Both the position numbers and the translations under genes were made by a program. Positions 1 to 64,000 of a DNA stretch of 64,000 bases are shown here, piece by piece. The first letter of the stretch is position 1. Each line of letters opens with the position of its first letter. The stretch is taken from NCBI GenBank assembly GCA_963922205.1, contig CAWUHX010000247.1:186001-250000 (forward strand). Reading direction: 5' to 3'. The DNA comes from Romanomermis culicivorax. Lineage: Eukaryota; Nematoda; Enoplea; Mermithida; Mermithidae. The notes beneath the pieces were generated by a model that worked only from the letters and a program-made list of their open reading frames with translations, ran no database searches and was not told where the DNA came from.

Positions 1-59
1 TAGAGGAAACATTTTGTCGACGAATTTCCGATCCTACTTTAGCTTTATTGTAGCCGTCC

Positions 60-3000
60 ATTTGGCATTTGGCCAATAGTAATTTATCATTTTATTTTTT
101 CCGATTTTTATTTCTTTTTCGACAACCAAATTGCATCATTTTGTCATTTTTTATCCCAGTTTTGTGGTTATTTTTTGTCTTTTTTTGGTCGTTTTCCTCG
201 TATTTTTTTGTAAGTTGTGTTTTTTCAATTTTTTGCAACTTTTCTTACATATTTTTATTCATTTTTTGCATTTTTTTGTTCATTTTCCTTTTTTTGCAAA
301 ATTTTTGCAACTTTTTTTACATCTTTCTTATCATTTTTGACATTTTTTGTTCATTTTCCTTGTATTTTTTGTAATTTGTTTTTTGCAACTTTTTTGCAAC
401 TTTTCTTACATCTTTTCATTCATTTTTTGAATTATTTTATTCATTTTTCTTGTTTTTTGCAATATTTTTGCAACTTTTTCTATACCTTTCTCTTCATTTT
501 TGACATTTTTTGTTCATTTTCCTTGTATTTTTTGTAACTCGTTTTTTCCAACCTTTTTTGGGACTTCCTTTATTTCCAACTTTTTTGAAACTTTTTGCAA
601 TTTTTTGTTTACTTTTTTCATTTTGTCATTTCGTCGCAATTTGTTGTTATTTTTTGAAACTTTTTCTTGAATTTTCTTGCGACATTTTTTTGCAACTTTT
701 TTCCGTAATTTTCATTGCATCTTTTTCTTCATTTTTCTCACTTTTTTGTTTCATTTTCCTTGTATTTTTTATAACTTGTCTTTTTCTGCAACTTTTTTGA
801 AACTTTTTTTAAATCTTTCTCTTCATTTTTTGCATTTTTTTGTTCATTTTCTTTGTATTTTTTGTAACTTCTCATTTTGCAACTTTTTTACATCTTTATC
901 CTTATTTTTTGCATATTTTTTGTTCATTTTCCTGGGTTTTTTTTGTAACTTGTTTTTTTTGCTAACTTTTTCAGGGTTTTTTTTACATCTAGCTCTTCAT
1001 TTTTTGCATTTTTTTGTTCTTTTTCCCTGAATTTTCAGTAACTCATTTTTTCGCAACTTTTTTACATCTTTTTTTACATCTTTCTCTTGATTTTTTGCGT
1101 ATTTTTGCATATTTTTTGTTCATTTTCATTGTATTTTTTGTTACTTCTTTTTTTTGAAACTTTATTCGACTTTTTATATCTTTCTCCTTATTTTTTGCAT
1201 TTTTTGTTCATTTTCCTTGAATTTTTCTTTTATTTCTTTTTTTGAAACTTTTTTGAAACTTTTTTACATCTTTCTCTTTATTTTTCGCATTTTTTGTTCA
1301 TTTTCCTTGAATTTTTTGTTACTTATTTTCTTGAAACTTTTTGAAACTTTTTTTACATCCTTCTCTTCAATTTTTTGGCTTTTTTTTGTTAATTTTCCTT
1401 GTATTTTTTTAACATGTTTTTTTGCAACTTTCTAGAAACTTTTTAAAATTTTTTCATTTTGTCTTTTTTTGTCGCAGTTCCATAGTCATTTTTTGTCTTT
1501 TTTGTTCATTTTTCTTGTATTTCTTTCTAACTTGTTTTTTGCATTTTTTTGATAATTTTTTGTTATTTTTTGCGTTTTCTCAGTTGTTGCAGTTTCATTG
1601 TTATTTTTTTATCTTTTTTCGTTCATTTCCCCAGTATTTTTTGCAATTTTTTTAACTATCTGCAATTTTTTGTTGATTTTTTGCATTTTTGTGTGTGCAG
1701 TTTCATTGTTATTTTCTTCATTTGTTCATTTTCCACGTATTTTTTGCAACTTTTCACTATTTTTATACTTGCTTTGCAATATTTCTACTTGTTTTGCACT
1801 GTTGTATTTTGTCATTGGGTCTTGTAATTTTTTGATGCGCCTTCAAGTAATGGTTTTTCTGCAATTTTTTGTTCATTTTTGCATTGTTTCATTTTGTCAT
1901 TTTTTGTTGCAGCTTCGTTTGTGTTTTTTTCAAAATTTTCCCAATTTTTTGCCAATTTTTGTTTATTTTTTCGCACTGTTATATTCTGTAATTTTTTGTT
2001 GCTAATTCGTAATCATTTTTTCAAATTTCTGTCAATTTTTCTCATAAACTTTTTTGCATCTTTTTACACTTGTTTTTTTTGTAAATTTTTCTTCAGTGTT
2101 TTATCTTTTGTTTGCAACTTCTTGTTTTTGAAAATTTTTGTGTTTGTTTGCAACTCTTTTTGCAATTTTTTGTCGATTTTTTGCACATTTCTTCATTTTT
2201 TGCATTTTGCTATTTTTTGTTACAGCTTCAATGTTCTTTTTGATGACTTTTTTCTTCAAAATTTTTGTTGGAACTTTTTCGGCAGCTTTTTGTTATCTAA
2301 TTGCATTGTCTCATTTTGTCATTTTTTGATAATTTGTTTTTTGTGCTGATTTGTTGTTTTTTGCAATTTTTGTTCATTTTTTTGTATTTTTTAATTTTGT
2401 GTTGCTGCTTCATTGTTGTTTTCCGCGATGTTTTGTTTTTTTGCAATTTTTTGAATTGTTGCATTTTTTTGCATTTTGTGGATTTTTTGTTTCTGCTGCA
2501 TTGTTGTTTTTTGCAATTTTTTGTTTATTTTGCTAATAGTTTTTTTTGCAATTTTTTACAACTTTTCTTTTTTTATTTGTTCATTTTTTGGTTTTTGTTT
2601 TTTTATTGCTGTTTCATTATGTCTTTTCACAACTTTTTATTCTTTTTTTCAATTTTCATTATTTTTGAAATTTACACTTTTTTGCCGTTTTATACGTACT
2701 TTTGACATTATTCCAAAAGCTTTCTTTTTTGTGTGTATTAGTTTCATTTTTTTGTATTTTTTGTGACTTTTTTTTAAACTTTTTTGAAATTTTTTACAAT
2801 TTTTAATTGATTAATTTGCATTTCCTTATTTTTTGTCCTAGTTTCATTGTTATATTTTGCTGTTTTTTATGCATTTTCCTTGTACTTTTGCTTTTCTGCA
2901 ACCCTTTCCAATTTTTCGGCATTTCGCCATTGCATCTGGTCATTTTTTCCGGTAGTTTTGGGGATGTTATTGAAACTTTTTGTTGATTTTTCTTACATCA

Positions 3001-3400
3001 TTTTTTGCATATTTTTTGTTCATTTTCTTTGTATTTTTTGCAATTTCTTTTTCTGCAGCTTTTTTGAAATTTTTCGCAATGTTGTGTACATTGTCTTTCT
3101 ATTTTTTCTTAGAAATTTTTGTTCATTTTTTACCTTCTTCTATTTTTTTGTTGCTGCATCATTATTGTTTTTTTGCAATTTTTGTCATTTTTCTTTCAAC
3201 TTGTGTTTTCTGCAATTTTCACAACTTTTCGTTGTTTTTTATTTTGTCATTTTTTTAATTTTGTTTTTTTCATGCGGCTTCATTTTTTGTTTTTTTTGCA
3301 ACTTTTTATTCTTTTTTTCAATTTTCATTATTTTTAAAATTTACACGTTTTTTGCCGTTTTATACGTACTTTTGGCATTATTCCAAAAACTTTCCTTTCT
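60..3400. repeat. T-rich degenerate satellite
   Basis: About 3.3 kb of poly-T tracts carrying a recurring phrase that reads roughly TTGTTCATTTTCCTTG, then TTTTTTGCAACTTTTTT, then ACATCTTTCTCTTCA. Copies recur about every 70-95 bases and drift with position. All open frames here translate to Phe/Leu/Ile/Cys/Ser runs because TTT, TTC and TTG dominate, so I treat none as genes. The array stops a few hundred bases before the start of the first GPCR gene. Confidence 0.85.
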
Positions 3401-3661
3401 TTGTGTATTTATCGGGGCAATCGAAGCGTATAAATTTTATATTGCTGCAATTAACTTTTAGCCTGATTAGCAACAAGGATTAATTATATTAGCCGAATGA
3501 TTGCATAATTAATTGGTTTCAAGTTGCTAAGGAGAATGTTTCTAGGCGATTCTGATGAAGATTATAATATAAAGTTACATCTATCTACTTTTCGAAAAAA
3601 ATATCGCACGTGACGGCGACGTCGAAATTTTCGAAAAAATGACGCAACAACTAATCAATCA

Positions 3662-3710
3662 ATTTTTTGATTAATTAATTAATTAATGAGTTAATTAATT
3701 AATTAATCAA
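3662..3710. promoter_or_regulatory. TTAATTAA palindrome array 5' of GPCR gene
   Basis: Tandem overlapping TTAATTAA palindromes lie 35-80 bases before the ATG at 3742. A CACGTGAC motif (E-box core CACGTG) lies just upstream near 3607. The position suggests part of the proximal promoter or 5' UTR. No TATA box was identified with certainty, so regulatory function is inferred from location only. Confidence 0.3.
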
Positions 3711-3741
3711 AGTGTACATACACACTAATTAAAATTAGCAA

Positions 3742-6700
3742 ATGGACGACGAGCTTACGAGCAACGATTTGATATTCAACGCGAGTTCTATGGCTTTGGA
3801 TACGTTGAAATTTTGCCAATTTACGTTTTATATTTTCGGCGGCCTGTTGGCTTGCGTTTCCAGTTCGGTGGTCATTTTTACCATTTGTTGCCACAAACAT
3901 TTACGAACCAAAGAGTACAATTTTTTGGCCGGTTTGGCGAGTAGGTTACTGTAATGTTATGTATACAGTATACTGCTTGGTGATCAATACTGTAGGTTTA
4001 CTGTAGGATTACTGTAACTTGAGAATGATGATCCGGATCTATCAACTTGATAAACAAAAATCTCAAAAAATCTAATTTACAGCTTATCTCAATATTGTAA
4101 AGTTACCGTAATTTAGGAATGGTAGAATCCTTGATCAAAATCCATCAACCTAACAATCAAAGTCTCGAAAATCTACTTTACATCATATCTCAAACATCTA
4201 ATTTACATAAGACTCAAAAATCTAATCTACACAATTTACACCATAGCTCAACATTCCAAGGTTACTGTAATTTGAGAATGATAAAATCCCTAATCAAAAT
4301 CTGTCAAACTGACAATCAAAACCTCAAAAACCTATTTTAACATCATATCTCAAAAATCTAATTTATATCATATCTGAAAAATCTAATTTACACATTTTAC
4401 ACCATATCTCAATACTGTAAGGTTAGTGTAATCTAGGAATTATGAAAACCCTGATCAGAATCCATCAACAATCAAAATCTCAAAAACCTAATTTATATCA
4501 TCGATCAAAAATTTAATTTACACAATTTACACTATATCTCAACATTCCAAGGTTACTGTAATTTGAGAATGATAAAATCCCTGATCAAAATCTATCAAAC
4601 TGGCAATCAAAACCTCAAAAACCTATTTTAACATCATATCTCAAAAATCTAATTTACGTCATATCTGTAAAATCTAATTTACACATTTTACACCATATGT
4701 AAATACTGTAAGGTTACTGTAATCTAGGAATTATGGAAACCCTGATCAGAATCCATCAATCTGACAATCAGAATCTCAAAAACCTAATTTATATCATCGA
4801 TCAAAAATTTAATTTACACAATTTACACTATATCTCAATAGTGTAAGATTACTGTATTTAGGAATGATAAAATCCCTGATCTGACTCCATCAAACTGACG
4901 ATCAAAACCTCAAAAATCTGATTTATATCACAACTGGGAAATCAAATTTACATCATATCTCAGAAGTATAATTTACACCACATCTGAGAAGCTAATTTAC
5001 ACTGTATTTAAAAAAATTAAATCTACACTATGCCACGATATTGTAAGGCAACTGTAACCAACGAATGATATAATCCTCGATCAAAATCCATCCACCTGAC
5101 AATTAAAATCTCAAAAATCAAGTTTACACTATACGTCAAAAATTTAATTTAGACTCTGTTCCAAAAATATAACTTAAAATGTATCTCGAAAATATAATTT
5201 ACACCATATTTGAAAAATCTAATTTACATGCTATCTCACTGCACTAATTTACACTGTAACTCGAAAATCTAATTTCCATTATACCGCACTCATCTAATCT
5301 ACACGATACCCCAAAAATCGCTATTTCTCAAAAATCTAATTTACACTATCTCCTAATTTCATAATGTATCTCAAAAGTGTAATTTACAATGTATCTGAAC
5401 AATCTAATTTACACCCATGTCAGAAAAATAAATGGCACTGTACCTCAAAAGTATAATTTACACCATACCTCAATTATCTCATTTACATAACACCTCGAAA
5501 ATCTATGTTACACTATATCTTAATACTGTAAGGTTACTGTAACTTAGGAATGATAAAATCTCTGTCCATCAGCCTGAAAATTAAAAGCTCAAAAATCTAA
5601 TTTACAGTTTTGTGTCAAAAATCTAATTTACACAATTTACAGCGTATTCCAATACTGTAAGGTTACTGTAACCTATGAACGATATTATACCTGATCGGAA
5701 TCTTTCAACCTGACAAGCAAAACCTTAAAAATATAATCTACATCAAATCTCAAAAGATTGATTTACGCCATATTTCAAAAAACTAATATAGAGTATAATT
5801 TAAAAATTTGAATTTACACAATATCACAATATTGTAATGTAACAGTAAGCTAGGAATTTTATAATCCTAGATTAAAATCCATCGACCTGACAATTAAAAT
5901 CTCAAATATCTAATCTACACCAAACCTGAGAAATCTAATTTACACCGTTTTTCAAAAATCTGATTTACACCATTCTACAAATCTACTTCAAAATGTATCT
6001 CAAAAATGAATTGTACAGTGTATCTCAACAACCTAATTTACATCCCATCTCAGAAAACTAGTTTACACTGTATCTTAAAATTATAATTTACACCTTACCT
6101 GAATTATCTAATTTACACCATGCCCTAAAAATCTAATTTACACAATTTACACCATATCTCAATATTGTGAGATTACTAAAACTTAAGAATGATAAAATAC
6201 CTGATCAGAATCCATCAACCTGACAATCAATATCTCAAAAATCTATTTTACATAATATCTCAGACGTCTAATTTACACTATATCTCAAGAGTCTGATTTA
6301 CACCATCTTTTTACACCATATCTTGAAATTTGTGTGTAACCTGTAACTGTAACCTAGTAATGATATAATCATACATTAAAACCTTTCAACCTGACAATTA
6401 AAATCTCGAAAATCTAATTTACACTTTATCCCAAAAATGTAATTTACACTAAGAATGTCCTGATCAGAATGCATCAACCGGGCATTAGTCAAAATCACAA
6501 AAATCTAATTTACATGATACCTCAGAAATCTGATTTACAATATCGAAAACCAAATTTACTCCAAAATCTGATTACGGCCTATCTCAAAAATCCAATTTAC
6601 ACCATATTAAAAAGTCAATTTACACCGTATTCCACAAATCTCACTACACCGCGCCTCAAAAATCAAATTTACACCATTTAAAAAGATAATTTGCATCATA

Positions 6701-8130
6701 TCTCAAAAATGTAATTTACACCAAATCTCAAGAATTAAATTTACACAATAACTAATAAATCTGATTTACACTACATTTGAAAAGGATTATTCACGCTATA
6801 TTCAGAAAACTAATTTACACTATGTCTCAAAAATTTAATTTACACCACATTTGCATATTTTACAGTTTCGGATATGGTACGCGGCGTGGGCTATTTACAA
6901 TGCGGTGTAATGCGCCTAATTTTTCTATTCCAAAAAACCGAAACCCTAAAAGTCACCCCTAAACAATGTATGCTGCAAATTTATTCCACGTTAATGATGT
7001 ACGGTCAACAGGCTTCGGCCACTATGGTCATGATATTGGCCATGGACAGATTTTTCGCCGTATGTTTCTTCAATCAATATCGGAATTGGGGATCGAGGTT
7101 AATTAATTAATTTTTTTAATATTAATTAATTAATTTTGATTTATTAAACTAATGAACTACTTTGTTTAGGTATTCATTAGTTATGATAGCGCTTACTAAT
7201 GTAATATGCGCCTCGACTACGGCAGCCGGTTGGATCATGGCCTTTTGCTTTATGCCGAGCGTGCTGATACCGCAAGTGAGCCGTCCTAAGCCCAAGCCTA
7301 AGCCTAAGCCTAACCCTAAGCCCAAGCCTAAGCCTAAGCCTAAACCTAAGCCCAAGCCTAAGCCTAAGCCTAAGCCTAAGCCTAAGCCCAAGCCTAAGCC
7401 TAAGCCCAAGCCTAAGCCTAAGCCTAAGGCACTCCAGGCTTGAACCCGCAACCTTGCTGGCATTCACTAAGCTAGCCTCGCCAGGGCAAGGATGAACATC
7501 TCGAACACGTCAATCAAAATTTTTACTCGTCATTAATTAGGCATCTAATTAACATTACGTAATTTAATTAATTAAATTTTCCAGGTATGTCGTATCGACG
7601 CCGCTACCTCCTATTCCTACTACGTGACGCAAATGGGCAGCCGCTTCTTCCCCGGCCCGTTGAGCGCCCTTTTCTACATGTCGACATTCGCCGTCATTTT
7701 CCGCATGCGAGCCGGCGGCGCGGCGGCGAGCAACGCCGTCGGCTTGCGGCGTCAAATTCGAATGACGAAAAGCGTATCGATCATCATGTTGAACACTTTC
7801 CTATTCTCCAGCGTACCGTTCGGTTGGGCTTTTTTGAGTTTGACGACCAACGGTTCGACGACGTCGACGTTCGACGCAGCGTCCCCGTTTTTCTATACGC
7901 TTTCGTTGTTAAGCGCGGCGACCAATATTTTAGTCTATTGCGCAAAGTACGAAAAATTTCGTAACGTAATGTTACGCCAGTTTTCGTGGTGTACGGCGGG
8001 TTGCCGTCGTCTCAACGACAAAAGTTCGGTGACGACGATAGCTAGCGGCAAACCAATTTTCAATCGAAGTACGCTACCAAATACTGTCGGTTCGATGAGT
8101 AATAATAAAGCAAATAATAGCGTACTTTGA
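3742..8130 (+). CDS. srsx-like rhodopsin-family GPCR, four exons, complete
   Basis: Exons are 3742-3940, 6866-7097, 7170-7275 and 7585-8130. All introns are GT/AG and the phases agree, giving a 360-residue seven-transmembrane receptor. Exon 1 encodes a short N-terminus with an NAS glycosylation site at residue 13 and TM1. The first junction creates the TM2 motif LAGLAISD. TM3 follows Cys101 and ends in Asp-Arg-Phe (127-129), a DRY variant. Cys181 in extracellular loop 2 is the expected disulphide partner. TM7 carries [13 protein letters not shown], a variant of NPxxY. The overall pattern fits the nematode srsx chemoreceptor/peptide-receptor group by family knowledge; the ligand is unknown. 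Intron 1 (2.9 kb) is pure satellite and intron 3 contains telomere-type repeat. The start is the first in-frame ATG before a full TM1. Confidence 0.9.
4040..6860. repeat. short-unit satellite filling GPCR intron 1
   Basis: About 2.8 kb of degenerate units built on AAAAATCTAATTTACACCAT followed by ATCTC, roughly 25 bases each. They are organised into higher-order blocks that also contain ACTGTAAGGTTACTGTAA and AATGATAAAATCCCTGATCA. It occupies nearly all of the first intron (3941-6865). Open frames in it are short and repetitive and are not genes. Confidence 0.85.
7289..7428. repeat. interstitial nematode telomere-type repeat (GCCTAA)n
   Basis: About 140 bases of near-perfect CCTAAG/GCCTAA hexamers with scattered variants (CCCAAG, CCTAAC). 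The complement is TTAGGC, the nematode telomeric unit. It starts about 13 bases after the donor GTGAGC of GPCR exon 3, inside intron 3. The Pro-Lys and Leu-Gly open frames across it are artefacts of the hexamer. Confidence 0.9.
7433..7497 (-). repeat. tRNA-derived repeat fragment
   Basis: On the minus strand, GGCTAGCTTAGTGA resembles a Pol III A box and GGGTTCAAGCC a B box. They are only about 16 bases apart, so there is no room for an anticodon arm. I read it as a deleted tRNA pseudogene or SINE head next to the telomeric tract. Confidence 0.35.
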
Positions 8131-8171
8131 AAATGTACATTGTAAATTGCTTTAATCCACATTGTAATGTT

Positions 8172-8177
8172 AATAAA
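8172..8177 (+). terminator. poly(A) signal of the srsx-like GPCR gene
   Basis: AATAAA lies about 40 bases after the TGA stop at 8128-8130, the usual place for the cleavage/polyadenylation signal of a short nematode 3' UTR. Confidence 0.6.
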
Positions 8178-8214
8178 TCAGATTCTATTAGCTAAGCCAA
8201 ATCTCCATTTTATA

Positions 8215-8483
8215 ATCACATTTGAATAAGAAACCAACGACCAAATAAAAAAATCAATATGGCTGCATTATTCATCGATCAGTCTTCCAATCCTGGTCTG
8301 TTTTCCAGAGCCCGAGGATGCTCACAGACGAGAGTGAGCGGAATCCAGCACCTCCACGTGGCACAACTACCAAATCCAGCTACAGTAACTGCCAAGAATG
8401 GTCCACACACGCAAGCCCAATAGCATCTCACTTGTCAATTCCAAAAGTGACACAAATAAAAAAATCAAACAGAAGCTATCCTT
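8215..8483 (-). repeat. dispersed repeat, truncated copy
   Basis: This sequence (AATCAATATGGCTGCATTATT and onward) recurs at about 10380-10620 and 10775-10960. It abuts the SINE copy at 8484-8754 at the shared phrase AGAAGCTATC and may be part of a composite element. No coding potential seen. Confidence 0.6.
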
Positions 8484-8754
8484 CAATTGTCTGAATGTTT
8501 GTTGCAGCTGATTGTAATAGCTCATTTTTGCTGTCTGATTTTTGATTTCTACAACCACATAAAACTGGTGAAAGGCTTTATTATAACAGACAACATAACA
8601 CAACAATACAACATATGTAACAGAAGAATATGGATAAGTGACGTTCGAGCAGTAATCCTACTACCTTCCTCAGGCTTTCTACAACTTTTTACCAAATTTC
8701 GACTGAAGCGGGGTTTGAACTGTCAGCTTTGAGTTTCTGAGTCAAGAGTGCTAT
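8484..8754 (-). repeat. SINE body, split by LTR insertion
   Basis: Matches the element at 24689-24986 in reverse: both carry a CAGTTCAAA B-box-like region, GTCGAAATTT, AGCCTGA, ATTACTGC, GTTATAATAAAGC, and CAGCTGCAACAAACATTCAG near the end. The 5' head of this copy is missing at 8754 but continues at 10187-10216 on the far side of the inserted element. Confidence 0.75.
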
Positions 8755-10186
8755 TGTCACATTAAACCGAGTGGGAGCCATGTCACATTAACTGAATTGG
8801 TGATCAGTCACATTGATGGGAAAACCCATACATTTTCCATAGGAAATACGGCCATGACACTGCAAGTGACATGCTGTGACCCCGTTGGGTGGCTCCATTA
8901 ATATTCTCCGTTTCGGCAACCTAACCCAGCTGGTACTACCACAGGAAAACCTATGGTGTACCTCAGCCTTGTCCTTGGGTTCAGCTGTAGAATAATGGAC
9001 AATGCAGCCAGGTCAGGGGTGGCAATCCCTTGTCCTCATTCACTGAGAATGAGGGACGGTGCCATTCGCAGAATGGCATACTGTAGGGGACCCGATTGTT
9101 AACCTAAATCCCTTAATTGGCCCTGACCTTAGGGGCCTGAGGGCTTTCTCAACTGAGGGTACTCTCAACGGAAAACTAGCTTAAGGAGGATTCCCACAAA
9201 TATACCTTCAACAATAATAACCCCTGAGAAGACCCACTAAATCCTCTTCTCAAAGTACTCGGCGCTGGGCGACGGGTTCAAGGGTCAAAGCGTGGGTCCT
9301 ACGGATGGCGGGGAAGCGGGTACGGTAATCTGAAGCGATTCAGCATGGAGGGTTAGCAGATGCGGGTCGGCGGGCGACAGTATCAAAGCGTTTCCTCGGG
9401 GAGGTGACGCAGTTCTCAATAAACGGCGACGGGGGTAAACTCCTACGGTTGGGTTACGGTAACTGGCAACGCAAGGGAGACCGAAGGCGAAATATGTAAA
9501 TTTATTGGACGGGCGGCGAATGCAGGTATAATATGCAAATTATAATAAAACGACGCAAGGCAAACACGGGACGCAGGCTGTAAAACGCAACAAGACGATT
9601 AGGCCCAGAAAAGAGTGCAAAACTAACGAAACAGGCCCTTTTAAAGGCCCCGTAATTTACAGTATGCCTTGGGCAGAGTTAAGACACACCCAAGCTAACT
9701 TCTGCAGCGGAAATCGCTGCAGAAGATGCCTATGGTCACATAGACATTTTCCAGTTCACTAAGTTAAGCATTGGAGCGAGTTTTCACTCTCCATGCTTAG
9801 CATAGGAACGTCATCTAGTGAGAATTTCCAACTAGGCGTTTCACATTGCGAAACGTCGCTAGTTTTTACTGATAAGAGGTGCATGTTGTGCTCCAATTAC
9901 AGCGATGAGCTCGGAGAGCTTATCTTTAACGGAAATTCTTGACTAGCGGGTTACATACCGTAGTCTACATGTATAACGAAAAATAACAAATTGAAACGGA
10001 AATAAAAGTGCACGAATGAAACAGAAACGAAACATAAAAAGTACACACAGAAAATGCATGTAAAAATTATAAAAACGAAACGTAAAATTGACGTAAATTA
10101 CTGTAACACAAAACGTGGCGAAGAACATAACAGAAAAATATGATGTGAATCACGTGACGCTGGGCGAAATTCGTCAGCACGTGACA
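8755..10186 (-). mobile_element. candidate solo LTR (1,432 bp), inverted relative to 54796 copy
   Basis: Begins TGTCAC and ends GTGACA, flanked by the 4-base direct repeat CTAT (8751-8754 and 10187-10190). A diverged copy with the same ends lies inverted at 54796-56225. Read on the minus strand it carries a TTTAAAAGG TATA-like box near 9640 and an AATAAA in the downstream third, as expected for U3-R-U5. No protein-coding frame is evident. TG...CA ends with a short target duplication fit an LTR; a non-autonomous DNA transposon with a 4-base duplication is the alternative. Confidence 0.7.
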
Positions 10187-10216
10187 CTATTCACTAGGCC
10201 ATCTGGACCATTTTTC
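10187..10216 (-). repeat. SINE head, displaced from body by the LTR insertion
   Basis: On the minus strand it reads GAAAAATGG, TCCAGATGGCCTAGTGAATAG, closely matching the start of the intact SINE at 24689. The A-box-like GATGGCCTAGTG is included. Joined across the LTR it restores a continuous element. Confidence 0.75.
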
Positions 10217-11150
10217 AAATCGTTAATGTAGATCTTGATGATGGTAACAAATATTCAAGCAAGAACTCAGGTCCACATAGCACAACTCCTTCAAATTTAA
10301 TACATTGTAAAAAATAAATAATCATTTACGAGTATACTCAAATGTTGGTTTTTTCACCATTGCCAGACTCAAACTCCAAATAAAACAAATCAATGTGGCA
10401 GGATTATTAATTGATTAGTAGTCTTCCAATGCTCGTCTGTTTAGGAGAGCAAACGGGCAAGATTGAGTGGGATGCAGCACCTCCACATTGCACAACTATC
10501 AAATCCCGCTACAGTAACTGCCAAGAATGGTCTGCACATGCACGACCAATACTTTCTTGCTTGTCAATTCCAAAAGTGACAAAAATGAAAAATCAAATAG
10601 AAGCTATCGTTAGTGTAGATTTTGAAGATAGTAGCAAATATTCAAGCCAGAAATCCAGCATGTATAGCACAACTCCTTCAAATTTAATACACTGTAGAAA
10701 ACGAATAATCATGTATGAGCTGTACACTCGAATGTTGGTTTTCCGCCATTGTAGGACTCGAACTCAGAAGGAAAGAAATCAATATGGAAGGATTATTAAT
10801 TGATCGGTCTACCAACGTAGGTCTGTTTTTGAGAGTTCACCGGCAACAATGAGTGGGATGAGGCACGTACACCTTGCGCAACAACCAAATCCAGCTACAG
10901 TAATTGTCGAGAATGGTCCACAAACGCCAGTTCAATTCCTTCTTGCTTGTCGATTCCAAAAGTGACATAAATGCAAAAATCAAATGGATCATTAATGTAG
11001 ATGTTGATGATAGTAGCAAATATTCAAGCGACAACTCCAGCAAAATTCGTTCAAATTTACTACACCATAAAAAACGAATAATCAAGTACGAGCTGTGCAT
11101 TCGAACGTGGGTTTTCGGCCAGTGCCGGACTCGACCTTAGTACAAACTTC
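10217..11150. repeat. about 380-bp dispersed repeat, 2.5 tandem copies
   Basis: Units carry AATCAATATGG, GATTATTAATTGAT, a stretch naming CACAACTA/CAAATCC, GTTAGTGTAGATTTTGAAGA, and CAAATTTAATACA, and end near a B-box-like GGACTCGAACTC. Copies run roughly 10217-10390 (partial), 10391-10770 and 10771-11140. Short open frames across it are not conserved between copies, so I call no gene. Confidence 0.6.
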
Positions 11151-11222
11151 GCTCTTCTCATCACAAAACCGATCACCGCATTGTGCGCCACGACGTTGTC
11201 TATATTGGCGACCTATATCATA

Positions 11223-14200
11223 TCAAATGTCGAACTTAGAATGTGTAGCAATGTTGTAAAGTTTAAAAATTTTACTCAATGGAGGATTTATAGAATCATC
11301 CATAAGAATTCTTTGGGCGAATTCTTCCAACGACGTATCATCCGCACTGGGGTTTTGTTCGCTATATTCTTCCTCCGGATCATCTGCGAAAAAATTACTT
11401 TACAATTTGACATGGATATTTTGGTGTAAAGTAACTTTCATCTTTGTCGTTAACTTTGGCGTCCAGTTCCTGCTGTTCGTCATCATCTAGAAAATGAGAT
11501 GTGTAAAGTATTTTTTATTGACTTTACACTTACATATTTCTTATTTAGTTTTCAGTAAGGGTAATTTTGTAGCTTACTTCCGGGTGGTTGTTGTTTAGTC
11601 CAGCGGTCCAACATCGTTGTGGGATTTTCTTGACCACGTCCACTGTAATCATATTCATCGTATTCTAAGCCCGGCTTGTCTGAAAAAACGACGTCTCGGA
11701 GAATTTTTTTCTTTACACTCAAAACAGGACTACGTCACTTTACACTAAACTGACTGTACTGGTTATCAGTTTTTTTCGAATGCTTCTAAACAGAGTGTAA
11801 AGCAAACGTTTTCAAACTTTCCCTAGAGCGTATGTGCTGCATATGATCACACATTTTCAGTTTTTTAAATGCTTGAAAATAGGATGTAAAGCAATTTTTC
11901 ATATTTTTTCTGCAGCAAGTGTCGCATATAACCCGAATTTTGTAAATTTCACTCAAAAAACTGATGCCACTTTTTTTGGGGGGGGGGGGGGAAACCGTAC
12001 AGTAAAATACAAACAACCTTATGGACAGTATTTTTACGTCATTTTTAAAAACCATAGTCTGCATGACACTTTACACTTAAAAATTTTCTAAAACTCCATT
12101 AATGTCTGCCACACTTGGAAAACACAGAATTTTACTTTACACACATTACGGAAATCGTTTTGTCTGGACTTTACACTAACCATTGACCAGAAGTTAATTT
12201 ATAAAAACAACAGTCTACTTGGAACAATTTACATTCTCTGACATCTGAAACTCTTCCAAAACTCCATTACTAAGCAAAAGTTTACACTCGAGCAACACAA
12301 CATTACTTTACACTAATCATTGAAAGTGTTCTGTTTGTATTTTGAGCTGGAAAATCAGTCTGCTTGAACATTTTACACTCCCTAAAAATCTTCTAAAATT
12401 CCATTACTAAGCAAATCTTCACAATGCTTAAACAATACAAGCTCACTTTACACTCATTATTTAAATCTTCATGTCTGCACTTTACACTGATAATTAACAG
12501 AAAAATAAAGCAAGAGTTTAGTTTTAGAAACAACTATCTGGTTGAACACTTTACACTCTAAAAATCATTTAGAATCCCATTGCTATGCAAATGTTTTCAA
12601 CACTTGAGCAATACAAATATACATTAGAATCATCCTGTCTGTATTTCACAATACTTGAGCAATACAATAACTCCACTTTACACTCATCGTAGAAATCGTT
12701 CTCTCATCACTTTACACTGGCAATCAACAGAAAAATTGACCAGTATATCATTGTAAAAACAACAGCCAACTCCAACTGAAACTTCATTGATACGCAAATA
12801 TTCTCAAACCTTGAGCAACACGATTTCACTTTACACCCACCCTTGAAATCTTTCTGCTAGTACTTTACACGGGAAAAAACTCTGTTTCAACAGTTTACTA
12901 CACTGTCCAAAAATCTTCTAAAGCTTTTTAACTAAGCAAGCTTTTACATGATTCGAGCAACCCAAATTCACATTACACTCACCTTTTGAATGATTCTGCC
13001 TGCACTTTACACTGGAAAGACACGTTTCTTGAACATATTTCACTTTACAAAAGGTTTCTGAAGCTCTACTACTGAGAAAATGTTTAAAAACACTTCAGCA
13101 ACACAAATTATCACCATTAAAATCGTTGTGTCTGCAGTTTACACTGGCAATCAGCAGCAAGATAAACCAGAAATTGCCTGACAACTTTACACTCTCCAAA
13201 AATCTTCTCAAAATCCATTACTGAGCAAATATTTACAACACTTGAGCAACAGACCTTTACTTTACACTCACCATAAAAATCATTGCCTTTATTTTACACT
13301 GAAAAATCTGTTCGAACATTCTACACCCTCCAAAAGCTTTCTAGAACCCTATTACTGAGAAAACTTTTACGTGACTCGAGCAACACAACTTTACTTTACA
13401 CTCACTGTCTGTAGTTTACACTGGAAAAAACATTGTTTGAACACTTTACACTTTCATAAAATATTCTAAAACTCCATTGCCAAGCAAACGTTTACAACAC
13501 TCGAGAAAGATAACTTCACTATACTTATCATGGAAATCATCATGAAAATCGTTCTGCCTCCACTTTACACTGGAGAAAACTTCATTTCAACACTTTACGC
13601 TCACCAAAAATCTTATGAAACTACATTACTAAGCAAATGTTTATAACACTCGAGGAAGATAACCTCACTCTACACTCACCATTGAAAGAGTTCTGCCTTT
13701 ACTTTACATATGAAAACACTCTCTTTACACTATCGGGAAATCTTCCAAAACTCCATTACCAAGCTAATGTTTACAACGCTTGAGGAAGATAACACTTTAC
13801 ACTCAACATTGAAATAGTCCTGCGTTTACTTTACACTAAAAAACAATGTGTTTGAACAATTTACACTGTTCAAGAATTTTCTGAAACTCGTTTACAAAGC
13901 AAACCTTGACACGAATTGAGCAACACAACTTAACTTCACACTCAGCATTGGAATCGTTCCCATTGTACTTAACACTAGAAAAACATTGTGTTTGAACGCT
14001 TTACACTCTCCGAAAATCTTGAAAAACTCCATTATTAAGCAAATGTTTGCAACATTTGAGGAGGATAACTTCACTTAACACTCACCATTAAAATCGTTCT
14101 GTCTGCACTTTACACTGGAAAAACATCTGTTTGAACACTTTACACTATCGAAAAATCTTTCAAAACTGGATTACCAAGCAAATGCTTACAACACTTGAGG

Positions 14201-17200
14201 AAAATTACACTCCCCATTAAAATAGTTATGTGTGTACTTTACACTAAAAAACACTATGTTTGAACAATTTACACTCATCAAAAATTTTCTGAAACTCGTT
14301 TAAAAAACAAACGTTTACACGAATCGTGCAACACAACTTCACTTTACACTCAGCATTGAAATCGTTGGGTCTGTATTTTACTCTCGGAAAACACTCTGTT
14401 TGAACACTTTACACTCATCAAAAATCTTGAGAAATTTCATTATTAAGCAAATGTTTGCAATACTTGAGGAGGATAACTTCACCTTACACTCACCATTGAA
14501 ATAGTTCGGTGTGCACTCTACACTGGAGAAAATTCTATTTCAACACTTTACACTCTCCAACATTCTTTTAAAACTCCATTACTCAGCAAATGTTTACAAC
14601 ACTCCAGGAAGATAACTTCCTTTTACACTCACCATTAAAATCGTTCTGTCTACACTTTACGCTGGCAATCAACAGAAAAATAAACAAGAAGTTCATTTTT
14701 TCAAAAAAATAAAAATAATTAGATGTTCGATATCCCAACGTTTTTATAATAAATAAAGCAGAAAAAAATTCGGAATAATAAAAAAATTTTTTTAATCATT
14801 ATTCATCGACGATTAACATTAAACTATTGGAATTATTCATCAAGAATAAATTCCTTTTTAATAAATACGAATCTTGATTTATAAAATCTCCCGATTCCAA
14901 ACTAGATTCTAAATTTTGATTGGCGTGAAATTTTCGAAAATTGTCCTCCTCTTGTTCTTTGATGGTCGACAATTGGTGATTTAGTTTACATTTTTTGGGC
15001 CAAAAATCGTCATTGTTGTTTTTGTTGTAAACTAGGCTTAAATCGACGCCCATTTTTCGAAAATTCGGGGCGCATTTCTTTTTCGGGGGAAATTTTCTAT
15101 TCAATTTTTTGCCTCGGCCGAAAAATCGACTTTTAGCGGCGGTTGCGCGACGTTTTCCTGCGAGAGAAAAAATAGTTTACACAAAGTTTACATTGTAGAA
15201 AAGTTTTCTCGGTTCAATTCATGTTCAGCTCGTTTTACATAAACATTCAATGATACCACCTTACACAGCACTATTTTACACATTTTGAACTATTTTACTA
15301 TAAACAAGCCACTTTACTACTTGAAAGTACTTCACTACTTTAAACTTATTACTTTACACTCTATTTTTTAAAACTAATTCATTAGGTTAAACAAGTTTAT
15401 TAGTTTAAACTACTTCATTACTTTAAACTACTTCATTACTTTAAACTACTTCATTACTTTAAACTACTTCATTACTTTAAACTACTTCATTACTTTAAAC
15501 TGTTATAATACTTTAAACTAGTTCAAATTACTTTACTACATTAATATTTTAAACTACCTTGAACAATTTTTTCCCTATTTTGAACTATATTTTATTACTT
15601 TAATAATTTTGACTACTTTAATGTTTTGAAGTTTAAACTCATTTTCTACCTCGATACTTTACACTTTTTTACTACCAAGTTCTTCTTTGAACTACTTCAC
15701 TTATGTGAACAAACTGTACAATTTTTAATTTTTTACCATCTTTCCACTTTGAACAACTTTACAACCCTGAATACTTCGTACTGGTACGTTCAACTACTTT
15801 CCAACTTTGAACTACTTCACCACTTTAAACTACTTTACTTCTGCAAACGACTTTACTACTTCACTACTGTAAACTACTTTACTACTTTACTACTTTACAC
15901 TAATTTACAACTTTTAACTACTATACTACTTTAAACAACTCCATTTTACTACTTTAAAGTACTTCACTACTTTAAACTACTCTTCTTTACTACTTTAAAC
16001 TACTCTACTTTACTACTTTAAATTACTCTACTTTACTACTTTAAATTACTCTACTTTACCACTTTAAACTACTCTACTTTACCACTTTAAACTACTCCAC
16101 TTTACCACTTTAAACTACTTCACTACTTAAACTACTCTACTTCACTATTTTAAGCCATTTTGCTACTTTAAGCTAGTTCAGTTTACTACTTTAAAGTACT
16201 TTACTTTACCACTTCAGACTGCCTTACATTATTACTTTAAACTATTTTACTTCACTACTTAAAGCTATTTAAGCTACTTTACTTCACTACTTTAAACTAT
16301 TTGACTGAATTTATGGTTCAAACTAAATTATTAAGTTTATACTCTAAACTACTTTACTACCTCGATTACTTTGAACTGTATTAATAGCTTTATTTTTCAA
16401 ACCACTTTACGCCTTTGAACTAGCTCACTACTATAAACTTCTCTACTACTTTAAACCACTTTACTACGTCAACTTTATTGAAAATTTTAAACTACTTTAC
16501 TACTTCAAAATATTTTACTACCATGAACCAATTTACTTCTTTGAGCTACTTTAGTACTTTAAACAACTATACTACTTCAAGCTACTCTAAACTATTCCAA
16601 GCTCCTCTAAACAACTACAAAACTTCACACTGCTTCAGGCCATTACACTACTTTACACTACTTTAAGCTACTCTAGTACTTGGAAACTACCCCAGTTGTT
16701 TGCACTACTTTGAACTGACATCGTATTCTACACTTCTTAAACGCATTCTAGCACTTTACATTATATTATACTACTTTAGTAGTTTACACTACTTCAAACT
16801 AGTCTACTACTTTACTCTGTTTTAAACCATTATAGTACTTGTCACTACTTTAAACTACTCTTGCAATTTACACTAACTCGGACCATACACGCACATAGGG
16901 GGTAGGGGGGGGGGTAAACCCCCATACCAGAGACCCTGGCCACCCCCACCTGGTCCAAAAAATCGTCAAACACCCCCCTTTTCGAGACCACTTTTTTGAT
17001 GATTTTTGTGCATATTTTGTATGAAAAACAAGCTTTCAGAACATTTTTTTGTTTTTTGCTGCCCGACCACCCCTCCCCGCTGAATAAAAAGTCCAAGGAC
17101 CCTCCCCCTGGAAAATTCTTGCTGTGCATGTCCGACTCAGACCGCACTAGTACTTCACGCTACCTCAAGCCACTCCAGTACTTTACACTACTGTGAACTA

Positions 17201-18731
17201 CCCTGTATTTTACACTATTGTAAACTACTCTGATACTTTTAACTTATACTACTTTTGTACCTTGCAATACTTTAAACTAATACACAGCTTTACACCACTT
17301 TTCTAATTCACCCAACTTTACAATTTTGTAAACTTTACTACTTTAAAAATTTTGAAAAGTGTAAAGTTCCGTACTTCTCCGTTCGAGCAGATTGTACCAA
17401 AATCCGCTAACTTTCGCCCACGAAGAATTAGGCGAAACTTGACGACGCAATTTTCGTCGAATTTCGTCCGGCTCGATATCATCCGTATCTGGTTCGATAT
17501 TTAAATTTTGTTCGGGTACATATTCGAAAATTGTAGCCGGCGAGTTTTCATCTACGAGTAGAAAGAAAAACGAGAGCTTTACACTCTGTGCACACTGAAT
17601 TTTACACTCTGTTTACAGTGAACTTTACACTCTGTTTACACTGAACTTTACACTCTGTTTACATTGAACTTTACACTTTGTTCACACTGAGTTACACACT
17701 GGTTACACTGAACTTTACACTCTGTTTACATTGAGTGTAAAGCATGGAAAATTTAGAGTGTAAACTTACCGTCAATCTTCCAATTATCTAAACCGTAAAT
17801 TAGCGGATGGGTGATTAAAATGGTCGAATTGAAAATCAACGATATACCGATCAAATAGTCGTTTAAATCTAGTTTACACAATTTGAAAAAAATTAAAATT
17901 GTTACACCTGCCCAGGATAGAAAATGGCCGAATAAAATTTGCATAAATTTGACCAACAATCCCGAACGATCGTAAAATGTAAAGATTAAACGACGAGCTC
18001 GACATTCTAGGAAATATTGTTGGCGATTCGACGAGCCCAGCTTTACATTTTTTAAAACTTTCTTTTGTATAACGATAATACGTAAAATTTGCGTGTAATA
18101 ATACACGAGTGTAAAGTAGGGGCATACGACGAAGCATAGGAAATAGAGTGTAAAGTAGTAGAAGTAATCCGACGACCAAATTTGCCAGTAGTTTAAAGGC
18201 GATGTAAAGTCGTCATTGTAAAGTTGAAATTTTTTAATGGAAAAATGTGGGGGGCACGAAGCTGTTGTTAAAAGTAGAGTAACCAAAAGTGTAAACAAGA
18301 AACAAGATCGTTTATTGAAACGTTTCCGGTATCGTAAAGGCCTAGCTATGGCGTAAAACCTGTTGATGAAAAGTTGTGTAAATTTGGTTTAAACTACTTA
18401 AATTGTAAACTAACCTTTCCAAGGATATGATACCCGATGTAAAGCTGCAGCAAGCCAAACACGAAATATGTACGAATAAAGACCAAATATTTAAATTATA
18501 GAAAATTGGATGGTGTAAATCGACGACGTAAAACGCCGAAAATTTTACTATATTTAAAATGACGTCGAAAAAACACCACAAACAAGACCAAAAAACGAAA
18601 ATGTCCAAATTTTGAAATGGCGTCAATTTGGCGATAAATTTTATTAAAACTAAAAAATTTAAAATCAAAGCCCAAAAAGTTTGGCTAATTTCTAAAAAAT
18701 TTAAAAAATATTCCACCGATTTGGGTAACAT
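11223..18731 (-). CDS. peptide-type rhodopsin GPCR, seven-exon form (521 aa)
   Basis: Minus-strand exons: 18731-18415, 18359-17770, 17551-17375, 15157-14990, 11679-11578, 11486-11436 and 11383-11223. Lengths sum to 1,566 bases, divisible by three, with consistent phases throughout. TM1-TM3 lie in exon 1. The first junction joins LER to FYAIARPLRYRKRF, giving an ERF variant of the DRY box at residues 105-107 and a canonical intracellular loop 2. TM5-TM7 are in exon 2, with ITHPLIYG standing for NPxxY. The rest is an acidic then basic cytoplasmic tail: exon 3 begins DENSPATIFEYVPEQN, and exon 7 carries a similar EEEYSEQNPSADD. Large introns 3 and 4 are satellite. The start is the ATG just before TM1; TTG-initiated upstream codons exist but are unlikely. 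The receptor class looks peptidergic; the ligand is unknown. Confidence 0.82.
11690..14730. repeat. about 120-140-bp satellite in GPCR intron
   Basis: Tandem units contain ACTTTACACTCACCATTGAA, ATCGTTCTGTCTGCACTTTA, CACTGG, TTTGAACACTTTACACTC and CCATTACTAAGCAAATGTTT. Neighbouring ATCGTTCTGTC marks are spaced about 122-142 bases. The array fills intron 4 of the minus-strand GPCR gene. A run of twelve or more G residues interrupts it near 11980. Confidence 0.85.
14799..18731 (-). CDS. same GPCR, four-exon form with early stop (480 aa)
   Basis: If the GTAAAC donor at 14989 is not used, exon 4 reads through from 15157 to the TAA at 14799-14801. The tail is then LNHQLSTIKEQEEDN onward, ending in LMLIVDE. 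The total is 1,443 bases with intact phase. Both ends are open and coding-like, so this may be an alternative 3' end rather than an error. The exon 4 segment shared by both forms is very basic (FFGRGKKLNRKFPPKKK), a plausible membrane-proximal tail. Confidence 0.6.
15250..17345. repeat. ACTTTAAACTACTTC microsatellite-like array in GPCR intron
   Basis: Around 2 kb of units near 17-18 bases (TACTTTAAACTACTTCAT), best preserved at 15412-15500 and 15960-16140, filling intron 3 of the minus-strand GPCR. A dispersed repeat interrupts it at 16870-17135. Confidence 0.85.
16870..17135. repeat. G/C-run dispersed repeat inserted in satellite
   Basis: Contains G10-type and C-rich runs, then GTGCATATTTTGTATGAAAA, ACAAGCTT, and CCCTCCCC. 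A related segment is at 26470-26640. It interrupts the TTTAAACTACTT array and is therefore younger than it. Confidence 0.6.
17575..17745. repeat. TTTACACTCTGTTTACACTGAAC tandem array, GPCR intron 2
   Basis: About seven imperfect copies of a 22-23-base unit filling most of the 218-base intron 17552-17769. Confidence 0.8.
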
Positions 18732-18861
18732 TATAATTATACTTATAAAGGAAATTTTTCGCGCAACCCCCGCGAACAACTGCTTAGAGGGCTTATATAT
18801 AACATAACATTATAACATAGGCAAAAAGTTTCAAATAATTATATTTCATAAATTTTTTTCC

Positions 18862-19245
18862 TCAACCGAACCTCAAAATTGTGTCTTGCGACGAAGAAGC
18901 GTAGGGTGCGGCGGCGGCTTGTCGACCATTGCCGCTGGCCATATACGGGTACCAAAAGCCGCTAAACCGTTTGGCGGCTGGGTTCAAAAATGGCGTCGAC
19001 ATTGGCCCCGCGGCATTGTACTCCACCATCCACAACACCGGCCCCGGAGCCAAATCTTGACCTTGAGGCGGCGTTTGACCAACGGCGCCCGGTGGTGATG
19101 GCTGCAGCGAACGTCTCAACAGCGTTCCTCTGGTCAACGAGAACATGGGCGCCGGGGCCACTGACGCTTCGATCAAAAAAATCAAACATAAGAAAGTATG
19201 CATAATTGAACGCTTCAATTCCCACACAAATGAAAATTCTAACAT
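18862..19245 (-). CDS. RFamide-like neuropeptide precursor, single exon (127 aa)
   Basis: Starts ATG at 19245 and ends TGA at 18864-18862. A signal peptide spans residues 1-30, with hydrophobic core HTFLCLIFLI (16-25) and a likely cut after Ser-Val-Ala. The mature part opens near SLTRGTLLRR (36-45, dibasic end). A second dibasic site KR (92-93) releases FSGFWYPYMASGN followed by Gly-Arg, an amidation-plus-cleavage signal. The last peptide, QAAAAPYASSSQDTILRFG, ends at the stop codon with RFG, so it would give a C-terminal RF-amide, possibly with pyroglutamate in front. A TATATA-like stretch lies upstream near 19265. It is transcribed toward the GPCR gene, whose ATG is 130 bases beyond the stop. 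Codon use matches the confirmed genes nearby. Family assignment rests on architecture and the RFG end; I do not recognise a named orthologue. Confidence 0.68.
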   Translation of the reverse strand: MLEFSFVWELKRSIMHTFLCLIFLIEASVAPAPMFSLTRGTLLRRSLQPSPPGAVGQTPPQGQDLAPGPVLWMVEYNAAGPMSTPFLNPAAKRFSGFWYPYMASGNGRQAAAAPYASSSQDTILRFG

Positions 19246-19912
19246 TTTCTTGGTGATATAAACGCGCTATATAAAAAGGTTAATAACCCCGGCTGAAATT
19301 AAAAATCGTAAATTTAGCTTAAATGGAAAAATTTTCAATCTTACCTTTTTGATGTGATTGATGATGGTCTTTTTAAAATTAAAGCGCTTTAAGATGTAGG
19401 TTTTGACGTGAAAATCGTTCATTTATTGAAATTTAGCTCGTCGAGTAGTGATATAACATTTCGATGATGGCTTCGAATTCTGGTAAGTAAGGATTCCGCA
19501 TGCGCATTAGATGTTTTTAGGCATCAAATTATGATCTAGACAAGCTTAAAAATTGCCTTTTGATACATCAAGCGAACTATGGCTTCCTATGATTGGCATG
19601 TAAAAAATTGGCAACAATCCTGAAAAAAACTGAGTTCAATTTTCCCCCATTTCATAATCAATTTCTAGCATCAAAATTGGCAACTCTCGGCGCAATCATC
19701 ATAAGATAAGGAACAATTGCTGATCAAATTTCCAGAGGATCTGCCATAGTCGCTTAATATAATGTAAAATCAGTAGCCATCATGCATCAAAAATCCTAGG
19801 ATTTTTACAAGCTGAGACCACGACTAGTCACATTAGCTTCCGATGAAGCAAGAAAGTCAACCCAAATTGCTAAACCTTCACTCACTTACCAAAGCTTCCT
19901 GAAACACAAAGC

Positions 19913-20145
19913 ATACCTGTACTTGGGAGGGGTTGGAGGGGGACCCCCCCCCCCCAACTTGGCCAACTCTGTACCCAAAATCATTTACCCCCAACCCCCC
20001 CCAAGTTTGGAAAAAATAAAAATTATCTGCAGAAAAGTGTATGTTTTTTGGCTTTTTTTGGGAAAAATTTCGACTTTTTTTCTACCCCACCCCAAAATTT
20101 CGAATTTACCCCCCCCCCCCAACTGGTCGGAGGTCTTACAGGTAT
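19913..20145. mobile_element. small MITE with ATACCTGTA ends and G/C runs
   Basis: ATACCTGTA at 19913-19921 is inverted as TACAGGTAT at 20137-20145. The interior carries C11-C12 runs and a mirrored G-rich arm, so it folds back on itself. No coding capacity. Confidence 0.5.
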
Positions 20146-20346
20146 GACACAAAGTAGTCAAAAATAAGTATAAATGAACAAGGCGTGCTAAAGTACAAGG
20201 TAAAAATACACGAGAATGAAGTGAGCACCACAAATTGAAAGCCAAGTCAGTAACTATACGGGCCCTTACAAGGGGTACATTTCCATGTAGAAAGTTCACC
20301 TGAGGCTTCAATGCGCAAAACTCGACCTCAATGCTCCTCGAGCAAT

Positions 20347-20720
20347 ATGTTGAAGGGCTTCTTGGGTGGCGCCACAGCTGTCCCACCACTGGCCAATGTC
20401 AGGGTAGGTGTAACCATCCCGACCGGGGCTCAACAAAAATGGCCAGGTTTGGGACCCGTGGATTGGCTAAAACATCAATCCTACGGATGGAATGTTGTAT
20501 GTTACTATACAATATCCCTCTGCCCTTGGAGAAACAGGGGGACCCCTGGTACGGTCACCAGTGTTGAAGGGCTTCCTGGGTGGTGTTGCAGCTGTCCCAC
20601 CACTGGCCAATGTCAGAGTAGGTGTAACCATCCCGACCAGGGCTCAACAAAAATGGCCCGGTTCGGGACCCGTGGATTGGCTACATCAATCCTATGGGTG
20701 GAATGTTGTATGTTACCATA
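20347..20720. repeat. 214-bp unit, two tandem copies
   Basis: The unit starts TGTTGAAGGGCTTC at 20347 and again at 20562. It includes GCTGTCCCACCACTGGCC, TAACCATCCCGACC, CAACAAAAATGGCC and GGAATGTTGTATGTTAC. Open frames run across both copies but are repeat-driven, in several frames, and start nowhere convincing. Confidence 0.65.
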
Positions 20721-20724
20721 CAAC

Positions 20725-21140
20725 AAAAAAAGACGCCTGAGGATCATAGAATCTAACAACCTAATGGTTTTGATCGTTTTTCTACAACATTTTCACAAAA
20801 AATTTTGTTCGAGACATATTTTTTAATGTATTCAGGAGATATAAGTTACAAATTTTGCAAAATGACATGTGTTCTTTGATGATTTCCTATGCTTTAGCAT
20901 TGTTTTCAAGACGCATTTTATACTGTGACAAGACACAATTTTCCATGTTTTGTTTGAAAAATATGAGTCAAAAAAGTGAAAAACGTGTTCCAAAAAGAAT
21001 GCTTAAGCTCAGGGAATTAGTGAAAAACGTGTCCAAAATACATGAGAAATGTATCTCGAGCAAAATTCTTCCTGAAAGTTTTGCAAAAAAATGAGTAGAA
21101 GCATTAGATTTTTAGATTCTATGGCCTTCAGGCGTTTTTC
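20725..21140. mobile_element. MITE with about 40-bp inverted ends
   Basis: AAAAAGACGCCTGAGG with ATAGAATCTAA on the left is mirrored on the right by TTAGATTCTATGGCCTTCAG then GCGTTTTT. A second inverted pair (GTTCGAGACATATTTT and ATGTATCTCGAGCAAAATT) lies further in. There is no transposase; open frames are short. Confidence 0.65.
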
Positions 21141-21222
21141 TAAATTTTTCCAACAATGCAGGACAAACCGAGTATTATAGTCAACAGCTATAGCTTTGGG
21201 TGTACTTTCTACATAGTGACAC

Positions 21223-21401
21223 GTAATGGGTAAACGCGTTGCCATCGTAACCATCGCCAAACACTGTTTGAAAAATAATGCTCGACCGGGATTCGAACCC
21301 AGGTCTCTGTGACTATAGTGCAGCGTTCTTCCGATTGAACTACTGAGCCAGTGTTGGGATTGTTACGAAGGGGTGATGTACGGCTGTGCAACACGTGACA
21401 T
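21223..21401 (-). repeat. tRNA-derived repeat, copy 1
   Basis: The minus strand of 21281-21350 holds A box TGGCTCAGTAGTTCAATCGG, anticodon-like CTATAGT, and a T-arm with loop TTCGAAT. The acceptor ends do not pair, so this is a tRNA-derived element rather than a working tRNA. The same block repeats at 21494. Confidence 0.65.
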
Positions 21402-21493
21402 TCCCCCCCTTGAAAGAAGGACGACCTCGTCCGTTTAAGATGCAGGTTCTGCAGCCCACCAATGTGGGACCAATCCAAGCCTCGCCATGACAT

Positions 21494-21671
21494 GTAATGG
21501 GTAAACGCGTTGCCATCGTAACCATCGCCAAACACTGTTCGAAAAATAATGCTCAACCGGGATTCGAACCCGGGTCTCTGTGACTATAGTGCAGCGTTCT
21601 TCTGATTGAACTACTGAGCCAGTGTTGGGATTGTTACGAAGGGGTGATGTACGGCCGTGCGACACGTGACA
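21494..21671 (-). repeat. tRNA-derived repeat, copy 2
   Basis: Near-identical to copy 1, 271 bases downstream and in the same orientation. The tRNA-like part is 21552-21621, with a perfect T stem CCGGG/CCCGG. Both copies end in GTACGGC(T/C)GTGC and ACACGTGACA. Confidence 0.65.
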
Positions 21672-22032
21672 ATAGAAGTCGAATTTTACAGGTTGGAGCT
21701 TCAGCGTACTCATTACATGGAAGTCAGATTTTACATGTTGAAGCCTTGGGTGTACCTTCTACACCCCTCTATCGCCCCACATGCTAAATGAAATTTAGAT
21801 TGTATTGCATCATGGACTATACTTTCTAAACCCCTGTATGGCCGCATATGTAATACCAATGCGAATTGAATGAATAGTTGACCAAAGGCCCAACTATTTA
21901 TACACACAAAACGACGATCACATGAAATTACATAGTTCGCCATGGGAGCCTGATGTGCACGTGCAAACACATCAGTTGTGTACCCCTGTTGAGGCGACCT
22001 GTTCCCGCTACTTGGGGCTTCAGTAAAAGTTA

Positions 22033-22106
22033 GGCTCGGTCTGGGAATTGAACCCAGGACCTTGCGGCTACCATCCCCACGCTCTAACCAACTGAGCCGA
22101 CCGAGC
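22033..22106 (-). tRNA. tRNA-like cloverleaf, anticodon GGT (Thr) or pseudogene
   Basis: The minus strand gives a 74-base cloverleaf: acceptor GCTCGGT pairs perfectly with ACCGAGC, D stem GCTC/GAGC, T stem CTGGG/CCCAG with loop TTCAATT, variable AGGTC. The anticodon loop ATGGTAG places GGT at 34-36, reading Thr codons, but the anticodon stem TGGGG/CCGCA has one G-G mismatch. The D-arm region resembles eukaryotic tRNA-Ile. GGT is rare in eukaryotic tRNA-Thr sets (AGT is usual), so a repeat-derived pseudogene is quite possible. Confidence 0.55.
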
Positions 22107-22615
22107 AGTGGGAAAAGCGCTCTCTTTTTGCAACAATTCGTAGTTGAGGTGGCTGCTTTGGCCACTCTCAACACCCATTGTATGGGCCTGTATAACTACC
22201 CACATATTTACTACAGTGGTACTTTGCAAATGACTACCGAAAGTGACACAAATGTGAAAATGCAAATTAATTAATAGTTTCACAATACAACAAAAAATTT
22301 AAAAAAATGAGAAAATAAGACCAGACAAGAGAACCAACCTACAACTGAAATCATCCAGCTACAGTAATAATTGAGAAATCCTTTTGCTTTGTTGTTTGAT
22401 AGTCAAACGTGGGGGTCGATTTGGTTGTAAAACACAACTTTGTGAAGTTGCGAATAAAATTACCAAAACAGACATTGTTGGATCCTCATTGGCAAAATTT
22501 GGGTGTTTGTTTGTGTTGTTCGTAGCCACATCAGCCTCCTCTTTGCAACACACTGACAGAGCATTTCCATTTTCTAGCCAAATGTTTTCCATCGACCTTA
22601 ATCTTTTGGTTGACG

Positions 22616-22882
22616 ATGGCTTTGATCATGGATCAAATGATTTTTCAACATTCAACAATGGCTCAATCTTTGACGCGCGGGTCCTTGTTAAAACGAACCA
22701 ATGCCGCTAGTGGTCGAAAATTTCATCATCACGCTACCGCTGCTGCTGACGATGGAATGAACGATGTCGCTGATGATCAAGACGAAGCTGCTGCTGCAGT
22801 GGAATTTTTTGCCAATAGGAAAAAGTTGCGCGCCAAAGTGATGCGACGCTTGTTGTCGGCGTTGAACAATGATGAAGATTGA
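22616..22882 (+). CDS. candidate last exon of a secreted peptide precursor
   Basis: Open frame from an in-frame ATG at 22616 to TGA at 22880-22882, open upstream to a possible acceptor near 22559. The upstream residues include a hydrophobic stretch STLIFWLTMALIM that could be a signal core. Then comes SLTRGSLLKR (22667-22696), nearly the same as SLTRGTLLRR in the precursor at 18862-19245, also at a dibasic site. Next is TNAASGRK, with Gly before a basic pair, then an acidic Ala/Asp-rich spacer and RKKLRAKVMRRLLSALNNDED at the end. Third-position G/C use resembles the confirmed genes. A second open frame (22384-22710) overlaps and has its own hydrophobic run, so the exon structure is unresolved. 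Confidence 0.4.
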   Translation: MALIMDQMIFQHSTMAQSLTRGSLLKRTNAASGRKFHHHATAAADDGMNDVADDQDEAAAAVEFFANRKKLRAKVMRRLLSALNNDED

Positions 22883-23186
22883 GAAGTTGAAAAATATTCA
22901 CGTTTTTGGCGTTTGTATTGGAGAATTTGTAAAAATAAGGCTAAAGTTCTATTTTTCTTAGCAAAAAATCTGACAGTAAGCCAGCTATGAAGACGACTGT
23001 GAAGATGGTATTTTTTTGTCATTTCTCATAAATTTACAGGATTGTATCACTAAATTCCGGCATAAATTCAATTTTTCATCAACTAGTTGTCTGTAAACAC
23101 AGTTTAAACATTGGAAAAATACATTTCGTTGGCCAAAATTTCGAAGGCCCTCTGGGCCATTTTTCAGTGGCAAGATTTTCTATATA

Positions 23187-23910
23187 CCATATTTATTCTA
23201 ATAAACAGTGCCCTCTAATAAGCAGCGCCCTCTAATAAACGGTGCGACTACAAGCTGGAAAAAGTAATAGACAGCGCCCTCCAATAAACGGCGCGCCGCT
23301 TATTAGAGGATTCCATGTTGCAACATCCGGTGTGCCGTTTAATAGAGGAATTTAGGTACCAAATGTCAGTGTAAACTGTAGACCAGCGTTAACCGTTAAC
23401 AGTAGTGAATGCAAATTTTTTTTTCTTGTGGTCATTACTTAATGTGTTGAATTTCTTTCTTTATTATCATGGAAAATATTATTGACGAAACTCACATCGA
23501 TAAAACGGTGTCAAAAAAGAAATATTCTTTGGATTTCAAACTTTTGGCTATCACTGCAGCGGAAAAGGAAGGAAACCGTCCAGTTGCAAGTCGATTGAAT
23601 ATATCGGAATCCAGAGTAAGAAAAATCATTTTTCAATGGACATTACCAGTAGAAAAACATCATAAAATTAAAAAACAAAAACATAAAGACATTACCAGTG
23701 TGTAGAAAAAATTTTCTAGGGGAGAAAAGAGAATCTCGTTTTTGTTTGCATCACACATTGTTTATGAATTAGTAAATGGAAAAGCAAACCCAAACTTCGT
23801 GAAAAATATATTTATCAGCGCCCTCTAATTAACGGCGCCCTCTAATAAATGGCGCAGCAAATAAGGTATTGAAATAATAAACGGCGCGCCGTTTATTGGA
23901 ATAAATACGG
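23187..23910 (+). mobile_element. pogo-like DNA transposon relic with TA duplication
   Basis: Terminal inverted repeats CC(A/G)TATTTATTC(T/C)AATAAAC lie between TA dinucleotides at 23185-23186 and 23911-23912. Subterminal direct and inverted copies of CGCCCTCTAATAAACGGCGC sit at both ends. The 724-base element keeps only the DNA-binding start of a transposase (23469-23705). TA target and HTH type point to the Tc1/mariner superfamily, pogo branch. Confidence 0.75.
23469..23705 (+). pseudogene. N-terminal HTH remnant of pogo-type transposase
   Basis: 78 residues from the ATG at 23469. KKYSLDFKLLAITAAEKEGN followed by RPVASRLNISESRVRKIIFQW is the psq/CENP-B-type helix-turn-helix that opens pogo-family transposases. 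The catalytic DDE domain is absent: the frame stops at 23703-23705 and the element ends about 200 bases later. It could still bind the element ends if expressed. Confidence 0.65.
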
Positions 23911-24688
23911 TATGCTGGTGGGTAGGGTGGTGGTTTTCCCTGCCTTGTGTTATGAAACTTCTGTTCTCTAATTTCTACGCTTTTGATGCCTACATTATTA
24001 GGGCCTGCAGCTTCCATTTCCATTGTCTCTCTGATTTTTCTCTTGAAGTTGTTGCTTTCCTGAGCGAATATCTTGGTGTTCTCAAAAGCTGGAGCACGTC
24101 AACACTTTGTACAATGTTCAGCTACTCGGATTTTTTCTTTTGTAGTGTGTTTCCGCGGATTTGTAAGATTTTTCCGAAATTTGTCATCTGTTTGAAGATG
24201 CGCGCAAGTCCAAAGTGGAGTGAGCTACGTAGACCATCGAAGGGTGTCTTACTGTAGCTCAAATTTGGTACGCATGCATTGGGTTCTCTCATTGTTGTTG
24301 TTGTGTTATATGTTTTATACTAGTACGCCTCCCCGTGCTCTTTTCGTATTGTTTTTCCCAGGACATGGGATTTTTCATGTTCTCTTGCCCACCCATTGGT
24401 TATATATGTAAGTGTTTGTTTTGTGTCCGATAAAAGTCAGGAGAAAAATCTCCTTTTTCATTTTATGCTTTAGGAAGTAAAATTAAGAGACTAAGGTTTC
24501 TTAATTGTGGGGTAAGCTTTATTGGGTTTAAGTATTCTAATTAAGTAATTTATTGGGTAAGTGTGGGTGTTGGAAACATGTACATTAAGGTTGATCCCAG
24601 GAACCAACTCCTGGCTGGCTTCATCCAAAACCCCCAACAGTATTCTAAAATACAACATTTCTTTCATATATAGAAAATCTAGCCATAT
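23911..24688. other. intergenic, no gene seen
   Basis: Unique-looking AT-rich sequence. The open frames at 23952-24257 and 24220-24411 have no recognisable motifs, balanced codon use or splice context, so I leave them uncalled. Confidence 0.5.
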
Positions 24689-24986
24689 GAAAAATGGCCC
24701 CAGATGGCCTAGTGGATGATGGCTCTTGGCTCACAAACCCAAAGCTCACAGTTCAAAAACCAGTCCAGTCGAAATTTCGTAAAAGGTGTAGATAGCCTGA
24801 TTACTGCCAAAACATCACTTATTCACATTGTTTTGTTACATATGTTGTATTGTTGTGTTATATCATGTCTTATATTGCGTGTTATAATAAAGCGTTTCAC
24901 TATGTTTATGGGGTTGCACAGGCCAAAAAACAGACAGCAAAAATGAGCTATTACTATCAGCTGCAACAAACATTCAGACAATTATC
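24689..24986 (+). repeat. tRNA-derived SINE, intact copy
   Basis: Begins GAAAAATGG and CAGATGGCCTAGTGG (A-box-like), with CACAGTTCAAAAACC in the B-box position, followed by a unique body ending in CAGCTGCAACAAACATTCAG then ACAATT. The same element is found split by the LTR at 8484-8754 and 10187-10216. Confidence 0.7.
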
Positions 24987-25678
24987 ATAAAACAGATACA
25001 AATTTGAATCTTTGTCATATTGTCTATGGAGCTATAATGATGGGTGATTGGGATTCTTGGACAAAATAAACTGTGAGGAATGCTTGATGATGTGTTGTGT
25101 AATAATAGCATTAATTGATAAGTATTGTCCATGCTATAATCAAATCCAACACCAGTGAAGCTGCTTCCTGGCTTATCACTTACGTATTCTACTCCATTCT
25201 ACATTTGTTCCCTATGTTCTTCTTCCACAGATTTCAAGATCTGAAAAATCCAACAAGTTTCCTTAACAAGTAATGTGACCAGCTTGCAATGTAAAGCCCT
25301 AAACATACTTGTTGGCAGCGATTCTGAAAAATATCCACTCAGTCTGGCAGTCGACATATAGTAAGCCACATGCAAAGATTGAGCACAAAAAAAGCCACAG
25401 CTTGTATAGTTCATTTATATTTGTTGGATTTGCAGCACTATAGTAAGCTGAATAATTGCATGCATAAAGGGCCATACCTGTGGACTAGGTCAAACAAACC
25501 CTGCCAGTGCCCGCATCTCTGGCTCGTGCTGGAGTTGAGATGATGATCACTTTTTGATTTTTAAATCTACAGTTGGAGCAAACATGTCTTCAGGCTTGGC
25601 TGACGTATTCCAAATGAGACCATACATTTGATTCGCAAGTGCTTCAGACTTCTCCAATATTTTGTTCCCAACCTTTTT

Positions 25679-25805
25679 ACTGTAGCTTAAGTCGTGCAAA
25701 ATCATCCTCGAGTACCCCTGTGGCGTAGTGTGCCAATTTGGTCTCTGCACAATCCTCATCACAGGAATTATCAATCAATACAGAGAATGAGTCCGTGAAA
25801 AAATC
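25679..25805 (-). pseudogene. degenerate transposase-like fragment
   Basis: One minus-strand frame reads SFSVLIDNSCDEDCAETKL, then HYATGVLEDDFARLKLQ, faintly like the D-containing core of hAT transposases. It has no extended open frame, being disrupted on both sides. Attribution is tentative. Confidence 0.25.
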
Positions 25806-27030
25806 GAATTTTTCTTCCTTGAGAGACCCATCCTCCCAAAATTTTGAGAATTACTGACCCCCGGCCCCAAAAAAGTCGCCCAACCCCCACCCTGACCTCG
25901 AGGCTCGGTTACATGTATGCTTGCAACCATGGCAGATGCTTATCTCCAACAATTGTTTCACAAACTCACATTTTTTCCTATTCAGGCTCATCCCAATGTA
26001 CTTCAGATATGTATTTTACTCTGTTGCAATTTTGGTCTTTTTACACATCAATTCATGTCTTGCCTTTCAGTAGGTATAGAGTAGTCTATAACAGTTCATA
26101 TGGAAAGAAGGGTGGTAATCATTTTTCATAGACGAACCCTCGTTCAGTCTGAACCCAACTCCTGCATTAGGTCGAATTTCTGGCCCAATCCAATAACCCA
26201 AGTTTCGTGAAATTCTGACCCAGGCCTGCAGGAACCACACGTAAACCAAACCCAAGTCATTTTTTTGAAATTAGGCCCAACCCATGCCAAAACTTCTAAA
26301 AAACTACGGTCAAGTAATTTTAGTCCGTAAAACCGTTAAACCATAAAATTGTAAGGCGATCGACCCTTTGAAACCTGTAATGATTTTAAAAGTGTTTTTG
26401 GTTTTTTACAAAAATTTTACGTTTCCTGCACGTAAAACCCTTTACCTCGTAAGATCTTCGCTGATTTTCGACCCTTTGTGCATATTTTATACGAAAAACA
26501 AGCTTGCAGAAACTTTTTTTTTGTTTTTTTGCTCGCCTACCCCCTACTCCGCTGGACAAAAAGTCGAGAGATCCTCCCCAAGGAAAATTCTAGCCGCGTG
26601 CCTGTCTGATCACCCCCACCAACGAGACTCCCCAATTTCTACCAGTAGACCAACAGGAAGTCAGTCTGAACACTAGTCCCCAACATGCCGAAAAAATCCG
26701 TTTCCCAGGACGATTTAATTGGTCCGTGTGTAAACTTGGACAAAAAACATCAAAATTTTATATAAATTTCTTAAATATGCATGTAAACAATCACGAAGCA
26801 TCACAGAAAACGGACACACAAAAAATTCCACTTCCCCGCCAAAAACACCCGCCAGCGGATAAACCAAAATACTTTTTTTGTAAAAAAAAACAGACCAAAC
26901 GATCGCGCATACTGTAATAAAAAAGCTTACTGTAGTTCATCGACGTCGAAAAGTACAAAATTTTTCAAAATATCGTAATCTTCGACGTATCATCAACTAA
27001 AAAATCGGGGTATACTGTACTTTGTTGACG
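25806..27030. other. intergenic, one dispersed repeat
   Basis: 26470-26640 repeats the element seen at 16870-17135 (CATATTTTATACGAAAAACA, AAGCTTGCAGAAAC, CCTCCCC). Otherwise there is no gene; the minus-strand HDAC stop lies at its right edge. Confidence 0.5.
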
Positions 27031-30000
27031 TCAGCAAGCCACGTCGCCGCTGCTGCTCGACGTGGAACAATCGTTGCTGCTAGCGCTACCATCCGCGCTA
27101 CTTTGCGGTTCGGATTTGACTACGACCAAATTGGTCCGACACGTTGGTTCACCGCCGCCCGACGCCTGGTCCCGTCGTTCGACCGACAAATCGGCGAATT
27201 GACGCCGCAACCGGGCGCTTTGTACGTATTGATTTTGGGTCAAAAAAGCCGGCGCCCAATCGACCGTCGACCAATAACGTTGTTGAATTTGGCAAACGCG
27301 TTTCAACGTCCGTCGGGCGCTATCGTTGGCCAGACGGTCGAACGAGGCGGCGAATTGACGCTCGGCGTCATCGTCGTCGGACGTCGTCGCCGCAGCCGCA
27401 GTTGTGGGACATTGCAGCGTCAATAGAGCGCGTACGCAACATTCGGCTGCGTCGCTTATCGCAGCTAAATTGTAACCGCCTTCTAGGATAAGGACGACCG
27501 GGTAACGAGCGGCTAGCCGGGCCGTCATCCAACCGAACATTTGACTGGATAGATTGTAGCCGCCTATATGAAATGAAAAGGAAAAATTTGGCCACGCCTA
27601 CTATCGATCGATATTTTTTTCTTTCCCGTATAGTTGATGTTCCAGAAATGAATTGAATTTCAAGAATGATGAAGATAAGAGTTATATGATAATTTCGACA
27701 TCTGTTGATAGATCATAGTGAATTCTATAAAAAAATTTTACTCGAAAGATTGTATCTTCCTTTTTGATGAAATTATAAATGCTTAAATAAATCTTTTCTC
27801 CCGTAAACATGATGTTTCAAAAATGAGTTATTTTCGAAAAAATGATCATAGGGGTACTGTAAAAGTCATACTGATGCAAATGTGATAAATTTTGTAGTAA
27901 ACGACAGATTTAGAGAAATTGTATCCAAAAATATATTTTAAAACGCTATATCTTCATTTTTCATTCACTTGTAAGGGTTTAAACTGATTTCTCTTCCCGT
28001 CAAGATGATATTTCAAGAATATTGTAAGGAGAATGAAAATTTCTGTCACATCCATAACAATTAACAAAATGTGATAAATTTAATATCAATCGATAGATCT
28101 GAACGAATCGTATCGAATAGTATCACTTTAAAACGCTATAACCTGCATTTCTGATCGAGTTCTAAAGGTTTAAAGTGATTTATTTTCAAAAATATTGTAA
28201 GAAAAATAAAAATTTCAAACAGGTCTACAATAATGATCCAAATGTGGAAATTTTGATATCAATCGATAGAGCTCAACAGAATCTATCCAGTAGTATGCTT
28301 TAAAATGCTATATCCTTTTTTACAGAGTTGTGAAGGTTTAAAGTAATTTATTCCCCGTCAAGATTATGTTTCAAAAATATTGTGAGAAAAACAAAAATTT
28401 CAACGACGTCAATAATAATGATCAGAATGTAAAAAATTTGATATCAATCGATAGATTTCGTCAAGTCCTATCAGATAATACATTTTAAAATTTGATATTT
28501 TCATTTCAAACGGAGTTGTTAGGGTTTGACGTGATTTGTTCTTCCCTAATTATGACAGTAACTTTCAATCAGTTAAACTAGTTCAATTGTGACAGGTTTG
28601 ATATCAATTGATAGATATTACTCAAATCTATCAATGAGCATAATATGTTTCATGTTTGACGGAAGAAATTTATTCTCCCGTAAAGATGATGTTTCAGAAA
28701 TGAATCATATTTTAAACCGATGCGAATTTGATATAAATCGATAGCCCAGCACGTGTGCTCTATAAAAATATGATTTATAACGTTGTATCTTCATTTTTGA
28801 TAGAGTTATAGCGACTCAAAATGTTTTTTTGACCCGTCAAGATTATGTTTCAAAAATGGATTAAAGTCAATCTAATATCAATTTGTAGCACTTTTCGAGC
28901 ACAATCCAAAAATCCTATTCCAAAAATTGCATCCTTATTCTCCAAGGAAATCAACTCACCGACGGCGTTCCAATGGCCGGCGGCGGCGTCGAAACCGCAA
29001 GAAACAAGAATTAAATCGGGTCGAAATTGGTCCAAAACGGGTTCGACGACGCAACGCCAAGCGGCCAAATATTCGGCGTCGCCCATCGCTTCGCCGCTCC
29101 ACGGAATGTTCACCGTAAAGCCCCGGCCTTCGTTTTTACCCGTCTAGAAAAAAATGTTGAATAGAGATTGGGGAAAAACTTTTTTTAATCAATAAAAATT
29201 TAAAATTTGACGCAGAAAATGAGCTTTTTTTGGTTAAAAATTTAATTTCAGGAAATTTTGGAGATTTTAGTACAATTTATAGTGCTAAATTTTGTATTAT
29301 TCTGCAAAAATGAATTTTTATACTAAAAATTTAAATTGGCAAAAATCACTTCAATCGATAGATCTCGACCAGATCTATCAAATAATATACTCCAAAACGC
29401 TATATCTCAATTTTTGACTGAGTTTTGAGAGCTCGAAATGATATCTTCTCCCGTCAAGATGATATTTCAAATATGAGTTATATGAATGAATAAGAAAAAC
29501 TAACATTGATCAAGATGTGGGAAGTTTTATAGCAATCGATAGATCTCGACGTATTCTATTCAAAAATATCATTTAAAAAACTGTAGCTCAATTTTTAATG
29601 GAGTTATAGGTGTTTAAACACAGTTTTTCTCCCGTAGAGATTATGTTTTAAAATTGAATTAAGAATAAAAGAGCAATATAACTGTATTGATATTCAATTG
29701 TGACAAATTTTATATCAATCGATAGATATCGACGAAATCTATTAAAAATATCATTAAAAAAAACTGTAGCTCAATTTTTGATGGAGTTATATGTGTTTAA
29801 ACATAGTTTTTCTCCCGTAAAGATGATGTTTCGAAATTAAATTGATGGAGATTAAATAAACAGCAATCAAACTCTATTGATATCCAATTGAGACAAAATT
29901 TACATCAATCGATAGATCTCGACGAATTCTACTCGAAAATATAATTTGAAAAATTGCAGATCAATTTTTGATGGAGTTATATGTGTTTAAACATAGTTTT

Positions 30001-33000
30001 TCTCCCGTAGAGATGATGTTTCGAAATTAAATTGATGGAGATTAAATAAAGAGCTATCAAACTCTATTGATACACAATTGTTATTAATTTCATATCAATC
30101 GATAGATCTAGACGAGACGAACCCTATTCAAAAACATCATTGAGAAAACGACGGCTCAATTTTTGAGGGAGTTATACGTGTTTTAACAGTTTTTCTCCCG
30201 TAGGGATGATGTTTCAAAAATCAAGTTTAAAAATGGAAAAATTGTTACGTTCTCAAAAAACTGTATACAAAGATATTACTGCAAAAGCTATCTTCATTTT
30301 TGATGGAGTAATGGGTGTTCAAAAGATTTCTTCTTCCGTAAAGATGATGTTTTAAATATGTAACTCGACCAAGGTGAAAAAAAACAACAATTTATCTAAA
30401 CTTTAACAGTCATACTGATGTCCAATTTGAACAAATTTTAAATCAATTGATAAATTTTGACGAATTTTATCCAAAAATATTGTTTAAGACGGGCATTACA
30501 GAATTTGATTTCTTTTTTTAATTTTCAAAAATTTCAAAATTTTAATTTTTTCTATAAATTTTTCTACAACCAAAATTTTTCAACAAGCTTTTGAACTTGG
30601 ATCTCCCGGTCATTTCGGTTACTTCTTCGGCCGAGCCGGTGCCCGGGAAAAAATTGCCGTCGTCGTGCCGGTGTAGCGACAAATATAGGACGTCCGGGTC
30701 CGATTCGAACATCATTTGCGTGCCGTTACCGTGATGCACGTCCCAATCGACGAGGGCGATTTTAGAAATTTGGCCGCCAAATTTTTGCTTGACCACACGA
30801 GCGGCTATAGCCACGTTGTTGAAATAACAAAAGCCTAAAGCCTGGCGGAATGATTTAAGAAAAAATATTTTAAAAAAGAAATTTATTTCAAATTTTAAAT
30901 TTTAAATTTTTTTTCGATACAATTTTTTAAAAATTAATTATTATTTATTATTAATAATTATAATTTATAATTAATAAACAATATCATTCATTTTTATAAC
31001 CATTAATACCATGTATTTTTAGATTTTTTATTTCCAATTTTTTCGAGTTGAAATTCAAGTCTATTTTCCGAAACTCAAACTCTACATTTTAATTTTGAAT
31101 GCTTTTCAAAAGTAACTCAATTTTTCCTACCAAATATACCACATCCTTCCTATTATTCTAATTTTTTTTATTTCCAATTTTCTATGCAAAGTTTATATTA
31201 AATTTTTTTGAATTTAATTTTATTTCTAGCAATTCGACTTGATTTTAAATGTTGGCTTCAAATTTTTTCACGAGAAAAACGATATTTTATTATTAAATTT
31301 GATTTTAATTTTTTTAATTTTCAATTTTTTCATGTTTTTAAAATATTTTTTCATTATTTTTTTACATTTTTTTGTTTTCAATTTTTTCAATTTTTTTTAT
31401 TGTTTTTAATTAAACTTTTTTCGGGTTCCCACACAAATCTCCAAAAAAAATCCCCTGATTTTCCCCGGTTTTTTTCCCGGTTTTCCAAAAAAATTTTAAC
31501 GTTTCAAATTCAAAAGTGAAATTATGATCAAAATTCAAATTTTTTCCTTTAAAAAACACTGAATTTTCATTAAAAAACTCGAATTTTCCATCGAAATTCT
31601 AAACAGAATTTTAGTTTTTCCTTCAAAAATTCAAGAAAAAATTTAAACGTTTCGAATTCCAATGTAAAATTCTAATCAAAATTCAATTTTTTTCCTTTAA
31701 AAAAATTGAATTTTCATTCAAAACCTCGAATTTTCGATTTAAATTCCAAACAGAATTTTAGTTTTTCCTTCAAAAATTCAACAAAAAATTTAAACGTTTC
31801 AAATTCGAAATAGAAATTATGATCAAAATTCAAATTTTTTCCTTGAAATACATCGAATTTTCATTAAAAAACTCGAATTTTCCATCGAAATTCTAAACAG
31901 AATTTTAGTTTTTCCTTCGAAATTTTCAATGAAAAATTTTAACATTTAAAATTCACAAGTTAAATTCTAATCAAAATTCAAATTATTTCCTTGTAATACA
32001 TCGAATTTTCATTCAAAAACTCGAATTTTCGATCGAAATTCCAAACAGAATTTTAGTTTTTCCTTCCAAAATTTCAACAGAAAATTTAAACGTTTCAAAT
32101 TCAAAAGTGAAATTCTGATCAAAATTCAAATTTTTTCCCCAAAAAAAATTGAATTTTCATTAAAAAACTCGAATTTTCGATTTAAATTCTAAACAGAATT
32201 TTAGTTTTTCCTTCAAATATTTCAATTAAAAATTTAATAAAAATTAAAATTTTCCCCGGTTCTTGTCAAAATACCATGATTTTCTAGAATTCAACTTATT
32301 TTTTTGAAATCGGAGTTTATTCTTTTTGACCTCAAATTTACTTTTCAAAATCAAACTTTAATTTTCAAAATTTCAATTAATTTCGATTTTTCATTTTTTC
32401 AACTTCATTTTTCGACTACAGCTTACTTTTTCTTACCAAAAATATGATTTTTTTTATTACTTTTTATTTTTATTTTTTTATTTTTAATTTTTTGAACTTT
32501 ACTCTTTTCATTTCCTTAAAATCTAACTACATTTTTTAATTACTTTATTTAAATTTTTTTCAAAACAACTTAATTTTTTTAAATTATAAATCTGATATTT
32601 TTCTATTATTTTTGTTATTTATTTATTACCTTTAATTCATTTTAAAAAAAATTTCAATTCATGTCTTTTCGTAACTAAACTTTATTTAAAATTTCAATTT
32701 CAATTTTTTTCTACATCTTAATTTTTTTTAATCAAAAATACAACGTGTGTTTATCTATATTTCTGTTTCGTATTTTTTCACTTGCAATTTTCTCAATTTT
32801 ATTTTTTCTGTTTTTAAATTCAACTTTATTTTACGAAATTTACCTTGATTTTAAACTGTAATCTTAAATTTCCATTGAACGAAAATCATTTTTTTCACCA
32901 AAAGAACAATTTTTTTATTATTTTTGTTTTTTATTTTTGACTTCTTCCAAGTTAATTTTTTGTTGTAGTTTTGAGTTCAACTATTTTAGTATTTTAAATT

Positions 33001-35828
33001 TTAATTCTAAATTTTTTAGTAGAACAAAATTTTTCTTTTAATTTTTAAAATTTTAATCTTATGAAGTTTGTTAATTTTACTGTTTTTTAAATTCAGCTCT
33101 ATACTTTTCGACGTTCAACTTGATTTTAATTTTTTTCATAATATATACAAGTTGATTTTTTAAAAAAAATTGTTTTTATTTTTGCGAGATTTTTCTTTTT
33201 TGATTTTTCTAAATTCAACTTTATTTTTCAAAATTCGACTCCATTTTTAATTTTTTTATGCCAGAAAATAAAACGTTTTTTTCATTATTTATATTTTTTA
33301 TTCGCAATTTTTTTTAGCTTTTCTTATTTTTAAAATTAAAATTTTTTTTTTTCAAATTCAACTTTTTACGGAATTTAACTTCATTTTAATTTTTTTACAT
33401 CAAAAAAGGTTGATTTTTTATTAATTTTTTTAAAAGTTCAAATTTTAAACTTTTGGAAATTCGAGTCCTATCGTGTATACTAACTAACTTGAGCCGGTTC
33501 AGCGTGGTGGCCGGGCGGACGGACGACGGCTAGACCGTTGCGTAGGCGGCCGGCCGCCACGGCCAACGTTAATTCGACGGCGCAGCCAACGGCGGCGCGG
33601 GCGGCCGACGGCGTGAACGAATCGTTGAAATATGTGTCTGAATCGACGCCTATGCCGCCGCAGGGCAGCTGCACAAGAGAAAAAAATTTTAAAATTTAAA
33701 GACTTTTTTGAAAAAATTTTGAAAGACATCTATAAATTTTAGGAAAAATTTTGAAAAAGTTTCTCGAAATTTAGAAAAAATTTAATAATTTCAGAATTTT
33801 TTTGCAATTTCTCCAAATTTTTATGGGAATTTTCAAATTAAAAAAAAAATCCAAAAATTTCCCAAAATTTTGATAGATATAAATTTAAGAATTATTGTTT
33901 TGAGGATTTTCTCCAAAATTTCTGCAAAACGTACAAATTCTAGAAACTTCTTTCATAAATTTCTTCAAATTTTGAAAGAAATTCACAAATTAAAAAATTT
34001 CTCCAAATTCTGGGGGAAATTTATAAATTTAAAAAATTTCCCTATTTTTTTGGAAATTGTGATAGAAATTTACAAATTTTAGAATTATTTTTGAGGATTT
34101 TCTCTAAAATTTCTGAAAAATTTACAAATTCTAAAAACTTCTTTCGTAAATTTCTCCAAATATTGAAAGAAATTCACAAATTTCACAGAGCTTTTTTGAA
34201 AAATTTCTCCAAATTTTGGGGAGAAATTTACAGATTAAAAAAAAATCAAAAATTTCCTCAAACTTTTTTTGCAAATTTTGATAGAAGTTTACAAATTTTA
34301 GAATTATTTTTGAGAATTTTCTACAAAATTTCTGCAAAGTTTACAAATTCTAGAAATCTTTCTTTCAATATCACCAAATTTTGATACATAAAAATTTACA
34401 AATTTAAAAGGATTTTTTTTTAATTTCTCCAAATTTTGATGGAAATTTGGAAAATTTTTGAATTTTTTCAAGACTTTTCTTCAAAATTTACCAATTCTAG
34501 AAACTTTTCCTAAAAAAGTTATCCAGATTTTAACAGAAATTCACGAAGTCTAGAAAACCTTTTGAAAAAAAAATTCAAAAATTCCTCCAAATTTCGACAC
34601 AAATTTACTAATTTCAGAAATTCTTCTTCAATTTCTCCAAATTTTGGAAAATTTGTTTTTTCTGCAAAAAAATTCTCTAAATTTTGATCGAAATTTACAA
34701 ATTTTTGAGAAGTTTTTTAAAGAAAATAAATTATGAAAGAAATTCACCAATTTTCGACAACTGTTTCAAACAATTTTTTTAGAAATTTCTGGGGAAATTC
34801 AAATTTTAATTTTTTTTCGAAAAGTTCGTTCAAGGTCCGGAAAATTTTTTTTTTAATTTCTCCAAATTTTGAAAAAATTATATTTTACCTACCTGAACGA
34901 AACTTTTCAGCGGCAAATCTTGAGCGTCCATTTTTAAACAAGCGGTGGGCGAAACGCCGAAAAATGTACAAAAACTGCTCGTATGGCACAATTTTAAATA
35001 GTCCAACGGCGCCTTGCGGCTCAAAATTTTTTCGCAACAATCGGCTAATCCTGTTTCCTGAAAAAAAACCTGAACATATTTTTTAAATTTTTGAAAAAAT
35101 TCAAGATTTTAAAATGTGCAAAAATTATTTTTTTTTAATTTTGAAATTTGAGTAGAAAATTTCTCAAAAAAAGAGGAATTTCAACCGAAAAATTTGACTT
35201 TTTTTTTATAATTTTTCTGTAGAAATTTAGAACTTTAAAATTTGAAAAAAAAATTGAGAATTTTAAAATCTGTAACTAAAATTATTTTTTTAAATTTCGA
35301 AAATATTTTCCTCAAAATTTCGAAATTTAGTAGAAAATTTTTTAAAAAGAGGAATTTCAACTAAAAAAATTTTTTTTAAATTTTTTGTGAAAACTAAAAA
35401 TTTTAAAATTTGAAAAAAAAATTTTCACGTGTAATCTGGCCCATATGGATTGGACCCGGCCGCCGTGCTCCACGTGTTTGCCGTTATCCCCGCACGTACA
35501 TTGGTGCCGGCACATGGTCGAATCGTAGGCCAAGCCGGTTTTGGAAACGGCGGCCGCCGGCGGCCCCGCCTCTTTCCTATTCTCCGATTCGCGCCTCAAA
35601 TCGTCTTCGCTTTCTTCCGTTACTAGACTTTTTCGTCTCGAGACCAGATCCCTGCGAACAAAAAGTGGGCGGAGTTAAGACTTTAAAAAAGGGGAGGACC
35701 TATGTAAAGTACCTTATTTGAGCGTGTAAAAGATTGAACGAAGCGGCGGCGGTGGGCGTGGTTAAATTGTCGTTCAATTTCGATTGGTTGGATAAAGCCG
35801 CCGCTAACCAATAGGGCGGCGATAAAAG
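27031..35828 (-). CDS. hda-4: class IIa histone deacetylase (HDAC4/5/7/9 type), 5' end missing
   Basis: Minus-strand exons 35828-35713, 35651-35429, 35057-34893, 33668-33489, 30841-30623, 29143-28960 and 27563-27031 join in phase to 539 residues. HQCTCG with the following His and PCGGIGVD supply the class IIa structural zinc site. Catalytic parts are GHHAEP (His222-His223), DWDVHHGNG (zinc ligands Asp262, His264) and GFDAAAGH (Asp353). The final loop is EGGYNL with Tyr393, where vertebrate class IIa enzymes have His. [11 protein letters not shown] and [12 protein letters not shown] match HDAC4-group signatures. RRKSLV upstream of the domain is a possible kinase/14-3-3 site. The C-tail is acidic then Ser-rich. 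The MEF2-binding N-terminus is not present and would lie toward the gap at 37156. Nuclear-cytoplasmic transcriptional corepressor by family knowledge. Confidence 0.94.
27640..28840. repeat. ATCAATCGATAGAT satellite, HDAC intron 6
   Basis: Units of about 150-165 bases share ATCAATCGATAGATCT, AAAACGCTATATCTTCATTT, TGATGGAGTTATA and CTCCCGTCAAGATGATGTTT. The same family continues in the next intron at 29340-30420, so exon 28960-29143 is embedded in one array. Confidence 0.85.
29340..30420. repeat. ATCAATCGATAGAT satellite, HDAC intron 5
   Basis: Continuation of the intron 6 satellite in the same orientation, best conserved at 29520-30200, where units repeat almost verbatim about every 160 bases. 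Confidence 0.85.
30842..33488. repeat. HDAC intron 4: AT-rich with about 165-bp tandem repeat
   Basis: 31530-32260 is a tandem array of units with CAAACAGAATTTTAGTTTTT, CCTTCAAAAATTCAA, AATTTAAACGTTTCAAATTC and CGAATTTTCATTAAAAAACT, roughly every 150-165 bases. The remainder is T-rich low complexity. No exon found inside. Confidence 0.8.
33700..34880. repeat. AATTTCTCCAAATTTTG low-complexity array, HDAC intron 3
   Basis: Degenerate units around AATTTCTCCAAATTTTGATA and GAAATTTACAAATTTTAGAA. Open frames rich in Phe, Lys and Asn are repeat artefacts. Confidence 0.75.
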
Positions 35829-35849
35829 CTGAAAAATGGCCGAATAGAA

Positions 35850-37155
35850 AGAGAGCGTTTTTCTTCTCCTATATAACAAGTTCCGCCTACAAATTACTTT
35901 GACTGTAAAAGCAGAAAAATGGGCATATAGAATAAAAACGTTCTTCTCCTCCTAGCTCCGCCTACTATATACACGACAAAAGCTGAAAAAAGAGCCGATA
36001 AAAGGATGGCGTTTTTCTCATCCTAGCTCCGCCTACCATGCTTTTTGACCGCAAAAGCTGAAAAATGGGCCAATAGAAAAAGATACTTTTTCTCCCCCTA
36101 TTTTACAAGCTCCGCCTACAATTTATCTTGCCTGTGAAATCTGAAAATAGATCAATAGAAAAAAAACGTTTTCTCCTCCTAGCTCCGCCTACTATCTACA
36201 TATACGCCGCAAAAAGTGAAAAAAGAGCCAACAGAAAGGGAGTGTTTTTCTCATCCTAGCTCCTCCTAATAAGCTGAAAACAGGTCAATAGAAAAAGAAA
36301 CGTTTTTCTCCCCCTATGTAGCTCCGCCTACGAATGTACAGCGCGAGAGCTGAAAAAAGAGCCAATAGTACGAGAGCATTTTTCTAATCCTAGCTCCGCC
36401 TACCATGTACTTCGACTGCGATAGCTAAAAAATAGATCAATAGAAAAGTGTTTTTCTCCTACTAGCTCCGCCTACAAATGCACATTGATAGAAAAAACAG
36501 AAAAATAGGCCAATTGAAAAAAAAGTTTCCCTGCTGTAGCTCCGCCTACTATGTACACCCCAAATGCTGAAAAAAGCGCCAATAGAAAGGGAAGGCTTTT
36601 CACCCCCTAGCTCTACCTACCACATTTTTTGACCGCAAAAGCTGAAAAATACGATAGAAAAAGGGTATTTTTGTCCTACTGACTCTGCCTACAAACGCAC
36701 TTTGATGACAAAAGCAGAAAAATAGGAAAATAAAAAAAAGTTTTCGTCCTCCTAACTCCGCCTAAGCTAAAAAAACGAAAAAAAGGGAGCGCTTCCCTCC
36801 TAACTCCGCCTACAATGTATGTAATTCCATCCTAAGAGAAGAAAAATTGGCCAATAGAAAAAAGTTTTCCCCTCCCAGCTCCGCCTATTGGCCGTGAAGG
36901 TTAAAAAATGGGCCAATAGGAAAATAAAGTTTTTCTCCTCCTAGCTCCGCCTATTATAGCTTCACCGCAAGACTGAAAATGGACGAATAAAAAAGGAGCG
37001 TTTTTGTCAAATTCAGACAGCTCCGCCTACCATGCGAATTGGGCGCAAAGATTGAAAAAAAGTATCAATACAAAGTGAGCGTTTCCTCCTCGCAGCTCCA
37101 CCCCCTTGCTAACAAAGCTGAAAAAATGGGTCAATATATTTCTGCTCGTAGCTCC
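35850..37155. repeat. AGCTCCGCCTAC satellite up to the gap
   Basis: About 1.3 kb of units near 60-85 bases: CCTAGCTCCGCCTAC, then a variable spacer, then AAAGCTGAAAAATGGGCCAA and TAGAAAAAG. It begins about 20 bases upstream of the first visible HDAC exon and runs to the N gap, so it probably lies in the next HDAC intron. Confidence 0.85.
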
Positions 37156-37255
37156 NNNNNNNNNNNNNNNNNNNNNNNNNNNNNNNNNNNNNNNNNNNNN
37201 NNNNNNNNNNNNNNNNNNNNNNNNNNNNNNNNNNNNNNNNNNNNNNNNNNNNNNN
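37156..37255. other. 100-N assembly gap
   Basis: Exactly 100 N, a common placeholder for a gap of unknown length. The missing 5' exons of the HDAC gene and missing 3' exons of the VGLUT gene would both fall here. Confidence 0.98.
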
Positions 37256-37280
37256 AAGCAGTGGTATCAACGCAGAGTAC
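37256..37280 (+). other. SMART/template-switch primer sequence at contig edge
   Basis: The 25 bases immediately after the gap begin AAGCAGTGGTATCAACGCAG and continue AGTAC. To my knowledge this is the universal primer used in SMART cDNA amplification. It is technical sequence, not biology, and marks the true contig start. Confidence 0.93.
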
Positions 37281-38305
37281 TCAATCTTATGTAAACCTGT
37301 GGATTAGAACAGAAATGATAGAAATGCGAAAAATTAGTTGCCTTCCATACTATTATTTACAAGGATTTCGAGCAAAAACAGAAAATTGCTGAAGTTTTCG
37401 AAGTATCCTTTTGGTAGAAGTGTCCCGATCCGACGTTTTCGAGTGTAAATTCAGGAATTAGACGTGCTGTAGTGCATCCGATAGCTGACAACAAATAAGA
37501 TAATGTTACTCTAACCGTTTAATCTGAGAGCTTTTTTCACACTAAATTTGCATTAAAGTGGTAAACGGTGGAAAATTAGCATATACTCGACTCCAGCAAT
37601 TAAAGGCTGCAATAATACTGATGGACTAATTATCGATCTCAAGTAGTTTATCAAATATTGCAGTTTTGAATTTCGGTATAGTTTGAAATATTAGAACTCC
37701 GTAGCAGTGTAAGGTCAGTCTTTGATCACACAAGGTACTATTTAATATTGACCGTTTCTATAGAATGTGATTATAGTCTGTTTTTTATAAAATGCTTTAA
37801 ATTGAAAAATGAACAAAAAATGAGGACCACCCCCTATGTCATTTACACAAAGCTTTTACTGAGTAGGATTTTTTTCAAAAAAATTAGTTTTAGTAGAGTA
37901 AGCTTACAAATTTTTTTTCCAGTGTGACAGATGGTTTAGCAAGAAATGATAAAAATATGGAATGAGTACTTGCTTTCTTTTTTTAGTACTTGCTTTCCAC
38001 TCTTAATATTTACAAGCGTTTCAAGAAAAAACAGACTATAGTTACATGTTTTTTATCTTTTGTCATTCCTTAAGTTAAATATAGGCCAGCTTTTTTATTG
38101 CTTATTTACAAATTTATGCAAATTTCTGTGCAAAAAAGGCCCATTGGGAAAAAAGTTAGTCTAACATTACCCCATTCGCTTTGAGATATCAAATATACTA
38201 TAGCATGTACAATTTCAAAATTTACACTTGAAGGCTTTCCCTCAGAGGTGTCTCCTTATCACAAGTCCCGAATTTAAATCCGAAAACAAAAAGGCTAAAT
38301 CTCAC
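37281..38305. repeat. dispersed repeat with nested TA-MITE
   Basis: Related to 48290-49420 and 60890-61090: all share a GCATA(A/T)A...ATACTCGA(T/C)T-C-CAGCAA segment and/or a GTAACATTAC...CGAATG(C/A)GAT(A/G)T segment. A TA-flanked MITE (37772-38040) is inserted between the two halves. No exon of the flanking VGLUT or HDAC genes is seen here. Confidence 0.6.
37772..38040 (+). mobile_element. TA-flanked MITE, copy 1
   Basis: Ends TATAGTCTGTTTTTTATAAA and, inverted, CAAGAAAAAACAGACTATA. The interior includes GTACTTGCTTTCCACTCTTA. Tc1/mariner-like by its TA ends; non-coding. Confidence 0.7.
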
Positions 38306-41130
38306 CATACAGATAGAACGGTGCCTGCCAACCAATAGCACTGACTAATATGGCCGATAACGGCAGACCAATAACGGCCCCGGGCGTAGGAACCTGAAAA
38401 AAGGAAACTTTGATGCTACAGTATTTTTGATTTTAGCAGAAATTCCAAAGTTTGTCGAAAAGACAAGGTAGATTTTCGACATCAGTATTTTTTTAAATTT
38501 TCACCACATGCAGTATTCTAATATCTTGCTGACGTCAACGCCAAATTTTCTATCAAAAAAATATGTTCACCGTGAAGGCAGTGGTAACCAATTTCGTCCT
38601 TTCCAAAGGCGGCGCCCAAAAACGCAAACGCCGTGCATGGCCGGGTAGGCCACGCCTTGCGACAAACCCTGCATAATTTGTATGATGACCACCATGCCCG
38701 ATCGGCGTTACAAGCCGTCGGCATGGAATAAATTGAAAAATGACGTGACGCCGATGGCCAATCCGAAGAGCCTGCAATTTTTTTTAAGCCAATTTAATGA
38801 CGCCCATAAATCAAACGAACAAAAAAGTGTTTTTTTTTTCTTTTTTGCTTACTTATTGGCCGGAAATTTGGCGCTTATAAAACCGCCGGGCAATTGAGTT
38901 AGTAAATATCCGTAGAAAAATGAACCTTCAACGACGCCCAAAGTTTGGGGCGTTCCAAGCCACGACAGGACGCTAAGAAAAAAGATAAAACAATGAAACA
39001 CATGTAAAACAAATTTTAAATTGATCCTAAATTGATTTGAAAATTTAATAAATGCATAGATTTTGGCGAGATTTATCGACTGGTTATCCAATTTATTGAG
39101 CTTTGAACAAAAAGTCGAAAAAGAATCAAGATTCAAATCAAGATTTCTGGGTCATCGATTCAAAAACGAGAAAAGAGAAAAAGCGGGTAGTAAGAAAAAA
39201 ATTAAATAGAATGTACGTAGAAAAAATTTTGAAATCTATTCTAGTTTGATCAAAAACCACGATGACTTTAAAATGAGATATATATTTGGCAAGATCTATC
39301 GACTGGCACGAAACCTTTTGAATCTTGAACAAAAAATCGAAAAGGAATCAAGATGCAAATCAATTTTTTCTTATGGGAATCAAATAGGCCATGATAGAAC
39401 GATAAGAGCGAAGAAAGAACTAATAAGTGAAAAAGAAAACAATGGAAATGGTAAAAAAGAAAACAAACAGTGAAAAAGGAAACAGACAATTTTTGAATTC
39501 CATTTTAATTGATAAAAAATTAGTATGACTGTGAAAATCAGATTAATGGATAGATTTTGGATGGATCTATACTGTTGCCCAATTTTTTGAATTTTGGACA
39601 AAAAAGTCAATTTTTTTTACACGGGAATCAAAGTTTCTGGCCGCCGATAAAAGAATTAAAAGAGAAGGAAAATAGGTAGGCCAAACAGTAGAAAGTACGT
39701 AAACATTAGTGAAATGTATTCTAATTTGATCCAAAAGTGGTACACGTCCTGTAAAACTGATAAAAATTGATGGATTTTGATGAGATATTGCTACTAAACT
39801 TTTGAAATTTGGACAAAAGGTCAAAAGAGGGTCAACATACAAATGAATTTTTTTCCAGACAGAGATCACACATTCTAGTCAATTGATGAAATGATGAGGA
39901 AAGAGAAGAAAAACGAACAAAGCGAAAAATAATATAGTAAATGTACAAAGGAAAAATTTTGAATCGTCTCTTTCCTAAATTGATCGAAATCAGTAATGGG
40001 AAAAAATGGATAGATTTTGGCGCGAAATATCACTGAAAGCGAATTTTTTGTATTTTGAATTAAAGGTCGATAAATCAAAATATCAATCAATTTTTTGCGG
40101 ATAAGGATCAAGTTTTTTAAGCCATGATAGAACGATGAGAAGATTGATGAAGAGGAAATAAGCAGAACAGAAAACTGTTAAATTTATGTAGAAAAATTTT
40201 AAAATTCTATTACAATTTGATCAAAAACTAGAATAGATTCGGGCAAGATCTGTCGATTAGTGCCCAATTTTTTTAACGTTGACCACAAAAATCATTGAGA
40301 GATCAATAGGACAATAATTTTTTTCCACATAAAGATCAAACTTTCCAGGCCCCAACCCGACCTAGAAGAAGACAAAGAAAGTAAGCAATAAACAACCACA
40401 CCTATGTGAAAAATTTTCGAATTCGATTCTTATTATATCGGAAACGGTTGCAAATTAAAATAATCAATCAATTTTGGTGAAACTGGTTCACAATTCAATG
40501 AATTTGAAAAAGTCCAGGAAGGATTGATCTGCAAACCAATTTCGCCGAACAGAAGATCAAACTTTGAATCCCAATTACTCAGTCAAAAATAGAGCTAATA
40601 ATGATTGATATTTTCTGAGTAACTCTCTAACATGTCTCGAGTTTTCGATGTTTAACTGAAATTCTGCAAATTTGCGGTGTATGTGTCAAGAAAAATGATT
40701 ACGCAGCTCACGAAGGGACTGTCTTTCGGCGCAACTCGAACGAGATCCAATATATTTAATGTGGCGATTTTAGAAAGACAACACAGTAAAGAAAAGAGTA
40801 AAACGTATGAAAAGCAATTATATGATTGTCAAACACTTCCAAGCTTGTAGATCAACCAAAAATATCGATGCAAAAATATCAATCGATCCATCAGATACGA
40901 TATGTCATAAATTGCCCAATTTTGGACCTGGTGACCTGAGAATAGGAAATTCGCTCTATCCTGAAACTTACATGTAACACGCCGGACGTATCCGTAAAAT
41001 TGTGTATCATCCTAACTTTGGCGGCGCCGATATTGCACCGTATGCCGAACACGATAATGAATCCTATGTTGGCCAAAATAGCGACTTGCCACCTTTTCGA
41101 ACATCGACATAGGGCACATCTTTCGGAAAG
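38306..41130 (-). pseudogene. eat-4: EAT-4/VGLUT (SLC17) gene, N-terminal half, with one-base lesions
   Basis: Exons on the minus strand: 41130-40972, 38972-38853, 38771-38571 and 38393-38306, all with GT/AG borders. They encode TM1 with [71 protein letters not shown]; and GLPLSAILVSAIGWQAPFYLY. These are hallmark segments of vesicular glutamate transporters, closest to nematode EAT-4. Lesions: an extra A in TGGAACGCC (exon 2), in-frame TAA after HADGL, one G missing after MHGV, and a compensating pair that turns the conserved GSYAG into VPTPG in exon 4. Most resemble homopolymer-length errors. TM5-12 are absent and would lie in the gap. Either a decayed gene or a poor-quality contig over a real one. 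Confidence 0.88.
38990..40960. repeat. about 230-bp satellite in VGLUT intron 1
   Basis: Roughly seven diverged units to 40560 carrying GATAGATTTTGG, CGAGATCTATCGACTGG, TTTTGAATTTTGAACAAAAA, and GTCGA, then CAAATCAATTTTTT and ATGATAGAACGATGAGAAGA. Landmarks at about 39065, 39293, 39563, 39784, 40024 and 40247. Reading frames here are repeat-derived; 40560-40960 is unique AT-rich intron sequence. Confidence 0.75.
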
Positions 41131-43115
41131 CTAGAAAAAGAAAAATGACTAGGTAACAAAAATGTTTAAGCAGTATTTTTTGCAAAATTGTAGAAGCAAG
41201 TGCATCTGATGTCAGCAAGGCATGACAGGAAAAAGCACAGAGGTCGATCATTGTCTTATCAGGTAAAAATTCCTCCTAGATTGCGGTGAACCTACTGTGG
41301 TTCATATTATTCATCCCAGTAAAAATCAGTATGCTCAACTAGTTTGGTTTTGATGGCACTTTTTCCGCCTCCAGATCAACTTGTATTTTCTTTTGACATG
41401 AAAAATTCACTATTTTGATGCCAGCACTTTCTAAAAAACTAAGACAATGGGCTAATATTTTGATCTGAGATACAATTCAAGCAACACATTCGACTGAAAC
41501 TTCAAAAAATAATATTGATCGAAGCTCAGTTTTTTATACATTAAAGCTGGAAAAAATATTGATTGACTATTTTGAATTTCGATTTTCTCCAACTGATCAA
41601 AATCGAGAATGATCTAAAACAAGCAGTGTAAGAATAAAATTGTGAACTTTTCTCGGGATCAAGTTTTTTTCGCCGAGAACTTTCCAATCACCAGAGGCCG
41701 TTCTCATCTAAGAGACTTAAGCTCCAGGTGAGCTGCAGCTTAAGATGTAGCTTAACTCATAGGACAGAGAACATATCGACAAAGTTAAGCTGCCGATGAG
41801 CTGTAGCCCAACTCTGTATGTTAAACCATTGCCGTTAAGCTGCAGCTCAGCTGTAGCTTAATTTTCCCGGTATGTTTTGTGTGTATGAGTTAAGCTACAG
41901 CTGAGCTGCAGCTTAACGGCAATGTATAACATATAGAGTTAGGCTGCAGCTCAGCTGGAGCTGAAGTCTCTTTGACGAAATCGGCCCTGATCTAGCGTGA
42001 AATTGCTGCTCTATTGCAGTCGATCAAAAATGGATCATTCGAAGTTCAAGTTTCCGTTAAATAAAAAACTGATAGCAAACAAAATTTTGATTGAACAGGA
42101 ATTTTTCAAGAACGGCTGTTCGATGCTCGACTGCTCACATTTACAATTTTTTGACGACCATTATCGAATAACTTTCGAAACTAATATCTGATCCGAAATA
42201 TCTGTCTTGTACATAAATCTTCAAAATCAAAGCCGTAAGCTATTTCGATATTGGGCCAGTATGAAAATTTTCCAATCCTCTCGACTTACCAATAATATCA
42301 AATTTTGTGTTCATGGCACGATATAACGATCAAAAAACATTCCGCATCATAGATGGTTTACTATTGATTTTTTGTTGACTCTTGATAATCAGAATTTTCA
42401 TAAATCGCTATGGACTCAGGTCCCTTTCAGGATCATGGCCACCTCGAAATGTCAATTATGGAAAAATATGGATTCCGATTCACACATTGCGTTTTGTGAA
42501 GGAAAATACTTTTGATCTTCAAGCAACATGAGCTTTTTGCCGATGATTCTCAAACACTTGTGATTTTTTCAAAAACAAGGAATAGAAAAATTAATTTAAT
42601 AACATCCACTAAAACGTTTTTTATTGATATTGAAAGTTATTTGACTTTTCTTCGATCAAAGAACTGTAGTCTGAACTTTTGATCAAAAACCCAATACAGT
42701 TCATGGAGTGATTTGTTTGATCATAAGAAGCTCGCGAGATTAATTTTGACATATTTTCGGTGGTATCTGCCTCCTCCAAGTCATTAATTGATTTAAATCC
42801 CTAATTTTGATCTGCTGTTATTCCACTAAAATTTAAAAAAAAAACTTTAGATCCTAACCATACACAATTAGCAAGGAAATTCTGGTGGAGGTCAAACAGA
42901 TTTTATAAAACTGTAACCCTCTATAAATCAATCAAATTTAGAGACACAACATTTTAAATAATTTTTTTGGGTAGATCTTTCGAATGATACCCTTTTTTGC
43001 TGCACTCAATATGGAGTCGATTGCTCCTCTTAAAGTCAAAAAATTTGCTTTAATCTACACAAACGGATTTTTCAATTTTTTCTTCCAAAAGTTCACCCTT
43101 AAAATCCTATTTTCT
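41131..43115. other. 5' flank of VGLUT gene, one foldback element
   Basis: Holds the foldback element at 41696-41986; otherwise AT-rich unique sequence. The open frame at 41997-42191 (+) has no recognisable motif. The first exon of the VGLUT gene was not identified. Confidence 0.5.
41696..41986. mobile_element. foldback MITE, copy A (AGCTGCAGCT-rich)
   Basis: Outer ends GGCCG...AAGAGACTTAAGCTCCAG and CTGGAGCTGAAGTCTCTTTG...CGGCC are inverted. Inside, TTAAGCTGCAGCTCAGCTG palindromes repeat with CATATCGA and CATATAGAGTT spacers, so nearly the whole element can pair with itself. Copies at 48673-49018 and, deleted, at 60675-60719. Confidence 0.75.
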
Positions 43116-43310
43116 TTATCCGGGTATTCGAAATCGTCCGCGGCGTTCATCACCGGGTAATTTAGCTTCGACCCCGACCACAATATTTTTCGATGATGAA
43201 AATAGCGCCGTTTCTCCGATTTCGAATTCGTCAACTACAACCTCTCCTTCTTCTTCTTTGTCGATCAAATTTTTTTGATCTTGTTTAAATCTGTAGATCA
43301 AAAAAGACAC
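43116..43310 (-). CDS. possible isolated coding exon, function unknown
   Basis: After a good acceptor (TTTTTTGATCTACAG) the minus strand reads FKQDQKNLIDKEEEGEVVVD, EFEIGETALFSSSKNI and onward to a stop at 43116. The acidic composition and codon use look coding. A donor GTGATG lies inside the frame near the end, giving phase 1, which does not match the phase 0 start of the VGLUT exon at 41130, so it is not its direct neighbour. It may belong to an unseen exon chain. Confidence 0.35.
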   Translation of the reverse strand: MSFLIYRFKQDQKNLIDKEEEGEVVVDEFEIGETALFSSSKNIVVGVEAKLPGDERRGRFRIPG

Positions 43311-46300
43311 GATCCCGTATTTCGAACATCATTTTCTAGTAGACACCCTATTGCAAGTCATAAATCCGCTAACGTATCATTCATTAGTTAATTAATCTCG
43401 AAGCCTCGAGCCAAGCATATTATAATGGATAAACAATAAGGGAGACTGAGTTTGTACCTGCTGATCACTTTTTTACAGTAAAGCATTCTACCTGAAGCAA
43501 CATTTTCTATTCACTCTCACTCCCAACGAAAATTGTTTCTCAGGGAGCGTCATCAGGGGCGAAAATTTTGCTTACTGTAGCCCCGCCGCCGGTGGTCGTT
43601 ACCGGGCGACCCCGGCTATTTTAAGTTAATTAAAAAAGCATACCCTCTATGTACGTTATATGCAAATTAGGCGAGCATGTGAACTTTATACTATCCAATA
43701 GAGCGTATGGCATAAACGCGGAAAAAATGTCGTCTTTATTTTTGCGCATATATTTTATGCAAAATAGGCTACCATGTACTTGACGAGATAATGTGCTAGA
43801 AGAAGATGAAGAATGTTCCAGCATCGGCGAGTAATGCGGCTAATGAAAAATGGAGAATGAAATTTGATTGATTTGCATATTTTCCATTACCGATCTGATT
43901 CGTGACTTGTGGTATCATGTTGATGAAAAATAAAAATTTAAAATTCTTTATTCTTATAGATTATGCCACCTGGAGAGTTGAATGAACTTAGACTTCGAAT
44001 CTAAGATCAGTATAGCAAACCAGCAGAATGGAATTTGTAAAAACAGACGGAAAGAGCGATTGTGTCCCTGTAGCAGGAAGTCAATCAATTGATGTAAATA
44101 ATGATTTAGCGGTTACAGTAAACCTCAAAATGTCCAATTTTTAAAAGTTATACAAGAAATCACATTTTAGATTTTACTCTGGAACAGTTTGAAATCAGCT
44201 TCTTCACATAAACCTAATTTCATTCAGCTATAAATTTGAGAAAATAAAGATGAATTTGAACAATCTACGAGTCAAATTGATCATGAGGCGTAAATTATTG
44301 CTGATTACAGTAAGAATTTTTTTTTTACATTTTGCTTACTCATTACCCTTGGAAATGGCCTCACGAAGATTGCCATAAAAAACTGTAAGTTGTGCTTGTT
44401 GATCATTTTTCACAAACTTTTGTTCTGCACAGAAATATCAATTCCATCTCACAATCTCCCTTGTCCATTCCTAGCATTTTCCAGGAAATGTTGATTTTTA
44501 TATGCAACGTAATATATATATATAATATATATATATATATACATGCAAATGATACAGTAACTCATAAAAAATGCATGTAAAAATGCAAATCAAGCGCGTA
44601 AAAATTGCGTAAGATCGATCAAGTATGCTGAGCTAGAAAGAATGAAAGTCGATCCTTAATTAAATTTCCACTTGTCTGTTCTAATTAATGTACATTGTAC
44701 GTGAATAATGAAAAAGCAGTAGAAAAAATTTTTTCTCATAAAATTAATTCCGCAAACTGACTCTGAGCAAAAAAAATTAGCAAAATGCTTAATTGTATCG
44801 GAAATTAAGCAAACGACCATGAAAAATTTTTGTGGTCAATTCAAAACTTGTCAGCATTTTTTTCATAGTATTTCCGTTGCTTATAGGAATTAATTGACAA
44901 CAGATATTTCGATTTGCACAATTTTGGCGCCTAGGAAATGTTTTTTTTTTTAAATTTTCGAATGAAATTTAATTCATAGAAACTTACAATTGCATACTTT
45001 AACATTGTGCATTCGACATAAGTGATACTGATCAAGCTTCGAACATATTTTAGTACATCATTTTAGTACGTTTTTCTACAGTAAACAAGTGAGTAAACTA
45101 CAAAAATTACCACATTCGGATAAGATCCGAAAATTCATATTCATAGAAAATCAGCTGATCTGCTTGTTTATTAATTGAATTTTTGATATATTGCCTCTTT
45201 ATATACCATAGAACACGTATTTTGAGCCATATGTGTTGATTGGATAATTTGACCTTTCATCGAAGCAGTCTTTCCCCCTCTAGTTCCCTCACGATGCCTC
45301 CAAACGTCTCCCGAGGAATAAAGAAGAAATTGAGCCGGGCAAACGACCGTAATCAATCTCTATGATAATAATTATGAGTGCGGGATATAGAATATTTTGA
45401 GATTATTTTTCGCTTCTATATAGCACCAATGTCAGAACATAAAAAATGATCGTCATCATCACGTTTTTCGGGAGTAAAAATTTTCTTGTCAAGAAAATGA
45501 AAGATACAGTAATCCAGTCAGTATTTTGTGCTGTTGATGCTTTCTCGATTTTTCGCCAAGAAAAGTTTTTTCAAAAGACATCGTGTATCGATAAGCAATC
45601 GAAAGATGTCGAAAATTAGGTAAAAAAGTACTTTGGTTACTGTATCTACCTTTTTGATAGACTTATGGGTTGCACATGCTAAGTAGTATAAAACAATGCT
45701 AAATTTGATACAGGATGTCACTAAAAAAAGGTTTAATGTCAGCAAGATATAACAAAAATTTGTAAAATAATTAGGTCGGAGAATAGTTTAAAATTTTCTG
45801 CATTTTCCAAAGTGACGAGCAAGTAAAGTTGTTGTCCATCACGATTCTTTTTCTGTCGATCACCTACTGTAATTGAGTGAAAATTATCGACCCAACTTTC
45901 CGATAAATTTTTTTTTCAAATGGTCTCCGAGGACGCAAGAAGGGATGTAAAAAACCCTTTTTTACTGTAATGTCGTACGAAAAATTTCAATTTTGGCTAC
46001 ACTATAGAATCACTGCTTTTTTCTCTCATTTTCCCCGAGCTTCATCTTGCGTTTAGCACCACCAGAAGCTCATTTAAAAAAGAATAATCAAGATAAATAA
46101 AAACTTTTTTCGAGAAAATGCGAGTTTCAACAACGTGAACCGTGAGTCAGAATCAGAAAGACTAAGACAAAAAAGTTAAGGGTCCACAAAATCGATTGCT
46201 TAAAATTCGTGGCCATATCGAAATCCTAAATTCTGATCCTGAATTCGGAGTTCTTGATAATTATGCAATGCATAATCTAACGTAATTCGGATCAGATAAG

Positions 46301-48672
46301 TCGAATTTTGACAGTTATAGGGAAACCTGATTTGATCACCCCTTGGAGCAACGCAGAGTTTTAGTAAACAATTTTGACAATACTAATTTTTGTCATCTTT
46401 AAATTTAAAAACATTTTATATTATAATAATGTTTCAAATTCTGTTCCTAAAATCAACCAGATCCGAAGATGTCAGATCATCGAGCAGTTCGAACTGATTT
46501 GACGGAATCAGAATCGATTGAACTCTAAGATTATGCCCGGAATACACTATTATGTTCATGCGATCTAAATTTAGAGTAAAAAGAGTCGAAATTGATCCCA
46601 CTTATGATTCAAATCAGACCTGAGTACGAATTTAGAGGCTGATTTTAACTTTATTATCGAACTGATGTTTCATTGAATGCTTAATGCCGATCTGAGTTGA
46701 TTGAAGAAAAATTAAATGTCAACCCGCAGAGTCTCAGTAAGATTTCAATATGGCGGAAAATTCACGAATCAGTGTCACGAAGAGTTCATTTACTTTGAAA
46801 TTTAAGGTAGGACTTAGTAGCGAAAAAAGTAGGTTCAATCTGATACCAAATTTCCACTGAATGCAAAACTTCATACTGTAGAAAAACGATAAATTTCTCC
46901 ATGACAATTGGAATGTCAATATTATGAAAATACAAGGCTGCTTATTCACTTTTGGGTTTGGGTAGAACTGCGTTTGACACCTGAGTGTAACTCGAGAAAT
47001 TTTGATCATTTTATAAAGGTTTCGGGAGGGAATTTCCGCACATGGACGAGAAATTGTATTCATTCATTACAGTAATAAGCTTCATGAGTTTTGCCCTGTC
47101 GAACTTGCTACGATCATTACAAAACTTGCTAAGATCATACTATCTCAAAATAGACGTGTTCGAGAAATTATGAAACTACATTGTTGTTGTTTCAGGTTGC
47201 ATTTATGACACCAACAGAATCTCTAAGTTTTCTGATGAAAAGATAAATTATTGTCAACGTATTCCCCTGATTTAGTCGGCAGCTTAGAGTGAAAATTTCC
47301 ATCGTAAAAAAATTTGGCTTTGTTTTGACAGCTTAAAATGTACAACCATTTCGTAAAAACTGGTTGCAATATTTTGCCACTAGAAGGCGACTTCTCTTAC
47401 TTGTCCTTTTCATTAATCTTGACTAGAAAATCGTAGAAATTTTGCAGCATAGTGTAAATTTAGCTAAAAATAACACCGAATCATAGGCTCATCTTCCGGA
47501 AATCTATATTTACGTCGGAGCTATACAGGAAAGCCTTTAGATCAAATTTGAGTTGAACAAGCAAAAATGGATGATCGTGCGAAGACGCATGCTATAGGCA
47601 TTAATGAAACTTACCAAGATTTATTACAAAACGCTGTGGTCTGCAAGCAGAGCAGATGAAAAAAGTGCTAGGCGCCTTAGCAGTATCAAAGATGCTTGTT
47701 TCGCGCCATCACATCTCTGAGAGATTAGCCGAGGAAAGAAGAAGTAGAAAAAAATTCATGTTCTACATGTGTAGAAGCATACGAAGAACATTTCTCGAAG
47801 CGCCTGACATTGCATTACGTCCTCACATCGCCTGTAACATCCCATCTAATGTAATGGATTTGCCAACAATCCTTCCATTATAACCTTTAGCGTGTTGTTG
47901 TGGTAATGAATTTTTGATTAATTTTCTTTCATATACATTGCGGGCGGGAAAGAGGAAAATACCCGTTTCTTGAGATCTAGGATTAGAAAAAAGGAGAAAC
48001 CCTGTTGCTCGTTAATGTGCAATATTTTGTATATTAGAAATTCCACGTTCCCTCAAAAAATGATGAGTGAGCAGTTTCAATCTGGAAAATTTTGGAATCA
48101 GTCATTTACAATATTTTTTCATAGAAAACTTTTAAATAAACTGGATTATAAAAATATAAGCTGTTCATATGCAAAACACCACGATCTGGACAAGTATTGT
48201 TCTTGAACGAACATTACCTAACGTAAATTGTGGAATTTCATATGCCGCCAAAAGACCACAGCAAATGGAGTAATGTAACATTGACCGTTTTTCTCCCCGT
48301 GGGATTTTTTACCCAAAAATTTGCATAAACATGATAAACAATGGAATCTTTGCCTATACTCGATTTCAGCAACCGCAACAGTATACTTAATGGTAAAGCA
48401 TTCGTTTGATAGGTCATTTTATAACTGAAATAATGCTTATGCGATTAATCAACGACCTCTATTAGTTTCTGAAATAAACTGTCCTGGATTGGTGTCAAGT
48501 TTTGCATATCATAAAACTTCATTCATAGCAATGTAAAATCAGTCTTTTGTCGCATGAGGTATTTTTTATATCAGGTGGTTGATAGTATCATCAGCATCTA
48601 TACTCCATTCGTTTTGAAATGCTCGATGGAGCACTCGGGGTTTCGGCAAACGCAGCCTTACTAGAGACCAGT
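43311..48672. other. long intergenic stretch, no convincing gene
   Basis: Mostly unique AT-rich sequence. There is an (AT)n microsatellite at 44511-44541. The open frame at 47656-47883 (+), starting MKKVLGALAVSKML, is basic and Cys-poor and resembles no family I know; it lacks splice or repeat support. Others are shorter and unconvincing. Confidence 0.5.
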
Positions 48673-49018
48673 AGCCGGTTTCATCAAAGAGACTTAAGCT
48701 CCAGCTGAGCTGCAGCTTAAGCTGTTAACTCTGTATGTTATACCATACCCGTTAAGCTGCAGCTCAGCTGTACCCTAACTCACGCACACAAAACATATCG
48801 AGAAAGTCAAGCTGCAGCAGAGCTAGCTTAACTCAGTATGTCATAATATTGTCATTAAGTTGCAGCTCAGCTGCGGCTTAACTTTCCCGATATGTTTTGT
48901 GTGTTTGAATTAAGCTACTGCCGAGCTACAGCTTAACGGCGATGGCATAACATATAGAGTTAAGCCACAGCTTAAGCTGCAGCTCAGCTGGAGCTTAAGT
49001 CTCTTTCATGAAACCGGC
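48673..49018. mobile_element. foldback MITE, copy B
   Basis: Ends GCCGGTTTCAT, AAAGAGACTTAAGCTCCAGC and the exact inverse GAGCTTAAGTCTCTTT, ATGAAACCGGC. The interior matches copy A with alternating AGCTGCAGCTCAGCTG units. This is the best-preserved copy, with outer arms of at least 45 bases. Confidence 0.8.
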
Positions 49019-49974
49019 CCCAGGAAATCAATTACGAAAATCTTGAAATAGTTGGAAAATGTATCAAAAAAAAATCTACCCCATAAAGTTAACGAGCCTT
49101 TCATCATTTTGAATAAAAGTTTGACTGCGATCTCGCTGCATCGATGGAGTGTAGTTACATGTTTATATCTTTTTTTTGTTCCTTAGATCAAATTGTAAAT
49201 GCCAACTTTTATTGTTTTGCATATTTATGCTAATTTTTGTGTGAAGAATGTCCACGGGGGAAAACCCTTGGTGTAACATAACACCATTTGCAGTGAGCTA
49301 TCGAGCGCAGTTTCAGAATTGACATTTGAGAACGTACACTCTGGTAAGGTTAGTAAAAAATGAGACAGAAAAACGCTACTCCATTTAGCAGGAAACCCTC
49401 AGAAAATTCGCTTACAAAGTTTTATACAGTAAAAGCTCATCACAAACAATTTTGAAGAATCAAGGTTCATCCTTTCCAGTTTACAAGCATTTAAAAAAAT
49501 GGAATTGAGAACCATGTACTATAATTATTTACTGTTTTAATTTACAAATATTTGATAAATATGGACTACGGTTTTGACTGTGACGGCAACAGTTCCACCT
49601 CTGAAACTACACATCGTAAAATGATCAATGCAGCGTTCCCATTCAACGGGAAAGCTCTCAAAGCTTACTACATTAATGAATTTAGAAAATTCCATGAGGT
49701 AAACAGGACAGCTGAAAATGTTTTCGCCGTTAAATGATCAAAATTTCTCGAGTAACAGTTAGGTGTCAGCAACACTTCTATCAAAATACGGTCAATAAAC
49801 GGCGTAATCTTTCTTAAATTATGACGTTCCCAGTCTTGGAAAGAAATTTAACATTTTATACAGTAAACGGTTTCCATTTGGTAAAAATTGCATATCATAT
49901 CGGACCTACTTTTTTTGTGCTGCGTCTGTCATCTCAACGTAAATGAACTATAGTAGCGGCAGCAGTAATAGTAC

Positions 49975-50226
49975 TATAGTCTGTTTTTTTTGAAATGCTT
50001 CTAAATAATGAAAGTGGAAAGCAAGCAGTATTTCAGATTTTCACGATTTTCTGATAAACGATATATCATATAAGATTGGAACTTTGTGAGCATACCGACC
50101 TAACCTTCAACAATTTTTTGAGTGAAAAATTTCTCGGTAAGAGCTCTATGTAAACGATTTTGACGACAGTATTGATTTGTGTCACTTTTCTATTTGGAAA
50201 CATTTTGTAAAAAAAACTGACTATAG
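49975..50226 (-). mobile_element. TA-flanked MITE, copy 2
   Basis: Reverse-orientation copy: CTATAGTCTGTTTTTTTTGA at the left and ACTGACTATAG at the right, with GTGACACAAATC and GTAAACGATTTTGACGACAG in between. Confidence 0.7.
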
Positions 50227-51153
50227 AAGATAGTAGTATAGAATTGCGCGCAGTTATAACTGATAAAATGATGAATTCGTAAATTTTAAAAAATTATTCA
50301 CAAATGAAGTCCCATACTTATTGTATTCTGACCGTTTCTCAGTATCTGACACTCGAAAACCACTTTTTCCATTTCAAAACATAGATCACTAAAACTGCAC
50401 GCAAGAATAAGCACGTGACTGATAATAGAACTGAGGAGTAATAGAACCACAATTTTTTTATGAGCAATCAAAATGACGTACATTTTCAAGTTCTGCTCTG
50501 GTATCGTATGCAAATTAATCTATGAAAAGTTAATATTATATAAGGCTCACTTAAACTTTAATTAAAGTTATCCGACGAGCAAGTAGAGAATGATAAAAAG
50601 AATGTGAAAAAATTGGAACGACTAAAAGCTGCATATTGTAGGAGTTAATGACGAGGGAATTGTTCAAAAAAGCCAAAACACCTCTTCCAAATCGCGTCTG
50701 AATTGAAGAATTGAATTCCTAATATGCGTTGACGCAAATTTTTCTCGGCTCAAAATTGAAAAAATACAATTAAATATAGAGTTTTATTAATGTATTCACG
50801 TTCCTAGGATTCCGAATTTTTCCTTGTTCAGCAATTTTTTCTACCTGTCGAGATTTTTTGCTTTCTGAGTATAGTTTTCTTCCAAATCATTTTTTTCGTA
50901 CCATCTTTAAACACCACAATGAAAAAAATACATTTTTTGGCGTCGGTGAGATGCATATTTTCTATCTTGAAAATTCGAATATTACTTCCACACTTGTCGG
51001 CATTGAAAAATGCTTTGAAAATTAAGCTTCGTTAGTACTTGAAAAATGTTACTTTGCTAAAGTCAAGAAAATTCAATTTTTCAAACTCTCATTAAATCAT
51101 CAAACGTGGGAACGTTTTCCAGTGATTCCAATGAGGGACGAATTACAAGTGTA

Positions 51154-51402
51154 TATAGTCTGTTTTTTATAAACTGCTTCCAAATAAAAAAGTGACACAA
51201 ATCAGTACTGTCGTCGAAATCGTTTACATAGAGCTTTTACAGGAAAATTTTTCACTCGAAAAATTGTTAAAGGTTAGGTCAGTATGCTCACAAATTTCTA
51301 GTCCTACATGATATATTGTTTATCAGAAAATCGCAAAAATCTGAAATACTACTTGCTTTCCAGTTTCATTATTTGGAATCATTTCAAGAAAAACAGACTA
51401 TA
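51154..51402 (+). mobile_element. TA-flanked MITE, copy 3
   Basis: TATAGTCTGTTTTTTATAAA to AAGAAAAACAGACTATA. It directly abuts copy 4 at a shared TATA. Confidence 0.75.
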
Positions 51403-51649
51403 GTTTGTTTTTTATAAAATGTTCTTAAATTGAAAAAGAACAAAAATTAACTATGTCGTTTAAATTGAGTAGTACACAAAGCTTTCACATCAGGATTTTT
51501 CATTCAAAAAATTGTTCAAGGTTGATTGAATAAGCTCACAAATTTTCATTCTCACGTAACGAACGGTTTAGAAGAAAATTGTAAAAAACTAAAATAGTAC
51601 TTGCTTTCCACTTTTATAATTTAGAAGCATTCCAAAAAAACGGAGCATA
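51399..51649 (+). mobile_element. TA-flanked MITE, copy 4
   Basis: Starts TATAGTTTGTTTTTTATAAA at the end of copy 3 and ends in a decayed AAAAAAACGGAGCATA. Same orientation as copy 3, giving a tandem pair. Confidence 0.65.
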
Positions 51650-53660
51650 AATTCCGAAATAAAATGGTGCATTCCATGGTCTACAACACCTTAGCAAAAT
51701 TACATTTTTTCCCAGAGGCTTTCTGTACACTAAAATTTGCATAAATGTGCTAAAGAATAGCAAGTTCACGTATGCATGATTTCAGCAACTGTGTAAAACC
51801 GTTCGATAAAGTTGGCCTGACATGTTTCTCACAGAAATATTTATTGAAGAAAAAAAATCTGATTTCGCACCATTTTGGATCTTTGAACTCTTGAACTCCT
51901 TCAAAGTTCAGAAATACAGTACGGCTTAAAAGTTTTTGCGTAGTTCGATTTTTCTGACAAAAATGATCAACTTTAAATTAAGTTTATTCAATGTGAATTT
52001 AACCGATCCCGATATGCTTATTACCATTCGGTAGCTTGTTCATGTTTCTTCGAATTTGTGTATTTTTTGGCGAATTCGTTTTACTGGTCCCTTTAAAATA
52101 GAAAAAACTACGATACCACCTTTTTTTATCTTTTTGTGACCATTAATATAGCGTTTTCCCAAAATTGTTCTGATAGAATTTATGTTTTAGACTCTCGAAT
52201 CATAGCCAGTTTTATATGCTGATTTCAATGATTTAATAAATACGATCGTAGCTAGAAAATTGAACGAAATAAACTCAATTTCCCAAAAACTGAAACTGTC
52301 GTGTGTGAGAAAATAAAAGAATAGACAAAGGAACGCAGATGAAAATTTAGCTGTGTAGCTTGACGATTAATCGCACGTTTTAGAAGAGACGTACGGAACG
52401 TAGAAGAGCGTGTGGAATGCTAGAAACGGAACACTCGGAGTGTTTAACGGATTTAGGCAACGATAATCGAATGCAAGAGATTGACGGGCTCGTAGAGAGC
52501 GCTGTGTCAATTAACCAGGGATCTTTGCTCAGGTCGTCAAAGGTTTTTGGATGCCGAAACTCGGGCCGTGCTTTCTTAACTGCTAAGAGTTTCACCCAAA
52601 TACTCAAACTATTTTCCAAATAGTTTGACTTAACCTAGAACACACTTTCTCCACACAATTTACTAATGTACAAATTGCCGCCTCACACTCTCTCCAGACA
52701 AACAAGAAAACACAACCATCTGGGCTATAGTACAAACGAAATCTGATCAAAACATTTTCATAATTTCTTCACATCGTAGCCCCGCCTCTTCGCGGGTCTC
52801 GTCACAATCTTTCCTTTTCAAACTTGCCGATCTTTTCTCGAAAGCTACACAAACTTTACAAATACGTCCAATCACTCCACAACAAAACTTCTACTTTTCT
52901 GATTTTTCTACGCCCCTCTTGTCAATGGAATGCTTTTAGGAGTTCTAATTTTTCCAGTAAAAAAATCAAAGCAGAGAGAATAAAAAATGGAAACGAAAAA
53001 CTAGCAAAATTGGATTATTCAGATTTAATTTCATGTGAATGTGAATAGAAGCATTTATATATTTGCACAAACAAAAAAAACAAATTACAGAAACAACTTT
53101 GGGCAATCTTCATTGTTTCTGGGAAATCGAGCATATTTTTTTCGCTACGATCATAGTTCTTATATGATCAGAATCAGCATAAAAAACATCAAGATAGGTG
53201 AGATTAATAGTCGAAAATTGCTTATAAAAAATAGAAAAAAGTTGAATCGTAGTTCTTTGTTATTCAATAAGGACTTGTAAAAAAAATTCGTCAGCAGTAT
53301 ATATCATTTTATAGGAAAATGAATAAAACACTGAACGGTATTAAGCATATATAGCAATTGATCGAGTATTCCCCGAATAAACTCAATTCAAAGTTGATCA
53401 CTTTTTCGGAAAATCAAACTTCAAAAAATGCGTCCAAATTTTTGAGCTGCACCGCATGTATTTCGTAGGCATTAAAAACCAAATCTTTTTCTGATGACAG
53501 TATTATGTAATGGTCATTATTATCTGTTCAATGCATATCTCAGCATCACTTGAAAATGTGATCGAGATCGGATAAATGCGAAATTAAGACTCAAATCTAC
53601 ATTCTTGCAAAGTTTAGTGTAAATATGGCTTATGGGGAAAATGCATTAGTGTAAAATTAC
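51650..53660. other. intergenic with one unexplained balanced ORF
   Basis: At 52380-52623 both strands are open over about 70 codons with G/C-richer composition than the surroundings: plus, MLETEHSECLTDLGNDNRMQ onward; minus, ending SIPHALLRSVRLF. No motif is recognisable and no clear splice sites frame it. A conserved exon is possible but unproven. The rest is AT-rich without genes. Confidence 0.35.
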
Positions 53661-54520
53661 TCGCATACCTATTAGCTATATGATTGAGCGATTCTCAAGT
53701 GAGCGATTCCGAAGTGAGCGAATTCCCAACATTTCCTTCACATTTTTCTTCTCTATTTTATATTTTTCTTTTTATGTATTTTTTCTTTCGTATTTTGTGT
53801 GTTTCTTGCTCATACTTTCGTCTCTGCTTTCTTTCATATTATTTTTTCCTATGATCTAGTTTTTTCTTTTTCTTGCTTATGATACAACACATCACATATT
53901 GTCATTTTAAATATTATTCTCCTATATAGTTCTTATACAGTTCAGTTCATTGTTGCAAGTACGAAAATATTTATAAAAAATGAAAACGAAACAAAGCTGG
54001 AAGAAACAAAAGATGAAGAGAAAGAAAATGCCAACTGAAATAAAGAAATTAAGAATAAGGGAAAATAGGTAGAAAAGCGTTAGACAAATAAAGAACATAC
54101 CAAGAAAAATGATAAGAAAGAAAAAGCAACATAGCGAAAGAAAGAAAAAAATAATGTGAAAAAGAACGGAAAGAAGAAAGGAGCAGGAAAATAGAAAGAA
54201 AGATCAAGAAATAAAATCGAAAAACTAAGATGAAAAGTAAGAATTATATGAGAGACTATGGTTATTAACAATGACAAGTAGTAATGTATTGTTTCATGAG
54301 CAAAAAAGAAAAAAGTAAATTACAAGAAAACAGAAAACGAAAGAAAGCAGAGAAAATAGATGAAAACGTTACAAAGAAAAATATCAGATAAAGAAGGTAA
54401 ATATGAAGTACATTCTCGATCACTCATTTGAGAATTACCCAATCGGGAATTCGCTTACTTGGAAATTGCTTACATGGAATCGCTCAATTGGGAATCACTC
54501 GCATGAGAATACCTCGGCTA
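53661..54520. mobile_element. foldback element with GAGCGATTCC terminal arrays
   Basis: The left end (53661-53729) has tandem units AAGTGAGCGATTCC and AAGTGAGCGAATTCCC. The right end (54418-54513) has the inverted series GGGAATTCGCTTACTTGG, GGAATCGCTCAATTGGGAA. Between them a pyrimidine-rich half and a purine-rich half face each other. No protein. Same architecture as the unrelated element at 59461-60487. Confidence 0.55.
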
Positions 54521-54795
54521 TATATTATGCACTCGTAAATATTAGGCATGCTCCTACAAATTTTCCTCTTAAGCTCTCAATCTATAAGAACTTAAATTCC
54601 GAGTTGTCAGGGAATATCATAGATATGAACAATTTTACAATCTCAAAAAAATCAATTGATTGATGATCAATGCTTTTTCGGCCAGTGTGGTCAAGCGTAC
54701 AGGCACACTCATCGCACTTATGTAGATTCTACTGTAAGAAAAGGTACTGGAAAAAATACTGCAGTAATGTGAAACCTCGATGTGGACTAGAGAAT

Positions 54796-56225
54796 TGTCA
54801 GGCGCCGACCAACTTCGCCAGCGTCATGTGATTCACATCATTTTTTTCGTTATGTTTTTTGTCATGTTTTATTTTACAGTAACTTGCGTTAATTTTACGT
54901 TTTCGTTTTTATAATTTTTACATGCAATTTCTGTGTGTACTTTTTGTGCTTCGTTTCTGTTTTACTTTCACTCTTTTATTTCCGTTACATTTTGTTATTT
55001 TTCTGTTGCGCACATAGACTACGGTATGTAACCCGCTAGTCAGAATTTCCATTAGAGATAAGCTCTCTGAGCTCATCACTGTAATTGGAGCACAACGTGC
55101 ACCTCTTATCAGTAAAAACTAGCGACGTTTCGCAACATGAAACGCCTAGTTGGAAATTCTCACTAGATGATGTTCCTATCCTAAGCATGAAGAGTGAAAA
55201 CTCGCCCTATTCCTTATTGTAGTGAACTGGAAAATGTCTATGTGACCATAGGCATCTTCTGCAGCGATTTCCACTGCAGAAGTTAGCTTGGGTGTGTCTT
55301 AGCTCCACCCAAGGCATACTGTAGATTAGGGGGCCCTTTAAAAAGGCTTGTTTCGTTAATTTTGCACTCATTTTTGGGCCTAAACCATCTTCTGAGTTTT
55401 TAGCTTACAGCTTCCCGTTCGTCAACATCGTTTATTATAATTTGCATATTGTACCTGCATCCGCCACCCTTCATTAATAAATTTGCATATTCACCTTCGG
55501 TCTCCCTTGCGTTGCCAGTTACCGTAACCCAACCTTAGGAGTTTACCCCGTCGCCTGTTGATGGAGAGCCCCCGTCGCCTCCCCGAGGAACGCTTTGATA
55601 CCGTCCCCCGCCAACTTGCACCTGCCTACCCTCCACACGGAATCGCTTTCGGATCATTGGACCCGCTTCCCCGCCGTCCGCAGGACCCACGCTTTGACCC
55701 TTGAACCCGTTGCTCAGCGCCGAGTACTTTGAGAAGAGGATTTAGTGAGTCTTCTCAGGGGTTATTATTGTTGAGGGTATATTTGTGGGAATCTTTCTTA
55801 AGCTAGTTTCCCTTGAGAGTACCCTCAGTTGAGAAAGCCCTGGGACCCTTAAGGTCAGGGCCAATCCGGGGATTTAGATTGACAATCGGGTCCTCTACAG
55901 TAAGCCATTCCACGAATGGCACAGTCCCTCATTCTCAGTGAATGAGGACTAGGGATTGCCACCCCTGACCCGGCCGCATTGTCCATTATTCTACAGCTGA
56001 ACCCTAGGACAAGGCCGAGGTACACCATAGGTTTTCCTGTGGTAGTACCAGCTGGGTTAGGTTCCCGAAACGAAAGTATTAGTGAGCCACCCAACAGGGT
56101 CACAGCATGTCACTTGCAGTGTCATGGCCGTATTTCCTATGGGATATGGTATGGGTTTTCCTATCAATGTGACTGATCACCAATTCAGTTAATGTGACAT
56201 GGCTCCTATTTCGTTTAATGTGACA
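54796..56225 (+). mobile_element. candidate solo LTR, second copy (1,430 bp)
   Basis: TGTCAG at the start, GTGACA at the end, flanked by the direct repeat GAAT (54792-54795 and 56226-56229). TTTAAAAAGG at 55337 could be the TATA box and AATAAA at 55476-55481 the poly(A) signal, consistent with a plus-strand LTR. Colinear with the inverted 8755-10186 copy with many substitutions, so both are old. Open frames inside are short and not shared. Confidence 0.7.
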
Positions 56226-56229
56226 GAAT

Positions 56230-56936
56230 GCTCCATAAAATGTTCCGTGACGTCCATCGATTTTCTCTTAAGGAAGAAGTCGAAAATCAAGACGGATTTC
56301 CATATCTGATTATTGTTAATAAAGTTGATTTGAAAAGAACGGCATATGTGGTACAAACGAAAAGTTGTAAACGAAGTTCAGATATTTTCCTTGAATGCAG
56401 TGACGTCGACAAGATCGGATCCAAATACAAAATTAGCTAATAAGTGCAATGGTTCGAGTGAAAATTGTATGAATGTTCATTTTGAGACGAACAAAAATGT
56501 TTCAACGTACTCGAAAAAACGAGATCACAAAAATACTATGTAACAATACAACAAAAGGATCAAAGATCGTCGAAGAATATGCTAAACAATATCTACAAAA
56601 TACGAACACGGAAAATAGGTCAGAATTCAGTGGTGAATGCTTCCAAAGTTGAAACTTGTATATGCAAAAGTTCTCATTAGAATGAATAATACTTTTGGAG
56701 GTTAATCAAAAGGTGAAATATAAGATTGCGAGAAAAATTTGAAATTTTGGTTCACACAAATCGGTATGGCTTTGGTTCAAAATGTTACAAAAAGATACCA
56801 TTTGGAAAGATCTCGGCATGTTCTATGCAAAAATATAACGAGTATAACGATAGACTCATTTTTTGACCGACTTATGCCGTTTTTAAAATTTGATCTGAAC
56901 GTTACATAAATTTCACTGCGAAATAGAATCATAAAA
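56230..56936. other. 3' flank of PH-domain gene, nothing recognised
   Basis: Unique AT-rich sequence between the LTR-like element and the stop codon of the minus-strand PH gene. Overlapping short frames at 56228-56543 are not convincing. Confidence 0.5.
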
Positions 56937-58744
56937 CTATTTGCGAGGCCCATTTCGAAAACACAAATATTCTTTCCAGATCGATTTCAATAAATCCAAA
57001 TTTAATTTGGCTCCCGATTGCGATTGCAAAAGTCGATAATCGATAAATTTTTTCGTTGCTTCTTCTTCCAATACTTTTTCCCTTATGGACGTGTATTCGT
57101 GCCACCTATCAAAAAAAATCTCGAGACATTTTATGTCCATCTACAGTAAGACATTATAGGAAATTTTTGAATTGAGAATTTTGTATTTGCTCCTTTTTTG
57201 GGCCAACCGGGTTATCTTACGTTCAGAGATCTTCGATTTTCGGATTTCAGTATCCAACAGTGATCTGATGTTGTGCTATAGCTTATTTTGAAGCTTAGAC
57301 TTAGCAGTCTCTTTAGGCTTAGGCAATGAACGTGGTCTACAGGGCGAAGTTCCAAAATCTCTGGACGTAGGATAACCCAGTTGGGGCCATTTTTTGTCAG
57401 GAAGAGGAACTGAGAATCAGAGATAAAAAATATTGAATCGTACTTCCAGTAATCCAGATTCTGAATATTTGAACAACTTTGCCTCATGAGATGTAATAAA
57501 GCAGGAAATACGTCTTAAGATTTGATCTTGATACTATATCGAATTATATTTTGAGCATAAAAAAATCTTGGTGTCGGAGATGGAAAAAGTAAATTGAAAA
57601 ATTTGCTGTAATAGCCGTGCATGATTTTGCAAAGTTTCAACTAAAGGTCTTTTGATTCCATCAAGTTCATGGAATCTAATTAACGTTGGAGGAGAATGGG
57701 TTTTCACCAGTTACACTAATCAGTCAATGTAAAAATTTTGTGAATTCAAGCATAGAGGAAAAGACTGCGTTGAGGTCAGAAACGTTTAAAAAACAAAGTA
57801 GCTTACTCAAAAGGCATTTTTCGATTATAGACCTTTTAATTCATAGTGATATGTACGAAAAACCGAAAGAGTAATTTCTGATATGTAATTTTCATTTAGT
57901 GGAAAACTTTATAATCTAGAAAAAAGCTAAATTTCGCAATGAGAATGGGAACTAAAAAAATTCTTATTACTTAACCAGGTAATTGAAAAAAATTTTCAGC
58001 TGTTCTGTTTGCTGCTCACTGACCAATTTTTTTTTTGTAGATTACAGTAATAAGCTAACTAATTTTTTCCGAACTGAACTTACTTTTATGAGATAGCTGC
58101 ATCGATAATTTCAAAATGAATGGAGTATAGAAACTTCTACATTAAGAAACTGTAGGACCACGAAAACTAGCACTTGTGAGTTCTCCAGGACACGAAAGTT
58201 ATCCAAATGGTGGGAGTAAGATCCTGAGTACTGTATCATGGCACTGCATGTTCTTGTTGATGTCAAATGTGTTCATATCCGAACGCAAATCTTCTACATC
58301 ATCTCACCTGCCGTCCGCATTAGCCAACGCCTGCAACCAAAAGTCCAGTTCCGCCACCGTAGCCAGTCGAAAATTTTTCCACTTTTTAACTCGGCCAGTT
58401 TTAACGTCCATTTTGATCGGTACGCTTAAAATCCAAAGGTAAATTTTGGTCGATTTAACATCAATTGTATCGCCATGATTTTTGACATTTTTCACGCTAT
58501 TTACTGTATCGTTAGAAGAACATGAAGAAGAATCGTCCGCAGCGGTCGACGCGGCATAGGCGTCAAAATCGAAATCGATTTTATCGAAAAATTGGTGAAT
58601 ATTGGTCGATCCCCTGATCATATAGCCGTCTCGGCGGCGCCAGGTCAACGTTCCGTTTTCCGACAATGTTAACCAACGTTCTTTTAAATTTCGACGCCAA
58701 TTTTTCGTGTGTACCATACCGCTGCTTAGGATCATTTTTCCAGA
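56937..58744 (-). CDS. PH-domain protein, last two exons
   Basis: Minus-strand exon 58744-58308 begins after acceptor ATTTATAG in phase 0, and exon 57105-56937 ends at TAG. The junction is phase 2 and restores Arg (ADGR-WHEY). The first exon encodes a pleckstrin-homology fold: GMVHTKNWRRNLKERWLTL, then SENGTLTWRRRDGY, a long acidic Ser/Asp loop (residues about 60-85 of the exon), strands around STKIYLWIL and WKNFRLAT, and the closing helix VAELDFWLQALANA with its conserved Trp. The final exon adds a charged helix (SIREKVLEEEATKKFIDYRL) and ends CFRNGPRK. PH domains bind phosphoinositides or proteins; which gene this is I cannot tell. Either the ATG at 58735 starts the protein or, more likely, further exons lie upstream. 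The intron is 1.2 kb without a notable repeat. Confidence 0.75.
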
Positions 58745-59450
58745 CTATAAATCAATATGTAAATGATACGAATACTGTAGTTTGACGTCAGCAATATTCG
58801 AAAGAAAATTAATACTCGCACGTTGATAATTAAAGTTAGATTATTGGAGTTACTGATTACAATTTTGTGAGCATTATTTCATCTGTAGAATATGGAATGA
58901 ATTAATCCATTTTTATAAAATGCCTGTAAGCTACAAAATAACAAGTGGCTTTAAAATCATTTACATGAAATTTTTTTTGTAAAATCTTTCGCACATAGAT
59001 TTGCTGAAGGATAATTGACTTCGCTCGTAAAAGATTTTCAGCTCTCTATAATATGCTAGTCAGCTCGCTATAAAACGTGATCATTAAAAAATGTGGAATG
59101 CTTTTCGGTTTTATTCTTGGACGCATTTTATAGTTATACGTTCTTATAAAACAATCAGAAAATATTTTTAGTAGAGCAGTATAACGTTCATTCGGCTGAT
59201 CTGACGGGGCACCTTACAAGTATAAATCGCACAATCGTGCCTTTTAAATAGCTAACAGCAGACTGTTTCATAGGGAGAGGTATGAGGGGGTATTAGCCCT
59301 ACCTAAAGACCTAAAAATTGATCACTGGATGCCAAGTTTTGAGACAAAATGACGTGTGTAGTGGATATTTAGCTACACTACCCAGGCAAATTTTCAACTT
59401 TACCCCTACCTTGAAAATCTGACCTTGGGGACCTCTGGCTAACAGCAAGG
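58745..59450. other. intergenic or upstream intron, no gene seen
   Basis: AT-rich unique sequence upstream of the visible PH exon. Additional exons of that gene were looked for and not found. Confidence 0.4.
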
Positions 59451-60487
59451 TTGTATCTCCATTCCCCGACCATCCCTATTCCCCGACCGTCCCAATTCCC
59501 CGACCATCCTTTTTCCCCGACTATCTCTGTTCCCCGACCAATGCTTTAAATTGTCGATTCCCCGAGCAATGTGAAGTTTCTCGGATGACTCAATTTTTGT
59601 AATAATCCCGATTTCCCGAGCGTTGATATTTATGGCACATTTTTTTGTTTAAAATTTCTTAATCAAGAAAGCAATTACATACAGGGTGTTTCACGAAAAA
59701 AGATGCACATCGTTATGTCGTTGCAGAGTAAATCAGAATGTAAAATTTCGATGGCTTCCACAGATAACCTTTTACATATCTCCAAAAAAGATTTTGTGGA
59801 ATTAAACCGATTCTTTTCTAAATCGGCTTATAATTCTAGCTTCTAGTGCTGCAAGTGAAGGTCATTTCAACACAGCAGGACATTACAGATTCATGGCGAA
59901 GAATCATTTGTTGAAAAGTCAGTGATTTGTCATACTTTTATGCAGCAACTTCGATTTGCTTCTTTGATTTAGGGCCATCTTTTTTGGATATCATACTTTT
60001 TTATCATTGTCACACATTTTAAAAAAGTGGGTAAGCAAGATTTATTATTTTGAAAAAGAAAAAACTGATTCGAATTAGCCAACTCTCCCATTTTAATAAA
60101 TTCGATTTTCGATGTTTGGTAAGAATAAATGTTGCAGATTATAATCTTCCATTTTTGAGAAGAAATTAAAGAACTAAAACTAAACTAATCAGACATTCTT
60201 GGCTTTATATACCTGCTGTGGGCTTGAAGTTTTGTAAAGTACGGTGGGAAAACATCCGTGGGAAAATAATGTGTAGCTCAGTTTACATTTTCTTGCATGC
60301 AAGTTTTTGTAATAAGGCAAACTTTTTCATACTTTATTTATAACATTAGTCGGTGAAAAGGGATGGTCGGAGAAAAGAGATTTTTTGTATTTATTTTTAG
60401 CATTAGTCGGAGAAAAGGGATGGTCGGGAAAAAGAGATGGTCGGGGAAACGGGATGGTCGGGGAAAAGAGATGGTCGGGGAAAGGGC
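59451..60487. mobile_element. foldback element with TTCCCCGACCATCC terminal arrays
   Basis: Left array 59461-59540: four to five units of TTCCCCGACCATCCC with variants. Right array 60350-60484: the inverse GGGATGGTCGGGGAAA, about six units. The interior is about 800 bases with CAGGGTGTTTCACGAAAAAA and no long open frame. A truncated second copy sits at 61429-61695. Confidence 0.7.
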
Positions 60488-60674
60488 ACAAACAGCAACC
60501 GGTTGATGTTACAGTGATCCTGTTTGTCCATATAGCTCTTCTTTACACTGAAAATAATTTTTTGAGAAAATAATTCTACAGTGAAATCTTTATTATTTAC
60601 ACGATTTTGTCGGCAGATCTTTTTCATTTTCATATCTACAAGTCGTCGATAAAAAACAGACACCTGGGGATGAT

Positions 60675-60719
60675 TCCATCAAAGAGACTTAAGCTCCAGC
60701 CTCTTCGATAAAACTGGCG
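60675..60719. mobile_element. deleted foldback MITE, copy C
   Basis: Keeps only TCCATCAAAGAGACTTAAGC and TCCAGC, then the right end CTCTTCGATAAAACTGGC. The palindromic interior seen at 41696 and 48673 is gone. Confidence 0.6.
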
Positions 60720-60889
60720 CCTCATCTTAGGAATTATAACTCACTTCGATAAGGTTTGCTGATATAAAAAATGTTCCTCACAGGGAGGCGATACGATGGA
60801 TTTGTAAGCTCTCGGACTTGATCAAAATTCAGAATTGTGTATATCACAGGGTGAACGATTATTCTAAGGAACATTATTGTAGTTATCTA

Positions 60890-61333
60890 CCTAATGCATA
60901 TATAGCAGCATATTTTTTGCTAAGATCGTGTATACTACTGTAGACAAGATTTATGCAAATTTTAGTGTAAATATTACCTATATGGGCAAAAAAGATTAAT
61001 GTAACATTACTCACATGCTTATAAGCTATCGAATGCAATGTAACATGTAAATATTTGAAATTTGTACCTGAGGTTCCTTCGTGAGTTGAAATTATAGTCT
61101 GTTTTTTATAAAATGCTTCCAAATAGAAAAGTGACACAAATCAGTTCTGTCGTCAAAATGGTTTATGTAGAGATCTTACTGTGAAATTTTTCGCTCAAAA
61201 ATTTGTTAAGGCTTAAGTCAGTATGCTCACAAATTTTCAGTCCTATATGGTATATCGTTTATCGTAAAATCGTGAAAATCTGAAATATTACTTGCTTTCC
61301 ACTTTCATTATTTAGAAGCATTTCAAGAAAAAC
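60890..61333. repeat. dispersed repeat with TA-MITE copy 5
   Basis: 60890-61090 resembles 38080-38250 and 49190-49350. 61093-61333 is a TATAGTCTGTTTTTTATAAA MITE whose right end has decayed (AAAAACATGTG). Minus-strand open frame 60883-61137 is inside the repeat and is not called. Confidence 0.55.
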
Positions 61334-61428
61334 ATGTGTATTTCACAATTGTTATCACAGCGTAGTTTTCTGCATTATATGTGCCAAAAAACTCTGCATA
61401 AATTCAGTATCATTTCAATAGGTTGTAT

Positions 61429-61695
61429 TTCCATTACCCGACCATCCCTTTTCCCCGACCAATATTCCCGATTTCCCGAGCAATCTAGAGTTTCTCGGAC
61501 GACACTATTTTTGTAATAATCCCGATTCCCCGAGCATTGATATTTATGGCACATTTTTTCTGTTTAAATCTCTTAATCAAGAAAGCAATTACATACAGGG
61601 TGTTTCATGAAAAAGGATGCCCATTGTTATTTCGTTGCAGAGTAAATCAGAATGTAAAATTTTGACAGCTTCATCATATAACCTTACATATCTCC
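61429..61695 (+). mobile_element. truncated copy of the TTCCCCGACC foldback element
   Basis: GTTGTAT(T/C)TCCATT, two CCCGACCA units, CCCGAGCAATCTAGAGTTTC and CAGGGTGTTTCATGAAAAA follow the first 320 bases of the 59451 element in order, then it breaks off before the right array. Confidence 0.7.
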
Positions 61696-61754
61696 ATTTT
61701 CCATACCCTGAGAGTATGCGTGACTGTATTTTCCATAGCAAGGCGCATAGGGTA

Positions 61755-61985
61755 TGGCCCATTAGCGCGAATGGGCCCATAAGCGCGAAAACGTTATTTC
61801 TACCCTATCATATTAAAACTGCCTGTGAGAAAAGGCGTACAATAGATTGTGTCTCACTTTGGCGCCCGTCTCACTTTGGCGTCCAACGTTGTAGGCGCCA
61901 AAGTGAGACTGTTGTCTCACTTTGGCGCCCATTGTTTAATAATAACTTTTCTGGGATGTACTAAGTTGGCGCCCGTCTCACATAC
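61755..61985. repeat. cluster of GTCTCACTTTGGCGCC in both orientations
   Basis: GTCTCACTTTGGCG at 61851, 61868 and 61914, the inverse GGCGCCAAAGTGAGAC at 61893, and a partial copy near 61970. The 61868/61893 pair can form a 15-16-base hairpin. CCCATTAGCGCGAATGGGCC just upstream (61758) is a separate small palindrome. Confidence 0.6.
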
Positions 61986-64000
61986 AACTTGAAAACAAGG
62001 CAAAAAGGCTAACAGAAAAAGTACACTTGTTTGAAAAAATGGCGCCGAAAACCGCATTAAATTTGCAAAATCCACTGAAATTTAAAAAAAGATTCTTTCC
62101 TTGTATAAACTAGTACACTTAGAACCAGAAGTTGGGGTTCGAAAGACTTTGTAAAATGAAGTACTGCTGAGCAAAGATCGACCAAATGATTGAACAGTGT
62201 CACATCATAATAACAAAAAAGGGCGCCAAATTAAAACTCAGTCGATGTAACATCAATCCAGCTCCATAATGCAAAGTTTCAAGCATGTTGGATGTTCACA
62301 AAAATTTACTGAGCACTCCAGTTTGTGAAGACCTTTTGACTTCAATTTCAGACAGTGAGGAGCTCTTCCATAATTCAAAATTCTAGAATTCGACAAGAAA
62401 AGCTCAATGAATGATTCGACAGTATGAAATGCTCTACACCAAGTTAGACATAAGCTTACAGTATAAAAGCAATGTTCCATGATTGATCTTAATTTAGTAT
62501 GTAATATTCTCGTCGAAAATTAATGGGGTTACATGGAAAGCTGTGGAATAGTGTCATGAGGTAGACTTGACGTCACTAAGGCATAACAAAATGTCGCAGG
62601 AATGCCGTCGTTATCTGGTTGTCGTATAGAAAAGCAAATTTTCCAAGACAGAGATAAAACTGGGAGCAAAGATTGTCTGATTGATGCAGGATTTGTAAAA
62701 AATTTCAGTAATAAAAATAGCCTACACACAAAAAGGAAAAAAAGGAGTTTCAATAAAATGGTCGAAATTACCATTGTCGCTTTTCAATAAAATCTTGCAC
62801 TTTTTACTTTTTGTGGAAGAAACACTATAGTGTCATAAAACAAGGACTGGAATACTGTATGACTAATATGATACATAAAACGTGCTTTTGTTGTATAGGA
62901 GCCAAACGATGTTTGTTTTCCTGAGGAAAACTGGCTTCCTAGAGAGGATTTGCGCAATTTACCTAAATTATGATGAATGTCCCAAAAATTTGGAAATGGT
63001 GAAATAATTTTGGAAACCGACGCCGATTTTGAATCATAAAATACAGAGAATGAGCGACATTCAAAAAATTATAGTTTCAATGCAAAAAATGCAGTTTGTG
63101 TTCGAATGAATTATTCGTAGGGTGCCTGAAAGGAGACACAAAAATAGGAATCAGAATAATTTGAAGCACAGAAAACAAGAAATTCAACGAAAAGACAAAA
63201 AAGTAGGGACGATATCAATGTACGAAACGTTTTGCTCACAATTAAATCGAATCGTGATAACTTCTATTGTCAAAAACAACAGTTCGTGTTCAAAGTTTTT
63301 AAACGAGGGGGATTATGCGAGGAAAAAATTTTCACCGACAAGACATATTAATTATTTGCATATTCAGATTTCTTCAAAAGAAATATCTTACAAATCCTCG
63401 TGAAAAGATTTATCTAAATCAAAAATACGCGGTAAAAATTTTGCGGATGCAGGTTTTCGGAGGAAAAACTTAGGTGAAGGTTATGCGAGGGGTAGAAATT
63501 TACTCGAAAAAGATCAATTTTTTCAGAAAAAAATGATCTTTTAAAAATTTCTATGAAAAGTAGGAAATCTAAGGCTTGAAAAGTTTTATCGCTCCAATAT
63601 ATATGAAAATTTCAACAAAAACTGTTGCAAAAAAATTATAAAGAATGGACAAAAAGTTTGACAAGTAGATATGGAAACCTAAATCTAGAAATCCTACCGA
63701 GCGCATAAAACCTCGACAAAAAGGAGAAAAGTCTCGTTCCACGAAATCATCAAATGTCGTCTATGACGAACAATAAATGTGGTGGTCATATGGCGGACAC
63801 TTTATCTTCATACGCAGTATGAGAGGATTGTTTGGACGAAAATATACACATTTTTGGCAACAAAGAAGCAAGATAAACAAGCGTTGGTCGATAAAATGAA
63901 AAATCCATTATTTTTCGATGTCGGTCATCCTATCATTAATCATATTCTGGATCTGATATGCTCAATGCTCAATAAAGGAATGGCCAGAAACTTCTGTAAT
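61986..64000. other. terminal AT-rich stretch, no gene supported
   Basis: Open frames of 60-93 codons (62253-62480, 62529-62774, 62602-62790, 63122-63403) show no recognised motif, no splice support and no repeat match. 63290-63500 carries repeated AAAAATTTT(C/G) GA(G/C)GAT phrases but nothing definable. Confidence 0.5.

Follow-up and report, generated by a model that had tools for sequence, protein, structure and literature searches.

On the minus strand of a 64,000-nucleotide stretch of the Romanomermis culicivorax genome (C247:186001-250000, hereafter the window), a 127-codon open frame is followed 130 bp downstream (stop-to-ATG) by a seven-TM gene. We favour, with moderate confidence, the reading that these are two separate tandem genes, one for a secreted peptide precursor and one for a divergent rhodopsin-class GPCR, each with its own TATA-type promoter. 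The precursor is probably a lineage-specific neuropeptide gene that adjoins a divergent class A receptor gene. R. culicivorax is a mermithid nematode of clade I and a parasite of mosquito larvae. According to the model that we favour, the first gene would yield a secreted precursor, whose cleavage by signal peptidase and by prohormone convertase (RR, KR and GR sites), followed by amidation, would release FSGFWYPYMASGN-amide and QAAAAPYASSSQDTILRF-amide, the latter RFamide/FLP-like. The second gene would yield a divergent rhodopsin-class GPCR with no paralogue found in this genome, and the precursor and receptor genes would be transcribed independently, each under a TATA-type promoter of its own. 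The gene-pair region has a second copy (copy 2) 190 kb away on the same contig, at ~95% identity, which is used for comparison throughout. Genome-wide searches covered 359,112,060 bases in 595 contigs; positions without a contig name are those of the window, and all features described are on its minus strand.

The precursor frame (18862..19245) extends from a first ATG at 19245 to a TGA at 18862 and encodes 127 aa, or 113 aa if the second Met (19203) is the start. The elements that the first-pass annotation had reported for this 127-residue frame, namely dibasic sites, a Gly-Arg and ILRFG immediately before the stop, were all found in the sequence. As for its signal peptide, residues 14-30 form a hydrophobic stretch (hydropathy windows >1.8), but the leader looks like a usual signal peptide only from the second Met, and a Pro directly follows SVA at the putative cleavage point. 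Signal cleavage after SVA is unlikely with Pro at +1. On hydropathy, the predicted signal peptide would be MHTFLCLIFLIEASVA (residues 15-30; 19156..19203). Further along the frame, RR occupies residues 44-45, KR residues 92-93 (18967..18972; same in copy 2) and GR residues 107-108 (18922..18927), where the Gly would serve as amidation donor and the Arg as a single-residue cleavage site. Predicted peptide 1, FSGFWYPYMASGN-amide (18928..18966), has KR before it and GR after it. Predicted peptide 2, QAAAAPYASSSQDTILRF-amide (18868..18921), has a possible pyro-Glu start and is followed by the putative amidation Gly and the stop TGA (18862..18867). Both peptide stretches are the same in copy 2, the ILRFG-TGA terminus is kept there, and the basic sites KR 92-93 and GR 107-108 frame the peptides in the FLP manner. 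Of the 264 stop-to-stop frames in the window that reach 60 aa, one ends in RFG, the precursor frame itself, and an RFG end together with a dibasic...G[KR] unit arose in 1 of 200,000 shuffles of precursor residues 31-127.

Within the range compared (C247:370001-450000 only), most of window positions 1-37155 aligned to C247:378166-447845 in long pieces of 91-99% identity broken by indels, one of which measures ~34 kb; the matching block spans at least 37 kb and reaches well past the gene pair. The v2 assembly of R. culicivorax is described, in part of its paper, as retaining some artefactual duplications (PMC10879605), and copy 2 is therefore probably the other haplotype set on the same scaffold; a segmental duplication is possible. 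Haplotype or duplication alike, copy 2 is usable as a test of coding constraint. Between the window and the copy 2 frame (C247:395482-395862), the precursor differs by eight substitutions, six synonymous and two non-synonymous, against a neutral expectation of 76% non-synonymous by site numbers (binomial P = 0.003). The two replacements, P60L and L87S, both fall in spacer. Both predicted peptides lie in the final 36 codons, where the copies show 0 changes.

The same genome contains a multi-copy FLP gene (contig C2) with KNDFLRFGKR-type repeats, the last copy of which ends KNDFLRFG-stop, the ending seen at 18862..18867. Genome-wide, the LRFGKR pattern gave 122 matches, compared with 92 for a reversed control pattern. 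Follow-up covered 30 loci among the matches listed, so other single-copy FLP genes are possible; four of these loci belong to the one multi-copy FLP gene on C2, and five others have a filter-passing frame with a single site. The rarity of the RFG and processing ends, the constraint between copies and the FLP gene with the same end together indicate that the 127-codon frame is very probably a real secreted neuropeptide-type precursor gene.

No credible precursor paralogue was found genome-wide: the seven matches comprised the two copies and five at E >1 (best E = 1.2), which were taken as chance. The precursor belonged to no family in Pfam or in NCBIfam, the latter a bacterial and archaeal library, and had no convincing relative among PDB sequences (best E = 1.1). 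This lack of family matches would fit another small secreted or membrane-associated protein in which KR, GR and the RFG end occur by chance, as would the single copy of each putative peptide, the long, proline-rich spacer and the less than ideal signal cleavage site. We regard that explanation as unlikely, since one short frame carries two amidation-type ends and shares its RFG-stop with the multi-copy FLP gene of this genome.

Read as a neuropeptide precursor, the frame resembles nematode flp precursors of the LRFamide subgroup (flp-1, -14, -18, -21) in its hydrophobic leader, basic sites and C-terminal LRFG, but differs from them in its single RFamide copy and in a second, unrelated amidated peptide ending SGN. 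FLP-18 has PGVLRFG and FLP-21 has GLGPRPLRFG. The TILRF of predicted peptide 2 fits no FLP motif known to us, these two and that published for FLP-1 included. The published FLP-1 motif is PNFLRFG (PMC11658156, in part). A literature search limited to main text returned no match for the strings TILRF(G/amide), SGFWYPY or FWYPYM. Nematode NLP precursors with mixed peptides are likewise small and secreted and include an amidated peptide of non-RF type, as predicted here, and we know of no NLP that resembles FSGFWYPYMASGN-amide. The putative precursor is new by sequence, RFamide-like and of a well-known kind.

The receptor gene was modelled as three exons (18731-18415, 18359-17770 and 17551-17343, minus strand) encoding 371 aa. 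In the splice model, exon 1 (18415..18731) covers TM1-TM3 and ends within ERF, exon 2 (17770..18359) runs from the end of TM3 to TM7 and has supporting splice sites, and exon 3 (17343..17551) encodes the C-terminal tail. Exons 1 and 2 together matched Pfam 7tm_1 with 39.6 bits against a cut-off of 30.5 (E = 5.5e-10), which bears out the downstream same-strand seven-TM gene proposed earlier. Hydrophobic windows fell into seven segments as grouped by hand, and AlphaFold, run in single-sequence mode on exon 1 alone, gave three helices (mean pLDDT 67.4, pTM 0.39). NPxxY, CWxP and the TM3-ECL2 disulfide cysteines are common, though not universal, marks of class A. With class A GPCRs the receptor shares the profile match, the seven hydrophobic segments and E-R at the end of TM3; unlike them, it carries ERF at the DRY position, HPLIY at that of NPxxY and FLSWAGV at that of CWxP, and reading through the protein revealed no Cys at the start of TM3 and none in ECL2, so that it differs from them also in the TM3-ECL2 cysteines. 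We filed it under class A because of the 7tm_1 match, and its sequence marks it as a divergent member of this rhodopsin class. Against PDB sequences, 44 matches up to E = 1 were obtained; these were weak and to aminergic receptors (best E = 0.0017), and they point to class A and little beyond. The sequence does not establish the label "peptide-type" given to this receptor in the first pass, since the usual class A motifs are missing and the PDB matches are weak and aminergic.

No receptor paralogue was found in its own genome. Of eight matches at E up to 1, four were exon stretches of the two copies, two (E = 0.16 and E = 0.18) were other GPCR genes, both at places that also appear in the genome 7tm_1 list, and the eighth had E = 0.63. 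The remaining match, on contig C12 at E = 1.4e-4, was taken as chance; it is flanked by exons of a gene that, read by eye, encodes a protein kinase. The genome 7tm_1 list holds 147 scored matches out of 625 candidates. The window's receptor is missing from that list; presumably its exons score too low singly. Between the two copies, the receptor shows four non-synonymous and three synonymous changes together with a changed stop, which adds 16 residues and gives a 387-aa receptor in copy 2; these changes are not numerous enough for any constraint to become visible (P = 0.16).

We then examined the sequences upstream of each gene. On the minus strand of 17000-20000, TATATAR occurs at two sites only, 19273 and 18799, which are also the only TATAWAR sites, while the looser TATA[AT][AG] has seven sites within the same 3 kb. 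The first, TATATAG (19267..19273), precedes the precursor's second Met by 70 bp and its first Met by 28 bp, so the 70-bp distance depends on a start at the second Met. The other, TATATAA (18793..18799; TATATAAG begins at 18799), precedes the receptor ATG by 68 bp. Neither site differs in copy 2, and the kept TATATAA at this distance upholds the possibility, raised earlier, that the receptor has a promoter of its own. TATATAR stands 60-80 bp upstream of 11 of 2065 ATGs in the window (56 of 2065 within 100 bp) and, for the first ATGs of frames of at least 60 aa, upstream of 1 of 79 (5 of 79 within 100 bp), the 60-80 bp bracket having been picked after the sites were seen. Upstream of the precursor ATG, a candidate 52-nt intron, GTAAG...TTTCAG (19293..19344), falls in 205 bp that are identical in copy 2. 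If this intron is transcribed, the first TATATAR would not be a promoter and transcription would start upstream; the 3' end of the intron could alternatively be a trans-splice acceptor.

The 130-bp intergenic gap (18732..18861) differs from that of copy 2 by four mismatches and 11 bases inserted in copy 2. Its sole YAG, a weak one at 18782, sits in AAGCCCTCTAAGCAG, after AAGCCCTCTAAG, and has no T-rich tract. The gap contains no TTNCAG trans-splice acceptor, as judged by consensus alone rather than by acceptors of this species. It also contains no AATAAA, the next being at 18645 within receptor exon 1, whereas one is present in the 3' flank of the control KNDFLRFG gene. With no AATAAA in the gap, transcription of the precursor may continue into the receptor gene, or the two transcripts may overlap.

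These features bear on whether the two genes form an operon with no ligand-receptor relation, whose polycistronic RNA would be resolved by spliced-leader trans-splicing. The gap without AATAAA would accord with this, and so would the stop-to-ATG distance of 130 bp, which is near the intercistronic spacing of c. 100 bp in C. elegans, although the two measures are not identical (PMC7986045, in part). The same source, in part, indicates that trans-splicing occurs in clade I nematodes, and it gives 600 predicted operons with a median spacing of 517 bp for Trichuris muris, also of clade I; against this median, the 130 bp found here is short. The only YAG of the gap lacks a T-rich tract, TTNCAG is absent from the gap, and a TATATAR precedes the receptor, all of which speak against an operon. 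An Rfam SL1 search of the genome gave 0 matches, as it did in control genomes, and so carries no information on this point. A term search of PMC3890508 found nothing on operons, spliced leaders, GPCRs, neuropeptides or heterozygosity. We consider such an operon rather improbable. With TATATAR 68-70 bp before each likely start and no good acceptor in the gap, separate promoters appear more likely for the two genes than an operon. The polycistronic unit suggested in the first-pass annotation is thus weakened by a TATATAR at each gene and by the lack of a good gap acceptor, while the gap without AATAAA still speaks for it.

A closer relation between the genes would exist if the receptor were cognate for one of the two predicted peptides and linkage kept the pair co-inherited or co-expressed, with dicistronic or overlapping transcripts. 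Same-strand adjacency at 130 bp and the gap without AATAAA are consistent with such a pair. Precursor and receptor are moreover both near-orphans in the genome, the receptor's only match at E <0.1 beyond the two copies being the one between the exons of the kinase-like gene. Peptide 1 and the receptor tail also have the pentapeptide SGFWY in common; a shared pentapeptide arose in 365 of 20,000 shuffles, and SGFWY was noticed post hoc. In the cytosolic tail of the receptor, SGFWY would be across the membrane from any ligand, and the sharing was therefore given little weight. Further points against a cognate pair are the separate TATATAR at each gene and the weak, aminergic PDB matches of the receptor. 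Copy 2 offers no independent case of linkage because it lies within the block of at least 37 kb. By arithmetic on assumed gene numbers (1% of genes GPCRs, half of neighbours same-strand, 50-100 neuropeptide genes), 0.25-0.5 neuropeptide-GPCR neighbour pairs per genome would arise by chance, and the tight 130-bp spacing is the less expected part of the adjacency. We give a cognate pair a low probability. In the analyses made here, adjacency is the sole link between the putative ligand and the receptor, and pairing is not needed to explain the locus.

Linked peptide-receptor loci are known from fungal pheromone-receptor loci and plant SCR/SRK, which are marked by allelic matching. As in those systems, a peptide gene here adjoins a receptor gene; here the pair is putative and two copies were compared. 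A literature search found, among the papers listed, no report of linked neuropeptide-receptor genes, and none appeared in the part of PMC6585902 that was covered. Quite improbable, in our judgement, is the fullest form of linkage, in which a peptide hormone peculiar to mermithids and the divergent receptor dedicated to it would have arisen, or been retained, as one tight cassette with two new amidated peptides, co-inherited and partly co-transcribed. Two independently transcribed tandem genes remain the reading that we prefer.

In published accounts of nematode neuropeptides, clade 2 nematodes are reported to have few flp genes (3.9 on average), and flp-1, -8, -14 and -18 span the phylum (PMC11658156); R. 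culicivorax is assigned to clade 2 (PMC8515059). On the receptor side, the sources give Romanomermis a single FRPR (PMC11315170) and R. culicivorax 49% of the C. elegans neuropeptide GPCR homologues (PMC8515059), and these receptor counts disagree with each other. An RFamide-like gene beyond the flp genes already named would be a sign that lineage-specific peptides escape searches by homology that start from C. elegans. Were the neighbouring gene the receptor of this precursor, genomic position could help to deorphanise divergent receptors, and the linked-cassette reading, if true, would provide a case, in an animal, of linkage between a GPCR and its ligand, with a receptor that lacks the usual class A disulfide.

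The first 37,155 nt of the window (1-37155) recur on the same contig, CAWUHX010000247.1, at 378166-447845, in long pieces of 91-99% identity interrupted by a 34-kb insertion; the repeat probably represents the alternative haplotype, left unpurged and assembled into the same scaffold. The 205 bp lying 5' of the RFamide-like precursor (window 19246-19450) showed no difference between the two copies, and the adjoining 200-bp bins diverged by approximately 1-5%. This stretch is possibly a promoter or a 5' exon containing an intron of 52 nt; reading its spliced form by hand revealed a candidate upstream frame of 43 codons.

Less than 10 kb from the minus-strand receptor gene, exons of a second, distinct GPCR-like gene were read by eye on the plus strand (window 6867-8130), with LAMDRFFAV at the end of TM3 and a 15-residue stretch at TM7. 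A CCTAAG hexamer array lies inside this gene (window 7285-7428), and a Pfam search with its frame 7576-8130 returned zero matches up to E 0.1. Also on the minus strand were a C-terminal piece of a histone-deacetylase-like protein (window 27031-27597; PF00850, 21.9 bits, under the cut-off), and two tRNA-Tyr-like genes (anticodon ATA) and one tRNA-Thr-like gene (window 21278-22106), which may be tRNA-derived repeats.

Elsewhere in the genome, a multi-copy FMRFamide-like peptide gene with KNDFLRFGKR-type repeats was located on another contig, C2 (2648869-2648975; positions 4845-5087, minus strand, of the excerpt L059), its last repeat being KNDFLRFG followed directly by the stop.
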